From Lachnospiraceae bacterium AC2028 (lineage in GTDB: Bacteria > Bacillota > Clostridia > Lachnospirales > Lachnospiraceae): a DNA stretch of 56,134 nucleotides. The notes beneath the pieces were generated by a model that saw only the letters and a list, made by a program, of their open reading frames with translations, did not search any database and was not told where the DNA came from. The stretch's first letter is position 1; each line of letters begins with the position of its first letter. The translations under genes and the position numbers were made by a program. Location of the stretch: NCBI GenBank assembly GCA_000702685.1, contig JNJD01000002.1, positions 1-56,134 of the forward strand, given 5' to 3'. Shown here piece by piece: positions 1 through 56,134 of the stretch.

Positions 1-314
1 ATATCAACACGCTTACTACAGAACTGAACTCCAAAAGCACGGCATAACACAGTCCATGTCGCGAAAAGGAAATTGCTATGACAACTGCATTATGGAAACG
101 TTCTTTGGCAGGTTAAAGAATGAGATGTACTATGGCTATGAGAAAGAATACAAATCTTTTGGAGAGTTCAAAAAGGCCGTTGAAAAATATATATACTACT
201 ACAACAACGAAAGAATCCAAGCAAAAACAAAATGGATGCCCCCTGTAAAGTACAGGGAAGCATCCATGTGTTCCGCCTAAATCATAAATCAATGTGTCCA
301 GGATTCTGGGTACA
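1..314 (+). mobile_element. Right end of an IS3-family insertion sequence
   Basis: The 3' end of an IS3-type orfB is followed 14 bases later by a sequence that fits the right terminal inverted repeat. The reverse complement of 295-314 is TGTACCCAGAATCCTGGACA, beginning with the TG dinucleotide typical of IS3-family ends. The element would end near 314. Its left end lies outside the window, so integrity and target duplication cannot be judged. Confidence 0.75.
2..280 (+). CDS. IS3-family transposase OrfB, C-terminal part (cut by window edge)
   Basis: The reading frame is open from the first full codon at position 2, so the gene enters from the left and only about 92 C-terminal residues are visible. 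They carry the end of the DDE integrase core (rve domain) of IS3/IS150-type transposases. The signature motifs are HGITQSMSRKGNCYDN, then the catalytic-glutamate region METFFGRLKNE, then the YIYYYNNERIQ block. The protein cuts and joins DNA ends during transposition. The visible part has no frameshift. An upstream orfA and programmed frameshift are expected for the family but lie outside. The methionine at 56 is internal, not a start. Confidence 0.9.
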   Translation, partial: YQHAYYRTELQKHGITQSMSRKGNCYDNCIMETFFGRLKNEMYYGYEKEYKSFGEFKKAVEKYIYYYNNERIQAKTKWMPPVKYREASMCSA

Positions 315-363
315 TATCAATCAAGCCTTCGGGGGTTTTAAAATCGATTAACGAATTGCAGTA

Positions 364-1542
364 TCAGTCCTTCTTTACAACAACATCCATGATCTTAGAA
401 TCACAGTATCTGCAGATGTAGTCTGCATCCGCAGCGCCCACTATAGGTCCGCCGCAGTTGGGACAGCGGTCCTTGACGATCTTCTTTGCGAGGGCAACCT
501 GCAGCTCGCCGCTGTGCTTTTCTATGGTGCAGTTCTTAAGATATCCTTTTTTGAGTGAACGGAAGATGAGATTGATCTTCTTTGCATAATCCGCTTTTTT
601 GTATGCGGGAATCTTCTCCGCACCGACAAACGGAGTCTTCACTCTTGCAAGGAAAGCAGCCATAAGATCTGCTATTTTCACATATCCGATCTTTTTGAGC
701 CTCTTTACCGCTACCGGGATCAGACCCGCAATAATGAAGAAATCCGCAAGCAGTGAATAGATCATGTCATAGTGAATATTATCGAAATCGTACCTGTGAT
801 CGTTCGGATCCAGGATGATCGATACGAGGTAATCGTGATCGTTGTATTTGGACAGCGTATCGATTCCCGTCAATATGCAGATCAAGATTACAAAAAGTGA
901 TAATCCGAGAAGTATCGGGAACAGGATCTTCTTGGTCTCGAGATTATTCGCAGTGTAATAGGAATAGGTTTTGGGCTGTCCTTTGAGTTCGTTGGAAATG
1001 CTGTAGAACTTTCCGTCCGTAAGGACTCTTGCCTGAAGATCCGAACTTCCGCAGTAGGGGCATTCGCCCGTAAAGAACAGCTTCTTTTCAAATACGCCGC
1101 CGCAGCTGAGACAGTCGCAGGTAATGGTCTTTGAAGCAAGCTCCGCACGGTCTTTTTCGAATTTATAATTCTTCATGTAGAACTTCGGGAAATATTTAAG
1201 CTGTCTTCTTACTTTCTTAACGGATCTTCCCGTGACTTCCGCAAGTTCCTCTGCGCTTACGAAACCGTCAAGATCTCCCTCGAAATATCCGGAATAAAAA
1301 GTAGCATCACCGATATTTCCCGATGACCATGCCACATAGATCAGCATCAGCGGTCCCGCAATGATCCAGAAAATGAATTCGGGAGTTGCCTTTGCGTGCA
1401 TGATCGTATAGGAATCGCCCCAGTAGCGTACCACCAGGAACACCTCCATCGAAATGCTCACGATCAGGTTGGCGATCGCTATGACCGCCAGCAATATGTT
1501 CTTTATCTTGAAGAATGTTATCCTTCCTTTTCTCAGATACAT
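364..1542 (-). CDS. Membrane protein with two zinc ribbons, unknown function
   Basis: 392 residues with a ribosome binding site (AGGTGG) just upstream of the ATG. Predicted layout: hydrophobic segments at about 12-38 and 55-72, a helix-turn-helix-like stretch at about 95-118 (VSAEELAEVTGRSVKKVRRQ), a four-cysteine ribbon C144/C147/C161/C164, hydrophobic segments at about 205-225 and 262-278, and a second ribbon C360/C363/C377/C380 close to the C terminus. The soluble ribbons suggest a cytoplasmic metal-binding or protein-binding platform anchored in the membrane, but no function can be assigned. It is transcribed away from the DUF4867 gene and lies 50 bases from the IS end, so the insertion sits in its 3' flank without breaking it. 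I do not recognise the family. Confidence 0.8.
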   Translation of the reverse strand: MYLRKGRITFFKIKNILLAVIAIANLIVSISMEVFLVVRYWGDSYTIMHAKATPEFIFWIIAGPLMLIYVAWSSGNIGDATFYSGYFEGDLDGFVSAEELAEVTGRSVKKVRRQLKYFPKFYMKNYKFEKDRAELASKTITCDCLSCGGVFEKKLFFTGECPYCGSSDLQARVLTDGKFYSISNELKGQPKTYSYYTANNLETKKILFPILLGLSLFVILICILTGIDTLSKYNDHDYLVSIILDPNDHRYDFDNIHYDMIYSLLADFFIIAGLIPVAVKRLKKIGYVKIADLMAAFLARVKTPFVGAEKIPAYKKADYAKKINLIFRSLKKGYLKNCTIEKHSGELQVALAKKIVKDRCPNCGGPIVGAADADYICRYCDSKIMDVVVKKD

Positions 1543-1572
1543 GATCCACCTCTGTTTTCATACTTTCCCGTA

Positions 1573-1578
1573 ATTGTA
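1573..1578 (-). promoter_or_regulatory. Possible extended -10 for the zinc-ribbon membrane gene
   Basis: On the minus strand the sequence reads TGGTACAAT, an extended -10 (TGnTACAAT), about 30 bases upstream of the start codon. The -35 match is poor, so this is a weak call based on motif and position. Confidence 0.35.
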
Positions 1579-1720
1579 CCACCCTCTGCAATAATTTGCT
1601 AAAGTCTGTCATTATTTTGCAAAAAAGAAAACAGTTTCTACACAAGCAGGCAAAGACGTGATAGTATAAGTACATAGCGTCCAGACACGCAGTCCAAAAC
1701 AAAATACGGAGGAAAATTCT

Positions 1721-2356
1721 ATGCAGTTTATTTCAGTTCACAGCGAAGAGTTCAAGAGATACGGACATGTCATCACCGGATATGATGTAGCTCCTTTACT
1801 TGATGCAATGGAGAAGATCGAGCTTCCCGCAGAAGGCGTTGCTTACGAGCCCGGCATCGACAGCCTTGAGGCATGCACAGACCTTTACAAGGATTTCACC
1901 GATCGCGCTTACGGCGGAATGCCCATCCAGATCGGAATGTGCTGGGGATCCAACACCAAGCTCAACTGCCTTGAGTATCACAGAGGATGCGAGCTCAACA
2001 TCGGAACTTCCAAGTTCGTACTTCTTCTTGCAAAGCTTGATGACATTGTTGACGGAAAGCTTGATACTTCCAAGGTTAAGGCTTTCGTAGCAGACAAGGG
2101 CGATGTTGTCGTAGTTTACGAAGATACTCTTCACTATGCTCCCTGCAATGCAGAGGGTGAGTCAAACTTCCGCGTTTGCGTAGTTCTTCCCAAGAACACC
2201 AATACCGAGAAGCCCTCTCTCAAGGAAGGCAATGATGAGGACAAGCTCCTCTGGGCACGTAACAAGTGGCTCATTGCTCACGCAGAGAGCAGCGAAGCAG
2301 CCGCAGGCGCTTATGTAGGCCTTACCGGCAAGAACATCGACATCGCAGTCGACTGA
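1721..2356 (+). CDS. DUF4867 family protein (cupin-like)
   Basis: 211 residues, AGGAGG-like site (cggaggaaaattct) before the ATG, its own terminator downstream and a divergent upstream neighbour, so probably a single-gene unit. The sequence resembles the DUF4867 family of Firmicutes, small soluble proteins with a cupin-like beta barrel. The middle has the alternating pattern expected for it (IQIGMCWGSN, LEYHRGCELN, VVVYEDTLHYAPC). Histidines in EYHRG and LHYAPC could bind a metal, as in other cupins, which is inference. Similar proteins are found next to sugar genes elsewhere, but nothing here shows a substrate. Codon use is strongly biased to AAG and GAG, suggesting good expression. Confidence 0.75.
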   Translation: MQFISVHSEEFKRYGHVITGYDVAPLLDAMEKIELPAEGVAYEPGIDSLEACTDLYKDFTDRAYGGMPIQIGMCWGSNTKLNCLEYHRGCELNIGTSKFVLLLAKLDDIVDGKLDTSKVKAFVADKGDVVVVYEDTLHYAPCNAEGESNFRVCVVLPKNTNTEKPSLKEGNDEDKLLWARNKWLIAHAESSEAAAGAYVGLTGKNIDIAVD

Positions 2357-2378
2357 TCTGAAAATCAAATAACCGATC

Positions 2379-2412
2379 AAGCCCGGGGACTTCAATTCCC
2401 GGGCTTAATTTA
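2379..2412 (+). terminator. Rho-independent terminator after the DUF4867 gene
   Basis: A perfect 9-bp stem AAGCCCGGG/CCCGGGCTT with a 10-base loop is followed by a short T-rich tail. It lies 23 bases after the stop codon. Confidence 0.8.
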
Positions 2413-2450
2413 TTACAATATAATGAGTAAAAAACTTTTGGGAGACATCA

Positions 2451-3095
2451 ATGAGTAATTACGACTACATATTATTCGATCTCGACGGAACGCTTACCGA
2501 CTCCGGCCCGGGCATAATGAACGGATTCGAATATGCACTGGGAAAAATGGGAATTGAGATCCCGGACAGATCCTCGCTCAGAAAATTCGTCGGCCCCCCT
2601 CTCGGAGATTCGTTTGAAAAAACTCTCGGTTTTTCTCCCGAGGATGCGGCGAAGGGGATCGCTTTTTACAGGGAGTACTATGCCGATAAGGGCGTTTACG
2701 AAAATGATGTCTATCCCGGAGTGTTTGAGCTTTTGGATAAACTGAAAGCATCCGGCAAAAAAATGATCGTAGCCACAACCAAGGCCGAGCTTATGGCAAA
2801 TGTGGTAATGGATCATTTCGGTCTGAGAAAATATTTCGACCTTATGGTCGCATCGAATAATACCGACAGGAAAAATAAGATCGATGTCCTGAGCTTCGCC
2901 ATTGAAAACGGCGGTGTCGATATTGAAAAAGCTGTGATGATAGGGGACAGATTCTATGATGTGACAGGTGCGTCACATTTCGGGATCGATTCCGTAGGTG
3001 TGCTCTACGGCTACGGAAGCAGGCAGGAGCTCGTAGACGCCGGCGCAACTTACATAGCGGAAACAGTAGAATACCTGTCGGAAATACTGCTTTAA
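2451..3095 (+). CDS. HAD-family phosphatase, phosphoglycolate phosphatase-like
   Basis: 214 residues with GGGAG upstream of the ATG. HAD subfamily IA signatures are present. Motif I is FDLDGTLTD with the nucleophile D10 and acid/base D12. A helical cap follows, then motif II around VATTKAE and motif IV in MIGDRFYDVTGA. The length and the GPPLGDSFEK cap segment match the Gph/PpaX-like group found widely in Clostridia, which removes phosphate from small sugar or organic phosphates. The true substrate cannot be read from sequence. It stands upstream of the acyltransferase gene with a 55-base gap that has no terminator, so the two may share a transcript. Confidence 0.88.
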   Translation: MSNYDYILFDLDGTLTDSGPGIMNGFEYALGKMGIEIPDRSSLRKFVGPPLGDSFEKTLGFSPEDAAKGIAFYREYYADKGVYENDVYPGVFELLDKLKASGKKMIVATTKAELMANVVMDHFGLRKYFDLMVASNNTDRKNKIDVLSFAIENGGVDIEKAVMIGDRFYDVTGASHFGIDSVGVLYGYGSRQELVDAGATYIAETVEYLSEILL

Positions 3096-3150
3096 AACTG
3101 CCGCGCCATGCACGGCGAAGTCCGGCAGATGACCGGACAGGATCGGAAAC

Positions 3151-4422
3151 ATGATCAGATATACGAAAGATATGACTCCGTTCGATATGGCGGAGAAGCC
3201 TTCAAAACAATATTTTTTCCTTATGCCTCTCATATGGGCAGCCGCGAAGCTGTCCTATATGAAGTGCGGTATGAAGATAGACAGGTCGGGCATTAAGGGA
3301 GTAAAGGGACCGTTCCTCATCATCGCGACCCACCAGGGACCCGCGGATTATTCCGCAGCACCTCTGGCAGCATTTCCGCACCGTGCGATGTACGTCTCGG
3401 ATATGGAAGGATTCCTCTATTACGGAAAGTGGCTCTACAGGGGGCTCGGCTGCATCGGAAAGAGAAGATTCGTTTCCGACATCACTGTCGTAAAAAACAT
3501 GAAGTACGCTCTGGGAATGGGTCAGTCCGTTTTTGTCTTCCCCGAATCTAGGCATTCGAATGTCGGAACCACCGCATATATCCCGAAGAATCTCGGTAAG
3601 CTATGCAAGTTCATGGATGTTCCCGTCGTGCTCTTTACCCTTTACGGATCATATCTTGCGAATCCCTTCTGGGATGAGCTCCGTACAAGGAAGGTTCCGA
3701 TCGAAGGAAAGCTCAGTCTTTTATATTCCCGCGATGATCTGAAGAAAGCATCCGCGGATGAGATACAAAAAGCCCTCGAAAAAGGTCTTGAATATAACGA
3801 ATACGAATACCAGACCGCAAAGAAGATCCTGATCAAAGAACCATTCCGTGCGGAGGGACTTCACAAACCGCTCTATATCTGCAGAAAATGCGGTGCGAAA
3901 TATAAGATGACGAGCAGCGGGGATACCTTAAAGTGCAGCGCCTGCGGAAGGGAATTCCTTTTACGGGAAGACGGCTTCCTTGAGGATAAGGAAAGCGGCG
4001 AACAGTTCGTTATCCCCGACTGGTACGAATGGGAAAGGGATCTTGAGATCACCGGATGCAAAAAAGCGATCGAGAACGGGGGCTTTGTAAAATCCTATAA
4101 AGTAAAAGTCGAGGCTCTTCCGAGCGAGAAAGGCTTCGTCGATCTCGGCTGGGGAACTCTCGAAGCAGACGCAAAAGAATTCCGGCTCAGCTTCGGAGAG
4201 GGCGATGATGCGCAGACTCTTTCTTTTCCGCACAGGTCAAGGGAATCGGTACAGACCGAATATGACTACCGCGGCGTAAAGGGCCGGGGCATCGTGCTCT
4301 CGACAAGGGACTGCTGCTATTACATCTACTGCGATGCGGAGGATTTCAATCCCACCGAGCTTCAATTTATAGGCGAGTGGTTGTTTCAGAACGGCAGTAT
4401 GTCCAAACAGCTGATGATCTGA
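3151..4422 (+). CDS. PlsC-like acyltransferase with C-terminal zinc ribbon
   Basis: 423 residues. The N-terminal half is a lysophosphatidate-acyltransferase fold: HQGPAD gives the HX4D catalytic motif at H61-D66, and FPES (130-133) takes the place of the usual FPEG substrate motif. A long hydrophobic stretch at about 20-36 fits membrane association. The C-terminal part is not part of classical PlsC. It contains a zinc ribbon (C244, C247, C262, C265) followed by about 150 residues of unknown beta-rich sequence. Role: probably acylation of a lysolipid or related acceptor at the inner membrane face. The ribbon's role is unknown. A hairpin (GTCCGG/CCGGAC, 3120-3138) lies just upstream of the start. 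Because the spacing to a good ribosome site is weak, the methionine at 3172 is a possible alternative. Confidence 0.8.
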   Translation: MIRYTKDMTPFDMAEKPSKQYFFLMPLIWAAAKLSYMKCGMKIDRSGIKGVKGPFLIIATHQGPADYSAAPLAAFPHRAMYVSDMEGFLYYGKWLYRGLGCIGKRRFVSDITVVKNMKYALGMGQSVFVFPESRHSNVGTTAYIPKNLGKLCKFMDVPVVLFTLYGSYLANPFWDELRTRKVPIEGKLSLLYSRDDLKKASADEIQKALEKGLEYNEYEYQTAKKILIKEPFRAEGLHKPLYICRKCGAKYKMTSSGDTLKCSACGREFLLREDGFLEDKESGEQFVIPDWYEWERDLEITGCKKAIENGGFVKSYKVKVEALPSEKGFVDLGWGTLEADAKEFRLSFGEGDDAQTLSFPHRSRESVQTEYDYRGVKGRGIVLSTRDCCYYIYCDAEDFNPTELQFIGEWLFQNGSMSKQLMI

Positions 4423-4453
4423 TGATCAATCGCATCTTGTGTGGTAAAAGCGT

Positions 4454-4702
4454 ATGAATGAACCCTTCATAAAGATAGATCTTCACGGAATGCGGACGGA
4501 CGAGGCCGAGCGTGTGCTGGAAAAAGCCGTTAAGGATGCGGGCCCCGGCACGTATCAGATCCGGGCGATACACGGATTTAACCGCGGAACCGCACTTCGT
4601 GATATGATATATGACAGTTTCAGGTATAATGACAAGGTAAAAAGAGTGATTCCCGGAGACAACCGGGGGATTACGGTACTTGTATTAAAGGAATTATTCT
4701 AG
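4454..4702 (+). CDS. Stand-alone Smr domain protein
   Basis: 82 residues made up almost entirely of a Smr (small MutS-related) domain: IDLHGMRTDEA at the N terminus, the HGFNRGTALRD loop in the middle and GITVLVLK at the end. In MutS2 this domain is a nuclease or RNA/DNA-binding module at the C terminus. Here it stands alone, without a MutS2 ATPase. The start is preceded by a weak ribosome site, and the gene follows the acyltransferase by 31 bases. Nucleic acid binding or nicking is known for the family. The actual target is not known. Confidence 0.88.
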   Translation: MNEPFIKIDLHGMRTDEAERVLEKAVKDAGPGTYQIRAIHGFNRGTALRDMIYDSFRYNDKVKRVIPGDNRGITVLVLKELF

Positions 4703-4794
4703 AAAAAAGCTCTCGCGGCTTGAACGAAGGCCGGCTAAGATCCGAAATCCCGGCCGGAGAACATGCCGCAAAAGTAATGGACAGAGGTAAAGTT

Positions 4795-5889
4795 ATGAAG
4801 ATCATGGCCAACAGCATGGCACCCGGATTCCGGATGCATCAGGATGAATATGAAGAAGCCGCGCTCAGGGTCCTTCGGAGCGGATGGTACATCCTGGGAA
4901 AAGAAGTCGAAGCATTTGAAGAGGAATATGCCGCTTTCCACGGAAGCGGGATCACCTGTGCCGGCGTGGCTAACGGACTTGATGCCCTGATCCTTGCCGT
5001 AAGGGCTCTGGGGATCGGCGAAGGCGACGAAGTCATCGTCCAGGGCAACACTTATATCGCATCCGTCATGGGAATTTCCATAAACGGCGCGACTCCTGTA
5101 TTTGTTGAACCCGATGAACATCATCAGATCGATGTATCCAAGATAGAAGCGGCGATCACCCCGAAGACCAAGGCGGTAATGGTCGTTCATCTCTACGGTC
5201 ATATCTGTGATATGGATAAGGTCTCGGAGATCTGCAAAAAGCACGGACTTAAGCTTGTTGAGGACTGCGCCCAGGCGCACGGTGCAAAGTGGAACGGAAA
5301 ATTAGCCGGAACCTTCGGGGATGCGGGATGCTTTTCTTTCTATCCCAGCAAGAATATCGGCGCATTCGGCGATGCAGGAGCGGTCATATCCTCCGATCCC
5401 GAACTTATCGGCAAGATCAAGGTTCTCAGAAATTACGGATCCGGCAGGCGTTATTACAATGAAGTCGTGGGCGTGAACAGCAGACTTGATGAGATCCAGG
5501 CAGCGCTCCTTCGCGTAAGGCTCAAGTATATCGATGAGATCACCTCGGAAAGAAGAAAGATCGCATCCGTCTATAACGAAAAGATCACAAATCCCGCGAT
5601 CATAAAGCCCGTCCAGCAGGAAGGCGGATACGAGGTCTATCACCAGTATGTGATAAGATCGGACCGCCGTGATGAACTGATCGAATATCTTAAGGAGAAG
5701 GATATCGGCACCATAATCCATTATCCGGTTCCGCCCCATCTCCAGCAGGCATATGAGTACCTCGGACATAAAAAAGGCGACCTTCCCATCTGCGAAAGAT
5801 ATGCGAATGAAGTGCTTTCGATCCCTATGTATAACGGTATGACGGATGAGGAACAGCAGTACGTTATCGATGCGATAAATAAGTTCTGA
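4795..5889 (+). CDS. DegT/DnrJ/EryC1 PLP-dependent sugar aminotransferase
   Basis: 364 residues from the ATG at 4795, chosen because AGAGGT lies 7 bases upstream; the frame is open further upstream. This is a fold-type I PLP enzyme that transfers an amino group, usually from glutamate, to a nucleotide-linked keto-sugar. Visible motifs: GVANGLDALILAVRAL near the cofactor phosphate, EDCAQAHGA with D158 contacting the pyridine nitrogen, and FYPSKNIGAFGDAG with K186 as the likely PLP lysine. The C-terminal GTIIHYPVPPHLQ block is typical of DegT proteins. It probably supplies an amino sugar for a surface glycan or flagellin glycan, but no other nucleotide-sugar genes are next to it. Confidence 0.88.
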   Translation: MKIMANSMAPGFRMHQDEYEEAALRVLRSGWYILGKEVEAFEEEYAAFHGSGITCAGVANGLDALILAVRALGIGEGDEVIVQGNTYIASVMGISINGATPVFVEPDEHHQIDVSKIEAAITPKTKAVMVVHLYGHICDMDKVSEICKKHGLKLVEDCAQAHGAKWNGKLAGTFGDAGCFSFYPSKNIGAFGDAGAVISSDPELIGKIKVLRNYGSGRRYYNEVVGVNSRLDEIQAALLRVRLKYIDEITSERRKIASVYNEKITNPAIIKPVQQEGGYEVYHQYVIRSDRRDELIEYLKEKDIGTIIHYPVPPHLQQAYEYLGHKKGDLPICERYANEVLSIPMYNGMTDEEQQYVIDAINKF

Positions 5890-5908
5890 TAAATCAATAG
5901 AAAATATT

Positions 5909-5954
5909 AAATCAGGTCAATTTTTGCAGATGCAGGAATTGACCTGATTTTTTG
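5909..5954 (+). terminator. Rho-independent terminator after the aminotransferase gene
   Basis: A perfect 14-bp stem (arms 5909-5922 and 5937-5950, core ATCAGGTCAATT) with a 14-base loop, followed by a T run. The symmetric A/T flanks could let it work in both directions. Confidence 0.88.
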
Positions 5955-6023
5955 CATAAACCGCATAAAATAGCCGTTATCGGAGTATATTGCTTAAAAT
6001 ATATCAATAAAACAGGTTAAAAT
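5954..6023 (+). repeat. Paired direct repeats upstream of the leuA-araC promoter
   Basis: Two short direct repeats lie just upstream of the -35 box: GCATAAA at 5954-5960 and 5963-5969, and TTAAAAT at 5994-6000 and 6017-6023. The second pair is spaced by about two helical turns, as AraC-family half-sites often are. Binding is only inferred, since A+T-rich DNA yields such repeats by chance. Confidence 0.25.
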
Positions 6024-6028
6024 CGCTC

Positions 6029-6057
6029 TTGATTTTGGCAAACTATAGTGATATTGT
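6029..6057 (+). promoter_or_regulatory. Sigma-A-type promoter of the leuA-araC gene
   Basis: TTGATT, 17-base spacer, TATTGT. The predicted leader before the ATG at 6107 is only about 45 bases, too short for a T-box or leucine attenuator. Regulation is therefore more likely to involve a DNA-binding protein. Confidence 0.6.
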
Positions 6058-6106
6058 GTTGCCATAATAAGCAGTGCGGGAAGTATATCCGCAGTCAGGA
6101 GTTAAT

Positions 6107-8110
6107 ATGAGCAAGATCAATGTAAGCGAAAAGTATCAGCCCACATATCATATGCCTCCGGTATGTGAACATAAGTGGGTAAAAAAGGACAGGATCACCG
6201 CACCTCCCATCTGGTGCAGCGTTGACTTAAGAGACGGAAACCAGGCTCTCATCGATCCCATGAGCCTTGAGACCAAGCTGGAATTCTTCAAGCTCCTCGT
6301 AGATGTTGGCTTTAAGGAGATCGAGGTAGGATTCCCCGCTTCATCCGACACCGAATTCGAATTCATCCGTGCACTCATCGAGAAGGACATGATCCCCGAT
6401 GACGTGACCATACAGGTACTTACCCAGGCCAGGGAGCACATCATCCGCAAGACCTTCGATGCGGTAAAGGGATGCCCCAAAGCGATCGTCCATCTCTACA
6501 ATTCAACCTCCGTTGAACAGAGAGAGCAGGTCTTCAAAAAGGAGAAATCCGAGATCAAGAAGCTTGCGGTTGACGGCGCCGAATTATTGAAGAAGCTTGC
6601 CGACGAGACCGACGGCAATTTCATGTTCGAATACAGCCCCGAGAGCTTCTCACAGACGGAGCCCGAATTTGCCCTTGAAGTATGCAATGCCGTACTCGAT
6701 GTCTGGAAGCCCACTCCGGAAAAGAAGGCGATCATCAACCTTCCTTCCACCGTACAGGTTGCGATGCCCCATGTTTTTGCGGACCAGATCGAGTTTATGT
6801 CCGATAACCTCAAGTACCGTGAGGGCGTAGTCGTATCCGTTCATCCCCACAACGACAGAGGCACGGGCGTAGCCGATGCGGAACTCGGCGTTCTTGCGGG
6901 TGCCGACAGGGTTGAAGGTACTCTTTTCGGAAACGGCGAGAGGACCGGTAACGTCGACCTTGTGACCGTAGCCATCAACATGGTCACACACGGCGTTGAC
7001 AGCGGACTTGATTTCTCCAACATCATGGCGATCCGTGAAGCATATGAAAGATTCACCAATATGAAGGTCCACGAGAGAACCCCTTACGGCGGAGACCTCG
7101 TATTTACCGCTTTCTCCGGCTCGCACCAGGATGCGATAAGCAAGGGAATGAACTATCGCGCGGACGGCAAGACCGGAAAGCGCTGGGATGTTCCCTATAT
7201 TCCCATCGATCCCACCGATATCGGAAGAGAGTACGAGTCCGATGTCATCCGTATCAATTCCACCTCCGGTAAGGGCGGCGTGGCATTCGTGCTCAAGCAG
7301 CAGTTCGGCTTCAGCCTTCCCGCTGCGATGAAGGAAGAGGTAGGATACCTTATGAAGGGCGTCTCCGACAGAAAGCACAAGGAGCTCAAGCCCGACGAGA
7401 TGTTCCAGGTATTCGAGGATGTATATATCACCTCCAGACCCGTATTCGATGTTACAGAAGTTCATTACAAGCAGCTCGGCGATGCAGGCATCGAGGCGGC
7501 CGTAAGCTTCAAGGACAAGAACGGTGAGATCGTTGTATCCACCATAGGAAACGGACGTCTCGACTCCGTGAGCAATGCACTCAAGCTTTATCTGGGTGTG
7601 GATTATGAGCTCACCGGATATGAGGAGCATGCGATCTCCAAGACCAGTTCCTCCAAGGCTGCGGCTTATGTCAGCGTTGTTTCCGAAGGAAAGACCTACT
7701 GGGGCGTAGGCGTTGACGAAGACATCATCAAGGCTTCGAATGCGGCACTTGTCAGCGTTGTGAACAAGGTTGCGACCGAGCAGCATGTAAACCGCGGACG
7801 TGAGGAGAGACTTGTCGAGATCCTCACCTTCATACAGAGAAATTACAAAAACGTTACTCTTGACGATCTTGCCGATCAGTTCCATTTATCGAGACCCTAC
7901 ATCTCCAAATACATCAAGGAAAAGTCCGGTGAGACCTTCCAGGATGTGCTCAGGATCGAAAGACTCAAGAGGGCAAAGACCCTTCTCAAGGATACCGGCA
8001 AGAGCATCGAAAAGATCGCAGAAGAGATCGGCTATGACAATGTCGAGCACTTCAACAGGCTCTTCAAGAAGACCTACGGAATGACCCCCGTCCAGTACAG
8101 GAAGAACTGA
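6107..8110 (+). CDS. leuA: 2-isopropylmalate synthase fused to an AraC-type DNA-binding domain
   Basis: 667 residues from the ATG at 6107 (AGGAG 6 bases upstream), about 100 longer than a usual class-2 LeuA. It condenses acetyl-CoA with 2-oxoisovalerate, the first step of leucine synthesis. The N-terminal TIM barrel shows DLRDGNQAL (D40, R42) and metal ligands in HPHNDRG (H246, H248), then the EGTLFGNGERTGN block. Residues about 430-555 match the LeuA allosteric dimer domain, ending in VGVDEDIIKASNAALVSVVNKV. From residue 565 (nucleotide 7799) to the end lies a full AraC/XylS module with both helix-turn-helix motifs (LDDLADQFHLSRPYISKYIK and KIAEEIGYDN) and the family signature FNRLFKKTYGMTPVQYRKN. 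No frameshift or stop separates the parts. I infer an enzyme that also acts as a leucine-sensing regulator. No leuBCD or ilv genes are next to it. Confidence 0.93.
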   Translation: MSKINVSEKYQPTYHMPPVCEHKWVKKDRITAPPIWCSVDLRDGNQALIDPMSLETKLEFFKLLVDVGFKEIEVGFPASSDTEFEFIRALIEKDMIPDDVTIQVLTQAREHIIRKTFDAVKGCPKAIVHLYNSTSVEQREQVFKKEKSEIKKLAVDGAELLKKLADETDGNFMFEYSPESFSQTEPEFALEVCNAVLDVWKPTPEKKAIINLPSTVQVAMPHVFADQIEFMSDNLKYREGVVVSVHPHNDRGTGVADAELGVLAGADRVEGTLFGNGERTGNVDLVTVAINMVTHGVDSGLDFSNIMAIREAYERFTNMKVHERTPYGGDLVFTAFSGSHQDAISKGMNYRADGKTGKRWDVPYIPIDPTDIGREYESDVIRINSTSGKGGVAFVLKQQFGFSLPAAMKEEVGYLMKGVSDRKHKELKPDEMFQVFEDVYITSRPVFDVTEVHYKQLGDAGIEAAVSFKDKNGEIVVSTIGNGRLDSVSNALKLYLGVDYELTGYEEHAISKTSSSKAAAYVSVVSEGKTYWGVGVDEDIIKASNAALVSVVNKVATEQHVNRGREERLVEILTFIQRNYKNVTLDDLADQFHLSRPYISKYIKEKSGETFQDVLRIERLKRAKTLLKDTGKSIEKIAEEIGYDNVEHFNRLFKKTYGMTPVQYRKN

Positions 8111-8124
8111 AAGGGAAAAAGAAA

Positions 8125-8994
8125 TTGAACGGCTGGCTTATAGTTAATTCATTCGTAAAATGGGACAAGTTCAGTGAGATATATGAGCTTCTCCTTAATG
8201 CGGGCAGAAAAGTCGGAGTAAGTCTTGAGATGAAGACTTCTTCCGATATCTTCTGCAGCGTGCAGAGCGAGTTTTCGGATCTGGAACTTCCCGATTTTGC
8301 GATCTTTTGGGATAAGGACATCCTCCTGGCAAGACGCCTCGAAAAGATGGGCCTCAGGCTCTTCAATTCATCCGAGAGCATCGAAACCTGCGATGATAAG
8401 GGGCAGACTGCGATCGCGCTTCTTGACGGAGGGATCAGGACTCCGAAGACATTCCTTTCCCCCAAGGCATATCCCGCATTCGGATGCACGGACATGGCAT
8501 TCCTCAGAAAAGCCGAGGAAGCACTCGGATATCCCATGGTCATCAAGGAAAACCGCGGCTCTTTCGGTCAGCAGGTTCACCTTGTGAACAATTCCTACGA
8601 GGCGGAAAGGCTGATCGCTTCCTTCAAAGAGCATCCCTTCGTCATGCAGGAATACATCGAGGAATCCGCGGGCAGGGATGTGCGCGTAAATGTTGTCGGA
8701 GGGCGTGTGGTCGCTTCGATGTACAGATACAACGATAATGATTTCCGCTCCAATATCACAAACGGCGGAAGCATGAAAAAGTACGAGGCATCCGAAGCCC
8801 AGGCGAAGATAGCGATAGATGCATGCAAGGCCATAGGTCTCGATTTTGCCGGTGTTGACGTTCTCTTCGGCAAGAACGGTCCCATAATATGCGAGGTCAA
8901 CTCAAATCCCCATTTCAAGACAACTCTTGAATGCACCGGTATCAATATGGCCGAACATATCATTTCCCACATAGCTGAAGTAATGGGTGCGTAA
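8125..8994 (+). CDS. RimK-like ATP-grasp ligase (first of a pair)
   Basis: 289 residues, TTG start at 8125 with AAGGG upstream, only 14 bases after the leuA-araC stop. The family joins a carboxylate to an amine through an acyl phosphate, for example glutamate addition by RimK or CofF. The ATP-grasp core is intact: lysine in YPMVIKENRGSFGQQV, the RDVRVNVVGG strand, FRSNITNGG, and the metal-binding EVNSNP near the C terminus. An N-terminal pre-ATP-grasp part covers about 1-95. The substrates are unknown. It is followed with almost no gap by a second ligase of the same family, and both are probably transcribed from the leuA-araC promoter. Ribosomal protein S6 modification is possible, but rpsF is not nearby. 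Confidence 0.85.
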   Translation: MNGWLIVNSFVKWDKFSEIYELLLNAGRKVGVSLEMKTSSDIFCSVQSEFSDLELPDFAIFWDKDILLARRLEKMGLRLFNSSESIETCDDKGQTAIALLDGGIRTPKTFLSPKAYPAFGCTDMAFLRKAEEALGYPMVIKENRGSFGQQVHLVNNSYEAERLIASFKEHPFVMQEYIEESAGRDVRVNVVGGRVVASMYRYNDNDFRSNITNGGSMKKYEASEAQAKIAIDACKAIGLDFAGVDVLFGKNGPIICEVNSNPHFKTTLECTGINMAEHIISHIAEVMGA

Positions 8995-8995
8995 A

Positions 8996-9823
8996 ATGAA
9001 CAGATATGCGCTCCTTGTCTATGCAATAAAAGATATCGAAAAAAACAGGTGGTTCATCGATCGGCTCACCGCTCTTTTCAGGGAGCGGGGAGTCGATCTT
9101 TTGCTGAAAACCCCGGAGGATTGCAAAGAGACCGAAGATCCCGCGTTTGTCATCAACAGATCGAGAGATCCTTTTGTATCGGAATTTTTCGAGGAAAAAG
9201 GAATACGGAGCTTCAATGATTCCGAAACGGTCCGTATCGGTAACGATAAGCTTGCCGAATACGAGTTTTTTAAAGAGCTCGGCCTTCCCGTGATGGAAAC
9301 GGTGCCCGGGGATACTCCCGCGGATAAGATCCCGTTTTCTTTTCCGGTGATCGTAAAAGAAAGAGCCGGGCACGGGGGAAGCGGGGTTTATAAGGCCGGA
9401 TCCGCCGAAGAACTGGCCGGTATCCTTGAAGGAAAGGATCCGGAGGGTTTCATTTTCCAGGAAATGTGCGACGAGCCCGGTGTCGATGTAAGGCTCTATA
9501 TTCTCGGGGGCAGGGTGGTTGCGGCGATTAAACGGACCTCCGCGGACGACTTCAGGAGTAATTTCAGCCTCGGCGGAAATGCCGAAGCTGTAGAGCCGGA
9601 CGAAGAGATGAAAGCCTTTGTGGATGCAGTCTGCGAAAAGCTTGCGCCCGACTATATCGGTCTCGATCTGATAAGGAATAACGGCGGATGGGTGGTGAAT
9701 GAGATAGAGGATGCGGCGGGGGCGAGGATGCTCTACGCCCGGACCGATCTCGATATCGCGGATGCTTTTGTCGCATATATTTATGAAAAAACTTTCCAAA
9801 ACGCCGAAAATGGGATAAAATAA
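8996..9823 (+). CDS. RimK-like ATP-grasp ligase (second of a pair)
   Basis: 275 residues, ATG one base after the stop of the first ligase, so translation is probably coupled. The core is recognisable: FPVIVKERAGHGGSGV for ATP binding, VDVRLYILGGRVVAAIKR, DDFRSNFSLGG, and IGLDLIRNNGGWVVNEIEDA. The final metal-binding motif reads EIED where the first ligase has EVNSNP, so one ligand position differs (Asp for Asn). The two proteins share domain order but are clearly diverged, which suggests an old duplication with different substrates or sequential additions to one product. The product is not known. A short intergenic region leads to the foldase gene. Confidence 0.82.
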   Translation: MNRYALLVYAIKDIEKNRWFIDRLTALFRERGVDLLLKTPEDCKETEDPAFVINRSRDPFVSEFFEEKGIRSFNDSETVRIGNDKLAEYEFFKELGLPVMETVPGDTPADKIPFSFPVIVKERAGHGGSGVYKAGSAEELAGILEGKDPEGFIFQEMCDEPGVDVRLYILGGRVVAAIKRTSADDFRSNFSLGGNAEAVEPDEEMKAFVDAVCEKLAPDYIGLDLIRNNGGWVVNEIEDAAGARMLYARTDLDIADAFVAYIYEKTFQNAENGIK

Positions 9824-9876
9824 GGCGTTGTGTACGGCGGGAATGATGATCCTGCCGGTATGAAAGGAGACCAGTA

Positions 9877-11403
9877 ATGTCCGAGAACAAAGAAAGTGCA
9901 GAAAAGAAGACAGCAACCGAAACAAAAACTGTCAAGACGCACTATGATATTAAGATGGAGCAGCGTGCAAAGGCTAAGCAGCGCGCTCACAGGGAAGAAT
10001 GGATCTGGAAGACCATCGGACTTGTGATCGCCGCAGCGATCCTTGCGTTCATTCTTTCTTTTCCGATAAGGAATTATATGGCTATTCATGAGACCGTCTG
10101 CACCGTAGGCGGAAGAGGCATCAGCCGTGTTGAGTTTGATTATAACTACAACATGGTCAAGAACGCTTATGTCAAGAATTACAGCTCATACCTTTCTTAT
10201 TACGGAATGGATGTAACCCAGATCGAAGACCAGATGTACGATTCCACTCTTACTTTCAGGGATTACTTCACCAAGGAAGCCGTAGAGCGCATCAAGACCA
10301 CGGTTGCACTTTCCGCGGAGATCGAGAAGGAAGGCTATACCGTAGATATCACCAAGGATTACGAGGATTACATCGATGCCATGAAAGAGGGCGCCAAGGA
10401 AGCCGAGCTCAGCCTCGGAGAGTATTACAAGGAATCCCTCGGCCAGTATGCCACCCAGAGAAGAGTTGAGAAATTCGTAAAGGAATCCTTCGTTGTCGCT
10501 CACTTCTCCGATGATAAGCAGGGAACATTTACGCCCGATGATGCGGCTATCGATGCACGTTATGCCGAAGATGCCGATGATTATGATCTTTTCGATTACT
10601 ACCTGATCAGGGTTGATGCAGAGCTTCCCGATGCTCCCACCGACCTTGCCGATGACGGATCGATCGTAGCCGATGACGGATCCTATGTTCCTTCCGAAGC
10701 GGAGACCGAAGCCGCAATGAAGGAAGCATCCGATAAGGCCAATGAGCTTGAGCCCACAGTATTTGATGACGGTGATGAGCATGTTGCCGAAAGATCCGCA
10801 TCAGTTCCTTACCAGATAAGGAACTGGATCATCGATCCTTCCAGAAAAGAAGGAGATACCACCGTTGTTGAGTCCGACACGACCAACTGCTACTATGTAG
10901 CCGGATTTAAGTCCAGATATAAGGATGTTGACACAACTCTTACCGCAAGGATCATCTCCACTTCCGAAAAGACCGGAGACGAGATCATTGCCGAGTTCAA
11001 CAGCACCGGGGCTACCGAGGATGCATTTACCGCTCTCGTAGATAAATACAGCGATTCCGGAACGGGTAACGGCGGTCTTTACGAGGGACTTATGGGATCT
11101 GAGCTTCCCGGAGATCTCGGAAACTGGATCCTTGATCCTTCCAGGGCACCGGGCGATGTAAATTATTACTTCGATGAAACATCTTCCGAGACTTATGTAC
11201 TTTATTATGTGGGCGTAGGCAAGCCTTCGTGGTATTATACTATTAGAAATCTCATTGAGTCGGAGAGCATGGATTCATATCTTGCCGGACTTGCCGAGAC
11301 GATCACCGTTGACGATCCCAACGGAAATCTCAGATATATCGCTCTCGAGGAAACCGCAGCTATGCTCCAGGATATACAGACCACTTTGCCCGAAGGCGAA
11401 TAA
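9877..11403 (+). CDS. Membrane-anchored SurA/PrsA-type foldase (parvulin-like)
   Basis: 508 residues, AAAGGAGA site before the ATG. A charged cytoplasmic N terminus (about 1-42) precedes one transmembrane helix at about 45-62. The rest would lie outside the membrane. The extracytoplasmic part has a SurA-N-like helical region (about 70-215). It is followed by a segment that resembles degenerate PpiC/parvulin repeats: two related blocks contain RNWIIDPSRKEGD and GNWILDPSRAPGDV. The protein probably helps exported proteins fold, with peptidyl-prolyl isomerase activity possible but not proven because the parvulin catalytic residues are unclear. A strong terminator follows the gene. Confidence 0.78.
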   Translation: MSENKESAEKKTATETKTVKTHYDIKMEQRAKAKQRAHREEWIWKTIGLVIAAAILAFILSFPIRNYMAIHETVCTVGGRGISRVEFDYNYNMVKNAYVKNYSSYLSYYGMDVTQIEDQMYDSTLTFRDYFTKEAVERIKTTVALSAEIEKEGYTVDITKDYEDYIDAMKEGAKEAELSLGEYYKESLGQYATQRRVEKFVKESFVVAHFSDDKQGTFTPDDAAIDARYAEDADDYDLFDYYLIRVDAELPDAPTDLADDGSIVADDGSYVPSEAETEAAMKEASDKANELEPTVFDDGDEHVAERSASVPYQIRNWIIDPSRKEGDTTVVESDTTNCYYVAGFKSRYKDVDTTLTARIISTSEKTGDEIIAEFNSTGATEDAFTALVDKYSDSGTGNGGLYEGLMGSELPGDLGNWILDPSRAPGDVNYYFDETSSETYVLYYVGVGKPSWYYTIRNLIESESMDSYLAGLAETITVDDPNGNLRYIALEETAAMLQDIQTTLPEGE

Positions 11404-11424
11404 TACAGACTGACCTGTAATTTA

Positions 11425-11470
11425 CGGCCGTGAGATCAGAAGGTAACTTCCGCTCACGGCCGGTTTTTTT
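11425..11470 (+). terminator. Strong Rho-independent terminator between foldase and cca
   Basis: A perfect stem CGGCCGTGAG/CTCACGGCCG with an 18-base loop, followed by a run of eight T. The start codon of cca lies only four bases after the T run. Confidence 0.9.
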
Positions 11471-11474
11471 AACC

Positions 11475-12806
11475 ATGGAAATACTCATCCCGAAAGACGC
11501 CAAGTCCATAATCGATAAACTGAGCGAAGCCGGCTACGAAGCATATATCGTGGGCGGCTGTGTCAGGGACTGCCTTCTGGGACTTACTCCCGATGACTGG
11601 GATATAACGACCAATGCACTTCCCGAACAGGTGAAGGAGCTTTTCAGACGTACGATAGATACCGGCATTGAGCACGGAACCGTTACCGTCATGATCGGAA
11701 ACGAAGGCTATGAGGTGACCACGTACCGCAGCGACGGAGCGTATTCGGACGGCAGGCATCCCGACAAGGTGACCTTTGTTCCTTCGTTGGAAGAGGATCT
11801 TAAAAGACGTGATTTTACGATCAACGCAATGGCATATAATGACAGCGAAGGACTTGTCGATCTCTTCGGCGGAAGGGATGATATAGCGTGCAGGACCGTA
11901 AGATGCGTCGGAAATGCCGATGAGAGATTTTCCGAAGATGCACTGCGTATGATGAGAGCGGTGAGATTTGCCGCAAAGCTCGGATACAGCATAGATGAAG
12001 AGGCGCTTTTCTCGATAAAAAAGCTTGCTCCCACGCTTTCGAAGGTATCCGCGGAGAGGATAACCACGGAGCTTACCAAGCTGCTCACATCGGATCATCC
12101 CGAGATGCTTGAAGTGCTTTATGAAACGGGGCTGACGAAGGTGTTTTTCCCCGAACTCGATAAGGCCTATGATACTCCGCAGGTCCATCTTCATCATTGC
12201 TATGATGTCGGAAGACATATCGTGGAATCCGTAAGGGCTTCGAAAAATGACAGGATTGTCAGATTTGCCATGCTTCTCCACGATATAGGAAAGCCCGATA
12301 CCCTTACCGTTGATGATAAGGGCATTACCCATTTTCACGGCCATCCCGAACTGAGCGCCAAAATGGGTGAAGAGATAATGAGAAGATGGAAGCTCGACAA
12401 TGATACCATCTTCCGGGTATGCAGACTGATCAGGCACCACGATATGGGAAAGGGCAAGAACTGCACACCCGCATTTACGAGAAAAGCCGTCTCCGTGATG
12501 GAAGATGATTTTCCCAGGCTCCTTGAAGTCATGAAGGCCGATGTTCTCGCACAGAGCGAGTATCAGAGGCAGGAAAAATTAAGCAACATCGATAATTTCC
12601 GCAAAGAATACGAGCGCATAGTAAGCGAGCACGAATGCTGCAGCCTTAAGGAACTGGCGGTCGGCGGACGCGATCTTATCGAACTGGGGATCAGCCCCGG
12701 TCCGGTTATGGGCGAGATACTCGGAAAGCTTCTTGACAAAGTGATAGAAGATCCCGGTTCCAATACCAGGGATACGCTTTTGTCTCTTGCAAAGGAATAC
12801 ATATGA
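11475..12806 (+). CDS. cca: CCA tRNA nucleotidyltransferase
   Basis: 443 residues from the ATG at 11475. That start is chosen because MEILIPKDAKSIID aligns with the usual start of the family, while the open frame upstream runs into the terminator. The enzyme adds or repairs the 3' CCA of tRNAs, which matters here because the tRNA genes in this window lack an encoded CCA. Motifs: GGCVRD at 27-32, catalytic DWD (D41, D43), RRDFTINAMAYN, and the ERF-SEDALRMMRAVRFA helix. A C-terminal HD domain follows (LLHDIGKPDT, then HHD), making it a class II enzyme with a phosphohydrolase-like tail. No Shine-Dalgarno is visible in the short space after the terminator. The gene overlaps the lipoprotein gene by four bases. 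Confidence 0.93.
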   Translation: MEILIPKDAKSIIDKLSEAGYEAYIVGGCVRDCLLGLTPDDWDITTNALPEQVKELFRRTIDTGIEHGTVTVMIGNEGYEVTTYRSDGAYSDGRHPDKVTFVPSLEEDLKRRDFTINAMAYNDSEGLVDLFGGRDDIACRTVRCVGNADERFSEDALRMMRAVRFAAKLGYSIDEEALFSIKKLAPTLSKVSAERITTELTKLLTSDHPEMLEVLYETGLTKVFFPELDKAYDTPQVHLHHCYDVGRHIVESVRASKNDRIVRFAMLLHDIGKPDTLTVDDKGITHFHGHPELSAKMGEEIMRRWKLDNDTIFRVCRLIRHHDMGKGKNCTPAFTRKAVSVMEDDFPRLLEVMKADVLAQSEYQRQEKLSNIDNFRKEYERIVSEHECCSLKELAVGGRDLIELGISPGPVMGEILGKLLDKVIEDPGSNTRDTLLSLAKEYI

Positions 12807-14215
12807 TCAGCTGGTCGGACATTTACAACTTTATACGAAAGTACTGGGCATACGTGCTGTGCATGGTAATGACGATCACCTGCATATCCGGATGCACGGG
12901 CCCTTTTACGCCCCGACCCGTTTCACAGAATCCGCCCGAGCCTCAGCAGGATACGGGATTTGTCCTTTACGGAACCTACGATTACGATTCCACCGACACG
13001 GCGGTACTCGTCGACAAGAACACCGAAGAGGGCACGCTCACCTTTCTTAACAGGGAAAACCACAGAAGGTACACTCTCGGCTATGACGGGACTACGGGCT
13101 TTTACGACAGATATAACGGTCTTATTTCCTTAAGCCAGATTAATGTCGGTGATATCCTGAACGTAAGGTTTGTAAAGAGCAAAAGACACCTGACACTTGC
13201 GTCACTTTGTCCGGATGCCTGGACAAAACCTTCCACCGATCAGTATGTATTCGACAGTGTGAAGAAAGAGGTTACGATCGGCTCCGACATATACAAGCTT
13301 GCCGATGACTGCTTCTGCTATTCCGGCAAGGAAGAGCTCATGTACCAGGAGCTCAACAGTGTCGATGTGCTCACTTTCCACGGGATAGATTCCACCGTCT
13401 ACAGCATAAACGTGGATAAGGGCCACGGATACCTGAGACTTTCCGGCCATGAATATTTTGTAGGTGGTTGGATCGAAATCGGCACCAAATTCATATGGAA
13501 AGTGACCGATGACATGCTGCTCACGGTTCCCGAGGGAACATACAATGTGGTTGTTTCAGCCGAAGGAACGATGGTTGACAGAAGTGTCACAATTAAGAAG
13601 GGTCTTGAGACGGTACTCGATCTTTCGGACGTTGTTCCCGAGGTTCCCAAGGAGGGGCTGGTTCTCTTTTCACTTAATCCGGCTGACGCAACGCTTTACA
13701 TAGACGGAGAAAAAGCCGACACTTCGGCTGCGATATCACTCACTTACGGACTGCATCAGCTCATGTGCACATGTGAGGGTTATGTGACTCTGACAAGATA
13801 CCTGAGCGTTGGCGAAGAAAATGCCGGTGTCAGCATCACTCTTGAGAAGGAAAAGACCGAGACCAAACCGGACGTCAGCGGAAATACCTCCGTAAGCGGC
13901 AACGGGTCCGATGTCAGCGGCAACTCTTCAACGGGAAGCTCACAGGGGGATGTCAGCGGTAATTCGTCTTCCGAACCTAATGTGACAATGGTGTCATATT
14001 ATAGAGTGTACATAAACGCGCCTGCGGGAGCTGAGTGCTATATCGACGGTAATTACGTGGGAGTGGTTCCCTGCTATTTCAAGAAAACGGAAGGCTCTCA
14101 TGTCGTCACCCTGAGCAGCCCGGGATGCAATACAAGAAGCTATACGATAAGTGTCGATAACGCGCTTTCGGACATGTCTTTTTCGTTCACGGATCTCGAG
14201 CCGAAAAACCCCTGA
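12803..14215 (+). CDS. PEGA-domain lipoprotein
   Basis: 470 residues, overlapping cca by ATGA. An N-terminal signal (hydrophobic about 13-28) leads to the lipobox ISGC, with C31 as the lipidated cysteine, so it is anchored outside the membrane. Residues about 50-250 are a beta-rich region of unknown type. Two PEGA domains follow: about 285-350 (LFSLNPADATLYIDGEKA) and about 395-465 (VYINAPAGAECYIDGNYVG). They are separated by a low-complexity linker that repeats VSGN four times. PEGA domains are common in surface proteins and probably bind cell-wall or glycan partners. Translational coupling to cca appears to be a matter of arrangement, not shared function. Confidence 0.85.
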   Translation: MISWSDIYNFIRKYWAYVLCMVMTITCISGCTGPFTPRPVSQNPPEPQQDTGFVLYGTYDYDSTDTAVLVDKNTEEGTLTFLNRENHRRYTLGYDGTTGFYDRYNGLISLSQINVGDILNVRFVKSKRHLTLASLCPDAWTKPSTDQYVFDSVKKEVTIGSDIYKLADDCFCYSGKEELMYQELNSVDVLTFHGIDSTVYSINVDKGHGYLRLSGHEYFVGGWIEIGTKFIWKVTDDMLLTVPEGTYNVVVSAEGTMVDRSVTIKKGLETVLDLSDVVPEVPKEGLVLFSLNPADATLYIDGEKADTSAAISLTYGLHQLMCTCEGYVTLTRYLSVGEENAGVSITLEKEKTETKPDVSGNTSVSGNGSDVSGNSSTGSSQGDVSGNSSSEPNVTMVSYYRVYINAPAGAECYIDGNYVGVVPCYFKKTEGSHVVTLSSPGCNTRSYTISVDNALSDMSFSFTDLEPKNP

Positions 14216-14240
14216 AACCCAGATTTGTCAAGCGTTTTTT

Positions 14241-14268
14241 GCAAAAATGCCGTTTTTTGCGACTTTTT
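14241..14268 (+). terminator. Weak terminator-like hairpin after the lipoprotein gene
   Basis: GCAAAAA/TTTTTGC hairpin with a T-rich tail. The stem is mostly A-T, so it is weak, but it lies between the lipoprotein stop and the hup promoter. Confidence 0.35.
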
Positions 14269-14289
14269 CGTTGAAACGCCCTATTTTCC

Positions 14290-14318
14290 TTGACAAAGAG
14301 GCATGAACTGTTTATAAA
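14290..14318 (+). promoter_or_regulatory. Strong sigma-A promoter of hup
   Basis: Consensus TTGACA, 17-base spacer, TATAAA. The predicted leader is about 60 bases and ends in an excellent AGGAGG site. This fits the high expression expected for HU. Confidence 0.9.
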
Positions 14319-14384
14319 TTTATTTAGTGGTTTCAAGAAATGAGACCACCCCAAACATTCTTATAAAACAGGAGGAGTAACAAC

Positions 14385-14657
14385 ATGAACAAGACCGAAT
14401 TGGTTGCTGCTATCGCAGATTCTGCTGATCTTACCAAGAAGGACGCTGAGAAGGCAGTTAATTCTTTCACCGAGGTTATCACCAAGGCTCTTAAGAAGGG
14501 TGACAAGGTTCAGCTTGTCGGCTTCGGAACCTTCGAAGTAGTTAAGAGAGCAGCCAGAGAGGGAAGAAATCCTCAGACCGGAAAGGCTATGAAGATCAAG
14601 GCTTCCAAGGCTCCTAAGTTCAAGGCAGGCAAGGCTCTTAAGGACGCTCTTAACTAA
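14385..14657 (+). CDS. hup: HU-type DNA-binding protein
   Basis: 90 residues, the normal length for HU. It starts MNKTELVAAIADSADLTKKD and contains the KVQLVGFGTFEVVKRAAR strand and the GRNPQTGKAMKI beta-arm, the DNA-bending hallmark with the intercalating proline. It packages and bends DNA as a dimer. A consensus promoter, an ideal ribosome binding site and strongly biased codons all point to abundant expression. It has its own terminator and is therefore a single-gene unit ahead of the rqcP-ftsH block. Confidence 0.97.
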   Translation: MNKTELVAAIADSADLTKKDAEKAVNSFTEVITKALKKGDKVQLVGFGTFEVVKRAAREGRNPQTGKAMKIKASKAPKFKAGKALKDALN

Positions 14658-14679
14658 TTTTCATGTTATGAATATCAGC

Positions 14680-14714
14680 GCACCCGTTTGATGAGTCAGG
14701 CGGGTGCACTTTTG
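14680..14714 (+). terminator. Terminator after hup
   Basis: Stem GCACCCG/CGGGTGC with a 14-base loop and a short T run. It lies just upstream of rqcP, so some readthrough into the next genes is possible. Confidence 0.75.
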
Positions 14715-14728
14715 TATCGGTGGTTTGT

Positions 14729-14968
14729 ATGAGACTCGATAAGTATCTCAAGGTATCAAGACTTATTAAGAGAAGGACGGTTGCCAATTCGGCATGCGAT
14801 GCGGGAAGGGTGACCATCAATGACAGACCCGCCAAGGCTTCCGCGGAAGTCAAGGTCGGAGATGTCTTAAGCATATCCTTCGGAAACAGAGAGCTTAAAG
14901 TAAAAGTCACAGATGTCCGCGAAACGGTCAAAAAGGAAGAGGCCGACGCGATGTACGAGGAATTATAA
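14729..14968 (+). CDS. rqcP: S4-domain RNA-binding protein RqcP (YabO)
   Basis: 79 residues forming a single S4 domain: MRLDKYLKVSRLIKRRTVAN, then DAGRVTINDRPAK, then VKVGDVLSISFG. In Bacillus RqcP binds stalled 50S subunits and works with RqcH in C-terminal alanine tailing during ribosome quality control. The short length and the following divIC match the conserved yabO-divIC order, which separates it from Hsp15-type heat-shock proteins. GGTGG lies a few bases before the ATG at 14729. The stop overlaps the next start by one base. Confidence 0.9.
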   Translation: MRLDKYLKVSRLIKRRTVANSACDAGRVTINDRPAKASAEVKVGDVLSISFGNRELKVKVTDVRETVKKEEADAMYEEL

Positions 14969-15306
14969 TGGCAGGAAGGACGGGTTCCGGGAAAAGCGGG
15001 ATAACTGCAATGGAGAAACGCCGCAGAAGAAGCGGTGCTTCGGGTTATATCCTTTTTGCCGCCATCGTATCCCTGATCTCACTGGTAGTTCTTGTGCAGA
15101 TAAGGGATGTAAAGCAGAGACTCAGCGTGTACGAGGAACAGGATCAGGCTCTTGATGAGCAGATCGCAGCGCAGCTCGAACGCGAAGAGGAACTCAATGA
15201 ACTTGAAAAATACGTCCAGACCAAGGCATATGCCGAGGAACAGGCTCATGAAAAACTGGGACTGGTCAACGAGGGCGAGATCATATTTAAACTCGAGGAT
15301 AATTAG
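14968..15306 (+). CDS. divIC: Septum formation initiator family protein (DivIC/FtsB)
   Basis: 112 residues. A basic cytoplasmic N terminus (about 1-26, KRRRRS) precedes one transmembrane helix at about 27-45. A coiled coil follows at about 48-88 (DVKQRLSVYEEQDQALDEQI) and then the short conserved end AHEKLGLVNEGEIIF. This topology is typical of DivIC/FtsB, which bridges FtsL and FtsQ/DivIB in the division complex at midcell. It lies between rqcP and tilS exactly as in other Firmicutes and overlaps the tilS start by one base. Confidence 0.9.
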   Translation: MAGRTGSGKSGITAMEKRRRRSGASGYILFAAIVSLISLVVLVQIRDVKQRLSVYEEQDQALDEQIAAQLEREEELNELEKYVQTKAYAEEQAHEKLGLVNEGEIIFKLEDN

Positions 15307-16742
15307 TGAAAGCCGGAGCGGAAGTCATCTTCAAAGAATATATGGATGACATCCCCGTATCGGATGCAGGAATGCATCTGGTCGTAGGGGTGTCCGGCGG
15401 GGCAGATTCTATCTGCCTTTTATTTTTGTCGCTCGGATATCTCGAAAAATCCGACATCCGTGTCATTCACATCAATCATATGATCCGAGGCGAGGAAGCG
15501 GATGAAGATTCTCTTTTTGTAAAAAAGATCTGTGAAGAGCAGGGCGTTTATTTCAAAGAGATCAGAAAAGACATTCCCGCATATGCCGCAGAAAACGGAT
15601 TTACCGAAGAGGAAGCGGGGAGGAGATTCCGCTACGAATGCTTTGAAGAGGAAGCAAGGCTGTGGGAGACACAGTGTTCATATCCCGAAGGAAGCGTGAA
15701 GATCGCCGTAGCACATCACCTCGAGGATAATGCCGAAACGGTTCTCTTTAATCTTTTCCGCGGAAGCGGGATCAGGGGACTTGCCGGAATAGGTTCCCGG
15801 AGGGGACGCATCATCAGGCCTCTTATAGATATGTCAAGGAAGGACATAGAAGAATACCTGAGCGGAAAAGGGATCTCTTTCCGTACGGACCGTACCAATT
15901 CCGATAATTCCTATGCGAGGAACAGGATCCGCAACATCATTCTTCCCGAAAGCCGCGAGATCTGCAGCCTGGCTCCGGAGCATATTTCGGAAGCAGCGGG
16001 AAGGCTCCGCGAGATCAGCGATTTTCTCGATGACATCGTGAAAGGGGCAAAGACCGCAGCGGTATCATCGGATGCACCCGGAATATACCGCGTGGACAGG
16101 AAGGCATTCGAAACCCTTCCCCATCTTATCGCTTCGATGCTGGTCCTCGATCTTCTCACCGATCTGACACCCGGAAAGAAGGATATAGGGGAGGTTCACG
16201 CCGAGGCAGTTCTTTCCATGATGGAAAAAGGGGCAGGCAGGCATGCCGATCTTCCCTACGGGATCGAGGCCGATGTATCGGGAACAGAGCTTCTTCTGAG
16301 AACAAAGGATGCTGCCGCGAAAAACAGGGCGGATGCGGATGTATTTGCCGCTTCCGTGTATTTCAAGGCATCCGACCTCAGCGAAGAGGACAGAAAATCC
16401 CTTACGGATCCGTCTTATACCGGTGACGGCTACACTAAATATTTCGATTGTGATAAAATAACCTCTATCGCATCCCGTGAGGGTGTTTCGGATCCCCCGT
16501 ATTTCGAGATCAGAAAAAGAAGAGACGGTGATCATATGATGATCACTTCGGGCGGAAAAGCCGCTACCAAGAAGATCGGCGACTATCTTACCGATCTGAA
16601 ACTGCCTCCGGACGAGAAGGAGAAGGTCCTGGTGTGTGCGGTCGGCAGCGAGGTTTTGTGGGTCATAGGACGCAGGATGGCCGATTCCGCCAAGCTTGAT
16701 GACAATACAGTTAACATTTTGAAGCTTGAGGTAAAGGAGTAA
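15306..16742 (+). CDS. tilS: tRNA(Ile)-lysidine synthetase
   Basis: 478 residues, GTG start at 15306 overlapping the divIC stop. It adds lysine to the wobble C34 of tRNA-Ile(CAU), changing both its codon and amino acid identity. It is essential. The N-type PP-loop SGGADS lies at 30-35, with IHINHMIRGEEADEDS and the AHHLEDNAETVLFNL block after it. The C-terminal part contains the substrate-binding region (IRKRRDGDHMMITSGGKAATKKIGDYL). The length is normal for clostridial TilS. hpt begins one base after the stop codon. Confidence 0.95.
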   Translation: MKAGAEVIFKEYMDDIPVSDAGMHLVVGVSGGADSICLLFLSLGYLEKSDIRVIHINHMIRGEEADEDSLFVKKICEEQGVYFKEIRKDIPAYAAENGFTEEEAGRRFRYECFEEEARLWETQCSYPEGSVKIAVAHHLEDNAETVLFNLFRGSGIRGLAGIGSRRGRIIRPLIDMSRKDIEEYLSGKGISFRTDRTNSDNSYARNRIRNIILPESREICSLAPEHISEAAGRLREISDFLDDIVKGAKTAAVSSDAPGIYRVDRKAFETLPHLIASMLVLDLLTDLTPGKKDIGEVHAEAVLSMMEKGAGRHADLPYGIEADVSGTELLLRTKDAAAKNRADADVFAASVYFKASDLSEEDRKSLTDPSYTGDGYTKYFDCDKITSIASREGVSDPPYFEIRKRRDGDHMMITSGGKAATKKIGDYLTDLKLPPDEKEKVLVCAVGSEVLWVIGRRMADSAKLDDNTVNILKLEVKE

Positions 16743-16743
16743 T

Positions 16744-17271
16744 ATGGCAGATCATCATATTGAAGTAATGTTTACCGAAGAAGAAGTCGACCGCAGGATC
16801 CAGGAGATCGGAGATCAGATCACCAGGGATTATGCCGGAAAGCAGATACATATGGTATGCGTGCTCAAGGGTGGTGCATTTTTCATGTGCGAGCTCGCAA
16901 AGCGCATCAAGCTTGATGTATCCCTCGATTTCATGAGCGCTTCCAGCTACGGATCGGGAACCGAATCCAGCGGACTGGTCAAGATAGTCAAGGATCTCGA
17001 TGAGCCGCTCAAGGATAAGGAAGTCATCGTTGTCGAGGATATCGTGGACAGCGGAAGAACTCTCAGTTACCTTCTGAAGATGCTCTCCGAAAGAGGTCCC
17101 AAGAGCCTCAGGCTCTGCACCCTTCTGGACAAGCCTTCCAGACGTGTGACGGATGTTGATGTAACATATACCGGATTTAAGATTCCGGACGAATTCGTGG
17201 TAGGCTACGGTCTCGATTACGACCAGATGTACAGAAACCTGCCCTATATAGGTGTTGTAAAGTTCGATTGA
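16744..17271 (+). CDS. hpt: Hypoxanthine phosphoribosyltransferase
   Basis: 175 residues with AAGGAG before the ATG. It makes IMP or GMP from hypoxanthine or guanine and PRPP for purine salvage. The PRPP-binding loop [12 protein letters not shown] lies at 97-108, VLKGGAFF near 40 contacts pyrophosphate, and the C-terminal [18 protein letters not shown] is typical of HPRT. The order tilS-hpt-ftsH is conserved in many Firmicutes. Confidence 0.95.
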
Positions 17272-17293
17272 ACTGTTTTGGAGGAAGTCAGTT

Positions 17294-19111
17294 TTGGAAA
17301 AGAGCACTAAAAACCCATTCAGGCCCTATCTATGGCTGCTGTTCATAGTACTAGTCATATTCTGGGTCATACAGACGCTTAAGACCAATTCGGTCAACTA
17401 CACATACGGCCAGCTGGTAAATGACGTAGCGGCGGGAACCATAGCCGAGGCCCAGATCACACCCAACGCCACCGGCAATTCCGGTTATGTTGTGGTCATG
17501 GGAAAGGGCGGCCTTACAAGAAGGCTCTATGTTACAGATGTGAGCGAAGCCGAGAATATGATGAGGGAGGGCGGACTCGATCCCGTCATCAAGGATAAGT
17601 CGGTGATGAACTGGGTGGTCAACATCCTGATCCCGATCCTTCTGCTCGCATTTGTCATAGTATTCCTGTTCTCCGCGATGCTCGGGCCTGCGGGCAATCA
17701 GAGTTCCGGAAACCGGATGCTCAATTTCGGCAAGATACGCGTTAATATCATCAACGGAGACGGCAAGACCACATTTGCCGACGTTGCCGGACTTAAGGAA
17801 GAAAAAGAAGAGCTTGCCGAGATAGTCGATTTCCTCAAGGATCCCGGAAAATATTCGGCTCTCGGAGCAAGGATCCCCAAGGGCATACTTCTCGAGGGAG
17901 CTCCCGGAACGGGTAAGACCCTGCTTGCCAAGGCGATAGCCGGTGAAGCAAAGGTTCCTTTCCTTTCGATATCCGGTTCGGACTTCGTAGAGATGTTCGT
18001 CGGTGTCGGTGCATCCAGAGTAAGAGATCTGTTTGAAGAAGCCAACCGTCACAAGCCCTGTATAGTATTCATAGATGAGATCGATGCCGTTGCAAGAAGA
18101 AGGGGAACCGGACTCGGCGGCGGACATGATGAGAGAGAACAGACCCTGAACCAGCTCCTTGTCGAGATGGACGGATTTACCGAAAATTCCGGCATCATCG
18201 TAATGGCTGCCACGAACAGGGTGGACATCCTCGATCCCGCGATCTTAAGACCCGGAAGATTTGACCGTAAAGTAACCGTCCAGAGACCCGATGTCGCCGG
18301 ACGTGAAGAGATACTCAAGGTTCACGCCAGAAACAAGAAGCTCTCGGAGGATGTGGATCTTGAAAAGATCGCACGCACTACCGCAGGATTTACCGGTGCC
18401 GATCTCGAGAACCTTATGAACGAAGCTGCGATCGGAGCCGCAAGGAAGAACAGTCCTTATATCTCCATGTCCCAGATCAACGATGCGTTCATCCGTATCG
18501 GTATCGGTTCCGAGAAAAAGAGCAGGATCATTTCCGACAAGGAAAAGAAGATCACCGCTTACCACGAGACCGGACATGCGATCCTGTTCCATGTGCTTCC
18601 CGATGTGGGCCCCGTCTATACCGTATCGATAATCCCCACCGGAGTCGGTGCTGCCGGATACACGATGCCGCTTCCCGAAAGAGACGAGATGTTCCTTACC
18701 AAGAGCAAGATGCTTCAGGATATCATGGTTTCCCTCGGCGGAAGGATCGCCGAAGAGATCATCTTCGGGGAGATCACTACCGGAGCTTCCGCAGATATCA
18801 AGAGTGCTACGAAGGAAGCCCGCAGGATGGTCACCCGCTACGGAATGAGCGACAATATCGGTGTCGTATGCTATGACGATGACGACGATGAGGTATTCAT
18901 CGGAAGGGATCTTGCACATGCGAAGTCACACAGCGAAGAAGTCGCAAGCGAGATAGACCGTGAAGTAAGAGCCATCATTGATGACTGCTACGCTAAGGCC
19001 AAAGAGATAATTATAAGCCACGAAGGCGTGCTTCATAAGTGTGCCGAGCTCCTTCTTGAGAAGGAAAAGATCGGCAGGGAAGAGTTTGAAGCACTGTTTT
19101 CGGCAGATTGA
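17294..19111 (+). CDS. ftsH: ATP-dependent zinc metalloprotease FtsH
   Basis: 605 residues, TTG start at 17294 with GGAGGAAG upstream. A membrane-bound hexameric protease that removes damaged or unassembled membrane proteins and some soluble regulators. Transmembrane helices lie at about 12-28 and 108-128 with a short outside domain between them. The AAA+ module has Walker A GAPGTGKT (202-209), Walker B IVFIDEID (257-264) and the SRH region. The zinc site is HETGH at 424-428. Two SPFH proteins of the HflK/HflC type, which control FtsH in other bacteria, are encoded at 53.4-55.4 kb, away from this locus. Confidence 0.97.
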
Positions 19112-19202
19112 TTGGAAGACTTGCACAAAAAGAAGTCAAAGTCTTTATCAGATTTGTGAATCTTTGGCATTTTGCTATACGGGGGCTGATGATATTATAA
19201 GC

Positions 19203-19293
19203 ATGTACCCCCAATACATTTTGTTTTGGAAATACCCCAAGAGATAGATTCTCTGGAGAAAGGACAGCTTCCCCGGCTGTCCTTTTTCTTTTT
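19203..19293 (+). ncRNA. Possible small RNA or ftsH 3' UTR segment
   Basis: Between ftsH and the GH13 gene lie 250 bases with no convincing gene. TTGCTA followed by TTATAA-like boxes (19175-19202) could start a transcript of about 90 bases that ends in the terminator at 19259. It contains a small hairpin (AGAGA/TCTCT). The region could equally be the ftsH 3' UTR. Evidence is weak. Confidence 0.2.
19259..19293 (+). terminator. Terminator closing the rqcP-ftsH block
   Basis: Stem AAAGGACAGC/GCTGTCCTTT with a 7-base loop and a T-rich tail. It lies 148 bases after the ftsH stop. Confidence 0.88.
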
Positions 19294-19301
19294 CCTTTCT
19301 C

Positions 19302-19330
19302 TTGTGCATGCATATAAAATGGGATACAAT
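19302..19330 (+). promoter_or_regulatory. Promoter of the GH13 gene
   Basis: TTGTGC, 17-base spacer, TACAAT, just after the preceding terminator. The start codon is at 19363. Confidence 0.6.
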
Positions 19331-19362
19331 ATATTGTGGTTTTGACATGTCGGAGGTTTTTC

Positions 19363-21474
19363 ATGTCCGTAGATCTCGAACATCGGAAGAAAGTACTGAG
19401 CAATCTGAACTATATACTTTCCATGAGGCCTGTTTTCAACAGCAGAGCCCTGTATTCCGATACAACTTCCAATTATCTCGATCCCGAGGAACCAAGGCCC
19501 GGTGAGCCGGTCCGTATCAGGTTCCGTACAGCCAAGAACAATGTGGATACCGTATGCCTTGTCAGCGGCGGAAGACGCTATGTGATGAGCAAAGTCCTGA
19601 CAGAGAGGCATTTTGATTATTATGAGACGGAGACTGTTCTCTCCGGCGGCAGATTCTCATACCATTTTGAGATCCTTTCGGGACCGGTGAAGGTCTTTTT
19701 TGATTCGAGAGGTCCCGTATCCGACCCGAATGAATATTATGATTTTGTCGTATTCCCCGGATTCTCGACTCCGGCATGGAGCAAGGGTGCGGTCATGTAT
19801 CAGATCTATGTGGACCGTTTCTGCAACGGGGATCCCACCAATGATGTCGTGGACGGCGAGTACGCCTATATCGGCCAGCCTGTTCATAAGGTAAGCAACT
19901 GGGATGAGCTTCCGTCCCAGATGGATGTCCGCAATTTCTACGGAGGCGATCTCCAGGGGGTTCTCGACAAGATGGACTATATCAAGAGTCTCGGAGTCGA
20001 GGTCATCTATTTCAACCCGCTCTTTGTATCGCCCTCCAACCATAAATACGATATCCAGGATTACGATCACATCGATCCCCATTTCGGCAGGATCGTCGAT
20101 GACGGAGGGGATGTTCTGCCCCCCGGGCAAAAAGAAAACAGATACGCGACCAAGTACATAAGAAGAGTGGCGGGCAGAGCAAACCTTACCGCATCCGATG
20201 AGCTTTTCATCAAGGTGGTCAGCGAAGCGCACAGAAGGGGAATGAAGGTCATCCTCGACGGCGTGTTCAACCACTGCGGTTCATTCAACAAATGGATGGA
20301 CAGGGAGCATATCTATGAGAACGAAGAGGGTTACGAAAAGGGAGCATACATAAGCCCCGAGAGTCCCTACAGAAACTATTTCTCTTTTAACAACGAAAAC
20401 GGCTGGCCCTGCAACGGGACCTATGACGGATGGTGGGGACACGACACCCTTCCCAAGCTCAATTACGAAGGCTCCGACAAGCTCCTCGATTATGTGCTGA
20501 AGATCGGACAGAAGTGGGTATCCCCGCCTTTCAATGCCGACGGATGGAGACTCGACGTTGCGGCCGACCTCGGTCATTCCCCCGAATACAACCACTTTTT
20601 CTGGAAGAAATTCCGCAAAGCGGTCAAGGAAGCCAATCCCGATGCCCTGATACTTGCCGAGCACTACGGTGACAAGAAAGCCTGGCTCCAGGGCGACGAG
20701 TGGGATTCGGTAATGAACTATGACGCGTTCATGGAGCCCGTCACATGGTTCCTTACCGGAATGGAAAAGCATTCGGACGATTTCAGGGAGGATCTTCTCG
20801 GAAATGCAGATGTTTTCTGGGGCGCGATGAAGCACCACGGCGCAACCTTCTCAACACCCAGCCTGCAGTCTGCGATGAACGAGCTTTCCAACCACGATCA
20901 TTCCAGATTCCTGACCCGTACCAACCATATGGTGGGGCGTACCGCAACCCTCGGCCCCGCTGCCGCGGAAAAGAACATAAATAAAGCCGTGTTCAGGGAA
21001 GCCGTCGTCATCCAGATGACCTGGCTCGGAGCTCCGACCATCTATTACGGGGATGAAGCCGGAGTCTGCGGATTCACCGATCCCGACAACAGACGTACAT
21101 ATCCCTGGGGACATGAAGATAAGGAGATGATCTCTTTTCACAGGGATCTGATCTCATTAAGGAACAGGCATCCCGTGTTCAGGACCGGGTCCATCAAGAT
21201 GGTGGACAGCGATTATAACTTCATCGCATACGGAAGATTCGACCGCAATGAGCAGTTCCTCATACTCATCAACAACAATGACCATGAGATCCTTAAGAAT
21301 ATCACCGTATGGGAGATAGGCACGACCAGATCCGGACTTATGAGAACCGTGTTCTCGACAACCCGTGAGGGCTACTCTATGACCGGTCCGGTATACCAGC
21401 TTTCGGGCGGAATGCTGGACATTGCGATACCCCCGGAATCAGCCATGATTCTTGCTTTTTACAAGCCCTTATGA
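19363..21474 (+). CDS. GH13 alpha-glucan hydrolase, neopullulanase/cyclomaltodextrinase-like
   Basis: 703 residues from the ATG at 19363, which has GGAGG 8 bases upstream. No signal peptide, so it acts in the cytoplasm. An N-terminal beta domain (about 40-135, CBM34-like) precedes a GH13 barrel. Catalytic residues in context: nucleophile about D398 in GWRLDV, acid/base about E433 in LAEHYG, and about D512 in LSNHDHSRF. VIYFNPLFVSPSNHKYD and ILDGVFNHCG are regions I and related. The family cleaves maltodextrins, cyclodextrins or pullulan. With the branching enzyme at 32.5 kb it may serve internal glycogen or imported maltodextrin use. The exact specificity cannot be told. Confidence 0.88.
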   Translation: MSVDLEHRKKVLSNLNYILSMRPVFNSRALYSDTTSNYLDPEEPRPGEPVRIRFRTAKNNVDTVCLVSGGRRYVMSKVLTERHFDYYETETVLSGGRFSYHFEILSGPVKVFFDSRGPVSDPNEYYDFVVFPGFSTPAWSKGAVMYQIYVDRFCNGDPTNDVVDGEYAYIGQPVHKVSNWDELPSQMDVRNFYGGDLQGVLDKMDYIKSLGVEVIYFNPLFVSPSNHKYDIQDYDHIDPHFGRIVDDGGDVLPPGQKENRYATKYIRRVAGRANLTASDELFIKVVSEAHRRGMKVILDGVFNHCGSFNKWMDREHIYENEEGYEKGAYISPESPYRNYFSFNNENGWPCNGTYDGWWGHDTLPKLNYEGSDKLLDYVLKIGQKWVSPPFNADGWRLDVAADLGHSPEYNHFFWKKFRKAVKEANPDALILAEHYGDKKAWLQGDEWDSVMNYDAFMEPVTWFLTGMEKHSDDFREDLLGNADVFWGAMKHHGATFSTPSLQSAMNELSNHDHSRFLTRTNHMVGRTATLGPAAAEKNINKAVFREAVVIQMTWLGAPTIYYGDEAGVCGFTDPDNRRTYPWGHEDKEMISFHRDLISLRNRHPVFRTGSIKMVDSDYNFIAYGRFDRNEQFLILINNNDHEILKNITVWEIGTTRSGLMRTVFSTTREGYSMTGPVYQLSGGMLDIAIPPESAMILAFYKPL

Positions 21475-21480
21475 TACAAT
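21452..21480 (+). promoter_or_regulatory. Promoter of tRNA-Leu, inside the end of the GH13 gene
   Basis: TTGCTT, 17-base spacer, extended -10 TGATACAAT. The tRNA begins 21 bases after the -10 box. Confidence 0.7.
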
Positions 21481-21501
21481 CCCTTCTTGCAGATTGAAGA
21501 A

Positions 21502-21585
21502 GCGGGTATGGCGAAATAGGTAGACGCAAGGGACTTAAAATCCCTCGGTGGCGACACCGTGCCGGTTCGAGTCCGGCTACCCGCA
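21502..21585 (+). tRNA. tRNA-Leu (anticodon TAA)
   Basis: 84 bases. Acceptor arms GCGGGTA/TACCCGC with discriminator A, anticodon stem-loop AGGGA-CTTAAAA-TCCCT giving TAA, a long variable arm as expected for leucine, and T arm CCGGTTCGAGTCCGG. CCA is not encoded. Confidence 0.97.
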
Positions 21586-21617
21586 CTGCCTTATGATCTG
21601 CTATAGAGGATAAAAAT

Positions 21618-22859
21618 ATGCAGTTTGGAAAACTTGCTAAAAAATTTATGATACTCGCTGCTGCGACGCTTCTTACCGTGACAGGCTGCGGCGGCGATCC
21701 TAATCAGTACAAACCCGCCGATTACCAGCCGGAGCCGATCTCAGGTGTATCGGACAATGATAATCAGTCAAATCCCGGCCCCACGGTCCTTCCCGGCCTT
21801 ATGGCCATAGGTGAGAGATATATCCGTGACGACGGCAAGATGGAGAGTTATCTGACCGGTGAGTGGATAGATGCCGAGATCGCACAGCGCAGACCCATGG
21901 CTGTAATGATCCCCAATAACCGCAACGCGCTTCCCCAGTACGGAGTGTCCTATGCGGAGATCATCTATGAAGCTCCCATGGAAAAGTGCAGCTGCACGAG
22001 ACTTATGGGAATCTTTCAGGACTATGACGATCTGGAATATATCGAACCCATCAGAAGCGCAAGACACTACTTCCTTCAGGAAGCGCTCAGCTATGACGCG
22101 ATCTATTGTAACTGGGGACTTGCCCAGTCCTATGTTGGCCCGCTCATCAACAGCGATTTTGTCGATAACATAAGTGCTTCCGTAGCCGGCATCGACGTGG
22201 GTGCGGACGAGGCATTCTCAAGGGACAAGGAACGTCAGGAGCTCGGATGGTCTCTCGAGTACACGGGTGTGATGAGCATTGACGGGTATAACGCAGCGGT
22301 TTCCCGCCTCGGATACAGCACCGATTATCCCACGGATAATTACACATTCCCGCTTCCCTTTGCTACCGATTCCGCCCTCGCGGAGTATGAGGATTATCCC
22401 GATGTAACGGAGATACATCCCGGCGGAGATCATAACCAGACAAACGCAAACGGATACAGCGAGCTTAACCCTTACTTTGTATATAACCCCGAGGATCATC
22501 TCTATTACAGATATCAGAACGGAGAACCTCAGATCGACGAGACAAACGGCGAACAGCTCGCAGTCACCAATGTCATCATCAAGTTTGTTGACGGTGAGGT
22601 GCTTGATGCTTCCGGATATATGAACTTCGTAGTATTCGGTGCGGGAGACGGACTTCTTTTCACAAACGGAAAGTGTGTCAACCTGAAATGGGCGAGAGAG
22701 CTTCCGTTTGACAAGGAGCTGAATTATTCGGATGACTTATATGCACAGACCAGATATCTGTATGCCGACAATGAGGACGAGGAAGTCATCCTCAATAAGG
22801 GAAAGACCTGGATCTGCCTTGTATGGAATAAATACGCGGAATATACAACGTTCAGCTGA
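21618..22859 (+). CDS. DUF3048 lipoprotein (YerB-like)
   Basis: 413 residues with AGAGGA upstream of the ATG. Signal peptide with lipobox VTGC at about residue 28, followed by an acidic, asparagine-rich linker. The main body matches the DUF3048 family: RPMAVMIPNNRNALPQYGVS, IIYEAPMEKCSCTRLMGIFQ, and EPIRSARHYFLQEAL form the N-terminal domain. The C-terminal domain ends with GKTWICLVWNK. B. subtilis YerB belongs to this family. The biochemical role is not established. The family is exported and commonly near cell-envelope genes. A tRNA gene lies directly upstream. Confidence 0.88.
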   Translation: MQFGKLAKKFMILAAATLLTVTGCGGDPNQYKPADYQPEPISGVSDNDNQSNPGPTVLPGLMAIGERYIRDDGKMESYLTGEWIDAEIAQRRPMAVMIPNNRNALPQYGVSYAEIIYEAPMEKCSCTRLMGIFQDYDDLEYIEPIRSARHYFLQEALSYDAIYCNWGLAQSYVGPLINSDFVDNISASVAGIDVGADEAFSRDKERQELGWSLEYTGVMSIDGYNAAVSRLGYSTDYPTDNYTFPLPFATDSALAEYEDYPDVTEIHPGGDHNQTNANGYSELNPYFVYNPEDHLYYRYQNGEPQIDETNGEQLAVTNVIIKFVDGEVLDASGYMNFVVFGAGDGLLFTNGKCVNLKWARELPFDKELNYSDDLYAQTRYLYADNEDEEVILNKGKTWICLVWNKYAEYTTFS

Positions 22860-22869
22860 GGCTGATAAG

Positions 22870-22896
22870 AGAGGACCTTCGGGTCCTCTTTTTTTG
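22870..22896 (+). terminator. Terminator after the DUF3048 gene
   Basis: Stem AGAGGACC/GGTCCTCT with a 4-base loop and a run of T. Confidence 0.9.
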
Positions 22897-22929
22897 TGCG
22901 CGCAAATGCCGAATTTATCAAATATTTCC

Positions 22930-22958
22930 TTGCAGGCTGCAGGTGCGGGGGCTAAAAT
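22930..22958 (+). promoter_or_regulatory. Promoter of the O-acetylhomoserine sulfhydrylase gene
   Basis: TTGCAG, 17-base spacer, TAAAAT. The leader would be about 30 bases, so there is no room for a SAM riboswitch of the kind often found before methionine genes. Confidence 0.6.
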
Positions 22959-22993
22959 ATAAAGGAATTTTGCGAATCGGCAGGAGGATTAAA

Positions 22994-24262
22994 ATGAAAA
23001 CAGAAACAAAATGTATCCAGGCGGGCTATACTCCGAAGAACGGAGAATCCCGTATGATCCCCATCGTACAGAGCACTACCTTCAAATATGACACCAGTGA
23101 GGATATGGGCAAGCTCTTCGATCTCGAGGCTAGCGGATATTTCTATACCAGACTCCAGAATCCCACCAATGACTATGTTGCAGCCAAGATCGCAGCACTG
23201 GAGGGCGGTACCGCTGCCATGCTCACAAGCTCCGGTCAGGCAGCCAATATGTTCGCGGTATTCAATCTTGCGAACTGCGGAGATCATGTCATTTCCTCAT
23301 CTTCCATATACGGCGGAACCTTCAACCTCTTCAATGTGACCATGAGAAAGATGGGTATCGACTTTACCTTTATTTCTCCCGACTGCACCGAGGAAGAGCT
23401 CGAAGCGGCATTCAAGCCCAACACCAAAGCCGTATTCGGTGAGACCATCGCAAACCCCGCACTTACGGTCTTCGATTTTGAGAAATTCGCCAAGATCGCC
23501 CATAAGCACGGAGTTCCCCTTATCGTTGACAATACCTTCGCAACCCCCATCAACTGCAGACCTTTCGAGTGGGGCGTTGATATAGTCACACATTCCACCA
23601 CCAAATATCTTGACGGTCATGATGTTGCCGTTGGCGGATGCATCGTTGATTCCGGAAAGTTCGACTGGATGGCACATGCCGACAAGTTCCCCGGACTCTG
23701 CACTCCCGATGAGAGCTATCACGGCATCACCTATGCTGAGAGATTCGGCAAGGAAGGCGCATTCATCACCAAGTGTACCGCACAGCTCATGAGAGACCTC
23801 GGATCCATCCAGTCTCCCCAGAATGCATTCTATCTCAACCTCGGCATCGAATCCCTTGCGGTCAGGATTCCCAGACACTGTGAGAACGCTCAGAAGGTTG
23901 CGGAGTTCCTCAAGGCTCACGACAAGGTTGCATGGATCACCTATCCCGGACTTGAGGGCGACAAGTATTATGAGCTTGCGAAGAAATATATGCCGAACGG
24001 AACCTGCGGAGTTATTTCCTTCGGTGTAAAGGGCGGAAGAAAAGCTGCGGAAGACTTCATGAGAAAGCTTAAGGTAGCCATGATCGCCACCCACGTTGCG
24101 GATGCCCACACATGCGTGCTCCATCCCGCATCATCAACCCACAGACAGCTCACCGACGAAGAGCTTGTGGCAGCAGGCGTAGGTCCCGATCTTATCAGAC
24201 TCAGCGTTGGTCTTGAGAACGTGGATGATATCATCGAAGATCTGAGCCGGGCTCTGGGATGA
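22994..24262 (+). CDS. O-acetylhomoserine sulfhydrylase (MetY-type PLP enzyme)
   Basis: 422 residues, AGGAGG 7 bases before the ATG at 22994. A Cys/Met-metabolism PLP enzyme that makes homocysteine from O-acetylhomoserine and sulfide. Motifs: [10 protein letters not shown] near the start, SSGQAAN for cofactor phosphate, VDNTFATP, and the PLP lysine in [12 protein letters not shown]. The C-terminal [16 protein letters not shown] block is typical of MetY and methionine gamma-lyase relatives. The length fits MetY. Methionine gamma-lyase activity cannot be excluded by sequence alone. Single gene with its own promoter. Confidence 0.85.
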
Positions 24263-24284
24263 TCTGTTCAAACGGAGAAATACT

Positions 24285-24605
24285 ATGATAACAACTACAA
24301 CACCGAGCGTTGAAGGACACAATATAGTTGAGTATAAAGGCATTGTTTTCGGCGAAGTCATCGCCGGAGTCAATGTCATCAAGGATATGGTAGCCGGGCT
24401 TTCCAATATTTTCGGCGGACGTTCCGGCACCTATGAAGAAGAGCTTATCCGGGCAAGGGAGCAGGCTGTCAGGGAAATGGAGCAGAGAGCTTCCATGATG
24501 GGAGCCAATGCCGTTGTCGGCGTGGATATCGATTATGAGGTACTTGGGGCGGATAACGGAATGCTCATGGTAACAGCGAGCGGAACGGCTGTAGTCATTC
24601 AGTGA
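24285..24605 (+). CDS. YbjQ/UPF0145 family protein
   Basis: 106 residues with ACGGAG before the ATG. Complete YbjQ fold: [20 protein letters not shown] at the N terminus, [20 protein letters not shown] in the helix, and a beta end GTAVVIQ. These pentameric proteins have been called heavy-metal-binding from structure, but no function is proven. It follows the sulfhydrylase by 22 bases and may share its transcript. Confidence 0.9.
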
Positions 24606-24635
24606 TGAATTATTCAGCGACGACGGAGTACGGAT

Positions 24636-25823
24636 ATGGAGAATACAGGGGAAGTAAAAAGCAGGATTCTTGAGGTTTTCGCCGCTAAATTCGGTTCGGC
24701 GGACGGAGCAAGGGTGTTTTTTGCACCCGGAAGAGTGAATCTCATAGGTGAGCACACCGACTATAACGGCGGGCACGTCTTTCCCTGTGCCCTTACCATA
24801 GGAACCTATGCCGCCGTACGCCTTCGCGACGACAAAACGGCGCATTTCTACTCGATGAATTTCGAGGATGAAGGAGTCATTGAACTGGATCTTTCCGGTG
24901 AATTAAAACCCTCCGATGATCTTAAGTGGGTCAATTACCCCGCAGGCATCATCTGGGCATTTGCCGAAAGGGGAATGACCGTTTCATCCGGTTTCGATAT
25001 CGTCTATTTCGGCAATATCCCCAACGGCTCCGGTCTGTCATCGTCCGCATCCGTAGAGGTTCTTACGGGATTCATCCTCAAGAGTCTCTTCGGCTTTGAT
25101 GTTACGAATATCGATCTTGCGAAGATCGGACAGTATTCCGAGAACAAATTCAACGGCGTAAACTGCGGCATCATGGACCAGTTTGCGATCGCCATGGGTA
25201 AGAAGGATCATGCCATCTTCCTCGATACCGCAACGCTCCAGTATGAATATGCCCCGATAAACCTCACCGGATGCAAGCTCGTCATTGCCTGCTCCAACAA
25301 AAAGAGAGGACTCGGGGATTCCAAGTACAACGAAAGAAGAGCCGAGTGCGAGAAGGCTCTTTCTGAAATAAGGACCCTTGTTGATGTAAAGAGTCTCGGA
25401 GAGCTTGATGAAGCTACATTCGGCAAGGTCGAAATGCTCATCAGGGATGATAAGAGAGTCAAGAGAGCGCGCCACGCCGTATATGAGAACAGGCGGACCA
25501 TTACCGCAGTTCAGGCGCTCAAGAGAGAGAACATCGCGCTTTTCGGACAGCTCATGAACGCATCCCACGAATCGCTCAGGGATGACTATGAAGTAACGGG
25601 TCCCGAGCTTGACGCTCTGGTCGATGCGGCAAGAAAACAGCCCGGGGTCATCGGATCGAGAATGACCGGAGCGGGCTTCGGAGGCTGCACCGTAAGCATC
25701 GTAAAAGATGCCGACGTAGATGCTTTTATCAAAAATGTCGGTGAGGAATATCTGGAAAAGATCGGATATGCGGCTGATTTCTATGTAGTGGAGATAGGGG
25801 ACGGACCGAGGGAGATCCTCTGA
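24636..25823 (+). CDS. galK: Galactokinase
   Basis: 395 residues. Phosphorylates galactose to galactose-1-phosphate, the first step of the Leloir pathway. The GHMP signatures are present: PGRVNLIGEHTDYNGG at about 30-45 (galactokinase signature), the ATP-binding GSGLSSSASVEV at about 130, and the C-terminal MTGAGFGGCTVSIV. CGIMDQFAIAMGK contains the usual catalytic aspartate. No galT or galE is next to it. Its stop codon directly abuts the stop of the convergent minus-strand gene. Confidence 0.96.
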   Translation: MENTGEVKSRILEVFAAKFGSADGARVFFAPGRVNLIGEHTDYNGGHVFPCALTIGTYAAVRLRDDKTAHFYSMNFEDEGVIELDLSGELKPSDDLKWVNYPAGIIWAFAERGMTVSSGFDIVYFGNIPNGSGLSSSASVEVLTGFILKSLFGFDVTNIDLAKIGQYSENKFNGVNCGIMDQFAIAMGKKDHAIFLDTATLQYEYAPINLTGCKLVIACSNKKRGLGDSKYNERRAECEKALSEIRTLVDVKSLGELDEATFGKVEMLIRDDKRVKRARHAVYENRRTITAVQALKRENIALFGQLMNASHESLRDDYEVTGPELDALVDAARKQPGVIGSRMTGAGFGGCTVSIVKDADVDAFIKNVGEEYLEKIGYAADFYVVEIGDGPREIL

Positions 25824-26426
25824 TCAGAACTCATCGAGGTACCTGAGGATCGATGCTTTGCTCGCGGAGTTAAGACTTTCCGCAGTCTTTTTCAGCTCTT
25901 CGATCTTCTCGGGAGTACCGTTATCCCTGTAATATGAAGCGAGCTTTCGGTATACGGAAGAGATATCCGCATGGATACGGACCTGTTCTTCGAGGATGGG
26001 CACGGCTTCTCTTGTATAGCCTTCATCCCAGAGCCTGTCGGCCCACTTCTGAAGCGTTCTGACAAGAAGAGTATATCTTTCGTCATACTCTGTGAGAACG
26101 GGAAGATTGGCAACTCCGTAACGGAGCTTTAAGTCGGTATTGGTCTGGCCGGTAAGATTGACGATCTTCTGCTCCTTCAGTTCTTCGATAAGCCTGCGGC
26201 ATTCGGCTATCTCGGCGTCGTCCGCCATCGTATCTATGGGAAAAGAAGACGTATCGGGCTTTACGTAGATCAGATCATCGAGAGGCTTTCTTCTGACTTC
26301 ATTGGCATCGTGCTCGCGTTTCCAGAATGAACTTTCCGCTTCTTCACCTATGCGGCGGTTTCTTCTGATAGCGTGTCTGATGACCAGTATGAGTATTATG
26401 AAACTTGCAAAAACAGGGTATTTCAT
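25824..26426 (-). CDS. Membrane-anchored TPR-like protein, unknown function
   Basis: 200 residues. A hydrophobic N-terminal segment (about 4-16, VFASFIILILVI) is followed by a basic stretch (RHAIRRNRR), so it should be a membrane-anchored cytoplasmic protein. The C-terminal half is helical with TPR-like spacing (EAVPILEEQVRIHADISSVY, then KLASYYRDNGTPEKIEELKK). No family is recognised. It converges on galK with no bases between the stop codons. A start-proximal promoter for the small peptide on the other strand overlaps its first codons. Confidence 0.75.
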   Translation of the reverse strand: MKYPVFASFIILILVIRHAIRRNRRIGEEAESSFWKREHDANEVRRKPLDDLIYVKPDTSSFPIDTMADDAEIAECRRLIEELKEQKIVNLTGQTNTDLKLRYGVANLPVLTEYDERYTLLVRTLQKWADRLWDEGYTREAVPILEEQVRIHADISSVYRKLASYYRDNGTPEKIEELKKTAESLNSASKASILRYLDEF

Positions 26427-26434
26427 ACTATAAT
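26405..26434 (+). promoter_or_regulatory. Promoter of the small membrane peptide gene
   Basis: TTGCAA, 18-base spacer, perfect TATAAT. Its upstream half overlaps the first codons of the minus-strand TPR-like gene, so the two promoters face away from each other in a compact region. Confidence 0.65.
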
Positions 26435-26470
26435 ACTTCCCGATATCCCGATAAAGAAGGTTATTTTGAA

Positions 26471-26578
26471 ATGATGAATTTTCACAGCCGTAAAACCAAA
26501 AAGATCCTTGCAGCGGTAATAGTCATACTGCTTGCTATTGCAATGGTAGTTCCGATTATAGCATCTGCATTTGGCTGA
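26471..26578 (+). CDS. Small membrane peptide (35 residues), Prli42/DUF4044-like by layout
   Basis: A short frame from the ATG at 26471 with AAGAAGG 10 bases upstream and a strong promoter at 26405. The peptide starts MMNFHSRKTKKI. A single hydrophobic segment covers about residues 12-31 (AAVIVILLAIAMVVPIIASA), so a basic cytoplasmic tail is followed by one membrane helix. In Firmicutes many 30-40-residue proteins of this layout exist, such as the stressosome anchor Prli42. Membership is inference. A weaker alternative is that it starts at the second methionine. Confidence 0.65.
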   Translation: MMNFHSRKTKKILAAVIVILLAIAMVVPIIASAFG

Positions 26579-26613
26579 TTCAATGCGAACCGTGCGCCGG
26601 GGGGCCTTACAGA

Positions 26614-27081
26614 ATGAATAATTTTAATGGCGCTAGGACATCCGGCGCCTCTTTTTCTATCATGGTCAGAGGATATGCCGGATCGTACGGTGCGGCAAAA
26701 GCGTGCATGGAGACCGCGGGCGTTCCGGAGGGAACAAGGGAACACACCTGGACGAGGCTCAGAAAATGGGCCGGAGCCGCTCTTGATAAATATTCCGGTG
26801 CTAAAATACAGCCCGGCATGCATACCCTTCTCTGGAATCTCGGGGAGGAAACAGGCTTTAAGGTTATACTCCGCGATATCCCGCTCGAACAGGAAGCCGT
26901 GGAGATCGCCGAAGCACTGGGACTCGACGTATATGAACTGGAGTCTGCGGAAACGGAGATAGCGCTCTGCACTTATCCGTATCCCGAAGACATGACTCTG
27001 ATAGGACATACCTGCGAAGGCAGGGACAAGATAGTATTCAACGGTTCGGTAAGTTCTTATCTGAACAGACCGGGCGAATAA
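26614..27081 (+). CDS. Orphan protein resembling the C-terminal domain of AIR synthase/HypE
   Basis: 155 residues, G-rich ribosome site (CCGGGGGGCC) upstream. The second half follows the pattern of AIR synthase C-terminal domains: MHTLLWNLGEETGFKVILRD, IPLEQEAVEIAEALGLDVYE, and then IGHTCEGRDKIVFNG with a final YLNRPGE. The N-terminal ATP-binding half of such enzymes (PurM, HypE, SelD) is absent, and the glycine-rich catalytic start is missing. So it is probably not an active synthase. It might be a remnant or a binding partner. It lies just before an Lrp-type regulator. Confidence 0.6.
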   Translation: MNNFNGARTSGASFSIMVRGYAGSYGAAKACMETAGVPEGTREHTWTRLRKWAGAALDKYSGAKIQPGMHTLLWNLGEETGFKVILRDIPLEQEAVEIAEALGLDVYELESAETEIALCTYPYPEDMTLIGHTCEGRDKIVFNGSVSSYLNRPGE

Positions 27082-27111
27082 ATAAACGTAACACATTTAC
27101 AGGAGGTCATT

Positions 27112-27600
27112 ATGGAATTCCGCGAAGAACTGCTCCGTATCATCGAAAAAAACAGCCGCATCGACACCAAGGAACTGGCGGTATTACTGGGAGTCACCGA
27201 GGACACGGTGGCGGCGGAGCTTAAGGCGCTTGAAAATGACGGCACCATTTGCGGTTACCATACAATGGTCAACTGGGATAACATGTCCACCGAAAAAGTT
27301 ACCGCCCTCATCGAGGTCAAGGTAACACCCCAGAGAGGACAGGGTTTCGACAATATCGCAGAGCGTATCTACAATTATCCCGAGGTTGAGAGCGTATATC
27401 TCATGGCCGGCGGATATGACCTTATGGTCATCCTCGAAGGCAAGACCATCAGGGAAGTATCCGGATTCGTATCCGAGAAGCTCTCCGCGCTTGAGACCGT
27501 CACCGGAACCGCGACCCACTTCATTCTCAAGAAATACAAGGATCACGGAACCATACTCGGCAAAAAGAAGGAAGACAGCAGGGAGATAGTCACACCATGA
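27112..27600 (+). CDS. Lrp/AsnC-family transcriptional regulator
   Basis: 162 residues, AGGAGG site before the ATG. N-terminal winged HTH at about 10-55 (SRIDTKELAVLLGVTEDTVA), then a RAM/AsnC ligand-binding domain at about 70-145 (VYLMAGGYDLMVILEG). Lrp proteins sense amino acids. The next gene, an aminotransferase, overlaps its stop by four bases. The pair is likely one transcription unit, with the regulator controlling that enzyme, and the likely ligand is a substrate or product of it. No operator was identified. Confidence 0.93.
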   Translation: MEFREELLRIIEKNSRIDTKELAVLLGVTEDTVAAELKALENDGTICGYHTMVNWDNMSTEKVTALIEVKVTPQRGQGFDNIAERIYNYPEVESVYLMAGGYDLMVILEGKTIREVSGFVSEKLSALETVTGTATHFILKKYKDHGTILGKKKEDSREIVTP

Positions 27601-28772
27601 GAGACCCTTTAGCAAAAAAAGTAGTAGATATAAAGCCTTCGGGCATAAGAAAATTTTTCGATATAGTAAGCGAGATGAAGGATGCGATATCCCTCGGCGT
27701 CGGCGAGCCCGATTTCGACACCCCCTGGCATATCAGGGATGAGGGTATCTATGCTCTCGAAAAGGGCCGCACCTTCTATACATCCAATGCCGGTCTCAAG
27801 GAACTCAGGGAAGAGATCTGCAATTATATGAACCGCACCCAGGGTGTGACCTACGATCCCATGAAGCAGGTCCTCATCACGGTCGGCGGATCCGAGGGCA
27901 TCGACATGGCACTCAGGGCAATGTGCGATCCCGGGGACGAGGTTCTCATCCCCCAGCCCAGCTATGTTTCGTATGAGCCCTGCGCCGTTCTGACAGGCGC
28001 CGTTCCCGTCATAATCGATCTTAAAGCGGAGAACGAATTCCGTCTCACGGCAGAGGAGATCGAGGAAAAGGTCACGGACAGGACCAAGATCCTCATCCTT
28101 CCTTTCCCCAATAACCCCACGGGGTCCATCATGGAAAAGAGCGATCTCGAAGCGATCGCCGAGGTCATCGTAAAGCACGACCTCTTTGTAATATCCGATG
28201 AGATATACGGAGAGCTCACATATAAGGGAAAGCACGTATCGATCGTCACTCTTCCGGGAATGCAGGAACGCACCATTCTCATCAACGGTTTTTCCAAGGC
28301 ATATGCAATGACCGGATGGAGACTCGGCTATGCCTGCGGACCCGCAAATATCATCGCCCAGATGACCAAGATCCACCAGTTTGCCATCATGTGCGCACCC
28401 ACGACCAGCCAGTATGCTGCGATCGAGGCTCTTAAGAACGGCGATGCCGATATCGACATGATGCGCGAAAGCTACAACAGGCGCAGAAGATTCCTCCTGA
28501 ATGCGTTCAAGGAGATGAACATCGAGTGTTTCGAACCCTTCGGAGCATTCTATGTATTCCCCTGCATCAAGGAATTCGGCATGACCAGTGAGGAATTCGC
28601 CGAAAGATTCCTGCGCGAGGAGAAGGTTGCCGCAGTTCCCGGCACCGCATTCGGAGACAGCGGCGAAGGATACCTGAGAATATCCTATGCATATTCACTC
28701 GAAAGACTCGAAGAGGCAATGAAGAGATTTGCCCGCTTCGCAGAAAAGCTCCGCAGCGAAAAGAAAGCGTAA
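27597..28772 (+). CDS. Class I/II PLP-dependent aminotransferase
   Basis: 391 residues, ATGA overlap with the Lrp gene. Fold-type I enzyme of the aspartate/aromatic group. Motifs: SNAGLKELREEI, the substrate/cofactor region FPNNPTGSIM, SDEIYGELTY, and the PLP lysine in INGFSKAYAMTGWRLGY. The conserved arginine that binds the substrate carboxylate lies near the C terminus in YLRISYA. It moves amino groups between amino acids and keto acids. Exact specificity cannot be read. Its pairing with an Lrp regulator is common in Clostridia. Confidence 0.92.
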   Translation: MRDPLAKKVVDIKPSGIRKFFDIVSEMKDAISLGVGEPDFDTPWHIRDEGIYALEKGRTFYTSNAGLKELREEICNYMNRTQGVTYDPMKQVLITVGGSEGIDMALRAMCDPGDEVLIPQPSYVSYEPCAVLTGAVPVIIDLKAENEFRLTAEEIEEKVTDRTKILILPFPNNPTGSIMEKSDLEAIAEVIVKHDLFVISDEIYGELTYKGKHVSIVTLPGMQERTILINGFSKAYAMTGWRLGYACGPANIIAQMTKIHQFAIMCAPTTSQYAAIEALKNGDADIDMMRESYNRRRRFLLNAFKEMNIECFEPFGAFYVFPCIKEFGMTSEEFAERFLREEKVAAVPGTAFGDSGEGYLRISYAYSLERLEEAMKRFARFAEKLRSEKKA

Positions 28773-28774
28773 GC

Positions 28775-29626
28775 ATGCCTTATTCAGATCAGAAAAATGC
28801 CACGATGAACATCGTGCGCAAGCATAATATAAGAGCACAGAAAAAATACGGACAGAATTTCCTTACGGATGAGGGAGTTCTGGACGGGATAGTCGAGGCA
28901 GCAGGCGTATGCGGTGAGGATCATGTAATTGAGGTTGGTCCCGGACTCGGAAGCCTTACGAAAAAGCTTGCCGAAGAAGCGGCTCACGTAACGGCGATAG
29001 AGATAGATAAGCAGATGATCCCCGTACTCGAGGAAGAGCTCGCCGGTTTCAACAATATAAATGTCATCTGTGCCGATGTTCTCAAGACCGATCTGAAGGC
29101 GATCGCAGATACCTATCCCGGAGAAACGGTAAAGGTTGTCGCAAACCTGCCTTATTACATCACGACCCCCATAGTCACGGGACTTTTGGAGAGCGGGATA
29201 CATTTTAAGAGCATCACCGTAATGGTCCAGACCGAAGTTGCGGAGAGAATGCAGACCGGTCCCGGTTCCAAGGATTACGGCGCCCTGTCCCTTGCGGTCC
29301 GGTATTATTCCAGACCCGAGATCGTCCTGGATGTCCCGCCCGAGTGCTTTTTCCCGATGCCCGGTGTCGGAAGCAGCGTGATCAGGCTTGATATATATGA
29401 AAAGCCTCCCGTGGAGACCGCCGATCCCGCGAAGATGTTTGCGATAATAAAAGCATCGTTCATGCAGAGGAGAAAGACTCTTTCCAATGCACTCCAGAAT
29501 AATCCCGATACCCATATCCCCAGGGAAAAGACTGAAAGCGCCCTTGAGAAGATGGGACTTGACCTCAGGATCAGGGGAGAGGCTCTGACGCTCGAACAGT
29601 TTGCCGAATTCTCAGATCTTATCTGA
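28775..29626 (+). CDS. rsmA: 16S rRNA dimethyladenosine transferase (RsmA/KsgA)
   Basis: 283 residues, starting two bases after the aminotransferase stop codon. It methylates two adjacent adenosines in the 3' hairpin of 16S rRNA late in 30S assembly. Motifs: KKYGQNFLTD near the N terminus, SAM-binding VIEVGPGLGSLTKKL at about 50-62, catalytic NLPYYITTPI and the FFPMPGVGSSVIRL region. The C-terminal domain is present. A strong terminator follows. Confidence 0.95.
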   Translation: MPYSDQKNATMNIVRKHNIRAQKKYGQNFLTDEGVLDGIVEAAGVCGEDHVIEVGPGLGSLTKKLAEEAAHVTAIEIDKQMIPVLEEELAGFNNINVICADVLKTDLKAIADTYPGETVKVVANLPYYITTPIVTGLLESGIHFKSITVMVQTEVAERMQTGPGSKDYGALSLAVRYYSRPEIVLDVPPECFFPMPGVGSSVIRLDIYEKPPVETADPAKMFAIIKASFMQRRKTLSNALQNNPDTHIPREKTESALEKMGLDLRIRGEALTLEQFAEFSDLI

Positions 29627-29649
29627 TGAAAATGAATAACCTGATATTG

Positions 29650-29687
29650 AAACCGCTACTCCCATATATAGGGGTAGCGGTTTTTTT
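29650..29687 (+). terminator. Terminator after rsmA
   Basis: Stem AAACCGCTACTCCC with ten-base spacing against GGGGTAGCGGTTT, followed by T7. The match is nearly perfect. Confidence 0.9.
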
Positions 29688-29752
29688 ATCCACAAGGATA
29701 CCCACATTTGGTGTAGTTTTTCACAAAAATCACAAAATATAGTTCCGCATTA

Positions 29753-29782
29753 TAGACATCCTGACACTAGTTATGGTACAAT
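29753..29782 (+). promoter_or_regulatory. Promoter upstream of the TPR-AAA gene
   Basis: TAGACA, 18-base spacer, TACAAT with an extended TGG before it (TGGTACAAT). The GTG start is at 29840, about 50 bases downstream. Confidence 0.5.
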
Positions 29783-29839
29783 TTCAAAGATTGGATCAGT
29801 ATATATTGTGGTTTTTTTCTCTTATTTAGGGGTGAAACT

Positions 29840-32467
29840 GTGGATAAGTACGAATATAAGGTAAAACTGCAGGAGATCTATGATCTCATCGATGAAAAAG
29901 AATACTTCGATGCGGTTGCCATAGCCGATACCATAGACTGGGAAAAGAAGCCGGTGGAAACACTGGTGCGTATCGGAGACCTCTACAGAAAGGTCATGAG
30001 ATACGACGATGCGATCGAGCTCTACAGGATCGCATACCGCAAGAGTCCCGAGAACAAGAATATCTGCTATTATCTCTGCAAGCTTTACATCAAGAAAGAA
30101 TATATAGTTCAGGCCGTCTATGCTTATAACGAGTTCGAAAGGATCGCCCGTGAGAACGATCCCAGAGTTTATAAGCTCAAATATATGCGCGATCAGATGC
30201 TCCATGTTGAGATCGAGCAGAAGATCGAGACCCTTGAGACCCTCAGGGATATCGAATATACGGAAAAGTGGGCATACACCCTTGCTTATCAGTACTATCT
30301 TGCCGGACGCGAGAGCGATTGCATTCATGAGTGCGACAGGCTGATCGCGGCATTCGGCGACGGCAAGTATGTGTATGCTTCAATGCTTCTTAAGAAGAAA
30401 TATACGGAGCTCACTCCCGACCAGCAGAAGATCTTCGATAACTGGAAGGATGCCAAGGATGAAGCTCCCAAGGAAGACCGGAACACGGCACAGATCACAG
30501 CCGAGACCGAAACCCGCGAGGATACCCGCAGGATAAGCGTTCCCGAAGAAGGTGCGACAAGGGAGATTACCGCAGAGGAGATCTCTGCCATAGGCAAGGC
30601 CACCGCTCCCGAGGATACCATTGTCTACGATCCCGCACAGGTACAGGCGGCTCTCGAGCAGACCAATCTTTCGGATGAGACCAGGGTATTCAAGGGGATC
30701 AATATTCCCGCAGAGCCCGAGATCAAGGTCAAGACGGTTGATGTGGGCAAGTACAATACAATAGATCTTCAGAAAGCACTCGCTTCCGCAGTCAGGGAAG
30801 TAGTCGGAGAACCGGGGCAGGCATCCGACGTTACCAGAACCCTTATGGCTCCCATGATCGATCCCGATACCGGAAGCCTTGATAATCCCGAATATTCCGA
30901 AGCAAGTGATAAGGAATTCGATTACGACACATCGGAGATTCCTCCCGATGAAGCACCCGATACCATCTTCAGCGAGACGGCTGAAGTAGCATCCTCGGAA
31001 GCCCAAATGCCCGCAGAAGAGGAAATGCCTGCGGAAGCTGAAATGACCGCTGAGGAGGTTCCCGAGGAGAAGGATTATCCCACCCTCGAATCCGTTGAAA
31101 ACATCGAGGCTGCGGAGTCTGCCGAGGAGCGTATCATCACGGATGAAGGCGGCATCAGGTCTTACTATCCCAAGGATATGTCAAGGTACAACAACCTTAC
31201 CGAGACCCAGTCCGTCCGCATCAAGGATGCACTTACCGATCAGCCTCCCGAGTCCATAGCCTCCGCTCTTTCACAGCAGGCCGACGGACAGATCTCTCTT
31301 GTGCTTCCCGATGACCAGGAGATCACAAGACAGATCACCGGCCAGATGAACATCGCCGAAGTGCTCGAAGAGTGGGAAAAGAGACAGGCAGAGCTTGAAA
31401 AGAGCCTCCAGGAAGAATTCCACGAGCAGGTCAAGGTACAGACCGGCGAACTGTTCGATCATTTCGAGACCGAGATCCTCAATTCGCTTCTCGAGGTTCT
31501 CGAGAGAGAATCCGATGAAGAAGCCGAAGCAAGCCAGACCATCTACGAGGGCAGAGTTTCGGAGATGGATGATCTTCCCGATGAAGCAAAGCTTGAGACC
31601 GGACTCATCCCCGTTACCACCATTGCCGAGATGACCGAAGCGGAAGCTGATGAAGAAGCTGCCAAGCAGCGCATCCGTGATAATCAGGAAAGGATCCGTC
31701 TTGTCGGAGAAGACGATTCCGTCAGAGACCTTACCAAAGAGGAAAAAGAACTCTTCGGTCCCTATATCCAGAGCAGAGCCGCAAAGCGTCAGCTTGCGGT
31801 ACTCCTCGATTCGCTCAGCATGGCTTCCTATACCGGAAATGCAATACTTGCCGGTGACGACGGAATAGATGTCGAAAATCTTGCGATCAGGATCCTCAAG
31901 GAAGTAAGGAACAGCGACCACAATCTTTCCGGAAAAGTCGCAAGGATCAAGGGCGACAACCTGAACGGAAAGAGCATGGAAGCAACCATGAAGCTCCTTG
32001 CAGGCGGCGGACTCATCCTCAGTGATGTCACGGCCGTTACCGAAGAGACCGTTGAAAAGCTTAAGACCGCACTGCTCAAGGAAGATCAGGGAATGATCGT
32101 CATCCTCGCGGACAGGAAGAGAAATATCGAGAAGTTCATGGATATGTATCCGACTCTTTGCGAGATGTTCACCGCATACATGGAAGTCAAGGCACTCAGT
32201 GAAAAGAAGCTCGTTGCCTTTGCGAAGAAGTATGCACGAGAGAGAGAATATGTCATAGGCGAGATGGGCGAGCTTGCGCTCCATACCCAGATCTCATTAA
32301 GACAGTCCAACGACCATGCGGTCACCGTAATGGAAGTAAAGCGTATCGTTGACGATGCCATCAAGCATGTTGAGAAAAAGACCGCCACACATTTCTTTGA
32401 TATCCTGCTCGGAAAGCGTTATGATATTGAAGATATGACAATTCTCGGTGAAAAGGACTTCGCCTAA
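29840..32467 (+). CDS. TPR protein with degenerate CbbX/CfxQ-like AAA+ module
   Basis: 875 residues, GTG start with GGGGTGA upstream. The first 190 residues are TPR-like helices (MRYDDAIELYRIAYRKSPEN). The middle (about 200-480) is acidic and low-complexity with several internal repeats of Glu-rich text. The last part (about 640-870) follows the CbbX-type AAA+ outline, but the nucleotide sites are lost. The Walker A position reads AILAGDDGIDVENLA with no GKT, Walker B reads GGLILSDV, and the sensor-like strand is MIVILADRKRNIEKFMDMYP. It is probably a non-hydrolysing scaffold or regulator. The branching-enzyme gene follows after 23 bases, so they may be co-transcribed. Cytoplasmic; no signal. 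Confidence 0.7.
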   Translation: MDKYEYKVKLQEIYDLIDEKEYFDAVAIADTIDWEKKPVETLVRIGDLYRKVMRYDDAIELYRIAYRKSPENKNICYYLCKLYIKKEYIVQAVYAYNEFERIARENDPRVYKLKYMRDQMLHVEIEQKIETLETLRDIEYTEKWAYTLAYQYYLAGRESDCIHECDRLIAAFGDGKYVYASMLLKKKYTELTPDQQKIFDNWKDAKDEAPKEDRNTAQITAETETREDTRRISVPEEGATREITAEEISAIGKATAPEDTIVYDPAQVQAALEQTNLSDETRVFKGINIPAEPEIKVKTVDVGKYNTIDLQKALASAVREVVGEPGQASDVTRTLMAPMIDPDTGSLDNPEYSEASDKEFDYDTSEIPPDEAPDTIFSETAEVASSEAQMPAEEEMPAEAEMTAEEVPEEKDYPTLESVENIEAAESAEERIITDEGGIRSYYPKDMSRYNNLTETQSVRIKDALTDQPPESIASALSQQADGQISLVLPDDQEITRQITGQMNIAEVLEEWEKRQAELEKSLQEEFHEQVKVQTGELFDHFETEILNSLLEVLERESDEEAEASQTIYEGRVSEMDDLPDEAKLETGLIPVTTIAEMTEAEADEEAAKQRIRDNQERIRLVGEDDSVRDLTKEEKELFGPYIQSRAAKRQLAVLLDSLSMASYTGNAILAGDDGIDVENLAIRILKEVRNSDHNLSGKVARIKGDNLNGKSMEATMKLLAGGGLILSDVTAVTEETVEKLKTALLKEDQGMIVILADRKRNIEKFMDMYPTLCEMFTAYMEVKALSEKKLVAFAKKYAREREYVIGEMGELALHTQISLRQSNDHAVTVMEVKRIVDDAIKHVEKKTATHFFDILLGKRYDIEDMTILGEKDFA

Positions 32468-32490
32468 ATTTGCCTAAGGAGGTCTTGGTA

Positions 32491-34491
32491 ATGGCATCCG
32501 CAAAGACTACCGGTAAAAAGAAAACACAGACTGCTTCAAAGCCCGCTAAAACTGCGGCTTCGAAGCAGGTTAAAAAGACTCCTGCAGTGCCTGCCGCTGC
32601 AGAAGTTTTTATTTCCGAAGATGATATGTATCTCTTCGGACAGGGAACGCATTACGATATATACAAAAAACTCGGCGCTCATCCTTCAGTACAGGACGGC
32701 AAAAAGGGATACTACTTCGCCGTCTGGGCTCCCAATGCCCTTTCCGTACATGTCGTAGGATCCTGGAACGGATGGAACGAAGCCGAAGGAGAGATGAAAA
32801 AGCTCGGACCCGTCGGAATATGGTCCGTATTCATCGAGGGAGTCACTCCCGGACAGATGTATAAATTCCTGATCTATGCGAAGGACGGATCCAAGCTCTA
32901 CAAGGCAGACCCCTATGCAAATCAGGCCGAATTCAGACCCGGTACCGCTTCCATCACCGCCGATCTGTCCGGTTTCAAGTGGACCGATACCAAATGGGAG
33001 AACGCAAGGGACAAAAAAGACTGGTACAAAGAGCCGATGGCAGTCTATGAATGCCATATCGGTTCATTCATGAAGCATCCGAACGGCACCGAGGACGGAT
33101 TCTACAATTACCGCGAGTTTGCCGCAAGGATCGTTGAATATCTGAAGGAAATGAAATACACCCATATCGAACTTATGGGTATTGCGGAGCATCCTTTTGA
33201 CGGATCCTGGGGTTATCAGGTAACCGGTTATTACGCACCTACCTCCCGTTACGGAACCCCCGAAGACTTTATGTATCTTGTCAACGAGCTTCACAAAGCG
33301 GGTGTCGGAGTCATCCTTGACTGGGTTCCCGCACACTTTGCGACCGATGCACACGGACTCGGCAAGTTCGACGGAGAGTGCATCTACGAAGATCCCGATC
33401 CGAGACGCGGAGAGCATCCCGACTGGGGAACCAAGATCTTCAATCTGGCCAAGCCCGAGGTCAAGAACTTCCTCATTGCCAATGTTCTCTACTGGCTCAG
33501 GGAATTCCATGTGGACGGGATCCGTGTCGATGCGGTAGCTTCCATGCTCTACCTCGATTACGGCAAGAAGGACGGACAGTGGCTTCCCAATAAGTACGGC
33601 GACAACAAGAACCTTGATGCGATCGTTTTCTTCCGTCATCTGAACTCGGTAGTAAGAGGCACTTATCCCGGATTCATCACCGTTGCCGAAGAATCCACGG
33701 CATGGCCCAATGTCACCGGTCCCATCGGCACCGAGAGCCTCGGATTCACTTTCAAGTGGAACATGGGCTGGATGCATGATTTCTGTGAATATATGAAGCT
33801 CGATCCCGTTATGAGGGGCGGCGATCATCACTCGATGACCTTCGCGATGAGCTATAACGAATCGGAGCATTACATACTTCCTCTTTCCCATGATGAAGTC
33901 GTACACCTCAAGTGTTCCATGGTGGAGAAGATGCCCGGCTACAAGATCGATAAATACGCGAACCTCAGGCTCGGATATACATATATGTTCGGCCACTCCG
34001 GCAAAAAGCTCCTCTTCATGGGTCAGGACTTCGGCCAGGAAAGAGAGTGGAGCGAAGCGAGGGAGCTCGACTGGTTCCTTCTCGGAGAAAAGCTCAATTC
34101 CGGTATGAAGACCTTCGTCGGTGAGCTTCTCGATATGTATCACAAATATCCCTGCCTCTACAGCATCGATGACAGCTGGGCGGGATTCGAATGGATGAAT
34201 GCGGATGATGCCGACAGGAGCATTTTCTCTTTTGTCAGAAGAGACGAATCGGGTAAAAAGAACCTGCTCTTCATCCTCAACATGACCCCGATGAAGTGGG
34301 AAAAGTATGTTGTTCCCGTTCCGAAGGCGGGTGAGTACAAGCTCGTGCTCAATTCCGATGAGGAAAGATTCGGCGGATTCGGAACCCAGGCTCCGGATAA
34401 GCTGAAATCCGTCAGGGAGCACTGCGTTCTCCAGGAAAACATCATAAAACTCGATATGAATCCTTACAGCGGTCTTGTGTATACCTTCTGA
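32491..34491 (+). CDS. glgB: 1,4-alpha-glucan branching enzyme with basic N-terminal tail
   Basis: 666 residues from the ATG at 32491, which has AAGGAGG 8 bases upstream. It creates alpha-1,6 branches in glycogen. After an N-terminal tail (about 1-40) rich in Lys, Ala and Thr, which resembles histone H1-like tails, come a CBM48 (about 50-150, FAVWAPNALSVHVVGSWNGW) and a GH13 barrel. Key motifs: GYQVTGYYAPTSRYG, DWVPAHFATD, nucleophile in VDGIRVDAVASML, acid/base in TVAEESTAWP, and LPLSHDEVVH. A C-terminal beta domain completes it. Other glycogen genes are not adjacent. Strong terminator follows. Confidence 0.94.
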   Translation: MASAKTTGKKKTQTASKPAKTAASKQVKKTPAVPAAAEVFISEDDMYLFGQGTHYDIYKKLGAHPSVQDGKKGYYFAVWAPNALSVHVVGSWNGWNEAEGEMKKLGPVGIWSVFIEGVTPGQMYKFLIYAKDGSKLYKADPYANQAEFRPGTASITADLSGFKWTDTKWENARDKKDWYKEPMAVYECHIGSFMKHPNGTEDGFYNYREFAARIVEYLKEMKYTHIELMGIAEHPFDGSWGYQVTGYYAPTSRYGTPEDFMYLVNELHKAGVGVILDWVPAHFATDAHGLGKFDGECIYEDPDPRRGEHPDWGTKIFNLAKPEVKNFLIANVLYWLREFHVDGIRVDAVASMLYLDYGKKDGQWLPNKYGDNKNLDAIVFFRHLNSVVRGTYPGFITVAEESTAWPNVTGPIGTESLGFTFKWNMGWMHDFCEYMKLDPVMRGGDHHSMTFAMSYNESEHYILPLSHDEVVHLKCSMVEKMPGYKIDKYANLRLGYTYMFGHSGKKLLFMGQDFGQEREWSEARELDWFLLGEKLNSGMKTFVGELLDMYHKYPCLYSIDDSWAGFEWMNADDADRSIFSFVRRDESGKKNLLFILNMTPMKWEKYVVPVPKAGEYKLVLNSDEERFGGFGTQAPDKLKSVREHCVLQENIIKLDMNPYSGLVYTF

Positions 34492-34527
34492 CAGGCTAAA
34501 GAAATCAGCCGATTTGACCGAAATTAT

Positions 34528-34558
34528 AGGTGAGTGCACGGACGCACTCACCTTTTTT
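34528..34558 (+). terminator. Terminator after glgB
   Basis: Perfect 10-bp stem AGGTGAGTGC/GCACTCACCT with a 6-base loop and T6. Confidence 0.92.
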
Positions 34559-34626
34559 CGATATATTCTCGGAAAAAAAGATCGGGACGGATCCCCCATT
34601 TTATCCATAAAACGGGAGATTTAGAT

Positions 34627-37503
34627 TTGAAGATCACATTCGAAGGACAGGATAATTCCCAGGCCCTTAAATACATAAAGAACAATACCCAGGGAAAGCA
34701 GATCTCGAAGGAAGATATGCTCTCCCCTGAAAATATGTCCGCACTTCTGGATATCGGCGGCGGTAACAATCTGCAGATCCCGGGTGAAGAGGGCAAGCAT
34801 ACCCTCCTTGCCGGAGCAGTCAGGGACGCATCCGTCCAGGAAGCCGGAGTTCTGAAAAATTACCGTGTTGTCATGGCTCACACCATGTCCGGCGAAGACC
34901 TCAGAAAAGCGGAAGAAGACGGATTCGATCTTAAGAACATGACCCCCGATGAGACCGTGACCATACTCGATAAGGTCAAGGCCGAGACCGCAAAGGGCGG
35001 AACGGTAATAAGGGGATTTAACGACGACCTTGATGATGCGGTCATCGAAAGCAGCGGAAACCGCGGATTGGAAAGCGTGGTCAAAAAGGCCCTTACCGAA
35101 CAGAACCTTCCCCTTACGGACGAGAATATCCGTGAGGTTGCAAATACCGTGGATCTTGCCGGAAAGCTTGAGGCTCCCGGGGATTCCGAAAAAGCTTATA
35201 TCATCGAGAACGACCTCTCATCCACAGTCAGGGACTTCTATGTGGCACAGAGCGCCGCTCCCGAAAGACCCGCACCCGTTTCCGATGCATCCGTTCTCGA
35301 TTCTCCCGATATGAAATACATCAAGGAGAGCATGATCGAGGCCGGCAAAGTACTCGAAGATCCCGATGAGGGATACAGGGTTGCCGAGTGGCTTTTCGAA
35401 AGAAACCTTCCCGTTACAAAAGAGAACATAGTCAAGGCGAAGGACATTTCCGAGATAAAATTCCCCGTATCCGCAGAAAGAGCGGCCCGTGCCGGAGCCC
35501 GTGCTATAGCATCCGGAAAGAGCGCGGACGCAGCGGACCTTACCGATAAGGGCAGCGTCTATGAACAGGCTGCACTTATAGAAGCAAAATACTTTTCAGA
35601 TGCCCTCATTAATGCAGAGGATATCGCACATACCAGAAAGATCCAGGAGATCCGTCTCAGCATGACCGCTGAGGTTAATCTCGAGCTCGTAAGAAGCGGC
35701 TTTGCCATCGACACCGCTCCCATTGAGGATCTTATAGACAGACTGAAAGCCATCGAGCAGGAAGTTGCGCTTAAGTACTTCCCCGAGACCGCCGGAGTCA
35801 CAGACCACGACGACAGCGCTCCCGGAATGAGCATCGGAAGCCCCGAGGACGCCGTTGAGGCTTACAGACTGATGAATGCGGTCAACACCGCCGTTACCGA
35901 ATTGAAGGATGCACCCGCATCGGCGCTCGGAATATTCGTGCCCAGAGTTCCGGCAGAGGTAGCATTCGGAGAATTCGAAGAGATCGCCCTCGGCGAAAAA
36001 GAAAGACTTAAGAAAGCGGGCGAAAGCTATGAAGCCCTCTCCACCGAAGTAAGAAGAGACCTCGGAGACAGCCTGAGCAAGGCTTTTTCGAGTGTCGACG
36101 GCCTTGTGGAGGGACTCGGACTCGATCTTAACGACCTGAACAGACGACATGTCAAGATCCTGGCTTATAACCGTATGGAGATAAGCCTCGAGAATATCGA
36201 AAAGATCGCCGCTGCGGATGAGACCGTCACTTCCGTGATCGATAAGATGAAGCCGGCGGCAGTCCTTGATATGATCAGAAACGGAATCAATCCCCTCGAA
36301 AAGAGCTTTGATGAGATAAATAAGTTCCTGGATGAGAGGATCGTAAATACCGAAGGATTCGAAAAAGCATCCGAAAATTATGCCGAATTCCTCTATGCCC
36401 TGGATAAGACCAGGGAGATCACCGCTGAGGAAAGAGAGACCTATATCGGCATCTACCGTATGCTCGATAAGATAGAAAAGAAGGACGGAGCAGCCATAGG
36501 TTCCGTAGTGGAAACACAGGGTGAGCTTGATTTTGCAAACCTCCTTTCCGCCGTAAGAAGCGCTAAGTTCAAGGGAATGGACGTCAGGGTCGATGACAGC
36601 ACCGGAATCTCCGAAGTCATCTCCGCAGGCCGTTCCATTACCGACCAGATCATGGCATCCTTCAGGGAAGATTCCTCCGATTATTACGAGGACAAGGCTG
36701 AACACCTCAGAAATGCCGCAAATGCCGGACAGGGAGAGTTTTCTTTTATCGAAGATGCGGGCGTTCCGGCCAATGCCGAAAACATCATCGCGGCAGAAAA
36801 TCTCCTTTCCGCGGATGACGATCTCTACAGAACGGTTTTCGATAAAAAGAAGGAAAAAGAAGACGATAAGCTTAAAAAGCTTGCGGACGAAGCGTTTGAG
36901 AATATCGCATCAAGCGATGAGCCCGCGGAAGAATACGCAAAAGTCCTTAATGAAATGAGATCCGAAGTCGAAAGCATGACCTTCGAAGCGGGAGAAGTCA
37001 TTGATGTCAGGGCTCTCCAGCAGGTAGGACGTCAGCTTTCCGTAGCGGTCAGGGCCGCGGAGGAAGGCGTTGAGGAATATTTTATCCCCGTCGACATCGG
37101 AGGAGAGATCTCCAAGGTCAGGGTATCCTTCAGAAACAGCGATAATTCGTCTTCCGCAGACATCGTCTACAAGGATCCCGACGGAAATGAGTGCAGGGCG
37201 CACCTCGAGATCTGGGATAAGTCCGTAAGCGGTGTGATATCCGTAAATTCGGGCGCAGAACTTAAGAATCAGCTTAAAGCTGCCGATATATTTACTGCAG
37301 ACTTAAATGCAGACGGTTACGATACATCCGCAGGGATAAAGGCAATAAATGCGGACGAAGCCGAAAAGTCATATAAATACGAACTCTCCGGCAAGGACGC
37401 CGGTGTAAACAGACAGGAGGGAGCCGGTCGCAAAGAGCTCTTCAGGTTATCCGAAAGATTCCTGAAGGCAGTCAAGGAGAGCTTCCATGAGGATCAATTA
37501 TAA
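34627..37503 (+). CDS. DUF6240-type large flagellar-locus protein, FliK-like C terminus
   Basis: 958 residues from the TTG at 34627, chosen because GGGAGA lies 7 bases upstream and because the frame upstream of it runs through the glgB terminator. It is rich in Glu, Ala and Ser with long predicted helices. It has several repeated-looking motifs (NLPLTDENIREVANTVDL, NLPVTKENIVKAKDIS, then AGVPANAENIIAAENLL) that suggest an internal repeat. The end (about 850-930, GGEISKVRVSFRNSDNSSSA) resembles the C-terminal region of flagellar hook-length control proteins. Similar large proteins, classed as DUF6240, lie upstream of flagellin genes in related bacteria. The exact role is unknown. Its last 17 bases overlap the flagellin gene. 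Confidence 0.7.
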   Translation: MKITFEGQDNSQALKYIKNNTQGKQISKEDMLSPENMSALLDIGGGNNLQIPGEEGKHTLLAGAVRDASVQEAGVLKNYRVVMAHTMSGEDLRKAEEDGFDLKNMTPDETVTILDKVKAETAKGGTVIRGFNDDLDDAVIESSGNRGLESVVKKALTEQNLPLTDENIREVANTVDLAGKLEAPGDSEKAYIIENDLSSTVRDFYVAQSAAPERPAPVSDASVLDSPDMKYIKESMIEAGKVLEDPDEGYRVAEWLFERNLPVTKENIVKAKDISEIKFPVSAERAARAGARAIASGKSADAADLTDKGSVYEQAALIEAKYFSDALINAEDIAHTRKIQEIRLSMTAEVNLELVRSGFAIDTAPIEDLIDRLKAIEQEVALKYFPETAGVTDHDDSAPGMSIGSPEDAVEAYRLMNAVNTAVTELKDAPASALGIFVPRVPAEVAFGEFEEIALGEKERLKKAGESYEALSTEVRRDLGDSLSKAFSSVDGLVEGLGLDLNDLNRRHVKILAYNRMEISLENIEKIAAADETVTSVIDKMKPAAVLDMIRNGINPLEKSFDEINKFLDERIVNTEGFEKASENYAEFLYALDKTREITAEERETYIGIYRMLDKIEKKDGAAIGSVVETQGELDFANLLSAVRSAKFKGMDVRVDDSTGISEVISAGRSITDQIMASFREDSSDYYEDKAEHLRNAANAGQGEFSFIEDAGVPANAENIIAAENLLSADDDLYRTVFDKKKEKEDDKLKKLADEAFENIASSDEPAEEYAKVLNEMRSEVESMTFEAGEVIDVRALQQVGRQLSVAVRAAEEGVEEYFIPVDIGGEISKVRVSFRNSDNSSSADIVYKDPDGNECRAHLEIWDKSVSGVISVNSGAELKNQLKAADIFTADLNADGYDTSAGIKAINADEAEKSYKYELSGKDAGVNRQEGAGRKELFRLSERFLKAVKESFHEDQL

Positions 37504-38578
37504 TGTTTCGGCGATGATCGCCAATAATTCCCTTAAGAATAACGACGACCTTCTCAGTGCATCACTGCAGAGACTTTCATCAGGATTCAAGATCAACGGG
37601 GCCAAGGATAACCCCGCAGGTCTTGCTATGGCCAAAAGAATGAACGCCCAGATCACCGGCACCAAGACTGCCGATGATAATACCATGGACGGCATCTCCG
37701 TTATCGAGACCGCCGACGGTGCTCTTTCCGAGGTCACCGATATGCTCCAGAGGATGAATGAGCTTGCCGTTCAGGCTTCCAACGGTACCATGACCAATGA
37801 TGACAGAGAGATCATCCAGAGAGAGATCGAGCAGCTCAAGGAGGAAGTCAACAGGGTATCCAAGTGCACCGAATTCAATTCGCAGCCCCTTCTGGACGGA
37901 TTCTACGATCTCAAGGGCTATACCGATAATGTCGATATCAAGGTTCTCACCTATTCCAAGGAGATCCCCGCAGCCAAGTACAATTTCACCGACATCAGCT
38001 GGACCGTTGATGCGGACGGCAATAAGGATGTGACCGTCGTTCCCGCCGCATACAAGGGCTCAATGATCGATAATGTCATCACTATCACAAAGCCGGACGG
38101 ATTTGAACTCAAGCTTACCGTTCCCGAAGCGCAGGCTGCTGCCGACGGAAATACCGGAGCACTCGAAGTTGAATGTACCGGAATCGGTGCCATGAGACTT
38201 CAGGTAGGTTCCAACGAGGGACAGGTCCTCGAGATGCAGATCCCCGCAGTGAACCTCAGCAATATGGGACTTGACGGACTCGATCTTTCCACCGAAAAGA
38301 CCGCGAAGGAAGGTATCGAAAGGATCAAGAATGCACTGACCTTCGTAAATACCGTAAGAGGCCAGCTCGGTGCTTACCAGAACAGACTCGAGAATACCGA
38401 TGCAAGACTCGATGTTACCGCTGAGAACATGACCTCGGCATACTCCAGGATAATGGATGTTGATATGGCTGAGGAAATGACCCGGTATTCGACCTACACC
38501 GTAATGACCCAGGCCGGAACCAGCGTTCTTGCCCAGGCCAATGAAAGACCTTCCACAGTTTTACAGCTTCTTCAGTAA
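37487..38578 (+). CDS. Flagellin
   Basis: 363 residues with AAGGAGAG upstream inside the preceding gene. The N-terminal D0/D1 domain (MRINYNVSAMIANNSLKNND to about 140) and the C-terminal D1/D0 (about 270-363, RIMDVDMAEEMTRYSTYTVM and ending VLQLLQ) are both complete. The variable centre (about 150-265) is short, so the subunit has a small surface domain. It forms the filament, exported by the flagellar type III system. Its start lies 17 bases inside the DUF6240 gene, so it is probably translationally coupled. The N terminus is LRINYN-like as in standard flagellins. Other flagellar genes are not in this window. Confidence 0.93.
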   Translation: MRINYNVSAMIANNSLKNNDDLLSASLQRLSSGFKINGAKDNPAGLAMAKRMNAQITGTKTADDNTMDGISVIETADGALSEVTDMLQRMNELAVQASNGTMTNDDREIIQREIEQLKEEVNRVSKCTEFNSQPLLDGFYDLKGYTDNVDIKVLTYSKEIPAAKYNFTDISWTVDADGNKDVTVVPAAYKGSMIDNVITITKPDGFELKLTVPEAQAAADGNTGALEVECTGIGAMRLQVGSNEGQVLEMQIPAVNLSNMGLDGLDLSTEKTAKEGIERIKNALTFVNTVRGQLGAYQNRLENTDARLDVTAENMTSAYSRIMDVDMAEEMTRYSTYTVMTQAGTSVLAQANERPSTVLQLLQ

Positions 38579-38590
38579 GGAGGATAGGAT

Positions 38591-39064
38591 ATGACGGATA
38601 ATCTCAAGCAGGAATTCACCAGAAGAATAAGCGTTGCCAATTCAACAGAGCTTATAGTCATTCTTTACGATATGGTTCTCAGCTATGCCGATGATGCCGA
38701 AGAGGCTCTCAAGAACGATGAGGATCACGAATTCTACGCAGCCGTATCGAGAATGAGAAACTGCATCAACGAGCTTATGTGCTCACTCCATATGGAATAT
38801 GAGCCCGCTGCGGCACTTCTTTCCCTTTACAGATTCTGCATCAGAAAGCTTACGACCGTCGGCATCAGAAGGAGCATCCAGCCCCTCGATGAGATCAGAA
38901 AGATCATCCGCCCCTTAAGGGAATCCTATGCAGGCCTTGTCGGATACAATACTTCCGGCCCCGTTATGGGAAATTCCGAGACCGTTTATGCAGGTTTAAC
39001 ATACGGCAAAAACGACATCAACGAGAATCTCGTCAACAACGTAAACCGCGGAATGCTCATCTAA
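38591..39064 (+). CDS. fliS: Flagellar export chaperone FliS
   Basis: 157 residues with AAGGAGG before the ATG, 12 bases after flagellin. FliS binds the C terminus of newly made flagellin to stop it polymerising in the cytoplasm. The four-helix outline is visible: RISVANSTELIVILYDMVLS, a second helix ending MRNCINELMCSL, and LLSLYRFCIRKL. It is about 25 residues longer than usual, with a C-terminal tail of asparagine-rich sequence. The gene position after flagellin supports the call. Confidence 0.88.
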   Translation: MTDNLKQEFTRRISVANSTELIVILYDMVLSYADDAEEALKNDEDHEFYAAVSRMRNCINELMCSLHMEYEPAAALLSLYRFCIRKLTTVGIRRSIQPLDEIRKIIRPLRESYAGLVGYNTSGPVMGNSETVYAGLTYGKNDINENLVNNVNRGMLI

Positions 39065-39084
39065 TTCAAGGGTTTTATGATTTC

Positions 39085-39120
39085 AAGGGACTCACCTTTA
39101 CAGGTGGGTCCTTTTTCTTT
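39085..39120 (+). terminator. Terminator after fliS
   Basis: Stem AAGGGACTCACCT against AGGTGGGTCCTTT (one wobble) and a T-rich tail. It closes the flagellin unit before the Tad operon promoter. Confidence 0.8.
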
Positions 39121-39183
39121 TGACATGCGTGTCAGGTTTTCTTCGTCATTTTTTACAAATTTGAAAAACCTGCAAAAAAGGTA

Positions 39184-39212
39184 TTGAATTCCCGTAAGCG
39201 CGAATATATAAT
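39184..39212 (+). promoter_or_regulatory. Near-consensus sigma-A promoter of the Tad operon
   Basis: TTGAAT, 17-base spacer, perfect TATAAT. Transcription should start near 39219, giving a leader of about 120 bases before the ATG at 39338. The leader contains a hairpin (GGAAAAA/TTTTTCC, 39235-39251) and the palindrome at 39287. Confidence 0.75.
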
Positions 39213-39286
39213 CGCACTTACACAAACGCCTTTCGGAAAAAATCTTTTTCCGGGCGCAGATGATGAGTCAACGCCTCACCATCTCA

Positions 39287-39300
39287 GGGACGATCGTCCC
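39287..39300 (+). promoter_or_regulatory. Perfect 14-base palindrome in the Tad operon leader
   Basis: GGGACGATCGTCCC. It is downstream of the predicted start point and 37 bases before the ATG. It could be an operator or a short RNA stem. The match is direct, the role is inferred. Confidence 0.4.
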
Positions 39301-39337
39301 GTTTACCCAGCAGTTAATAAATTCATGGAGAAAAGAG

Positions 39338-39841
39338 ATGTATCTGTTAGCCGTTAGTTTAGCGGTTGCCGGTATCTTTGATCTTTTTTTCCGCAAAATA
39401 CCTAACAGGCTCATCCTTGCCATGCTGGCGGGCTGCCTGATAATGAGCGTGATCACGGACGGACCGGAGTCGCTTTTGCATGTGATTCCGAGGATACTGG
39501 TCGCCGGTCTGCTCTTTTATCCGGTATTCGTCATAGGAGCACTCGGTGCGGGAGATGTGAAGCTTATGGCCGTAAGCTGCGGATTCATGTCCGGAGACAG
39601 GGCATTGAGGTTTCTGTTTTTTTCACTCCTTATCGCTTCCGCGATCGGGGCGGTGAAGATCGGTATGAGCGGAGAATTGAGAAAAAGGATGCACAGGCTC
39701 GCGCTGTATGTCAGAAAAACAATAAGGACGGGCAGGCCCGAAATGTACCATGCAAACAGGGAGGCGGCTCTGAAAAGCGGGGTTGCTCTGGCCGGACCGA
39801 TGTTCATAAGCGTACTCATAGGGATCGGAGGATTTTATTGA
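39338..39841 (+). CDS. tadV: Prepilin peptidase (A24A, TadV/CpaA type)
   Basis: 167 residues from the ATG at 39338, with GGAG 7 bases upstream. An inner-membrane aspartyl protease that cleaves the leader of Flp pilin and TadE-type pseudopilins. The two catalytic aspartates are visible: D15 in FDLFFRKIPN and D73 in GAGDVK (the GxGD motif). Several hydrophobic segments span the length. First gene of the Tad operon, with the TTG start of the next gene overlapping its stop. A second A24 peptidase is encoded later in the same operon at 46910. Confidence 0.88.
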   Translation: MYLLAVSLAVAGIFDLFFRKIPNRLILAMLAGCLIMSVITDGPESLLHVIPRILVAGLLFYPVFVIGALGAGDVKLMAVSCGFMSGDRALRFLFFSLLIASAIGAVKIGMSGELRKRMHRLALYVRKTIRTGRPEMYHANREAALKSGVALAGPMFISVLIGIGGFY

Positions 39842-40830
39842 ATATGAAGCCGGAAAGGATATTGCTTTTATATGACCGGGATGAGGAATATGCGCATCTG
39901 ATGGCGGAGTATCTGCTCGGCTGCAAGGGACTTCCCTGGAAGATAGCAGCCTGTACGAGTGCGGGAGACCTTCTCGGGATAGTAAACGGCAGATCTCCGG
40001 AAGTTCTGGTGACTTCGGGCGCCTGCTATGACAGGTGCCTGGAGAAGATCGGTGCAAAGCATACTGTGGTGCTTAATGACGGAACCTCCGGAGTGCGGGG
40101 AAATACTGATAAATACCAGGCTGCCGAAGATACCCTCAGAGTGATCCTCGATATCTGCGCAGATGATGACGTGAGCGACCCCGCCTTCATGAGTCCGTCG
40201 AAGGACAGGGCTAAGCTCATCGGAGTTTTTTCACCTGTCAGGAGATGTTATCAGACCACGTTCTCGGTCCTTATGGGAAGGCTTCTTCTGGACAGGGGGA
40301 AGGTTTTATATCTGAGCTTTGAATTCTGTGAAGGATGTGAGGAGCTGATACCGCCCGGGGAATGCAGAGGACTTTCGGATCTTATGTATTTTATCAAGAG
40401 TCCGGTGAATGTTTTTCTGCTCCGCTTCAAGTCGATGGTCAGGAGCATCGCCGGATTGGATTACATTCCCTGTGCTCTGTCAGGGACCGATATATCCGAG
40501 ATCCCTGAGGCTGAGTGGAAGCTGTTTTTGTCCAGAGTCTGCGACTACGGGGAATATGCGTATGTGATCCTCGATCTTTCCGAGAGCATTAGGGGGATCT
40601 TTGAAGTTCTTAGAATGTGTGACCGTATATACACCCTTACAAGAAAAGACCGTGTGGCGAAACGCAAGGTGGAAAGCTATGAGAATGTCCTGAGTATGTA
40701 CAACTATGAGGATATCCGGCAAAAGAGCATAAAATGCGATCCTCCTTCCGTAAACAGAGTGCCTTCTTTTTCCGGAGATATGAACGGGGAATTTGTTGAC
40801 TTTATCGTAAAACAGCTGGGAGAGATCTGA
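39838..40830 (+). CDS. TadZ/CpaE-like ParA-family protein with altered P-loop
   Basis: 330 residues, TTG at 39838 with GGAGG 6 bases before it (ATG at 39844 also possible). N-terminal about 120 residues look like a receiver-type domain (RILLLYDRDEEYAHLMAEYL), and the rest resembles a MinD/ParA ATPase as in TadZ/CpaE, which places the pilus machine at the cell pole. The expected deviant Walker A (KGGxGKT) is replaced by GVFSPVRRCYQTTF, lacking the glycine-rich lysine pattern. The protein probably localises the machinery without full ATPase activity. Its position before the TadA ATPase gene supports the identity. Confidence 0.75.
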   Translation: MNMKPERILLLYDRDEEYAHLMAEYLLGCKGLPWKIAACTSAGDLLGIVNGRSPEVLVTSGACYDRCLEKIGAKHTVVLNDGTSGVRGNTDKYQAAEDTLRVILDICADDDVSDPAFMSPSKDRAKLIGVFSPVRRCYQTTFSVLMGRLLLDRGKVLYLSFEFCEGCEELIPPGECRGLSDLMYFIKSPVNVFLLRFKSMVRSIAGLDYIPCALSGTDISEIPEAEWKLFLSRVCDYGEYAYVILDLSESIRGIFEVLRMCDRIYTLTRKDRVAKRKVESYENVLSMYNYEDIRQKSIKCDPPSVNRVPSFSGDMNGEFVDFIVKQLGEI

Positions 40831-42047
40831 TGGATGCCCAAAAAGCCAGGGAAGAACTGAAGAAAACCGTCAGGGACCGTCTCGGGTACGGCCGGGAATA
40901 CTCGGATGAGGAAGTCTCCGGTATGATCGACGACTGCATCATGGAGTCTTCGTGCTTAAGGCTTTTTCCCGTCGGTGAAAAAAGACGTATAGGCAAAGAG
41001 GTCTTCGATTCGCTCAGAAGACTTGATATACTGCAGAGCTTTATCGAGGACAGGTCTGTCACGGAGGTAATGATAAACGGATATCAAAATGTCTTCGTGG
41101 AAAAAGCCGGTGCCCTCACAAAGCTGGAGCGGGGATTTGATTCCGAGGAAAAGCTGATGGATGTGATACAGCAGATCGTTGCCGGATGCAACCGGACGGT
41201 CAATGAGGCATCCCCCATCGTTGATGCGAGACTTGCCGACGGGTCGAGGGTCAATATTGTACTTCCGCCCGTTTCTCTTTCGGGTCCGATCGTTACGATA
41301 AGGCGTTTTCCCGAAAAACCCGTGACTATGGAGGGGCTTCTCAGGTTCGGATCGATAACGGAAGAAGCCTCGGAATTTCTGAAGACACTGGTCAGGGCTA
41401 AATACAACATTTTTATAAGCGGCGGAACCGGAAGCGGAAAAACTACGTTTTTGAACGTACTGTCGGGATTCATACCTTCCGATGAGAGGGTGATCACCAT
41501 CGAAGACAGTGCGGAGCTCAGGCTGCAGGGGATAGAGAACCTTGTGAGACTGGAAACAAGGAACGGAGGTCAGGGAGCGGAGGAGATCAGTATCAGGGAT
41601 CTTATAAGGTCGTCCCTGAGAATGCGTCCGGACCGCATCATAGTCGGCGAGGTCAGAGGAGGGGAGGCCCTGGATATGCTCCAATGTCTCAACACGGGGC
41701 ATGACGGATCCATGTCCACGGGACATGCCAATTCGTCGAAGGATATGCTTTCCAGACTTGAGAATATGGTTCTCATGGCTGCGGAGCTTCCGCTTTCCGC
41801 GGTCAGGGCACAGATCGCTTCGGGCCTGGATGTGATAGTCCATCTTGGCAGGCTCAGGGACAGGACGAGAAAGGTCCTGGATATATCGGAGGTTTGCGGG
41901 TATGAAAACGGTGAAATATCCCTTAAGGGATTATACGGATTTGTTGAAGAAGGATCTGAAAACGGTAAGGTCAAAGGTTGTCTCAGGAAGACCGGAGAAC
42001 TGGAAAAGAGGGAAAAGCTCGAGCGCGCGGGATTATCGCTTAGTTAA
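40830..42047 (+). CDS. tadA: Tad secretion ATPase TadA/CpaF
   Basis: 405 residues, starting on the last base of the previous stop. The hexameric motor that drives Flp pilus assembly at the inner face of the membrane. Features: an N-terminal helical domain (about 1-80), VIQQIVAGCNRTVNEASPIVD, Walker A GGTGSGKT at 198-205, ITIEDSAELRLQ (Asp box), Walker B and His box regions in RPDRIIVGEVRGGEALDML and NTGHDGSMSTGHANS. All match secretion ATPases of the type II/IV pilus class. The gene overlaps tadB by 146 bases in another frame. Confidence 0.95.
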   Translation: MDAQKAREELKKTVRDRLGYGREYSDEEVSGMIDDCIMESSCLRLFPVGEKRRIGKEVFDSLRRLDILQSFIEDRSVTEVMINGYQNVFVEKAGALTKLERGFDSEEKLMDVIQQIVAGCNRTVNEASPIVDARLADGSRVNIVLPPVSLSGPIVTIRRFPEKPVTMEGLLRFGSITEEASEFLKTLVRAKYNIFISGGTGSGKTTFLNVLSGFIPSDERVITIEDSAELRLQGIENLVRLETRNGGQGAEEISIRDLIRSSLRMRPDRIIVGEVRGGEALDMLQCLNTGHDGSMSTGHANSSKDMLSRLENMVLMAAELPLSAVRAQIASGLDVIVHLGRLRDRTRKVLDISEVCGYENGEISLKGLYGFVEEGSENGKVKGCLRKTGELEKREKLERAGLSLS

Positions 42048-42771
42048 GTGGGACTTTGCAAGACTGGTGAGAACCGTTTTGGAATCGGCGGGATGTGTGG
42101 TTATTCTTGCATTCTTTTTCTACAGGAGCATTCCGGCCGTGATCCCTCTTTCCGTCGTGGGTCTTATGTACTTCCGAAAGAAGGGAAGAAGCCTTGCGGT
42201 AAAAGACAGAAAAGCACTGGAATCCCAGTTCGGCGAGGCCATAAGGAATGTCGAGGCTGCGCTAAAAGCCGGTTATTCGGTTGAAAACGCTTTTGTGCAG
42301 ACCGGCCGGGATATGGAAAAGCAATATGGTAAGGATTCTTTCATCTGCAGGGAACTTGAAGCGATCCGAAGAGGGATGGTACTCAATATCACTCTGGAGG
42401 AGATGCTCGCGGATCTTGCGGCCCGCAGCGGCAGCGAGGCGATATCGGACTTTTCGAAGGTGTTTGCGATCGCCAAAAGATACGGAGGAAATATGCCTGA
42501 GATCATTTCTTCCGCAGCGGAGACCATTTCCCTTCAGATCGAGACCGCTGAGGAGATAAATGCATCTCTTTCGGGAAGAAGGATGGAGCTGAACATAATG
42601 AGGATCATGCCCTTCGGGATACCGGCTTATGTGGGGCTTACGAGTCCGGGATATTTCGACTCCCTTTACGGAAACACTACGGGAATATTGCTGATGAGCG
42701 GGCTGCTTCTTATCTATCTGGCCGGGTTTGCCATCGGCGACAGGGTTCTTTCAAAACTGGAGGAGGGCTGA
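41902..42771 (+). CDS. tadB: Tad inner-membrane platform protein TadB
   Basis: 289 residues from the ATG at 41902, which has GGAGG 9 bases upstream and no better start downstream. A T2SSF-type integral membrane protein, with hydrophobic segments at about 60-105 (two helices: AGCVVILAFFFY and IPAVIPLSVVGLMY) and a C-terminal pair near 235-280. Cytoplasmic T2SSF region at about 120-230 with FGEAIRNVEAALKAGYSVEN and ISDFSKVFAIAKRYGGNMPE. It forms a platform with TadC for pilus assembly. Its first 146 bases overlap tadA in a different frame. Confidence 0.88.
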   Translation: MKTVKYPLRDYTDLLKKDLKTVRSKVVSGRPENWKRGKSSSARDYRLVKWDFARLVRTVLESAGCVVILAFFFYRSIPAVIPLSVVGLMYFRKKGRSLAVKDRKALESQFGEAIRNVEAALKAGYSVENAFVQTGRDMEKQYGKDSFICRELEAIRRGMVLNITLEEMLADLAARSGSEAISDFSKVFAIAKRYGGNMPEIISSAAETISLQIETAEEINASLSGRRMELNIMRIMPFGIPAYVGLTSPGYFDSLYGNTTGILLMSGLLLIYLAGFAIGDRVLSKLEEG

Positions 42772-42774
42772 GGC

Positions 42775-44100
42775 ATGCTTGATAAGGCATCGGAATTGAT
42801 ATTCGGGATGATTTCCGCCCTTAAGGGAAAAGAACCCGATAAGTCGATCGTAAAAAAGCTGGTCTATCTGCATCCTTCCGGGGATATCGGGGCTTTATAC
42901 AGGGATTTTTGCATGCGAAGGATCAGGCTGGCCCTGCTTATGCTGCTTTCCGGGCTGGTACTGGGACTGTTTATGAAGATCTCCGTCATGAACGAAAAGA
43001 GTGTTCCGGACAATGGGTTTGAACGGAGCGAGTGGAGCGGGAAAAAGCAGCGCCTCGAGCTTTATGCGATATCCGGGGACAGAAAAACGGAGATAGATGT
43101 CACGCTTGATGTCAGAGAACCGGGCCCGGATGAACTGGACTCATATTCGGAGAAATTTGAAGAGGATATACGGGTACTCATACTTGGAGAAAATGCGGAT
43201 GCTGACCATATATGCAGCGACCTGCTCCTTAAGGAGAAATATGACGGTTATCCCTTTAAATGCACATGGAGATCCTCGGATCCCAAGCTGATAAGTGCAT
43301 ACGGAGGGAGGGTAAATACGTCATCGGAGGGTGAAGTCACTTTGACGCTTACCTATTCGTACGGGGATTACGTAAAAAAACTGGATCTTCCGGTTTATGT
43401 TGTGCGGCCCGAAATGACGGATGAAGAGCTGTTCGGAGAGAGGCTTGAGGATTATCTTTCCCTCAGCCAGGAAGAGACCCGTGAAGTGAAGATGTGGAAT
43501 CTGCCTTCCGAATATGACGGACAAAAGCTTCGTTGGGAATACCGGGTTGAAGATGACAGTTTTATGATCTTTGCCGTATTTGCGACGGTGGCTGCAGTCA
43601 TATATATGGCTTCGGAAAAGGATCTTTCATCGAAAGCCGGGAAGAAAAAGGAAAACATGAAAGCAAGCTATCCGAAGATCCTGAGGCAGCTGGCCCTGTA
43701 CATAGGTGCGGGCATGACCGTAAAAGCCGCATTTTCCAGGATCGCCGAAGATGCGCCGGAAAAAAGCGAAGAATTCATATTTGAGGAGATGAAGATCGCA
43801 TGTCTCGAAATGAGCAAAGGCATCGGCGAAATACAGGTATATGAAAGATTCGGGAAGAGGACCGGACTGAGCGAATATATAAAGCTTTCGGGACTTCTTT
43901 CACAGAATCTGAAACGGGGAAATCCTGAATTTCTGATAAGGCTGAAGGAAGAAGCATATTCGTCAATGCATGAAAAGGTGCTGGAATCCAGGAAAGCCGG
44001 AGAGAAAGCCCAGACAAAGCTTCTGGTACCAATGATGATGATGCTTGCCGTTGTTATGGTGATGATAATGATACCGGTAATGACCGGAATAAAGATATAA
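42775..44100 (+). CDS. tadC: Tad platform protein TadC-like with large inserted domain
   Basis: 441 residues, GGAGGG upstream. The C-terminal half (about 290-440) matches a T2SSF region (LRQLALYIGAGMTVKAAFSR, KLSGLLSQNLKRGNPEFLIR) followed by a hydrophobic end MMMMLAVVMVMIMIPVM. The N-terminal part has a transmembrane helix at about 52-72, then about 180 residues of hydrophilic sequence (75-255) and a second helix at about 262-278. The insert would be outside the cell membrane. It looks beta-rich (TCTWRSSDPKLISAYGG-like strands suggest an Ig-like fold), which ordinary TadC lacks. Its role is unknown. It starts three bases after tadB. Confidence 0.8.
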   Translation: MLDKASELIFGMISALKGKEPDKSIVKKLVYLHPSGDIGALYRDFCMRRIRLALLMLLSGLVLGLFMKISVMNEKSVPDNGFERSEWSGKKQRLELYAISGDRKTEIDVTLDVREPGPDELDSYSEKFEEDIRVLILGENADADHICSDLLLKEKYDGYPFKCTWRSSDPKLISAYGGRVNTSSEGEVTLTLTYSYGDYVKKLDLPVYVVRPEMTDEELFGERLEDYLSLSQEETREVKMWNLPSEYDGQKLRWEYRVEDDSFMIFAVFATVAAVIYMASEKDLSSKAGKKKENMKASYPKILRQLALYIGAGMTVKAAFSRIAEDAPEKSEEFIFEEMKIACLEMSKGIGEIQVYERFGKRTGLSEYIKLSGLLSQNLKRGNPEFLIRLKEEAYSSMHEKVLESRKAGEKAQTKLLVPMMMMLAVVMVMIMIPVMTGIKI

Positions 44101-44113
44101 GGAGGATGAACAG

Positions 44114-44290
44114 ATGATGAGATTAAAAGGATTTGGGGATTTTATCAAAGAAGACGACGGGATGGGGACCGTGGAGGTGATACTCATAATCGTTGTGCTT
44201 GTCGGACTTGTGATCATTTTCAAGAGCAGGATCACGGAGATCGTTGAGAATCTCTTTGACAAGATCACCACCCAGACTGATTCGGTATGA
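44114..44290 (+). CDS. Flp-type type IVb pilin, small
   Basis: 58 residues, too short for standard length filters. AAGGAGGAT-like site precedes the ATG at 44114. The pilin-type processing site is G16-M17 followed by E21 at +5 (DDGMGTVE), then the hydrophobic helix VILIIVVLVGLVIIF, as in Flp pilins. Prepilin peptidase would remove the first 16 residues. This would be the main filament subunit. The next gene starts on its stop (ATGA overlap). A second methionine follows directly and might be the start. Confidence 0.85.
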   Translation: MMRLKGFGDFIKEDDGMGTVEVILIIVVLVGLVIIFKSRITEIVENLFDKITTQTDSV

Positions 44291-45849
44291 CCGGAACGAA
44301 AAAGTGCGGAGGTTATCTGACGGTCTATATGAGTCTGACACTGGCGGTGCTTTTGAGTCTGTGTATGACCATGATCGAAGGGGCCAGAAGGAGTGCGATG
44401 AGAATGCAGGCCGAAGTCATAACCGACACCGCAATGAGAAGCGTGCTCGCCGAGTATCACAGGGAACTGATGCGTCAATACAACATATTTGCCGTTGATT
44501 CGTCCTATGGAACATCGGAATCCGGGATCGGACAGACTTCAATGCACTTTAAGAAATATATGGATCTGAATTATAACCCCGATGTCTCTATGCCGTGGCT
44601 TGATTACAGGGATTTTATAGGCGCTTATCCGGAGAGCGCCCGGATAGAAGCCGTCAGTTACCTGACGGACGGATCCGGTGCGGTGTTCAGGTCTTGTGCC
44701 GTAGATGCGATCAAAGATGACCTCGGACTGGCAATGGCCGAGGAGGTTATAGGCTGGGCAACAAGTACGGAACTTACCGCAGCTGACCAAATGGATGTGC
44801 AGGGGGAGCTTAGTTCCGGAAACGCATCGGTAGCCCTTGCCGCCGCAGGCGAAAGAAGCAGAAGAGAATCCGAGACAGAAGCGAAGCAAAGTGAGTACGA
44901 GGAAGCGTGCAAGGCGGCGGAAGAAGCCGGAGAGGAAGCTCCTTCCGCCCCGGAGCTTCCGGCTCTTCCCGAACAATACAATTCTCCGGTCAGCGGTATA
45001 GCCGGGAGCGTGAATTCGGGAATACTCGGGTATGTTGTCGATGATCCGGAAAATCTGTCGAGAAGACAGATCGATCTGAATGCGATCCTTTCGGGGAGAG
45101 CGGCCGCGGGAGATATCAGTTCGGGATCGATCGAAAGCGGATCCTCAGATGACGGGATAGCGGATGAAGCGCTGGATAAAGCACTTTTCGGGGAATATCT
45201 GATGAGATATATGGGCAGATACGGCGCAACCGATGATTCGGATGCCATGTGGTACCAGATCGAATATCTTATCGCAGGCAAAGAAAACGACACTGAAAAC
45301 CTGAACAGTGTGGCCATGAGGATCTTAGGGATAAGAGCCGGCCTGGACTTCATATATCTTGAGACGGATGCTTCCAAAAAGGCTGATGCGGAGCTCCTCG
45401 CGGAAGGTATATGCGCGGTCTGTCTGATCGAGGATATGGCACCCGCTCTCACACATGTCATATTGCTGGCCTGGGCGCTGGCTGAGGGAAGATATGATAC
45501 CCGGGTCCTTATGTCCGGAGGAAAGATACCGTTTATCAAGGATTCATCAACCTGGCATTCCGATATGTGGAACGCTCTGTCGGGTGTGGATCCGGGTCCG
45601 TTTACGGGTACGGAGACCGGTCTTGAATATAAGGATTATCTCCGGATCTTTATGTTCATGACGGACACGGACAAACTGACTGTGAGGGCAATGGATATCA
45701 TCGAGTCTGATATCAGGCTCAGCAGCGGAAATGAACATTTCCGGATGGATGCATGCATGGAGACGATCGAATGCAGTGCATTGATAAAAAGTCCGTTCGG
45801 AAGCAGTGTGAATATCAGGCGAAGGCTCGGATACCGGGCTCAATTATGA
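44287..45849 (+). CDS. DUF5702-type Tad-locus protein
   Basis: 520 residues, overlapping the pilin gene by four bases. An N-terminal hydrophobic segment at about 11-30 (LTVYMSLTLAVLLSLCMTMI) is followed by a large outside region. Its start and the NIFAVDSSYGTSESG-like block resemble DUF5702, seen in Clostridia next to TadE genes. The middle (about 200-290) is low-complexity and Glu/Ala/Ser rich, with helical and coil segments. It may be a surface-exposed minor component of the pilus. No enzyme motif is visible. The next gene starts at its stop codon. Confidence 0.75.
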   Translation: MTGTKKCGGYLTVYMSLTLAVLLSLCMTMIEGARRSAMRMQAEVITDTAMRSVLAEYHRELMRQYNIFAVDSSYGTSESGIGQTSMHFKKYMDLNYNPDVSMPWLDYRDFIGAYPESARIEAVSYLTDGSGAVFRSCAVDAIKDDLGLAMAEEVIGWATSTELTAADQMDVQGELSSGNASVALAAAGERSRRESETEAKQSEYEEACKAAEEAGEEAPSAPELPALPEQYNSPVSGIAGSVNSGILGYVVDDPENLSRRQIDLNAILSGRAAAGDISSGSIESGSSDDGIADEALDKALFGEYLMRYMGRYGATDDSDAMWYQIEYLIAGKENDTENLNSVAMRILGIRAGLDFIYLETDASKKADAELLAEGICAVCLIEDMAPALTHVILLAWALAEGRYDTRVLMSGGKIPFIKDSSTWHSDMWNALSGVDPGPFTGTETGLEYKDYLRIFMFMTDTDKLTVRAMDIIESDIRLSSGNEHFRMDACMETIECSALIKSPFGSSVNIRRRLGYRAQL

Positions 45850-46913
45850 AAAGGAACAGGGCAGAGATGTCTTTTTTATGCGGGATGCTTTCTTTCCAAC
45901 ACAACATCATAAGAAAGAGGTTTCCTTCTCCGGGACGAAAACAACTACTGCCTCAGATCATTTCCCGCATAGAAAAGACATCTCTGCTTGGCGGCAGCAT
46001 GACTGTCGAAGCGGCTGTCGTGCTGCCCGTGTTTCTGTTCTTTTTCATAAACCTTTCTGCATCTCTCGAGATGATAAGACTGTACGGAAATCTCGAATAT
46101 GCTCTTCACAGTGCCGGCAATGAAGTCTGTTTATACGGAAGTCTTCTGACCGATCCGATGAAGGATCTGGGAATGACGGGACATATCGGGGCGGCCGGTT
46201 CGGGGGGCTCCTCCGAGGCCGTGAGTGAGCCGGGCTCCGCAACAGGTTCCGGTGGGGAAGATTCTTCCGGAGCAGGGAATTCATCGCAGGAAGATATAAA
46301 CAGTATTCTGGAGATGGCTGAAGGTACGGCGATTTCATATACATATGTCAGATACAGGATGATCGATGAACTTGGGGAGGATTATCTGAACTCTTCACCG
46401 CTGACGAACGGGACAAACAGCTTAAATTTTTACGGCAGTTCCATAGATGCCGGAAATGACTGTATAGATATCAGACTTTCATACAGGGTGGGAACTCCTT
46501 TCGATATAGCCGGAATACGGTCGTTTATGATGGCGGGGAGATTTTACGGGCATCTGTGGAACGGATATGCGGTTTCCGGAAATGCGTCGGAAGAAGCTCA
46601 GGAACAGATCGTATATATCACCGAAAACAGTGAGGTATATCATCTTACGACTGCCTGCACCCATTTAAGATTGTCCGTCCGGGCCGTGGATTATGCCGAC
46701 GTGGGAGACGAAAGAAACAGGGGAGGGGGAAATTATTACCCCTGTGAGATATGTGCCCGGGGAGATGCACCCGGAACGGTATATATATGCTCTGAAGGAG
46801 ACAGATATCACTATGACGGGGAATGCTATACCCTGACGAGAACTTATACCGCGGTTCCCATATCGGAAGTGGCGGATTCCCGGAGACCGTGTTCAAGGTG
46901 CGGGGGAGGATGA
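45846..46913 (+). CDS. TadE-like pseudopilin with duplicated Cys/His motif
   Basis: 355 residues from the ATG at 45846, overlapping the previous stop. The pilin-like start is G50-S51 with E55 at +5 (GGSMTVEAAVVLPVF), preceded by about 50 basic residues. After a membrane helix (about 56-75), a Gly/Ser-rich linker (about 115-155) leads to a globular part. The C terminus holds two similar units, YHLTTACTHLRL ending PCEICARG, and YHYDGECYTLTRT ending PCSRCGG. Each pairs a histidine and cysteine with a CxxC, so zinc or other metal binding is likely but unproven. TadE proteins help build or stabilise the pilus. Confidence 0.8.
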   Translation: MKRNRAEMSFLCGMLSFQHNIIRKRFPSPGRKQLLPQIISRIEKTSLLGGSMTVEAAVVLPVFLFFFINLSASLEMIRLYGNLEYALHSAGNEVCLYGSLLTDPMKDLGMTGHIGAAGSGGSSEAVSEPGSATGSGGEDSSGAGNSSQEDINSILEMAEGTAISYTYVRYRMIDELGEDYLNSSPLTNGTNSLNFYGSSIDAGNDCIDIRLSYRVGTPFDIAGIRSFMMAGRFYGHLWNGYAVSGNASEEAQEQIVYITENSEVYHLTTACTHLRLSVRAVDYADVGDERNRGGGNYYPCEICARGDAPGTVYICSEGDRYHYDGECYTLTRTYTAVPISEVADSRRPCSRCGGG

Positions 46914-47374
46914 TGTATTTTTTCAAATTGATTCTTACAGTGCTTATGACAGTGTTGTCGGTTTTTGACATAAAAATGAGAAAAATTCCGGTCTGTCTGA
47001 TCATGCTCGGTATGGCCGGGGCGTTGCTGAGGGTGGCTGCAATCTTTCCGTGGGGCGGGCCTTCATCGGAACAGCAAAGGATCTTAACGGTTGCTCTGCT
47101 GGGGGCCCTTCCCGGAATTGCAATGACAGCATTGTCATATGTTTCCGGCAAAATAGGCAGAGGAGACGGACTGGTGACGGTCATGCTGGGAATGCTTTCG
47201 GATTGCTCGTTTGTGACACTCGCGTCATGCGTGGCGTGTATATCACTGGCTCTTTTCTCCGGGGTTCTGTTTGTATTTCACAGGGTGGGGAGAAATACCC
47301 GCATGCCGTATATACCTTTTTTGACCGGATCATATACGATACTCAGATTATTGCAGTGGAGGGCAGGCTGTTGA
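46910..47374 (+). CDS. Second prepilin peptidase of the Tad operon (A24)
   Basis: 154 residues starting in the last bases of the previous gene; GGGGGAGG directly before gives tight but usable spacing. Catalytic aspartates D20 in VFDIKMRKIP and D86 in GRGDGLV (GxGD). Hydrophobic segments throughout. It is shorter than TadV above and clearly diverged from it. It probably cleaves a distinct set of prepilins, for example the TadE-like proteins, or is redundant. Two A24 genes within one Tad operon are uncommon. The next gene starts at its stop codon with TTG. Confidence 0.83.
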   Translation: MMYFFKLILTVLMTVLSVFDIKMRKIPVCLIMLGMAGALLRVAAIFPWGGPSSEQQRILTVALLGALPGIAMTALSYVSGKIGRGDGLVTVMLGMLSDCSFVTLASCVACISLALFSGVLFVFHRVGRNTRMPYIPFLTGSYTILRLLQWRAGC

Positions 47375-47847
47375 TACGCGGGAAGTCTTTGGGAGGATAC
47401 ATGACCGTTGAGGCGGCACTTATTATGCCGATGGCGCTGGGAATAGTGATCCTGGTACTCCGGATATGGTTTTTCAGATATGACAGGGTTCTGCAGGATA
47501 TGGATACGTGCTCCGTGGTGGTAAGGTGCATGGAACAGCAGGATATGAATGCTGACGAAAGGGCAGCTTATGTCATTGAGCAGATGCAGGGAAGGTATAA
47601 GGATTCGTATATAGCATGGGATTTCGGAGAAGTATCCGCAACATGCAATGGAAACAGCGTGACATGCACCGTTACGGGAAGCGGCGGTCATATCTCAGGC
47701 ATCGCCGGACTGTGGGACGAGCCGGATGCCTACTCTGCGTCATCCGAAAGAAGCAGAACCGTGATACCGGAAACGTTTGTGATAAGAACATACAGAAAAG
47801 CACTCGGAGCGGGGGAATACATTTCGTCGCAGCTGAGTGAAGAATGA
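47371..47847 (+). CDS. TadE/TadF-like minor pseudopilin
   Basis: 158 residues, TTG start at 47371 with GGAGGG 7 bases upstream and TTGA overlap with the preceding gene. Pilin-type site: G9-Y10 and E14 at +5 (GGYMTVEAALIMP), then a hydrophobic helix at about 15-30. The remaining 125 residues (RVLQDMDTCSVVVRCMEQQD and on) are a small soluble domain containing about three cysteines. It is a shorter relative of the TadE-like protein upstream and probably a minor pilus subunit. Confidence 0.8.
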   Translation: MIRGKSLGGYMTVEAALIMPMALGIVILVLRIWFFRYDRVLQDMDTCSVVVRCMEQQDMNADERAAYVIEQMQGRYKDSYIAWDFGEVSATCNGNSVTCTVTGSGGHISGIAGLWDEPDAYSASSERSRTVIPETFVIRTYRKALGAGEYISSQLSEE

Positions 47848-47865
47848 AAAGAGAGAGGAGCCTAA

Positions 47866-49107
47866 ATGATCGTCAGTGAATATGTAAGAGGACTGAAGAA
47901 TAATTATGTACGTATAAGGGAGCTTGCCCTGCCGGATGAAAGGAAATATCAGTACTGCATTATGAAAAGGGGAGGGATAACGGGACTTCTGCCTTTTGAG
48001 ATCAGATACATAGATTCCGATGCGTATATGTATTACGACATAACGTCCAGACAGAATATCAGTACCCTGTATTCCAAAAAGCCTCTGGACAGAAATTGGG
48101 TCCTGTCTTTTTTCTCATCAATGAAAAGGATCCGAAACGAAGCCGCCCGTTTTCTTCTGGACCCCTCAAACCTTATATGGAATCCCGGAAACGTATATCA
48201 GGATCTGAAATCCGGAGGCTTCGGGTATCTCTATGTTCCGTATCTTGATGAAGACAACGGTTTTTCGGAGATGGTCGATTTCATCGTGGGTCACGTGGAT
48301 TATGCGGATGAAGAGCTCGTCAAATGCGTATATACGGTGGCCGAGCAGTATAAAACAGGCGGAGATGCATATATCGACGAAAAGATCTATTCGGATGTTG
48401 AAGAACTGAAAGATACTTTGTCCGGGGCAAAGCATAAAGATATGGGTGCAGAGATCGGAGAGTCCGAAAAGGAAGAAACCACCCCGGCTTTGGATCGCAG
48501 TAAGGATATGAGGGCCATATATTCCTGTTCTGAGGCGATAGGAGACGGGTTCACCGATTTCTGGGAAAGGCCAACCCTGCTTCAGCCAGAGGAAAAAAGG
48601 AGGGATAAAGCCTCAGTCACTGAGGGTGATGCAAAAAGCGGAGGCATCATCTCATTCTTTTCCAGGATACGTAACAAGGACCGGAAACTCAGAAAGGAGT
48701 ATGAGTTTGAAAGTGAGGAAGAACCCGCCGTTGCCGAGGAAATGGTCTACAGTGACGCGGAAAAACCGGATGATGAAGATTCGGAAGGGACGGTGTTTGT
48801 GGATCTTTCCGCCGATGACGGAACAAGGCATCTGAACGCGGAAGACGGAAGCTGTCTTTGTAGCCTGAACGGTGAGAGTGTCGTTATAGGCAAGAAAGGC
48901 GAAGATGCCGATCTGGTCATAGATGAGAAGGAGATAAGCAGGATGCATGCCCGGATATTTCTCAAGGACAGTGACTACTATGTCGAAGATCTCAATTCCA
49001 CCAACGGAACCTTTAAGAACGGCGTCAGGCTGAAGCCTTACGAACAGAAGAAACTGTCCAAGGGTGATGAGATCAGGCTCGCGACCAAAAAGCTGATATT
49101 TACATGA
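47866..49107 (+). CDS. DUF6382 protein with C-terminal FHA domain
   Basis: 413 residues with AGAGAGGAG before the ATG. The N-terminal about 190 residues match the DUF6382 type (YYDITSRQNISTLYSKKPLD), found at the ends of Tad loci. A Glu/Lys-rich linker follows (about 190-310). The FHA domain at about 325-410 has the phosphothreonine-binding pattern: VIGKKGEDADLVI, ISRMHARIF and DLNSTNGTFKNGVRL. FHA domains read threonine phosphorylation, so pilus function may be tied to Ser/Thr kinase signalling, though no kinase gene is present here. Last gene of the Tad operon. Confidence 0.85.
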   Translation: MIVSEYVRGLKNNYVRIRELALPDERKYQYCIMKRGGITGLLPFEIRYIDSDAYMYYDITSRQNISTLYSKKPLDRNWVLSFFSSMKRIRNEAARFLLDPSNLIWNPGNVYQDLKSGGFGYLYVPYLDEDNGFSEMVDFIVGHVDYADEELVKCVYTVAEQYKTGGDAYIDEKIYSDVEELKDTLSGAKHKDMGAEIGESEKEETTPALDRSKDMRAIYSCSEAIGDGFTDFWERPTLLQPEEKRRDKASVTEGDAKSGGIISFFSRIRNKDRKLRKEYEFESEEEPAVAEEMVYSDAEKPDDEDSEGTVFVDLSADDGTRHLNAEDGSCLCSLNGESVVIGKKGEDADLVIDEKEISRMHARIFLKDSDYYVEDLNSTNGTFKNGVRLKPYEQKKLSKGDEIRLATKKLIFT

Positions 49108-49137
49108 TGATAACCGAAAAGAATGACAAACCAAAAC

Positions 49138-49157
49138 TTTCGACTAATTCGTCGAAA
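49138..49157 (+). promoter_or_regulatory. Palindromic operator upstream of the toxin-antitoxin genes
   Basis: TTTCGACTAATTCGTCGAAA, a perfect inverted repeat with 7-base arms and a 6-base centre. It lies just upstream of the -35 box, where antitoxins usually bind to repress their own operon. Confidence 0.6.
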
Positions 49158-49162
49158 ACTGC

Positions 49163-49191
49163 TTGTTGTGCATCTCTTATCATGCTATTCT
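49163..49191 (+). promoter_or_regulatory. Promoter of the toxin-antitoxin operon
   Basis: TTGTTG, 17-base spacer, TATTCT, about 27 bases before the antitoxin start. Confidence 0.5.
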
Positions 49192-49217
49192 TTAGGTACG
49201 AAAAGGAGGTGCATAAT

Positions 49218-49490
49218 ATGCCTACAATTGTACCTATATCGGATCTGAGAAATTACGGAAATGTGCTGGATAAAGTATCTCCCGGATCACCGGTCTATCT
49301 GACCAGAAACGGACACGGTGTATGTAGTATCCGCGATATGAAAGATGAAGAAAACTTTGAAAAGGCGGAAGCTATGATTAGGTTGTTATGCGAATTGAAT
49401 GCAGGTATCAGATCCGCAGAGGAAGAGGGCTGGATAGCGGAAGAAGAAGTTGAAGAGCATTTCCAAAATCGGAGGAATGAATGTAAGTGA
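49218..49490 (+). CDS. Type II antitoxin, Phd/YefM family
   Basis: 90 residues from the ATG at 49218, with AAGGAGG upstream. The N-terminal part MPTIVPISDLRNYGNVLDKV, then PVYLTRNGHG, is the DNA-binding fold of Phd/YefM antitoxins. The C-terminal part (about 45-90, Glu-rich) would cover the toxin. It neutralises the toxin encoded next and with it represses the promoter. The toxin start overlaps its stop codon. Confidence 0.85.
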   Translation: MPTIVPISDLRNYGNVLDKVSPGSPVYLTRNGHGVCSIRDMKDEENFEKAEAMIRLLCELNAGIRSAEEEGWIAEEEVEEHFQNRRNECK

Positions 49491-49801
49491 CATATAAGAT
49501 TCGTTATACGCCCGAAGCTATACGTGATATGGATCGTATATGGGATGATGTACTTGAAACTTCGAAAGATTACGATATAACAGCTAAATATCTTAAGGAG
49601 ATGCGGAATGCCATCTCAAAAAAGGGAAAAGCTCCAAAAACCGGAACACCATTATATTATTGTGGACTTTTTACCGGATATTATCATATAAGGTTCAAGG
49701 CATATACGGTCTTTTACAGGATAGAAGATGATCGCATGGAGGTTGCTCATGTGATCCCGGTCAAAAGAGATTATATGGTCATTCTTTTCGGAGAAGAATA
49801 G
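49487..49801 (+). CDS. Type II toxin, RelE/ParE family
   Basis: 104 residues, GTG start at 49487 overlapping the antitoxin stop. RelE/ParE fold: YKIRYTPEAIRDMDRIWDDV at the N terminus, then FTGYYHIRFKAYTVFYRIED and the C-terminal AHVIPVKRDYMVILFG. The family either cleaves mRNA at the ribosome (RelE) or poisons gyrase (ParE). Which applies here is not clear. The pair lies between the Tad operon and a metabolic operon, as mobile accessory modules often do. Confidence 0.85.
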   Translation: MTYKIRYTPEAIRDMDRIWDDVLETSKDYDITAKYLKEMRNAISKKGKAPKTGTPLYYCGLFTGYYHIRFKAYTVFYRIEDDRMEVAHVIPVKRDYMVILFGEE

Positions 49802-49802
49802 C

Positions 49803-49834
49803 AAATCCTCCCCAAGTCGGGGAGGATTTATGTT
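49803..49834 (+). terminator. Terminator-like hairpin after the toxin gene
   Basis: Perfect stem AAATCCTCCCC/GGGGAGGATTT with a 5-base loop. The tail has few T residues, so strength is uncertain. Confidence 0.6.
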
Positions 49835-49874
49835 ATAGTTAATTCCGTAGGGTTTTAGGGAGGCTTCGAGCGGA

Positions 49875-50534
49875 ATGTCAGAGAATAAACACTTCGACAA
49901 AGCACTTTCCGATATGAAGGACAACTTCGCCGGCAGGGGCGGTATCGCACATCTTGCCGACCTTGGTTATCCCGTTCTCGAGATACAGTCTTCCCTTGAT
50001 TTCCCGTTCCCTCTTGAAAAGATCGGAAGGGTCATGTGGGAACACTTTGTTTCCAATGAAACCATCCTCCTTAAAGCACCCGGTTCGGGCGCGGGCAAGG
50101 AGAATGCCACATATATCCGGAAGACCGACGCCTACGGAAGGCAGTCTTTTATCAGGACCGATATTTCGGATCCTGACAGGAAGGAAACCACCTGGACAAA
50201 GACGGTCCTGCGCATAGATCACGATATTTTTACCGTAAAACCCTCGCAGGACGAGAAGATAATCAGAACGTTTCTCAGGGAAAACTCCCACGGCGGGCCC
50301 GATTACGTAAGTCTTGATTTCGGAAGGCTCAAAAGCCGGAACGGCACCGAGTGGCTGACGCTTCTTTCGCTCCTGAAGGGCGATGAGAGGGACTATGTCA
50401 GCATAATGCCATGGGAAAACAGCATCACGAGCGTCTATCACCGGATAGATGACCGCATTATCAGGATGATGGACATGCTCGAAGGCACCAGTATGATGCC
50501 CGGGGTTTTTTATTTTGCTTCGGGGGATGTATAA
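49875..50534 (+). CDS. Conserved-looking protein of unknown function
   Basis: 219 residues with GGGAGG 14 bases before the ATG. No signal peptide or membrane segment, so soluble. Sequence is mixed alpha/beta with a motif KAPGSGAGKENATYIRK around 65-80 that loosely recalls a glycine-rich loop, though no GKT-type P-loop is present. I do not recognise a family. It is the first gene of a run leading to the flavodoxin-SCP2, HIT and fumarase genes and may share their transcript (24-base gap). Confidence 0.7.
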   Translation: MSENKHFDKALSDMKDNFAGRGGIAHLADLGYPVLEIQSSLDFPFPLEKIGRVMWEHFVSNETILLKAPGSGAGKENATYIRKTDAYGRQSFIRTDISDPDRKETTWTKTVLRIDHDIFTVKPSQDEKIIRTFLRENSHGGPDYVSLDFGRLKSRNGTEWLTLLSLLKGDERDYVSIMPWENSITSVYHRIDDRIIRMMDMLEGTSMMPGVFYFASGDV

Positions 50535-50558
50535 TCGAAGAGTCTGAAAGGAGTCTGT

Positions 50559-51557
50559 ATGGTCATACATATTTACTACGGCGGAAGAGGTGTGATCGAC
50601 GATCCCACGCGCCCTGTCATAGAGAGAATGCAGAAGGTTCTCGAAGAACTCAGGGTCAAGGTGGTCCTTTACAACCTTTACGAATACAAGAACACTATCC
50701 CCACTCTGTCACAGACCGTTAAGGATGCGGACGGAATAGTCCTCGCATCGACAGTCGAGTGGTTCGGAATGGGCGGATATATGCTCCAGTTCCTTGACGC
50801 CTGCTGGCAGTTCGGCGACAAGTCGAGGATCAGCGAGATCTATATGATGCCCGTCGTCATTGCCAAGACCTACGGAGAAAGACAGGTCATCGCGGATCTT
50901 GCCAATGCCTGGGAGACTCTCGGAGGAAAGGTCCTTACCGGAATATCCGGTTATATCGACAATCCTCTCGACATAGAGGTCAACAGTGAATACATCGCCG
51001 TAATCGAATCCTTTGCGGAGAAGCTTTACCGCGGTGTGAACCAGAGGGAGAAGACACTTCCTTCCAGCAAGAACGTTCTTACCCAGAGGATCGGTGCTCC
51101 CAATCCGCTCAACCTCTCCGTTCCCGAGGCCGAGCAGCTTTCCGAGTACGTATCCGATGAGAATTATGTCCGCACGCAAAAAGAAGACATCCATGATCTG
51201 GCGGTCCACTTCAAGGACATCCTCAAGAACGAAGATGCCGGCAGCGAGGAAGAATACATCACCGACATCAAGAGAGCTTTCAAGCCCGCTCAGGGCGTAT
51301 CCGGAGTGTTCGTGCTCGATATAGAGGAAAAGAAAAAAGACCTCGTCATCGAGATCACCGGACCCAAGATCGATGTAAGATACGAAAAATGTGACACCTG
51401 TGACATAAGGATGACTCTCAACAGGAATGTCATGGAAGATATCGTTTCCGGAAGAATGTCCTTCCAGAGAGCATTCATGTCCGGAGCCATGAACGGAATG
51501 AAGGGCGAATTCTCGCTCCTTAACGGATTAGATAAGGTTCTTATTTTCACACATTGA
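50559..51557 (+). CDS. Flavodoxin-like domain fused to an SCP2-type domain
   Basis: 332 residues with AAAGGAG before the ATG. The first about 170 residues have a flavodoxin/NADPH-FMN-reductase fold outline (VIHIYYGGRGVIDDPTRPVI, then GIVLASTVEWFGMGGYMLQF, then VVIAKTYGERQ). The C-terminal about 110 residues look like an SCP2 sterol-carrier domain (GVFVLDIEEKKKDLVIEITG, ending VSGRMSFQRAFMSGAMNGMK). The first part may bind FMN, the second a lipid. The actual substrate is unknown. It lies upstream of a HIT gene and fumarase. Confidence 0.75.
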   Translation: MVIHIYYGGRGVIDDPTRPVIERMQKVLEELRVKVVLYNLYEYKNTIPTLSQTVKDADGIVLASTVEWFGMGGYMLQFLDACWQFGDKSRISEIYMMPVVIAKTYGERQVIADLANAWETLGGKVLTGISGYIDNPLDIEVNSEYIAVIESFAEKLYRGVNQREKTLPSSKNVLTQRIGAPNPLNLSVPEAEQLSEYVSDENYVRTQKEDIHDLAVHFKDILKNEDAGSEEEYITDIKRAFKPAQGVSGVFVLDIEEKKKDLVIEITGPKIDVRYEKCDTCDIRMTLNRNVMEDIVSGRMSFQRAFMSGAMNGMKGEFSLLNGLDKVLIFTH

Positions 51558-51576
51558 TATCGGAGGATCATTCATA

Positions 51577-51987
51577 ATGAAAAAAGATGATTGCATTTTC
51601 TGCAAACTCGCAAACGGCGACATCCCCACCAATTCGATATATGAGGACGAAAGATTCAACGTGATACTCGATCTCGGTCCCGCGACTAAGGGTCATGCGC
51701 TCATCCTTCCCAAGGATCATGCGGATAATCTTTTCGAGCTTCCCGATGACACCGCAGCCGAGGCTATGAAGCTTGCCAAGAAGCTCGGAAGCAAGCTTGT
51801 AGAAAAGCTCGGAGCCCAGGGGCTCAACCTCGTCCAGAACAACGGAGAGGTCGCAGGCCAGACCGTAAAACATTTCCATCTCCACCTTATCCCCAGATAT
51901 GACGGAGACGGCCAGAGCATACTCTGGAAACCCACTTCGCCTTCAAGCGAAGAACTTGCAAGCATAAAGGAAGTTCTGACAAAGTAA
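51577..51987 (+). CDS. HIT-family nucleotide-binding protein
   Basis: 136 residues with CGGAGG upstream. The HIT triad is H99-F-H101-L-H103 in HFHLHLIPRY. The N-terminal CIFCKLANGD (C6, C9) can bind zinc as in the HinT branch. These proteins hydrolyse nucleoside phosphoramidates or dinucleotides. Role in this operon unknown. The fumarase gene starts on the last base of its stop. Confidence 0.93.
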   Translation: MKKDDCIFCKLANGDIPTNSIYEDERFNVILDLGPATKGHALILPKDHADNLFELPDDTAAEAMKLAKKLGSKLVEKLGAQGLNLVQNNGEVAGQTVKHFHLHLIPRYDGDGQSILWKPTSPSSEELASIKEVLTK

Positions 51988-52829
51988 TGAGAGAAATAGA
52001 ATCAAAGATCATCACCGATACCATAGCGGAGATGTGCATTGAGGCCAATCACTACCTCACACCCGATATGGAAAAGGCACTGGACGATGCTGTCAGTAAC
52101 GAGATATCACCTCTCGGAAAACAGGTCCTCTGCCAGCTCAAAGAGAATTTAAGCATCGCGGGAAGCGATACCATCCCCATCTGTCAGGATACCGGCATGG
52201 CTGTCGTATTTGCCGAGATCGGACAGGACGTTCACATTACCGGAGGAACCCTTACGGATGCCATCAACGAAGGCGTGCATAAGGGTTATACCGAAGGTTT
52301 CTTAAGAAAATCTGTTGTGGGAGATCCTCTGGAGAGAGTCAATACCGGAGACAATACTCCCGCAGTCATCCATTACGACATAGTTCCCGGAGACGGTCTT
52401 AAGCTCACACTTGCACCCAAGGGCTTCGGCAGTGAGAACATGAGCAGGATATTTATGCTCAAGCCTGCCGAGGGTATTGAGGGTGTCAAAAATGCAGTGC
52501 TCACGGCAGTAAATGACGCGGGCCCCAACGCATGCCCTCCCATGGTCGTGGGCGTCGGCATCGGCGGAACCTTCGAAAAGGCTGCGATCCTTTCCAAGAA
52601 GGCGCTGCTCCGTCCGGCAGGTGAGCATTCGGACATCTCTTATGTCAGGGAACTCGAAGAAGAGCTCTTGGAGCGCATCAACAAGACAGGCATCGGTCCC
52701 GGCGGACTCGGAGGACGCGTCACGGCAATGGCGGTCAACGTCCTTACTTATCCGACACATATAGCGGGACTTCCCGTTGCGATCAACATCTGCTGTCACG
52801 TAAACCGTCACAGCGTAAGAAATCTTTAA
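51987..52829 (+). CDS. Fumarate hydratase class I, alpha subunit
   Basis: 280 residues, starting on the HIT stop codon. Matches the N-terminal half of class I fumarase (also the TtdA/tartrate dehydratase family), an iron-sulfur hydratase that interconverts fumarate and malate. The iron-sulfur cysteine is C66 in PICQDTGMAVVF. LVVGIGIG-type strand is seen as PPMVVGVGIGGTFEKAA, and EELLERINKTGIGPGGLGG follows. The companion beta subunit lies 10 bases downstream. The 4Fe-4S class I type is sensitive to oxygen, which fits an anaerobe. Tartrate dehydratase cannot be excluded. Confidence 0.93.
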   Translation: MREIESKIITDTIAEMCIEANHYLTPDMEKALDDAVSNEISPLGKQVLCQLKENLSIAGSDTIPICQDTGMAVVFAEIGQDVHITGGTLTDAINEGVHKGYTEGFLRKSVVGDPLERVNTGDNTPAVIHYDIVPGDGLKLTLAPKGFGSENMSRIFMLKPAEGIEGVKNAVLTAVNDAGPNACPPMVVGVGIGGTFEKAAILSKKALLRPAGEHSDISYVRELEEELLERINKTGIGPGGLGGRVTAMAVNVLTYPTHIAGLPVAINICCHVNRHSVRNL

Positions 52830-52838
52830 GGAGGCATT

Positions 52839-53390
52839 ATGGATAAGAGAATTAATATGCCTCTGTCAAAAGAGGACGCACTGTCGCTCAACTGCGGCGA
52901 TTATGTATATCTGACCGGCACCATCTATACCGCAAGGGATGCCGCCCATAAGAGAATGTACGAAGCTCTCAGAAAGGGCGAGGCTCTTCCGGTCGATATA
53001 AAGGGTCAGACCATCTACTATATGGGACCTTCTCCCGCAAGAGAGGGAAGACCCATAGGCAGCGCGGGTCCCACCACCGCAAGCCGCATGGATAAATACG
53101 CACCCGAACTTCTTGACCTCGGTCTTATCGGAATGATAGGCAAGGGAAAAAGAACACAGGAAGTAAAGGATGCGATGATCCGCAACGGTGCGGTTTATTT
53201 TGCCGCCGTAGGCGGTGCGGGAGCGCTTCTCAGTAAATGCATCATCTCATCCGAAGTCGTTGCGTACGACGATCTCGGAACGGAAGCGATCAGAAAGCTT
53301 GAAGTAAAGGATTTTCCCGTTATAGTCGTTATCGACCATACGGGCAGGGACCTGTACATCGAATCCCAGAAACAGTACAGGGAAGAATAA
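52839..53390 (+). CDS. Fumarate hydratase class I, beta subunit
   Basis: 183 residues with AAGGAGG before the ATG. It is the C-terminal half of class I fumarase as a separate chain. GDYVYLTGTIYTARDAAHKR and the YYMGPSPAREGRPIGSAGPT block match the family. The C-terminal half includes AVGGAGALLSKCI. It completes the active site of the alpha subunit encoded just before it. Confidence 0.93.
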   Translation: MDKRINMPLSKEDALSLNCGDYVYLTGTIYTARDAAHKRMYEALRKGEALPVDIKGQTIYYMGPSPAREGRPIGSAGPTTASRMDKYAPELLDLGLIGMIGKGKRTQEVKDAMIRNGAVYFAAVGGAGALLSKCIISSEVVAYDDLGTEAIRKLEVKDFPVIVVIDHTGRDLYIESQKQYREE

Positions 53391-53402
53391 AGGAGAGAAA
53401 AA

Positions 53403-54353
53403 GTGAAAGACAAGATCTTTAGCGACAAGACCAAAAAGATCGTCCTCATAGTGATAATCGCTTTTGTTGCGGCTATCCTTGTGAGCGGATCTTTTTATTC
53501 CATAAGAGAGGAAGAGCAGGCTGTTGTCTGCACATTCGGTTCGCCCCAGGCGGTTACCACGCCGGGACTCCATTTCAAGATACCTTTTATCCAGACTGTA
53601 GATAAGGTATCAACCACCATCAACGGATTCAGCATCGGATACAACTCCACCGGAGCCGGTGAGGAAGCTATGATGATCACTTCCGATTACAACTTCCTTC
53701 ACGTTGATTTCTATGCGGAGTACAGAGTAACGGATCCCGTTAAGGCACTCTATGCATCCGAAGATCCCGTTGAAATACTTAAGAACATCGCTCAGAACTG
53801 TATCAGGACCACGATCGGTTCGTACACCGTAGACAGCGTTCTTACCACCGGCAAGAACGAGATCCAGGCCAATATCAAGCAGATGATCATCGACAAGCTC
53901 GAGGTTTACGATATCGGCATCCAGCTCGTCAACATCACCATCCAGGATGCCGAGCCTCCCACCGCGGAAGTAAGTATGGCATTCAAAGAGGTTGAGACCG
54001 CAAAGCAGGGAAAAGAAACCTCTGTCAACAATGCGAACAAATACAGAAACGAGAAGATTCCCGCAGCAGAGGCAGAAGCCGACAGGATCATCCAGGAAGC
54101 GGAAGCAGCCAAGCAGGAGAGGATCAACGAAGCAAACGGACAGGTAGCAAGATTCAACGCCCTCTATGAGGAATACATAAATTATCCCGAGGTTACGAGG
54201 AGAAGAATGTTCTACGAGACAATGGAAGACGTTCTTCCCGGACTCAAGGTTGTCATCCAGAGTTCCGACGGAAGCACACAGACAATGCTTCCGCTCGACA
54301 GCTTCTTTGAGTATCAGGCAACGCCCGGTACCGTGACCTTAACTGATGATTGA
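53403..54353 (+). CDS. hflK: SPFH-domain membrane protein, HflK-like
   Basis: 316 residues, GTG start at 53403 with AAGGAGAG upstream. N-terminal transmembrane helix at about 13-33, then the SPFH/band-7 domain (EEQAVVCTFGSPQAVTTPGL) and a coiled-coil tail rich in Glu/Ala. The layout matches HflK/HflC-type proteins that form a cage around FtsH and tune its activity. Which of the two it corresponds to is assigned only by order and length. The second SPFH gene follows with a 17-base gap. The ftsH gene is 34 kb away in this window. Confidence 0.85.
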   Translation: MKDKIFSDKTKKIVLIVIIAFVAAILVSGSFYSIREEEQAVVCTFGSPQAVTTPGLHFKIPFIQTVDKVSTTINGFSIGYNSTGAGEEAMMITSDYNFLHVDFYAEYRVTDPVKALYASEDPVEILKNIAQNCIRTTIGSYTVDSVLTTGKNEIQANIKQMIIDKLEVYDIGIQLVNITIQDAEPPTAEVSMAFKEVETAKQGKETSVNNANKYRNEKIPAAEAEADRIIQEAEAAKQERINEANGQVARFNALYEEYINYPEVTRRRMFYETMEDVLPGLKVVIQSSDGSTQTMLPLDSFFEYQATPGTVTLTDD

Positions 54354-54370
54354 TAAAGAGGGAATGTAAA

Positions 54371-55411
54371 ATGGCACAATTCGAAAGCTTTGATTCAAAC
54401 GGCAATCCCAAGAAGAACACGAGGAGTAAAGCCGCAGGTAAAAAAGAAAAAAGATCCTACAAAGGCTGGGTGATCTTCGCAGCAGTCATCTTCGCACTTA
54501 TACTCGTAAGATCCTGCATGATCATTACATATGATAACCAGTTCAAGCTGGTAAGAAGATTCGGTAAGGTAGAAAGAGTCATCTCCAATCCGGGCATCTC
54601 ATTCAAGATCCCTTTCATCGAGACCGTGGATGTTGTTCCCGATCAGATCCTTATCTACGACCTTCCCGCATCCGACGTTATCACTTCCGATAAAAAGACG
54701 ATGATCGTAGACAGCTACGTACTCTGGCGTGTTACCGACCCGCTCAAGTTCGCGCAGACGCTCAGCGGTTCCGTAATGAACGCGGAGAACCGTATCGATA
54801 ACATCGTTTATAACGCTACCAAGAACACCATATCCAATATGACTCAGGATGCAGTCATCCTCAGCCGCGACGGCAAGATGACCGTAACCGTTGCAGAAAG
54901 TGACAGTGATGTCGTTTCAAGAGACATAACCGTTGACGATGAAGTTGCGGTGGTTGAGATCACTTCACTGACCGAAGAGATCATGGCACAGATCAACAGC
55001 GTTGAATCACAGTACGGAATCGAGATCATCACCGTTGATGTCAAGAAGCTTGATCTTCCCGATGACAACAAGCAGGCTGTATATACCAGAATGATCTCCG
55101 AAAGAGAGAACATCGCCGCACAGTACACCGCAGAAGGTAACGCACAGGCCCAGATCATAATGAACACCACCGACAGGGAGGTTTCCATCACCATCTCCAA
55201 CGCGCAGGCTCAGGCAGAAGCTATAAGGGCTGAGGGCGAAGCGGAATACATGAGGATCCTTTCCGACGCATACTCGGATGAGAGCAAGGCGGATTTCTAC
55301 TCCTACGTAAGAGCTCTCGATGCACTCAGGGCAAGTATGGCAAACGGTGACGACACAATCATTCTTTCCGAAGATTCACCCATTGCGGGAATCTTCTACG
55401 GAAAATACTGA
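54371..55411 (+). CDS. hflC: SPFH-domain membrane protein, HflC-like
   Basis: 346 residues from the ATG at 54371, with AGAGGGA about 8 bases upstream. A basic N terminus (about 1-33) precedes a transmembrane helix at about 36-54. The SPFH domain then reads YDNQFKLVRRFGKVERVISN, with GISFKIPFIETVD. The C-terminal region (RMISERENIAAQYTAEGNAQ, ending near DTIILSEDSPIAGIF) matches the HflC end. It pairs with the preceding gene product. The gene has an unusual 40-residue stretch with alternating charges around 165-200. Confidence 0.88.
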   Translation: MAQFESFDSNGNPKKNTRSKAAGKKEKRSYKGWVIFAAVIFALILVRSCMIITYDNQFKLVRRFGKVERVISNPGISFKIPFIETVDVVPDQILIYDLPASDVITSDKKTMIVDSYVLWRVTDPLKFAQTLSGSVMNAENRIDNIVYNATKNTISNMTQDAVILSRDGKMTVTVAESDSDVVSRDITVDDEVAVVEITSLTEEIMAQINSVESQYGIEIITVDVKKLDLPDDNKQAVYTRMISERENIAAQYTAEGNAQAQIIMNTTDREVSITISNAQAQAEAIRAEGEAEYMRILSDAYSDESKADFYSYVRALDALRASMANGDDTIILSEDSPIAGIFYGKY

Positions 55412-55426
55412 TATGACTAATTAGTG

Positions 55427-55456
55427 TTGACAAAGCGGGCCTTTAGTGGCTACAAT
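55427..55456 (+). promoter_or_regulatory. Promoter of tRNA-Ser
   Basis: Consensus TTGACA, 18-base spacer, TACAAT, directly after hflC with no terminator seen between. The 5' leader of about 60 bases before the tRNA holds short stems (CGTC/GACG with a TTCG loop; CTACC/GGTAG). Confidence 0.75.
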
Positions 55457-55523
55457 ATGTTTTGCGTCTTCGGACGTTTATATTGACTACCGGTTCTAAA
55501 TTGGTAGAGGCATTCGGGCCTAA

Positions 55524-55611
55524 GGAGAAGTACTCAAGAGGCCGAAGAGGCGCCCCTGCTAAGGGTGTAGGTCGGGCAACCGGCGCGAGGGTTCAAATCC
55601 CTCCTTCTCCG
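55524..55611 (+). tRNA. tRNA-Ser (anticodon GCT)
   Basis: 88 bases. Acceptor arms GGAGAAG/CTTCTCC with discriminator G, anticodon loop CCCCT-GCT-AAGGG giving GCT, a long variable arm as in serine tRNAs, and T arm GAGGGTTCAAATCCCTC. CCA not encoded. Confidence 0.96.
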
Positions 55612-55635
55612 TTCTTTTCGAAATGCACAAGATGA

Positions 55636-55668
55636 AAAAGAATTCTCATCATGAGGATTCTTTTTTCT
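55636..55668 (+). terminator. Terminator after tRNA-Ser
   Basis: Stem AAGAATTCTCA against TGAGGATTCTT (one mismatch) with a 3-base loop and T6. Confidence 0.8.
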
Positions 55669-55756
55669 TCCTTTAATGAAGGCTTCGGAAAGACGATGTG
55701 ACAGTGCAAGATATAGTGGTCTGCAAAGCCCGTAAATTCAAGGATTTGTGGAGTAC

Positions 55757-55815
55757 AAAAGTTTACAAAATTTTTTTAAATTTGTGTTGACTTTGAAAAT
55801 GCCCTGTGATATCTT
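55757..55815 (+). promoter_or_regulatory. rRNA operon promoter with A+T-rich UP element
   Basis: TTGACT, 17-base spacer, TATCTT (55787-55815). About 30 bases of A/T-rich DNA precede the -35 box (55757-55786), like UP elements of strong rRNA promoters. The start point would be near 55822, giving a leader of about 245 bases before the 16S gene. Confidence 0.75.
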
Positions 55816-55846
55816 AATAAAGCTGTCGCTTTGAAAAGCAGTACAG

Positions 55847-55874
55847 GAGTAAATCGCTACGCGATTAACTCGAT
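55847..55874 (+). repeat. rRNA leader hairpin repeat, copy 1
   Basis: GAGTAAATCG, short loop, then CGATTAACTC, forming a hairpin. It is nearly the same as copy 2 at 56016-56044. Such paired stems probably take part in folding or RNase III processing of the 16S precursor. Confidence 0.6.
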
Positions 55875-55890
55875 AGTTCCTTGATAATTC
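55874..55890 (+). promoter_or_regulatory. boxA-like antitermination sequence in the rRNA leader
   Basis: TAGTTCCTTGATAATTC resembles the boxA motif that recruits Nus factors to rRNA transcripts in Firmicutes. The motif match is approximate. Confidence 0.45.
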
Positions 55891-56015
55891 AATACTAATG
55901 CATCCCTGAAAAATTCCTATTAAAAGATGTAGAAATACATCCCCGGGACTCGAAACCGGGATAGAAATATTCAGAGAACAAACAAACCTATTCAGTAATG
56001 AATGGATATGCCAGT

Positions 56016-56044
56016 GAGTAAATCGTTAACGCGATTAACTCGAT
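56016..56044 (+). repeat. rRNA leader hairpin repeat, copy 2
   Basis: GAGTAAATCGTTAACG and GCGATTAACTC form a hairpin. Outer bases GCCAG (56010-56014) and CTGGC (56050-56054) extend it. It lies just before the 16S 5' end. Confidence 0.6.
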
Positions 56045-56065
56045 TTATCTGGCTGAGATTAAACT

Positions 56066-56134
<69 letters not shown>

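Follow-up and report, generated by a model that had tools for sequence, protein, structure and literature searches.

The gene at positions 6107–8110 of the forward strand of the window (the whole stretch of DNA that was analysed, 56,134 nucleotides) encodes a leucine-pathway synthase, LeuA, fused to an AraC-type DNA-binding domain. This fusion is a real observation, and we consider it likely that it represents a trigger enzyme of a new make, in which a LeuA protein with a C-terminal AraC domain controls its own gene. One protein would then probably both make its product and control its own production. Judged by its domains, it unites an enzyme and a putative DNA-binding part in a single chain, as trigger enzymes do; DNA binding, autoregulation, the leucine signal and the direction of control are what we infer from the comparisons described below.

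On translation, positions 6107–8110 form a single open frame of 667 codons plus stop, with no internal stop. Pfam matches, all of which exceed their cut-offs, divide the 667 residues into an HMGL-like catalytic domain (PF00682, 248.6 bits; residues 35–311, positions 6209–7039), the post-catalytic domain IPMS_D2 (PF22615; residues 330–397, positions 7094–7297), the leucine-sensing LeuA_dimer domain (PF08502; residues 426–555, positions 7382–7771) and, beyond a variable linker (residues 556–573, positions 7772–7825), an AraC-type double helix-turn-helix (HTH_18, 79.7 bits; residues 588–666, positions 7868–8104), within which an HTH_AraC match covers residues 627–666; all of these lie on the forward strand. 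The HMGL-like, IPMS_D2 and LeuA_dimer domains together give the predicted protein the domain content of a LeuA. It passed the NCBIfam subfamily model NF002991 for 2-isopropylmalate synthase, with 791 bits against a cut-off of 455, and narrowly missed the yeast-type equivalog TIGR00970, with 680.7 against 697.4. Translation and Pfam thus bear out the sequence-only reading of this DNA, which had described a complete 2-isopropylmalate synthase and an AraC domain in one frame. Upstream of the gene, a ribosome binding site (AGGAG, forward strand, 6097–6101), read from the sequence, precedes the ATG at 6107, and a likely promoter, read by eye, occupies 6029–6057 of the same strand, with a −35 box TTGATT (6029–6034), a 17-bp spacer and a −10 box TATTGT (6052–6057); a simple scan for the sigma-70 consensus did not list the promoter at 6029–6057 and listed another match instead.

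Both halves of the fusion look functional, to judge from their conservation, and enzyme activity and leucine inhibition are predicted. Among 65 distinct fusions the motifs DLRDGNQ, GNGERTGN and SHQDAI are invariant, as is HPHNDRG save for its P in one of them, and the sensor-domain residues 481–486 (GNGRLD) and 505–508 (YEEH) are at least 97% conserved; residues such as these presumably line the leucine site of Mycobacterium tuberculosis LeuA. Because the sensor domain is kept and its motifs are so strongly conserved, leucine is a plausible signal. In the AraC domain, Pro597, Tyr598, Ser600, Lys601, Ile603, Glu647, Phe649, Arg651 and Phe653 are invariant in the same 65 fusions, and the linker has a mean top-residue frequency of 0.49, the lowest among the regions computed. 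The AlphaFold model places seven helices at residues 567–666, with a pLDDT of about 85, and as modelled this part has the two helix-turn-helix motifs and seven helices of an AraC-type domain. The overall pLDDT of 76 and pTM of 0.52, together with a pLDDT below 50 for the segment 323–388 in the IPMS_D2 region, mean that the model hardly informs on the arrangement of the parts.

A synthase match was found in 30 of the 31 genomes of the genus, and in 27 of the 31, our own included, it ran from residue 1–6 to residue 666 or 667 without a stop. This excludes chance or sequencing error, and it counters the possible refutation, raised in the sequence-only reading, of a stop or frameshift near the junction. 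The three other matches in the genus were cut at contig ends (G006 and G028) or split at the junction (G023). In the family, 396 genomes were sampled: 355 of them gave a synthase match at E ≤ 1e-150, and in at least 88, again with our own, the match reached residue 665–667, at identities down to 59%; eight of these fusion genomes had a second synthase match at E ≤ 1e-150. A survey for the same domain order, which had been suggested from the sequence, has found the fusion across the genus and in many genomes of the family. In the order sample, the C-terminal part was matched at E ≤ 1e-45 in 49 of 392 genomes, all of the same family; in the class sample it was matched in 13 of 391, three of them outside the family. 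The related records are Lachnospiraceae, many from the rumen. Among plasmids, 1231 records matched the query, and the five matches listed ended at residues 553–627.

A rapid maximum-likelihood tree built on the enzyme portion (81 fusion rows and 28 others) required seven changes of label, five of them forced by starred branches, compared with 25 for shuffled labels. Several of its branches are long and 42 of its 106 inner branches are open, and with this resolution it fits one gain and several losses of the fusion. The fusions from outside the family were placed among the family fusions, and this placement suggests transfer. In two genomes, G091 (L166, 2622–4680) and G023 (L022, 800–2763), the AraC domain lies in another frame, with the switch at the junction, which may be a natural split, frameshifting or an assembly error.

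Upstream of the fusion genes there is a shared direct repeat, TTAAAATNNNTCA with a period of 23 bp, whose second copy reaches into the −35 box; in a comparison by eye, this element was common even to fusions with 64% identity in protein. In the window, the candidate operator lies at 5994–6029 of the forward strand, with the repeats TTAAAATATATCA (5994–6006) and TTAAAATCGCTCT (6017–6029), and it is an addition to the sequence-only reading, which had omitted it. The predicted target is some 40 bp long. A possible distal copy, seen by eye at 5884–5920 of the same strand, 110 bp upstream of the first, counts for little, as it coincides in part with the hairpin that follows the preceding gene; in the matrix scan of the window's own sequence it fell below threshold, and one relative (G014) has a clearer copy at the same 110-bp distance. 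A further downstream copy was found at 27 of 56 loci scanned with a fixed threshold and no shuffled control, many of these loci being close kin. Twenty of the 27 lie 73–75 bp from the first copy, which corresponds to seven turns of 10.5 bp, and the remaining seven lie 57, 59, 59, 63, 63, 70 and 77 bp from it.

In order to compare fusions with stand-alone genes, a 38-bp matrix was trained on 20 upstream regions picked from the genus. The test fusions numbered 48 (29 non-own loci and 20 of 58 other fusion places, less L050, which was too short), and the controls were 40 regions picked from the listed stand-alone synthase places. Two of these, L127 and L162, first counted as stand-alone, carry the operator and prove to be fusions, because in G091 the AraC part comes after the enzyme in a different frame and in G192 the match ends two bases before the contig end; moving them left 38 controls, or 37 in the 250-bp test, from which L160 is absent as no start was found. 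Within 250 bp, the genus matrix scored above zero in 41/48 other-genus fusions against 0/37 stand-alone genes, and it beat dinucleotide shuffles at p ≤ 0.05 in 43/48 against 1/37. Over about 570 bp, scores above zero were obtained for 46/48 fusions and 3/38 stand-alone genes, the latter being L157 (11.8 at −480, without the core), L135 (4.9) and L133 (2.2); the value for L157 is at the level of true sites, though the match lies far upstream. With the family matrix, L157 scores 5.2. The two fusions at or below zero were L062, in which the element is visible by eye, and L109, which has no element near the gene. The strict core pattern was present in 25/48 fusions and in 0/38 stand-alone genes.

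The reverse test, with a matrix built from the family and the class, gave scores above 10 in 19/28 genus upstream regions against 2/40 controls, and both of these controls were the fusions L127 and L162. The genus loci L035 and L023 scored poorly; the fusion at L035 stands directly behind an apparent other coding sequence. Three fusions from outside the family show the element by eye, although they belonged to the family training set. Nine genes in or beside the fusion clade that have no AraC domain (L126, L128–L131, L133, L135, L139 and L163, of which L131 and L133 are near kin; a tenth, L169, was left out) scored at most 2.8 with the family matrix, and L133 and L135 were just above zero with the genus matrix. 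The operator and the fused domain go together, in counts that are not independent because the fusion genes are kin.

A single copy of the operator core was found in the 2.77-Mb genome to which the window belongs, at 5994–6023 and hence at the fusion's own promoter, with no mismatch where up to three were allowed; the reversed pattern, as a control at the same tolerance, also gave one match. In the genus, 15 of 21 core matches lay at the fusion promoter and six were scattered, the matches falling in 18 of the 31 genomes, whereas the reversed control gave none. Among 23 other fusion genomes, 15 had matches to the strict pattern and eight had none. All 10 matches with at most one mismatch and three of the nine with two were at the fusion promoter, no more than about 560 bp ahead of the gene, and the six of 19 that lay elsewhere compare with four in the reversed control. 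A wider regulon was rejected on these grounds, namely a single core site in our own genome and few, scattered matches elsewhere. Among the regions upstream of leuB (L262–L267), a half-site-like sequence near GGWTAAATACGCCCCTTGAA is present at the leuB promoter in our own genome and in several close relatives; as an operator it was rejected, with a score of 0.3 and no support in more distant relatives.

T-box leaders show the opposite distribution to the operator. Rfam found a T-box at 32 of the 38 stand-alone genes (16/20 and 16/20 control regions), compared with four of 60 fusion loci at the Rfam cut-off (2/20, 2/20 and 0/20), and a T-box is also present at five of the nine genes that lack the AraC domain and sit within or next to the fusion clade. 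The window has no RF00230 match anywhere, other attenuator types being covered through Rfam only, so the fusion promoter is indeed free of a T-box, as the sequence-only reading had stated. In our own genome, four T-box-like matches, all below the curated cut-off, lie at other loci, where by eye they precede look-alike trp genes and valS. Five fusions (L042, L054, L056, L106 and L120) have the operator and a T-box signature in series: the operator lies 416–540 bp ahead of the gene and precedes the leader; in L042 the T-box core is below the cut-off. An earlier view of the T-box fusions as operator-free, from 250 bp of sequence, was rejected as the operator sits further upstream, and two-level control of leuA is possible in these five. 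At a stand-alone leuA, that of G103, a Clostridiales-1 RNA (RF01699; L131, 390–553, minus strand) lies between the T-box and the gene.

The fusion is the only synthase found in our own genome in a search at E ≤ 0.001, the other 11 matches being to the AraC part alone. The genome also has leuB and leuC at other loci, and by eye look-alike leuD and ilvD genes come after the leuC/leuB genes. Close behind the fusion gene, at 8125–8994 and 8987–9823 of the window, lie two RimK-like ATP-grasp genes, a pair present in close relatives only and absent from the other loci searched. Elsewhere in the window, positions 12803–14215 encode a 470-residue protein with a PEGA domain match at its C-terminus, and positions 56066–56134, where the contig ends, fall inside the beginning of a 16S rRNA gene, so that the window was probably cut at a ribosomal operon.

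Regulation of the fusion's own gene, as the sequence-only reading had proposed, is well supported, though indirectly, in that the operator tracks the domain, its core is found as a single copy at the fusion's own promoter and the T-box is mostly missing. If the AraC part were instead a relic or a structural appendage, the promoter element would be bound by another regulator, perhaps a global one for amino acids; DNA binding by the fusion is after all something that we infer, and the fusion genes are kin, so that a joint inheritance of element and domain need not imply any link between them. However, the linker varies but the residues of the recognition helix are invariant, the nine genes that sit within or next to the clade and lack the domain are without the element by the family matrix, and a global regulator should have more sites than the one core site of our own genome; the matches with at most one mismatch in the 23 other fusion genomes, confined as they are to the fusion promoter, also argue against one. 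We regard this explanation as improbable. Still less credence, to the point of being highly improbable, attaches to the AraC domain existing as a small protein of its own, produced through internal translation or from a split gene. It would draw on the GAGGAG that, in the window gene, immediately precedes a TTG where the domain starts, and on G091 and G023, where the enzyme and the domain behind it are in different frames; but the GAGGAG stretch is not conserved across the family, in which the peptide varies between KDER, KDAR and KDNR, and an internal start was rejected for this reason, while each split case is a single assembly and may be an error.

The fusion might also bind DNA but answer to 2-ketoisovalerate, acetyl-CoA, 2-isopropylmalate or some other signal than leucine. 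The catalytic site is a ligand site too, with invariant motifs, and Leu3 of yeast has 2-isopropylmalate as its co-activator. Against this stands the retention of the leucine-sensing domain, which adjoins the AraC domain and whose motifs are conserved to at least 97%, and we judge a non-leucine signal to be rather unlikely. In the preferred reading, autoregulation by the fusion, a homodimer held together by the LeuA domains would bring its pair of AraC domains to the direct repeats reaching into its own −35 box. The LeuA_dimer domain would sense leucine or pathway flux, and in response the two DNA-binding domains might change in their spacing or in their freedom to move; this change would switch transcription, so that the dimeric enzyme would feed back on its own synthesis via its own promoter. 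The operator copy at the −35 box would suit activation, and the second copy 73–75 bp downstream, past the −10 box, would suit repression by looping or as a road-block; both may apply, as AraC itself acts in both ways. We put forward more tentatively, at somewhat below even chances, the wider proposal that this single protein closes both leucine loops, through inhibition of the enzyme and a DNA-loop switch at its own promoter, and that, across much of this gut family, leuA has passed from T-box control to control by this protein, some species having both in series.

To our knowledge, few enzymes control their own genes through a fused DNA-binding domain, and the fusion would give the committed step in an amino-acid pathway a built-in regulator across many genera of a single family. 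The domain-less relatives without the operator site are natural controls, and the route from a feedback-inhibited enzyme to a transcription factor could be tested with one protein and one DNA fragment. We found no paper on a LeuA–AraC fusion in the open-licence PMC literature, although the domain pair, which would be a new make of trigger enzyme, may be listed in domain databases.

Compared with known systems, the operator lies in the same place as the T-box leader of a stand-alone leuA and presumably serves the same need, but the T-box is RNA-based control, and the predicted protein-based system would stand in for it or act in series with it. Among solved structures, the best sequence match is M. 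tuberculosis LeuA (1sr9/3fig; residues 24–523), which is also the best fold match, in one case leucine-bound; it has the same enzyme domains but no DNA-binding domain, and none of the solved chains listed matches both the enzyme and the AraC part. Residues 575–666 match AraC-family regulators (6swi, XylR 4fe4/4fe7 and 3lsg), from which the fusion differs in that the partner is a complete biosynthetic enzyme rather than an AraC-type sensor domain. The operator recalls AraC, which uses a pair of directly repeated sites plus another at a distance, with a repeat period of 21 bp where that of the fusion is 23 bp. The DNA-binding part of PutA is a ribbon-helix-helix and that of BirA a winged helix, neither of them an AraC domain. 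According to PMC6978683, PutA (proline dehydrogenase and put repressor) and BirA (biotin ligase and bio repressor) are enzymes that serve as transcription factors of their own pathways, and it is with these trigger enzymes, built on other enzymes than LeuA, that the fusion, given its predicted DNA-binding role, would belong in kind.
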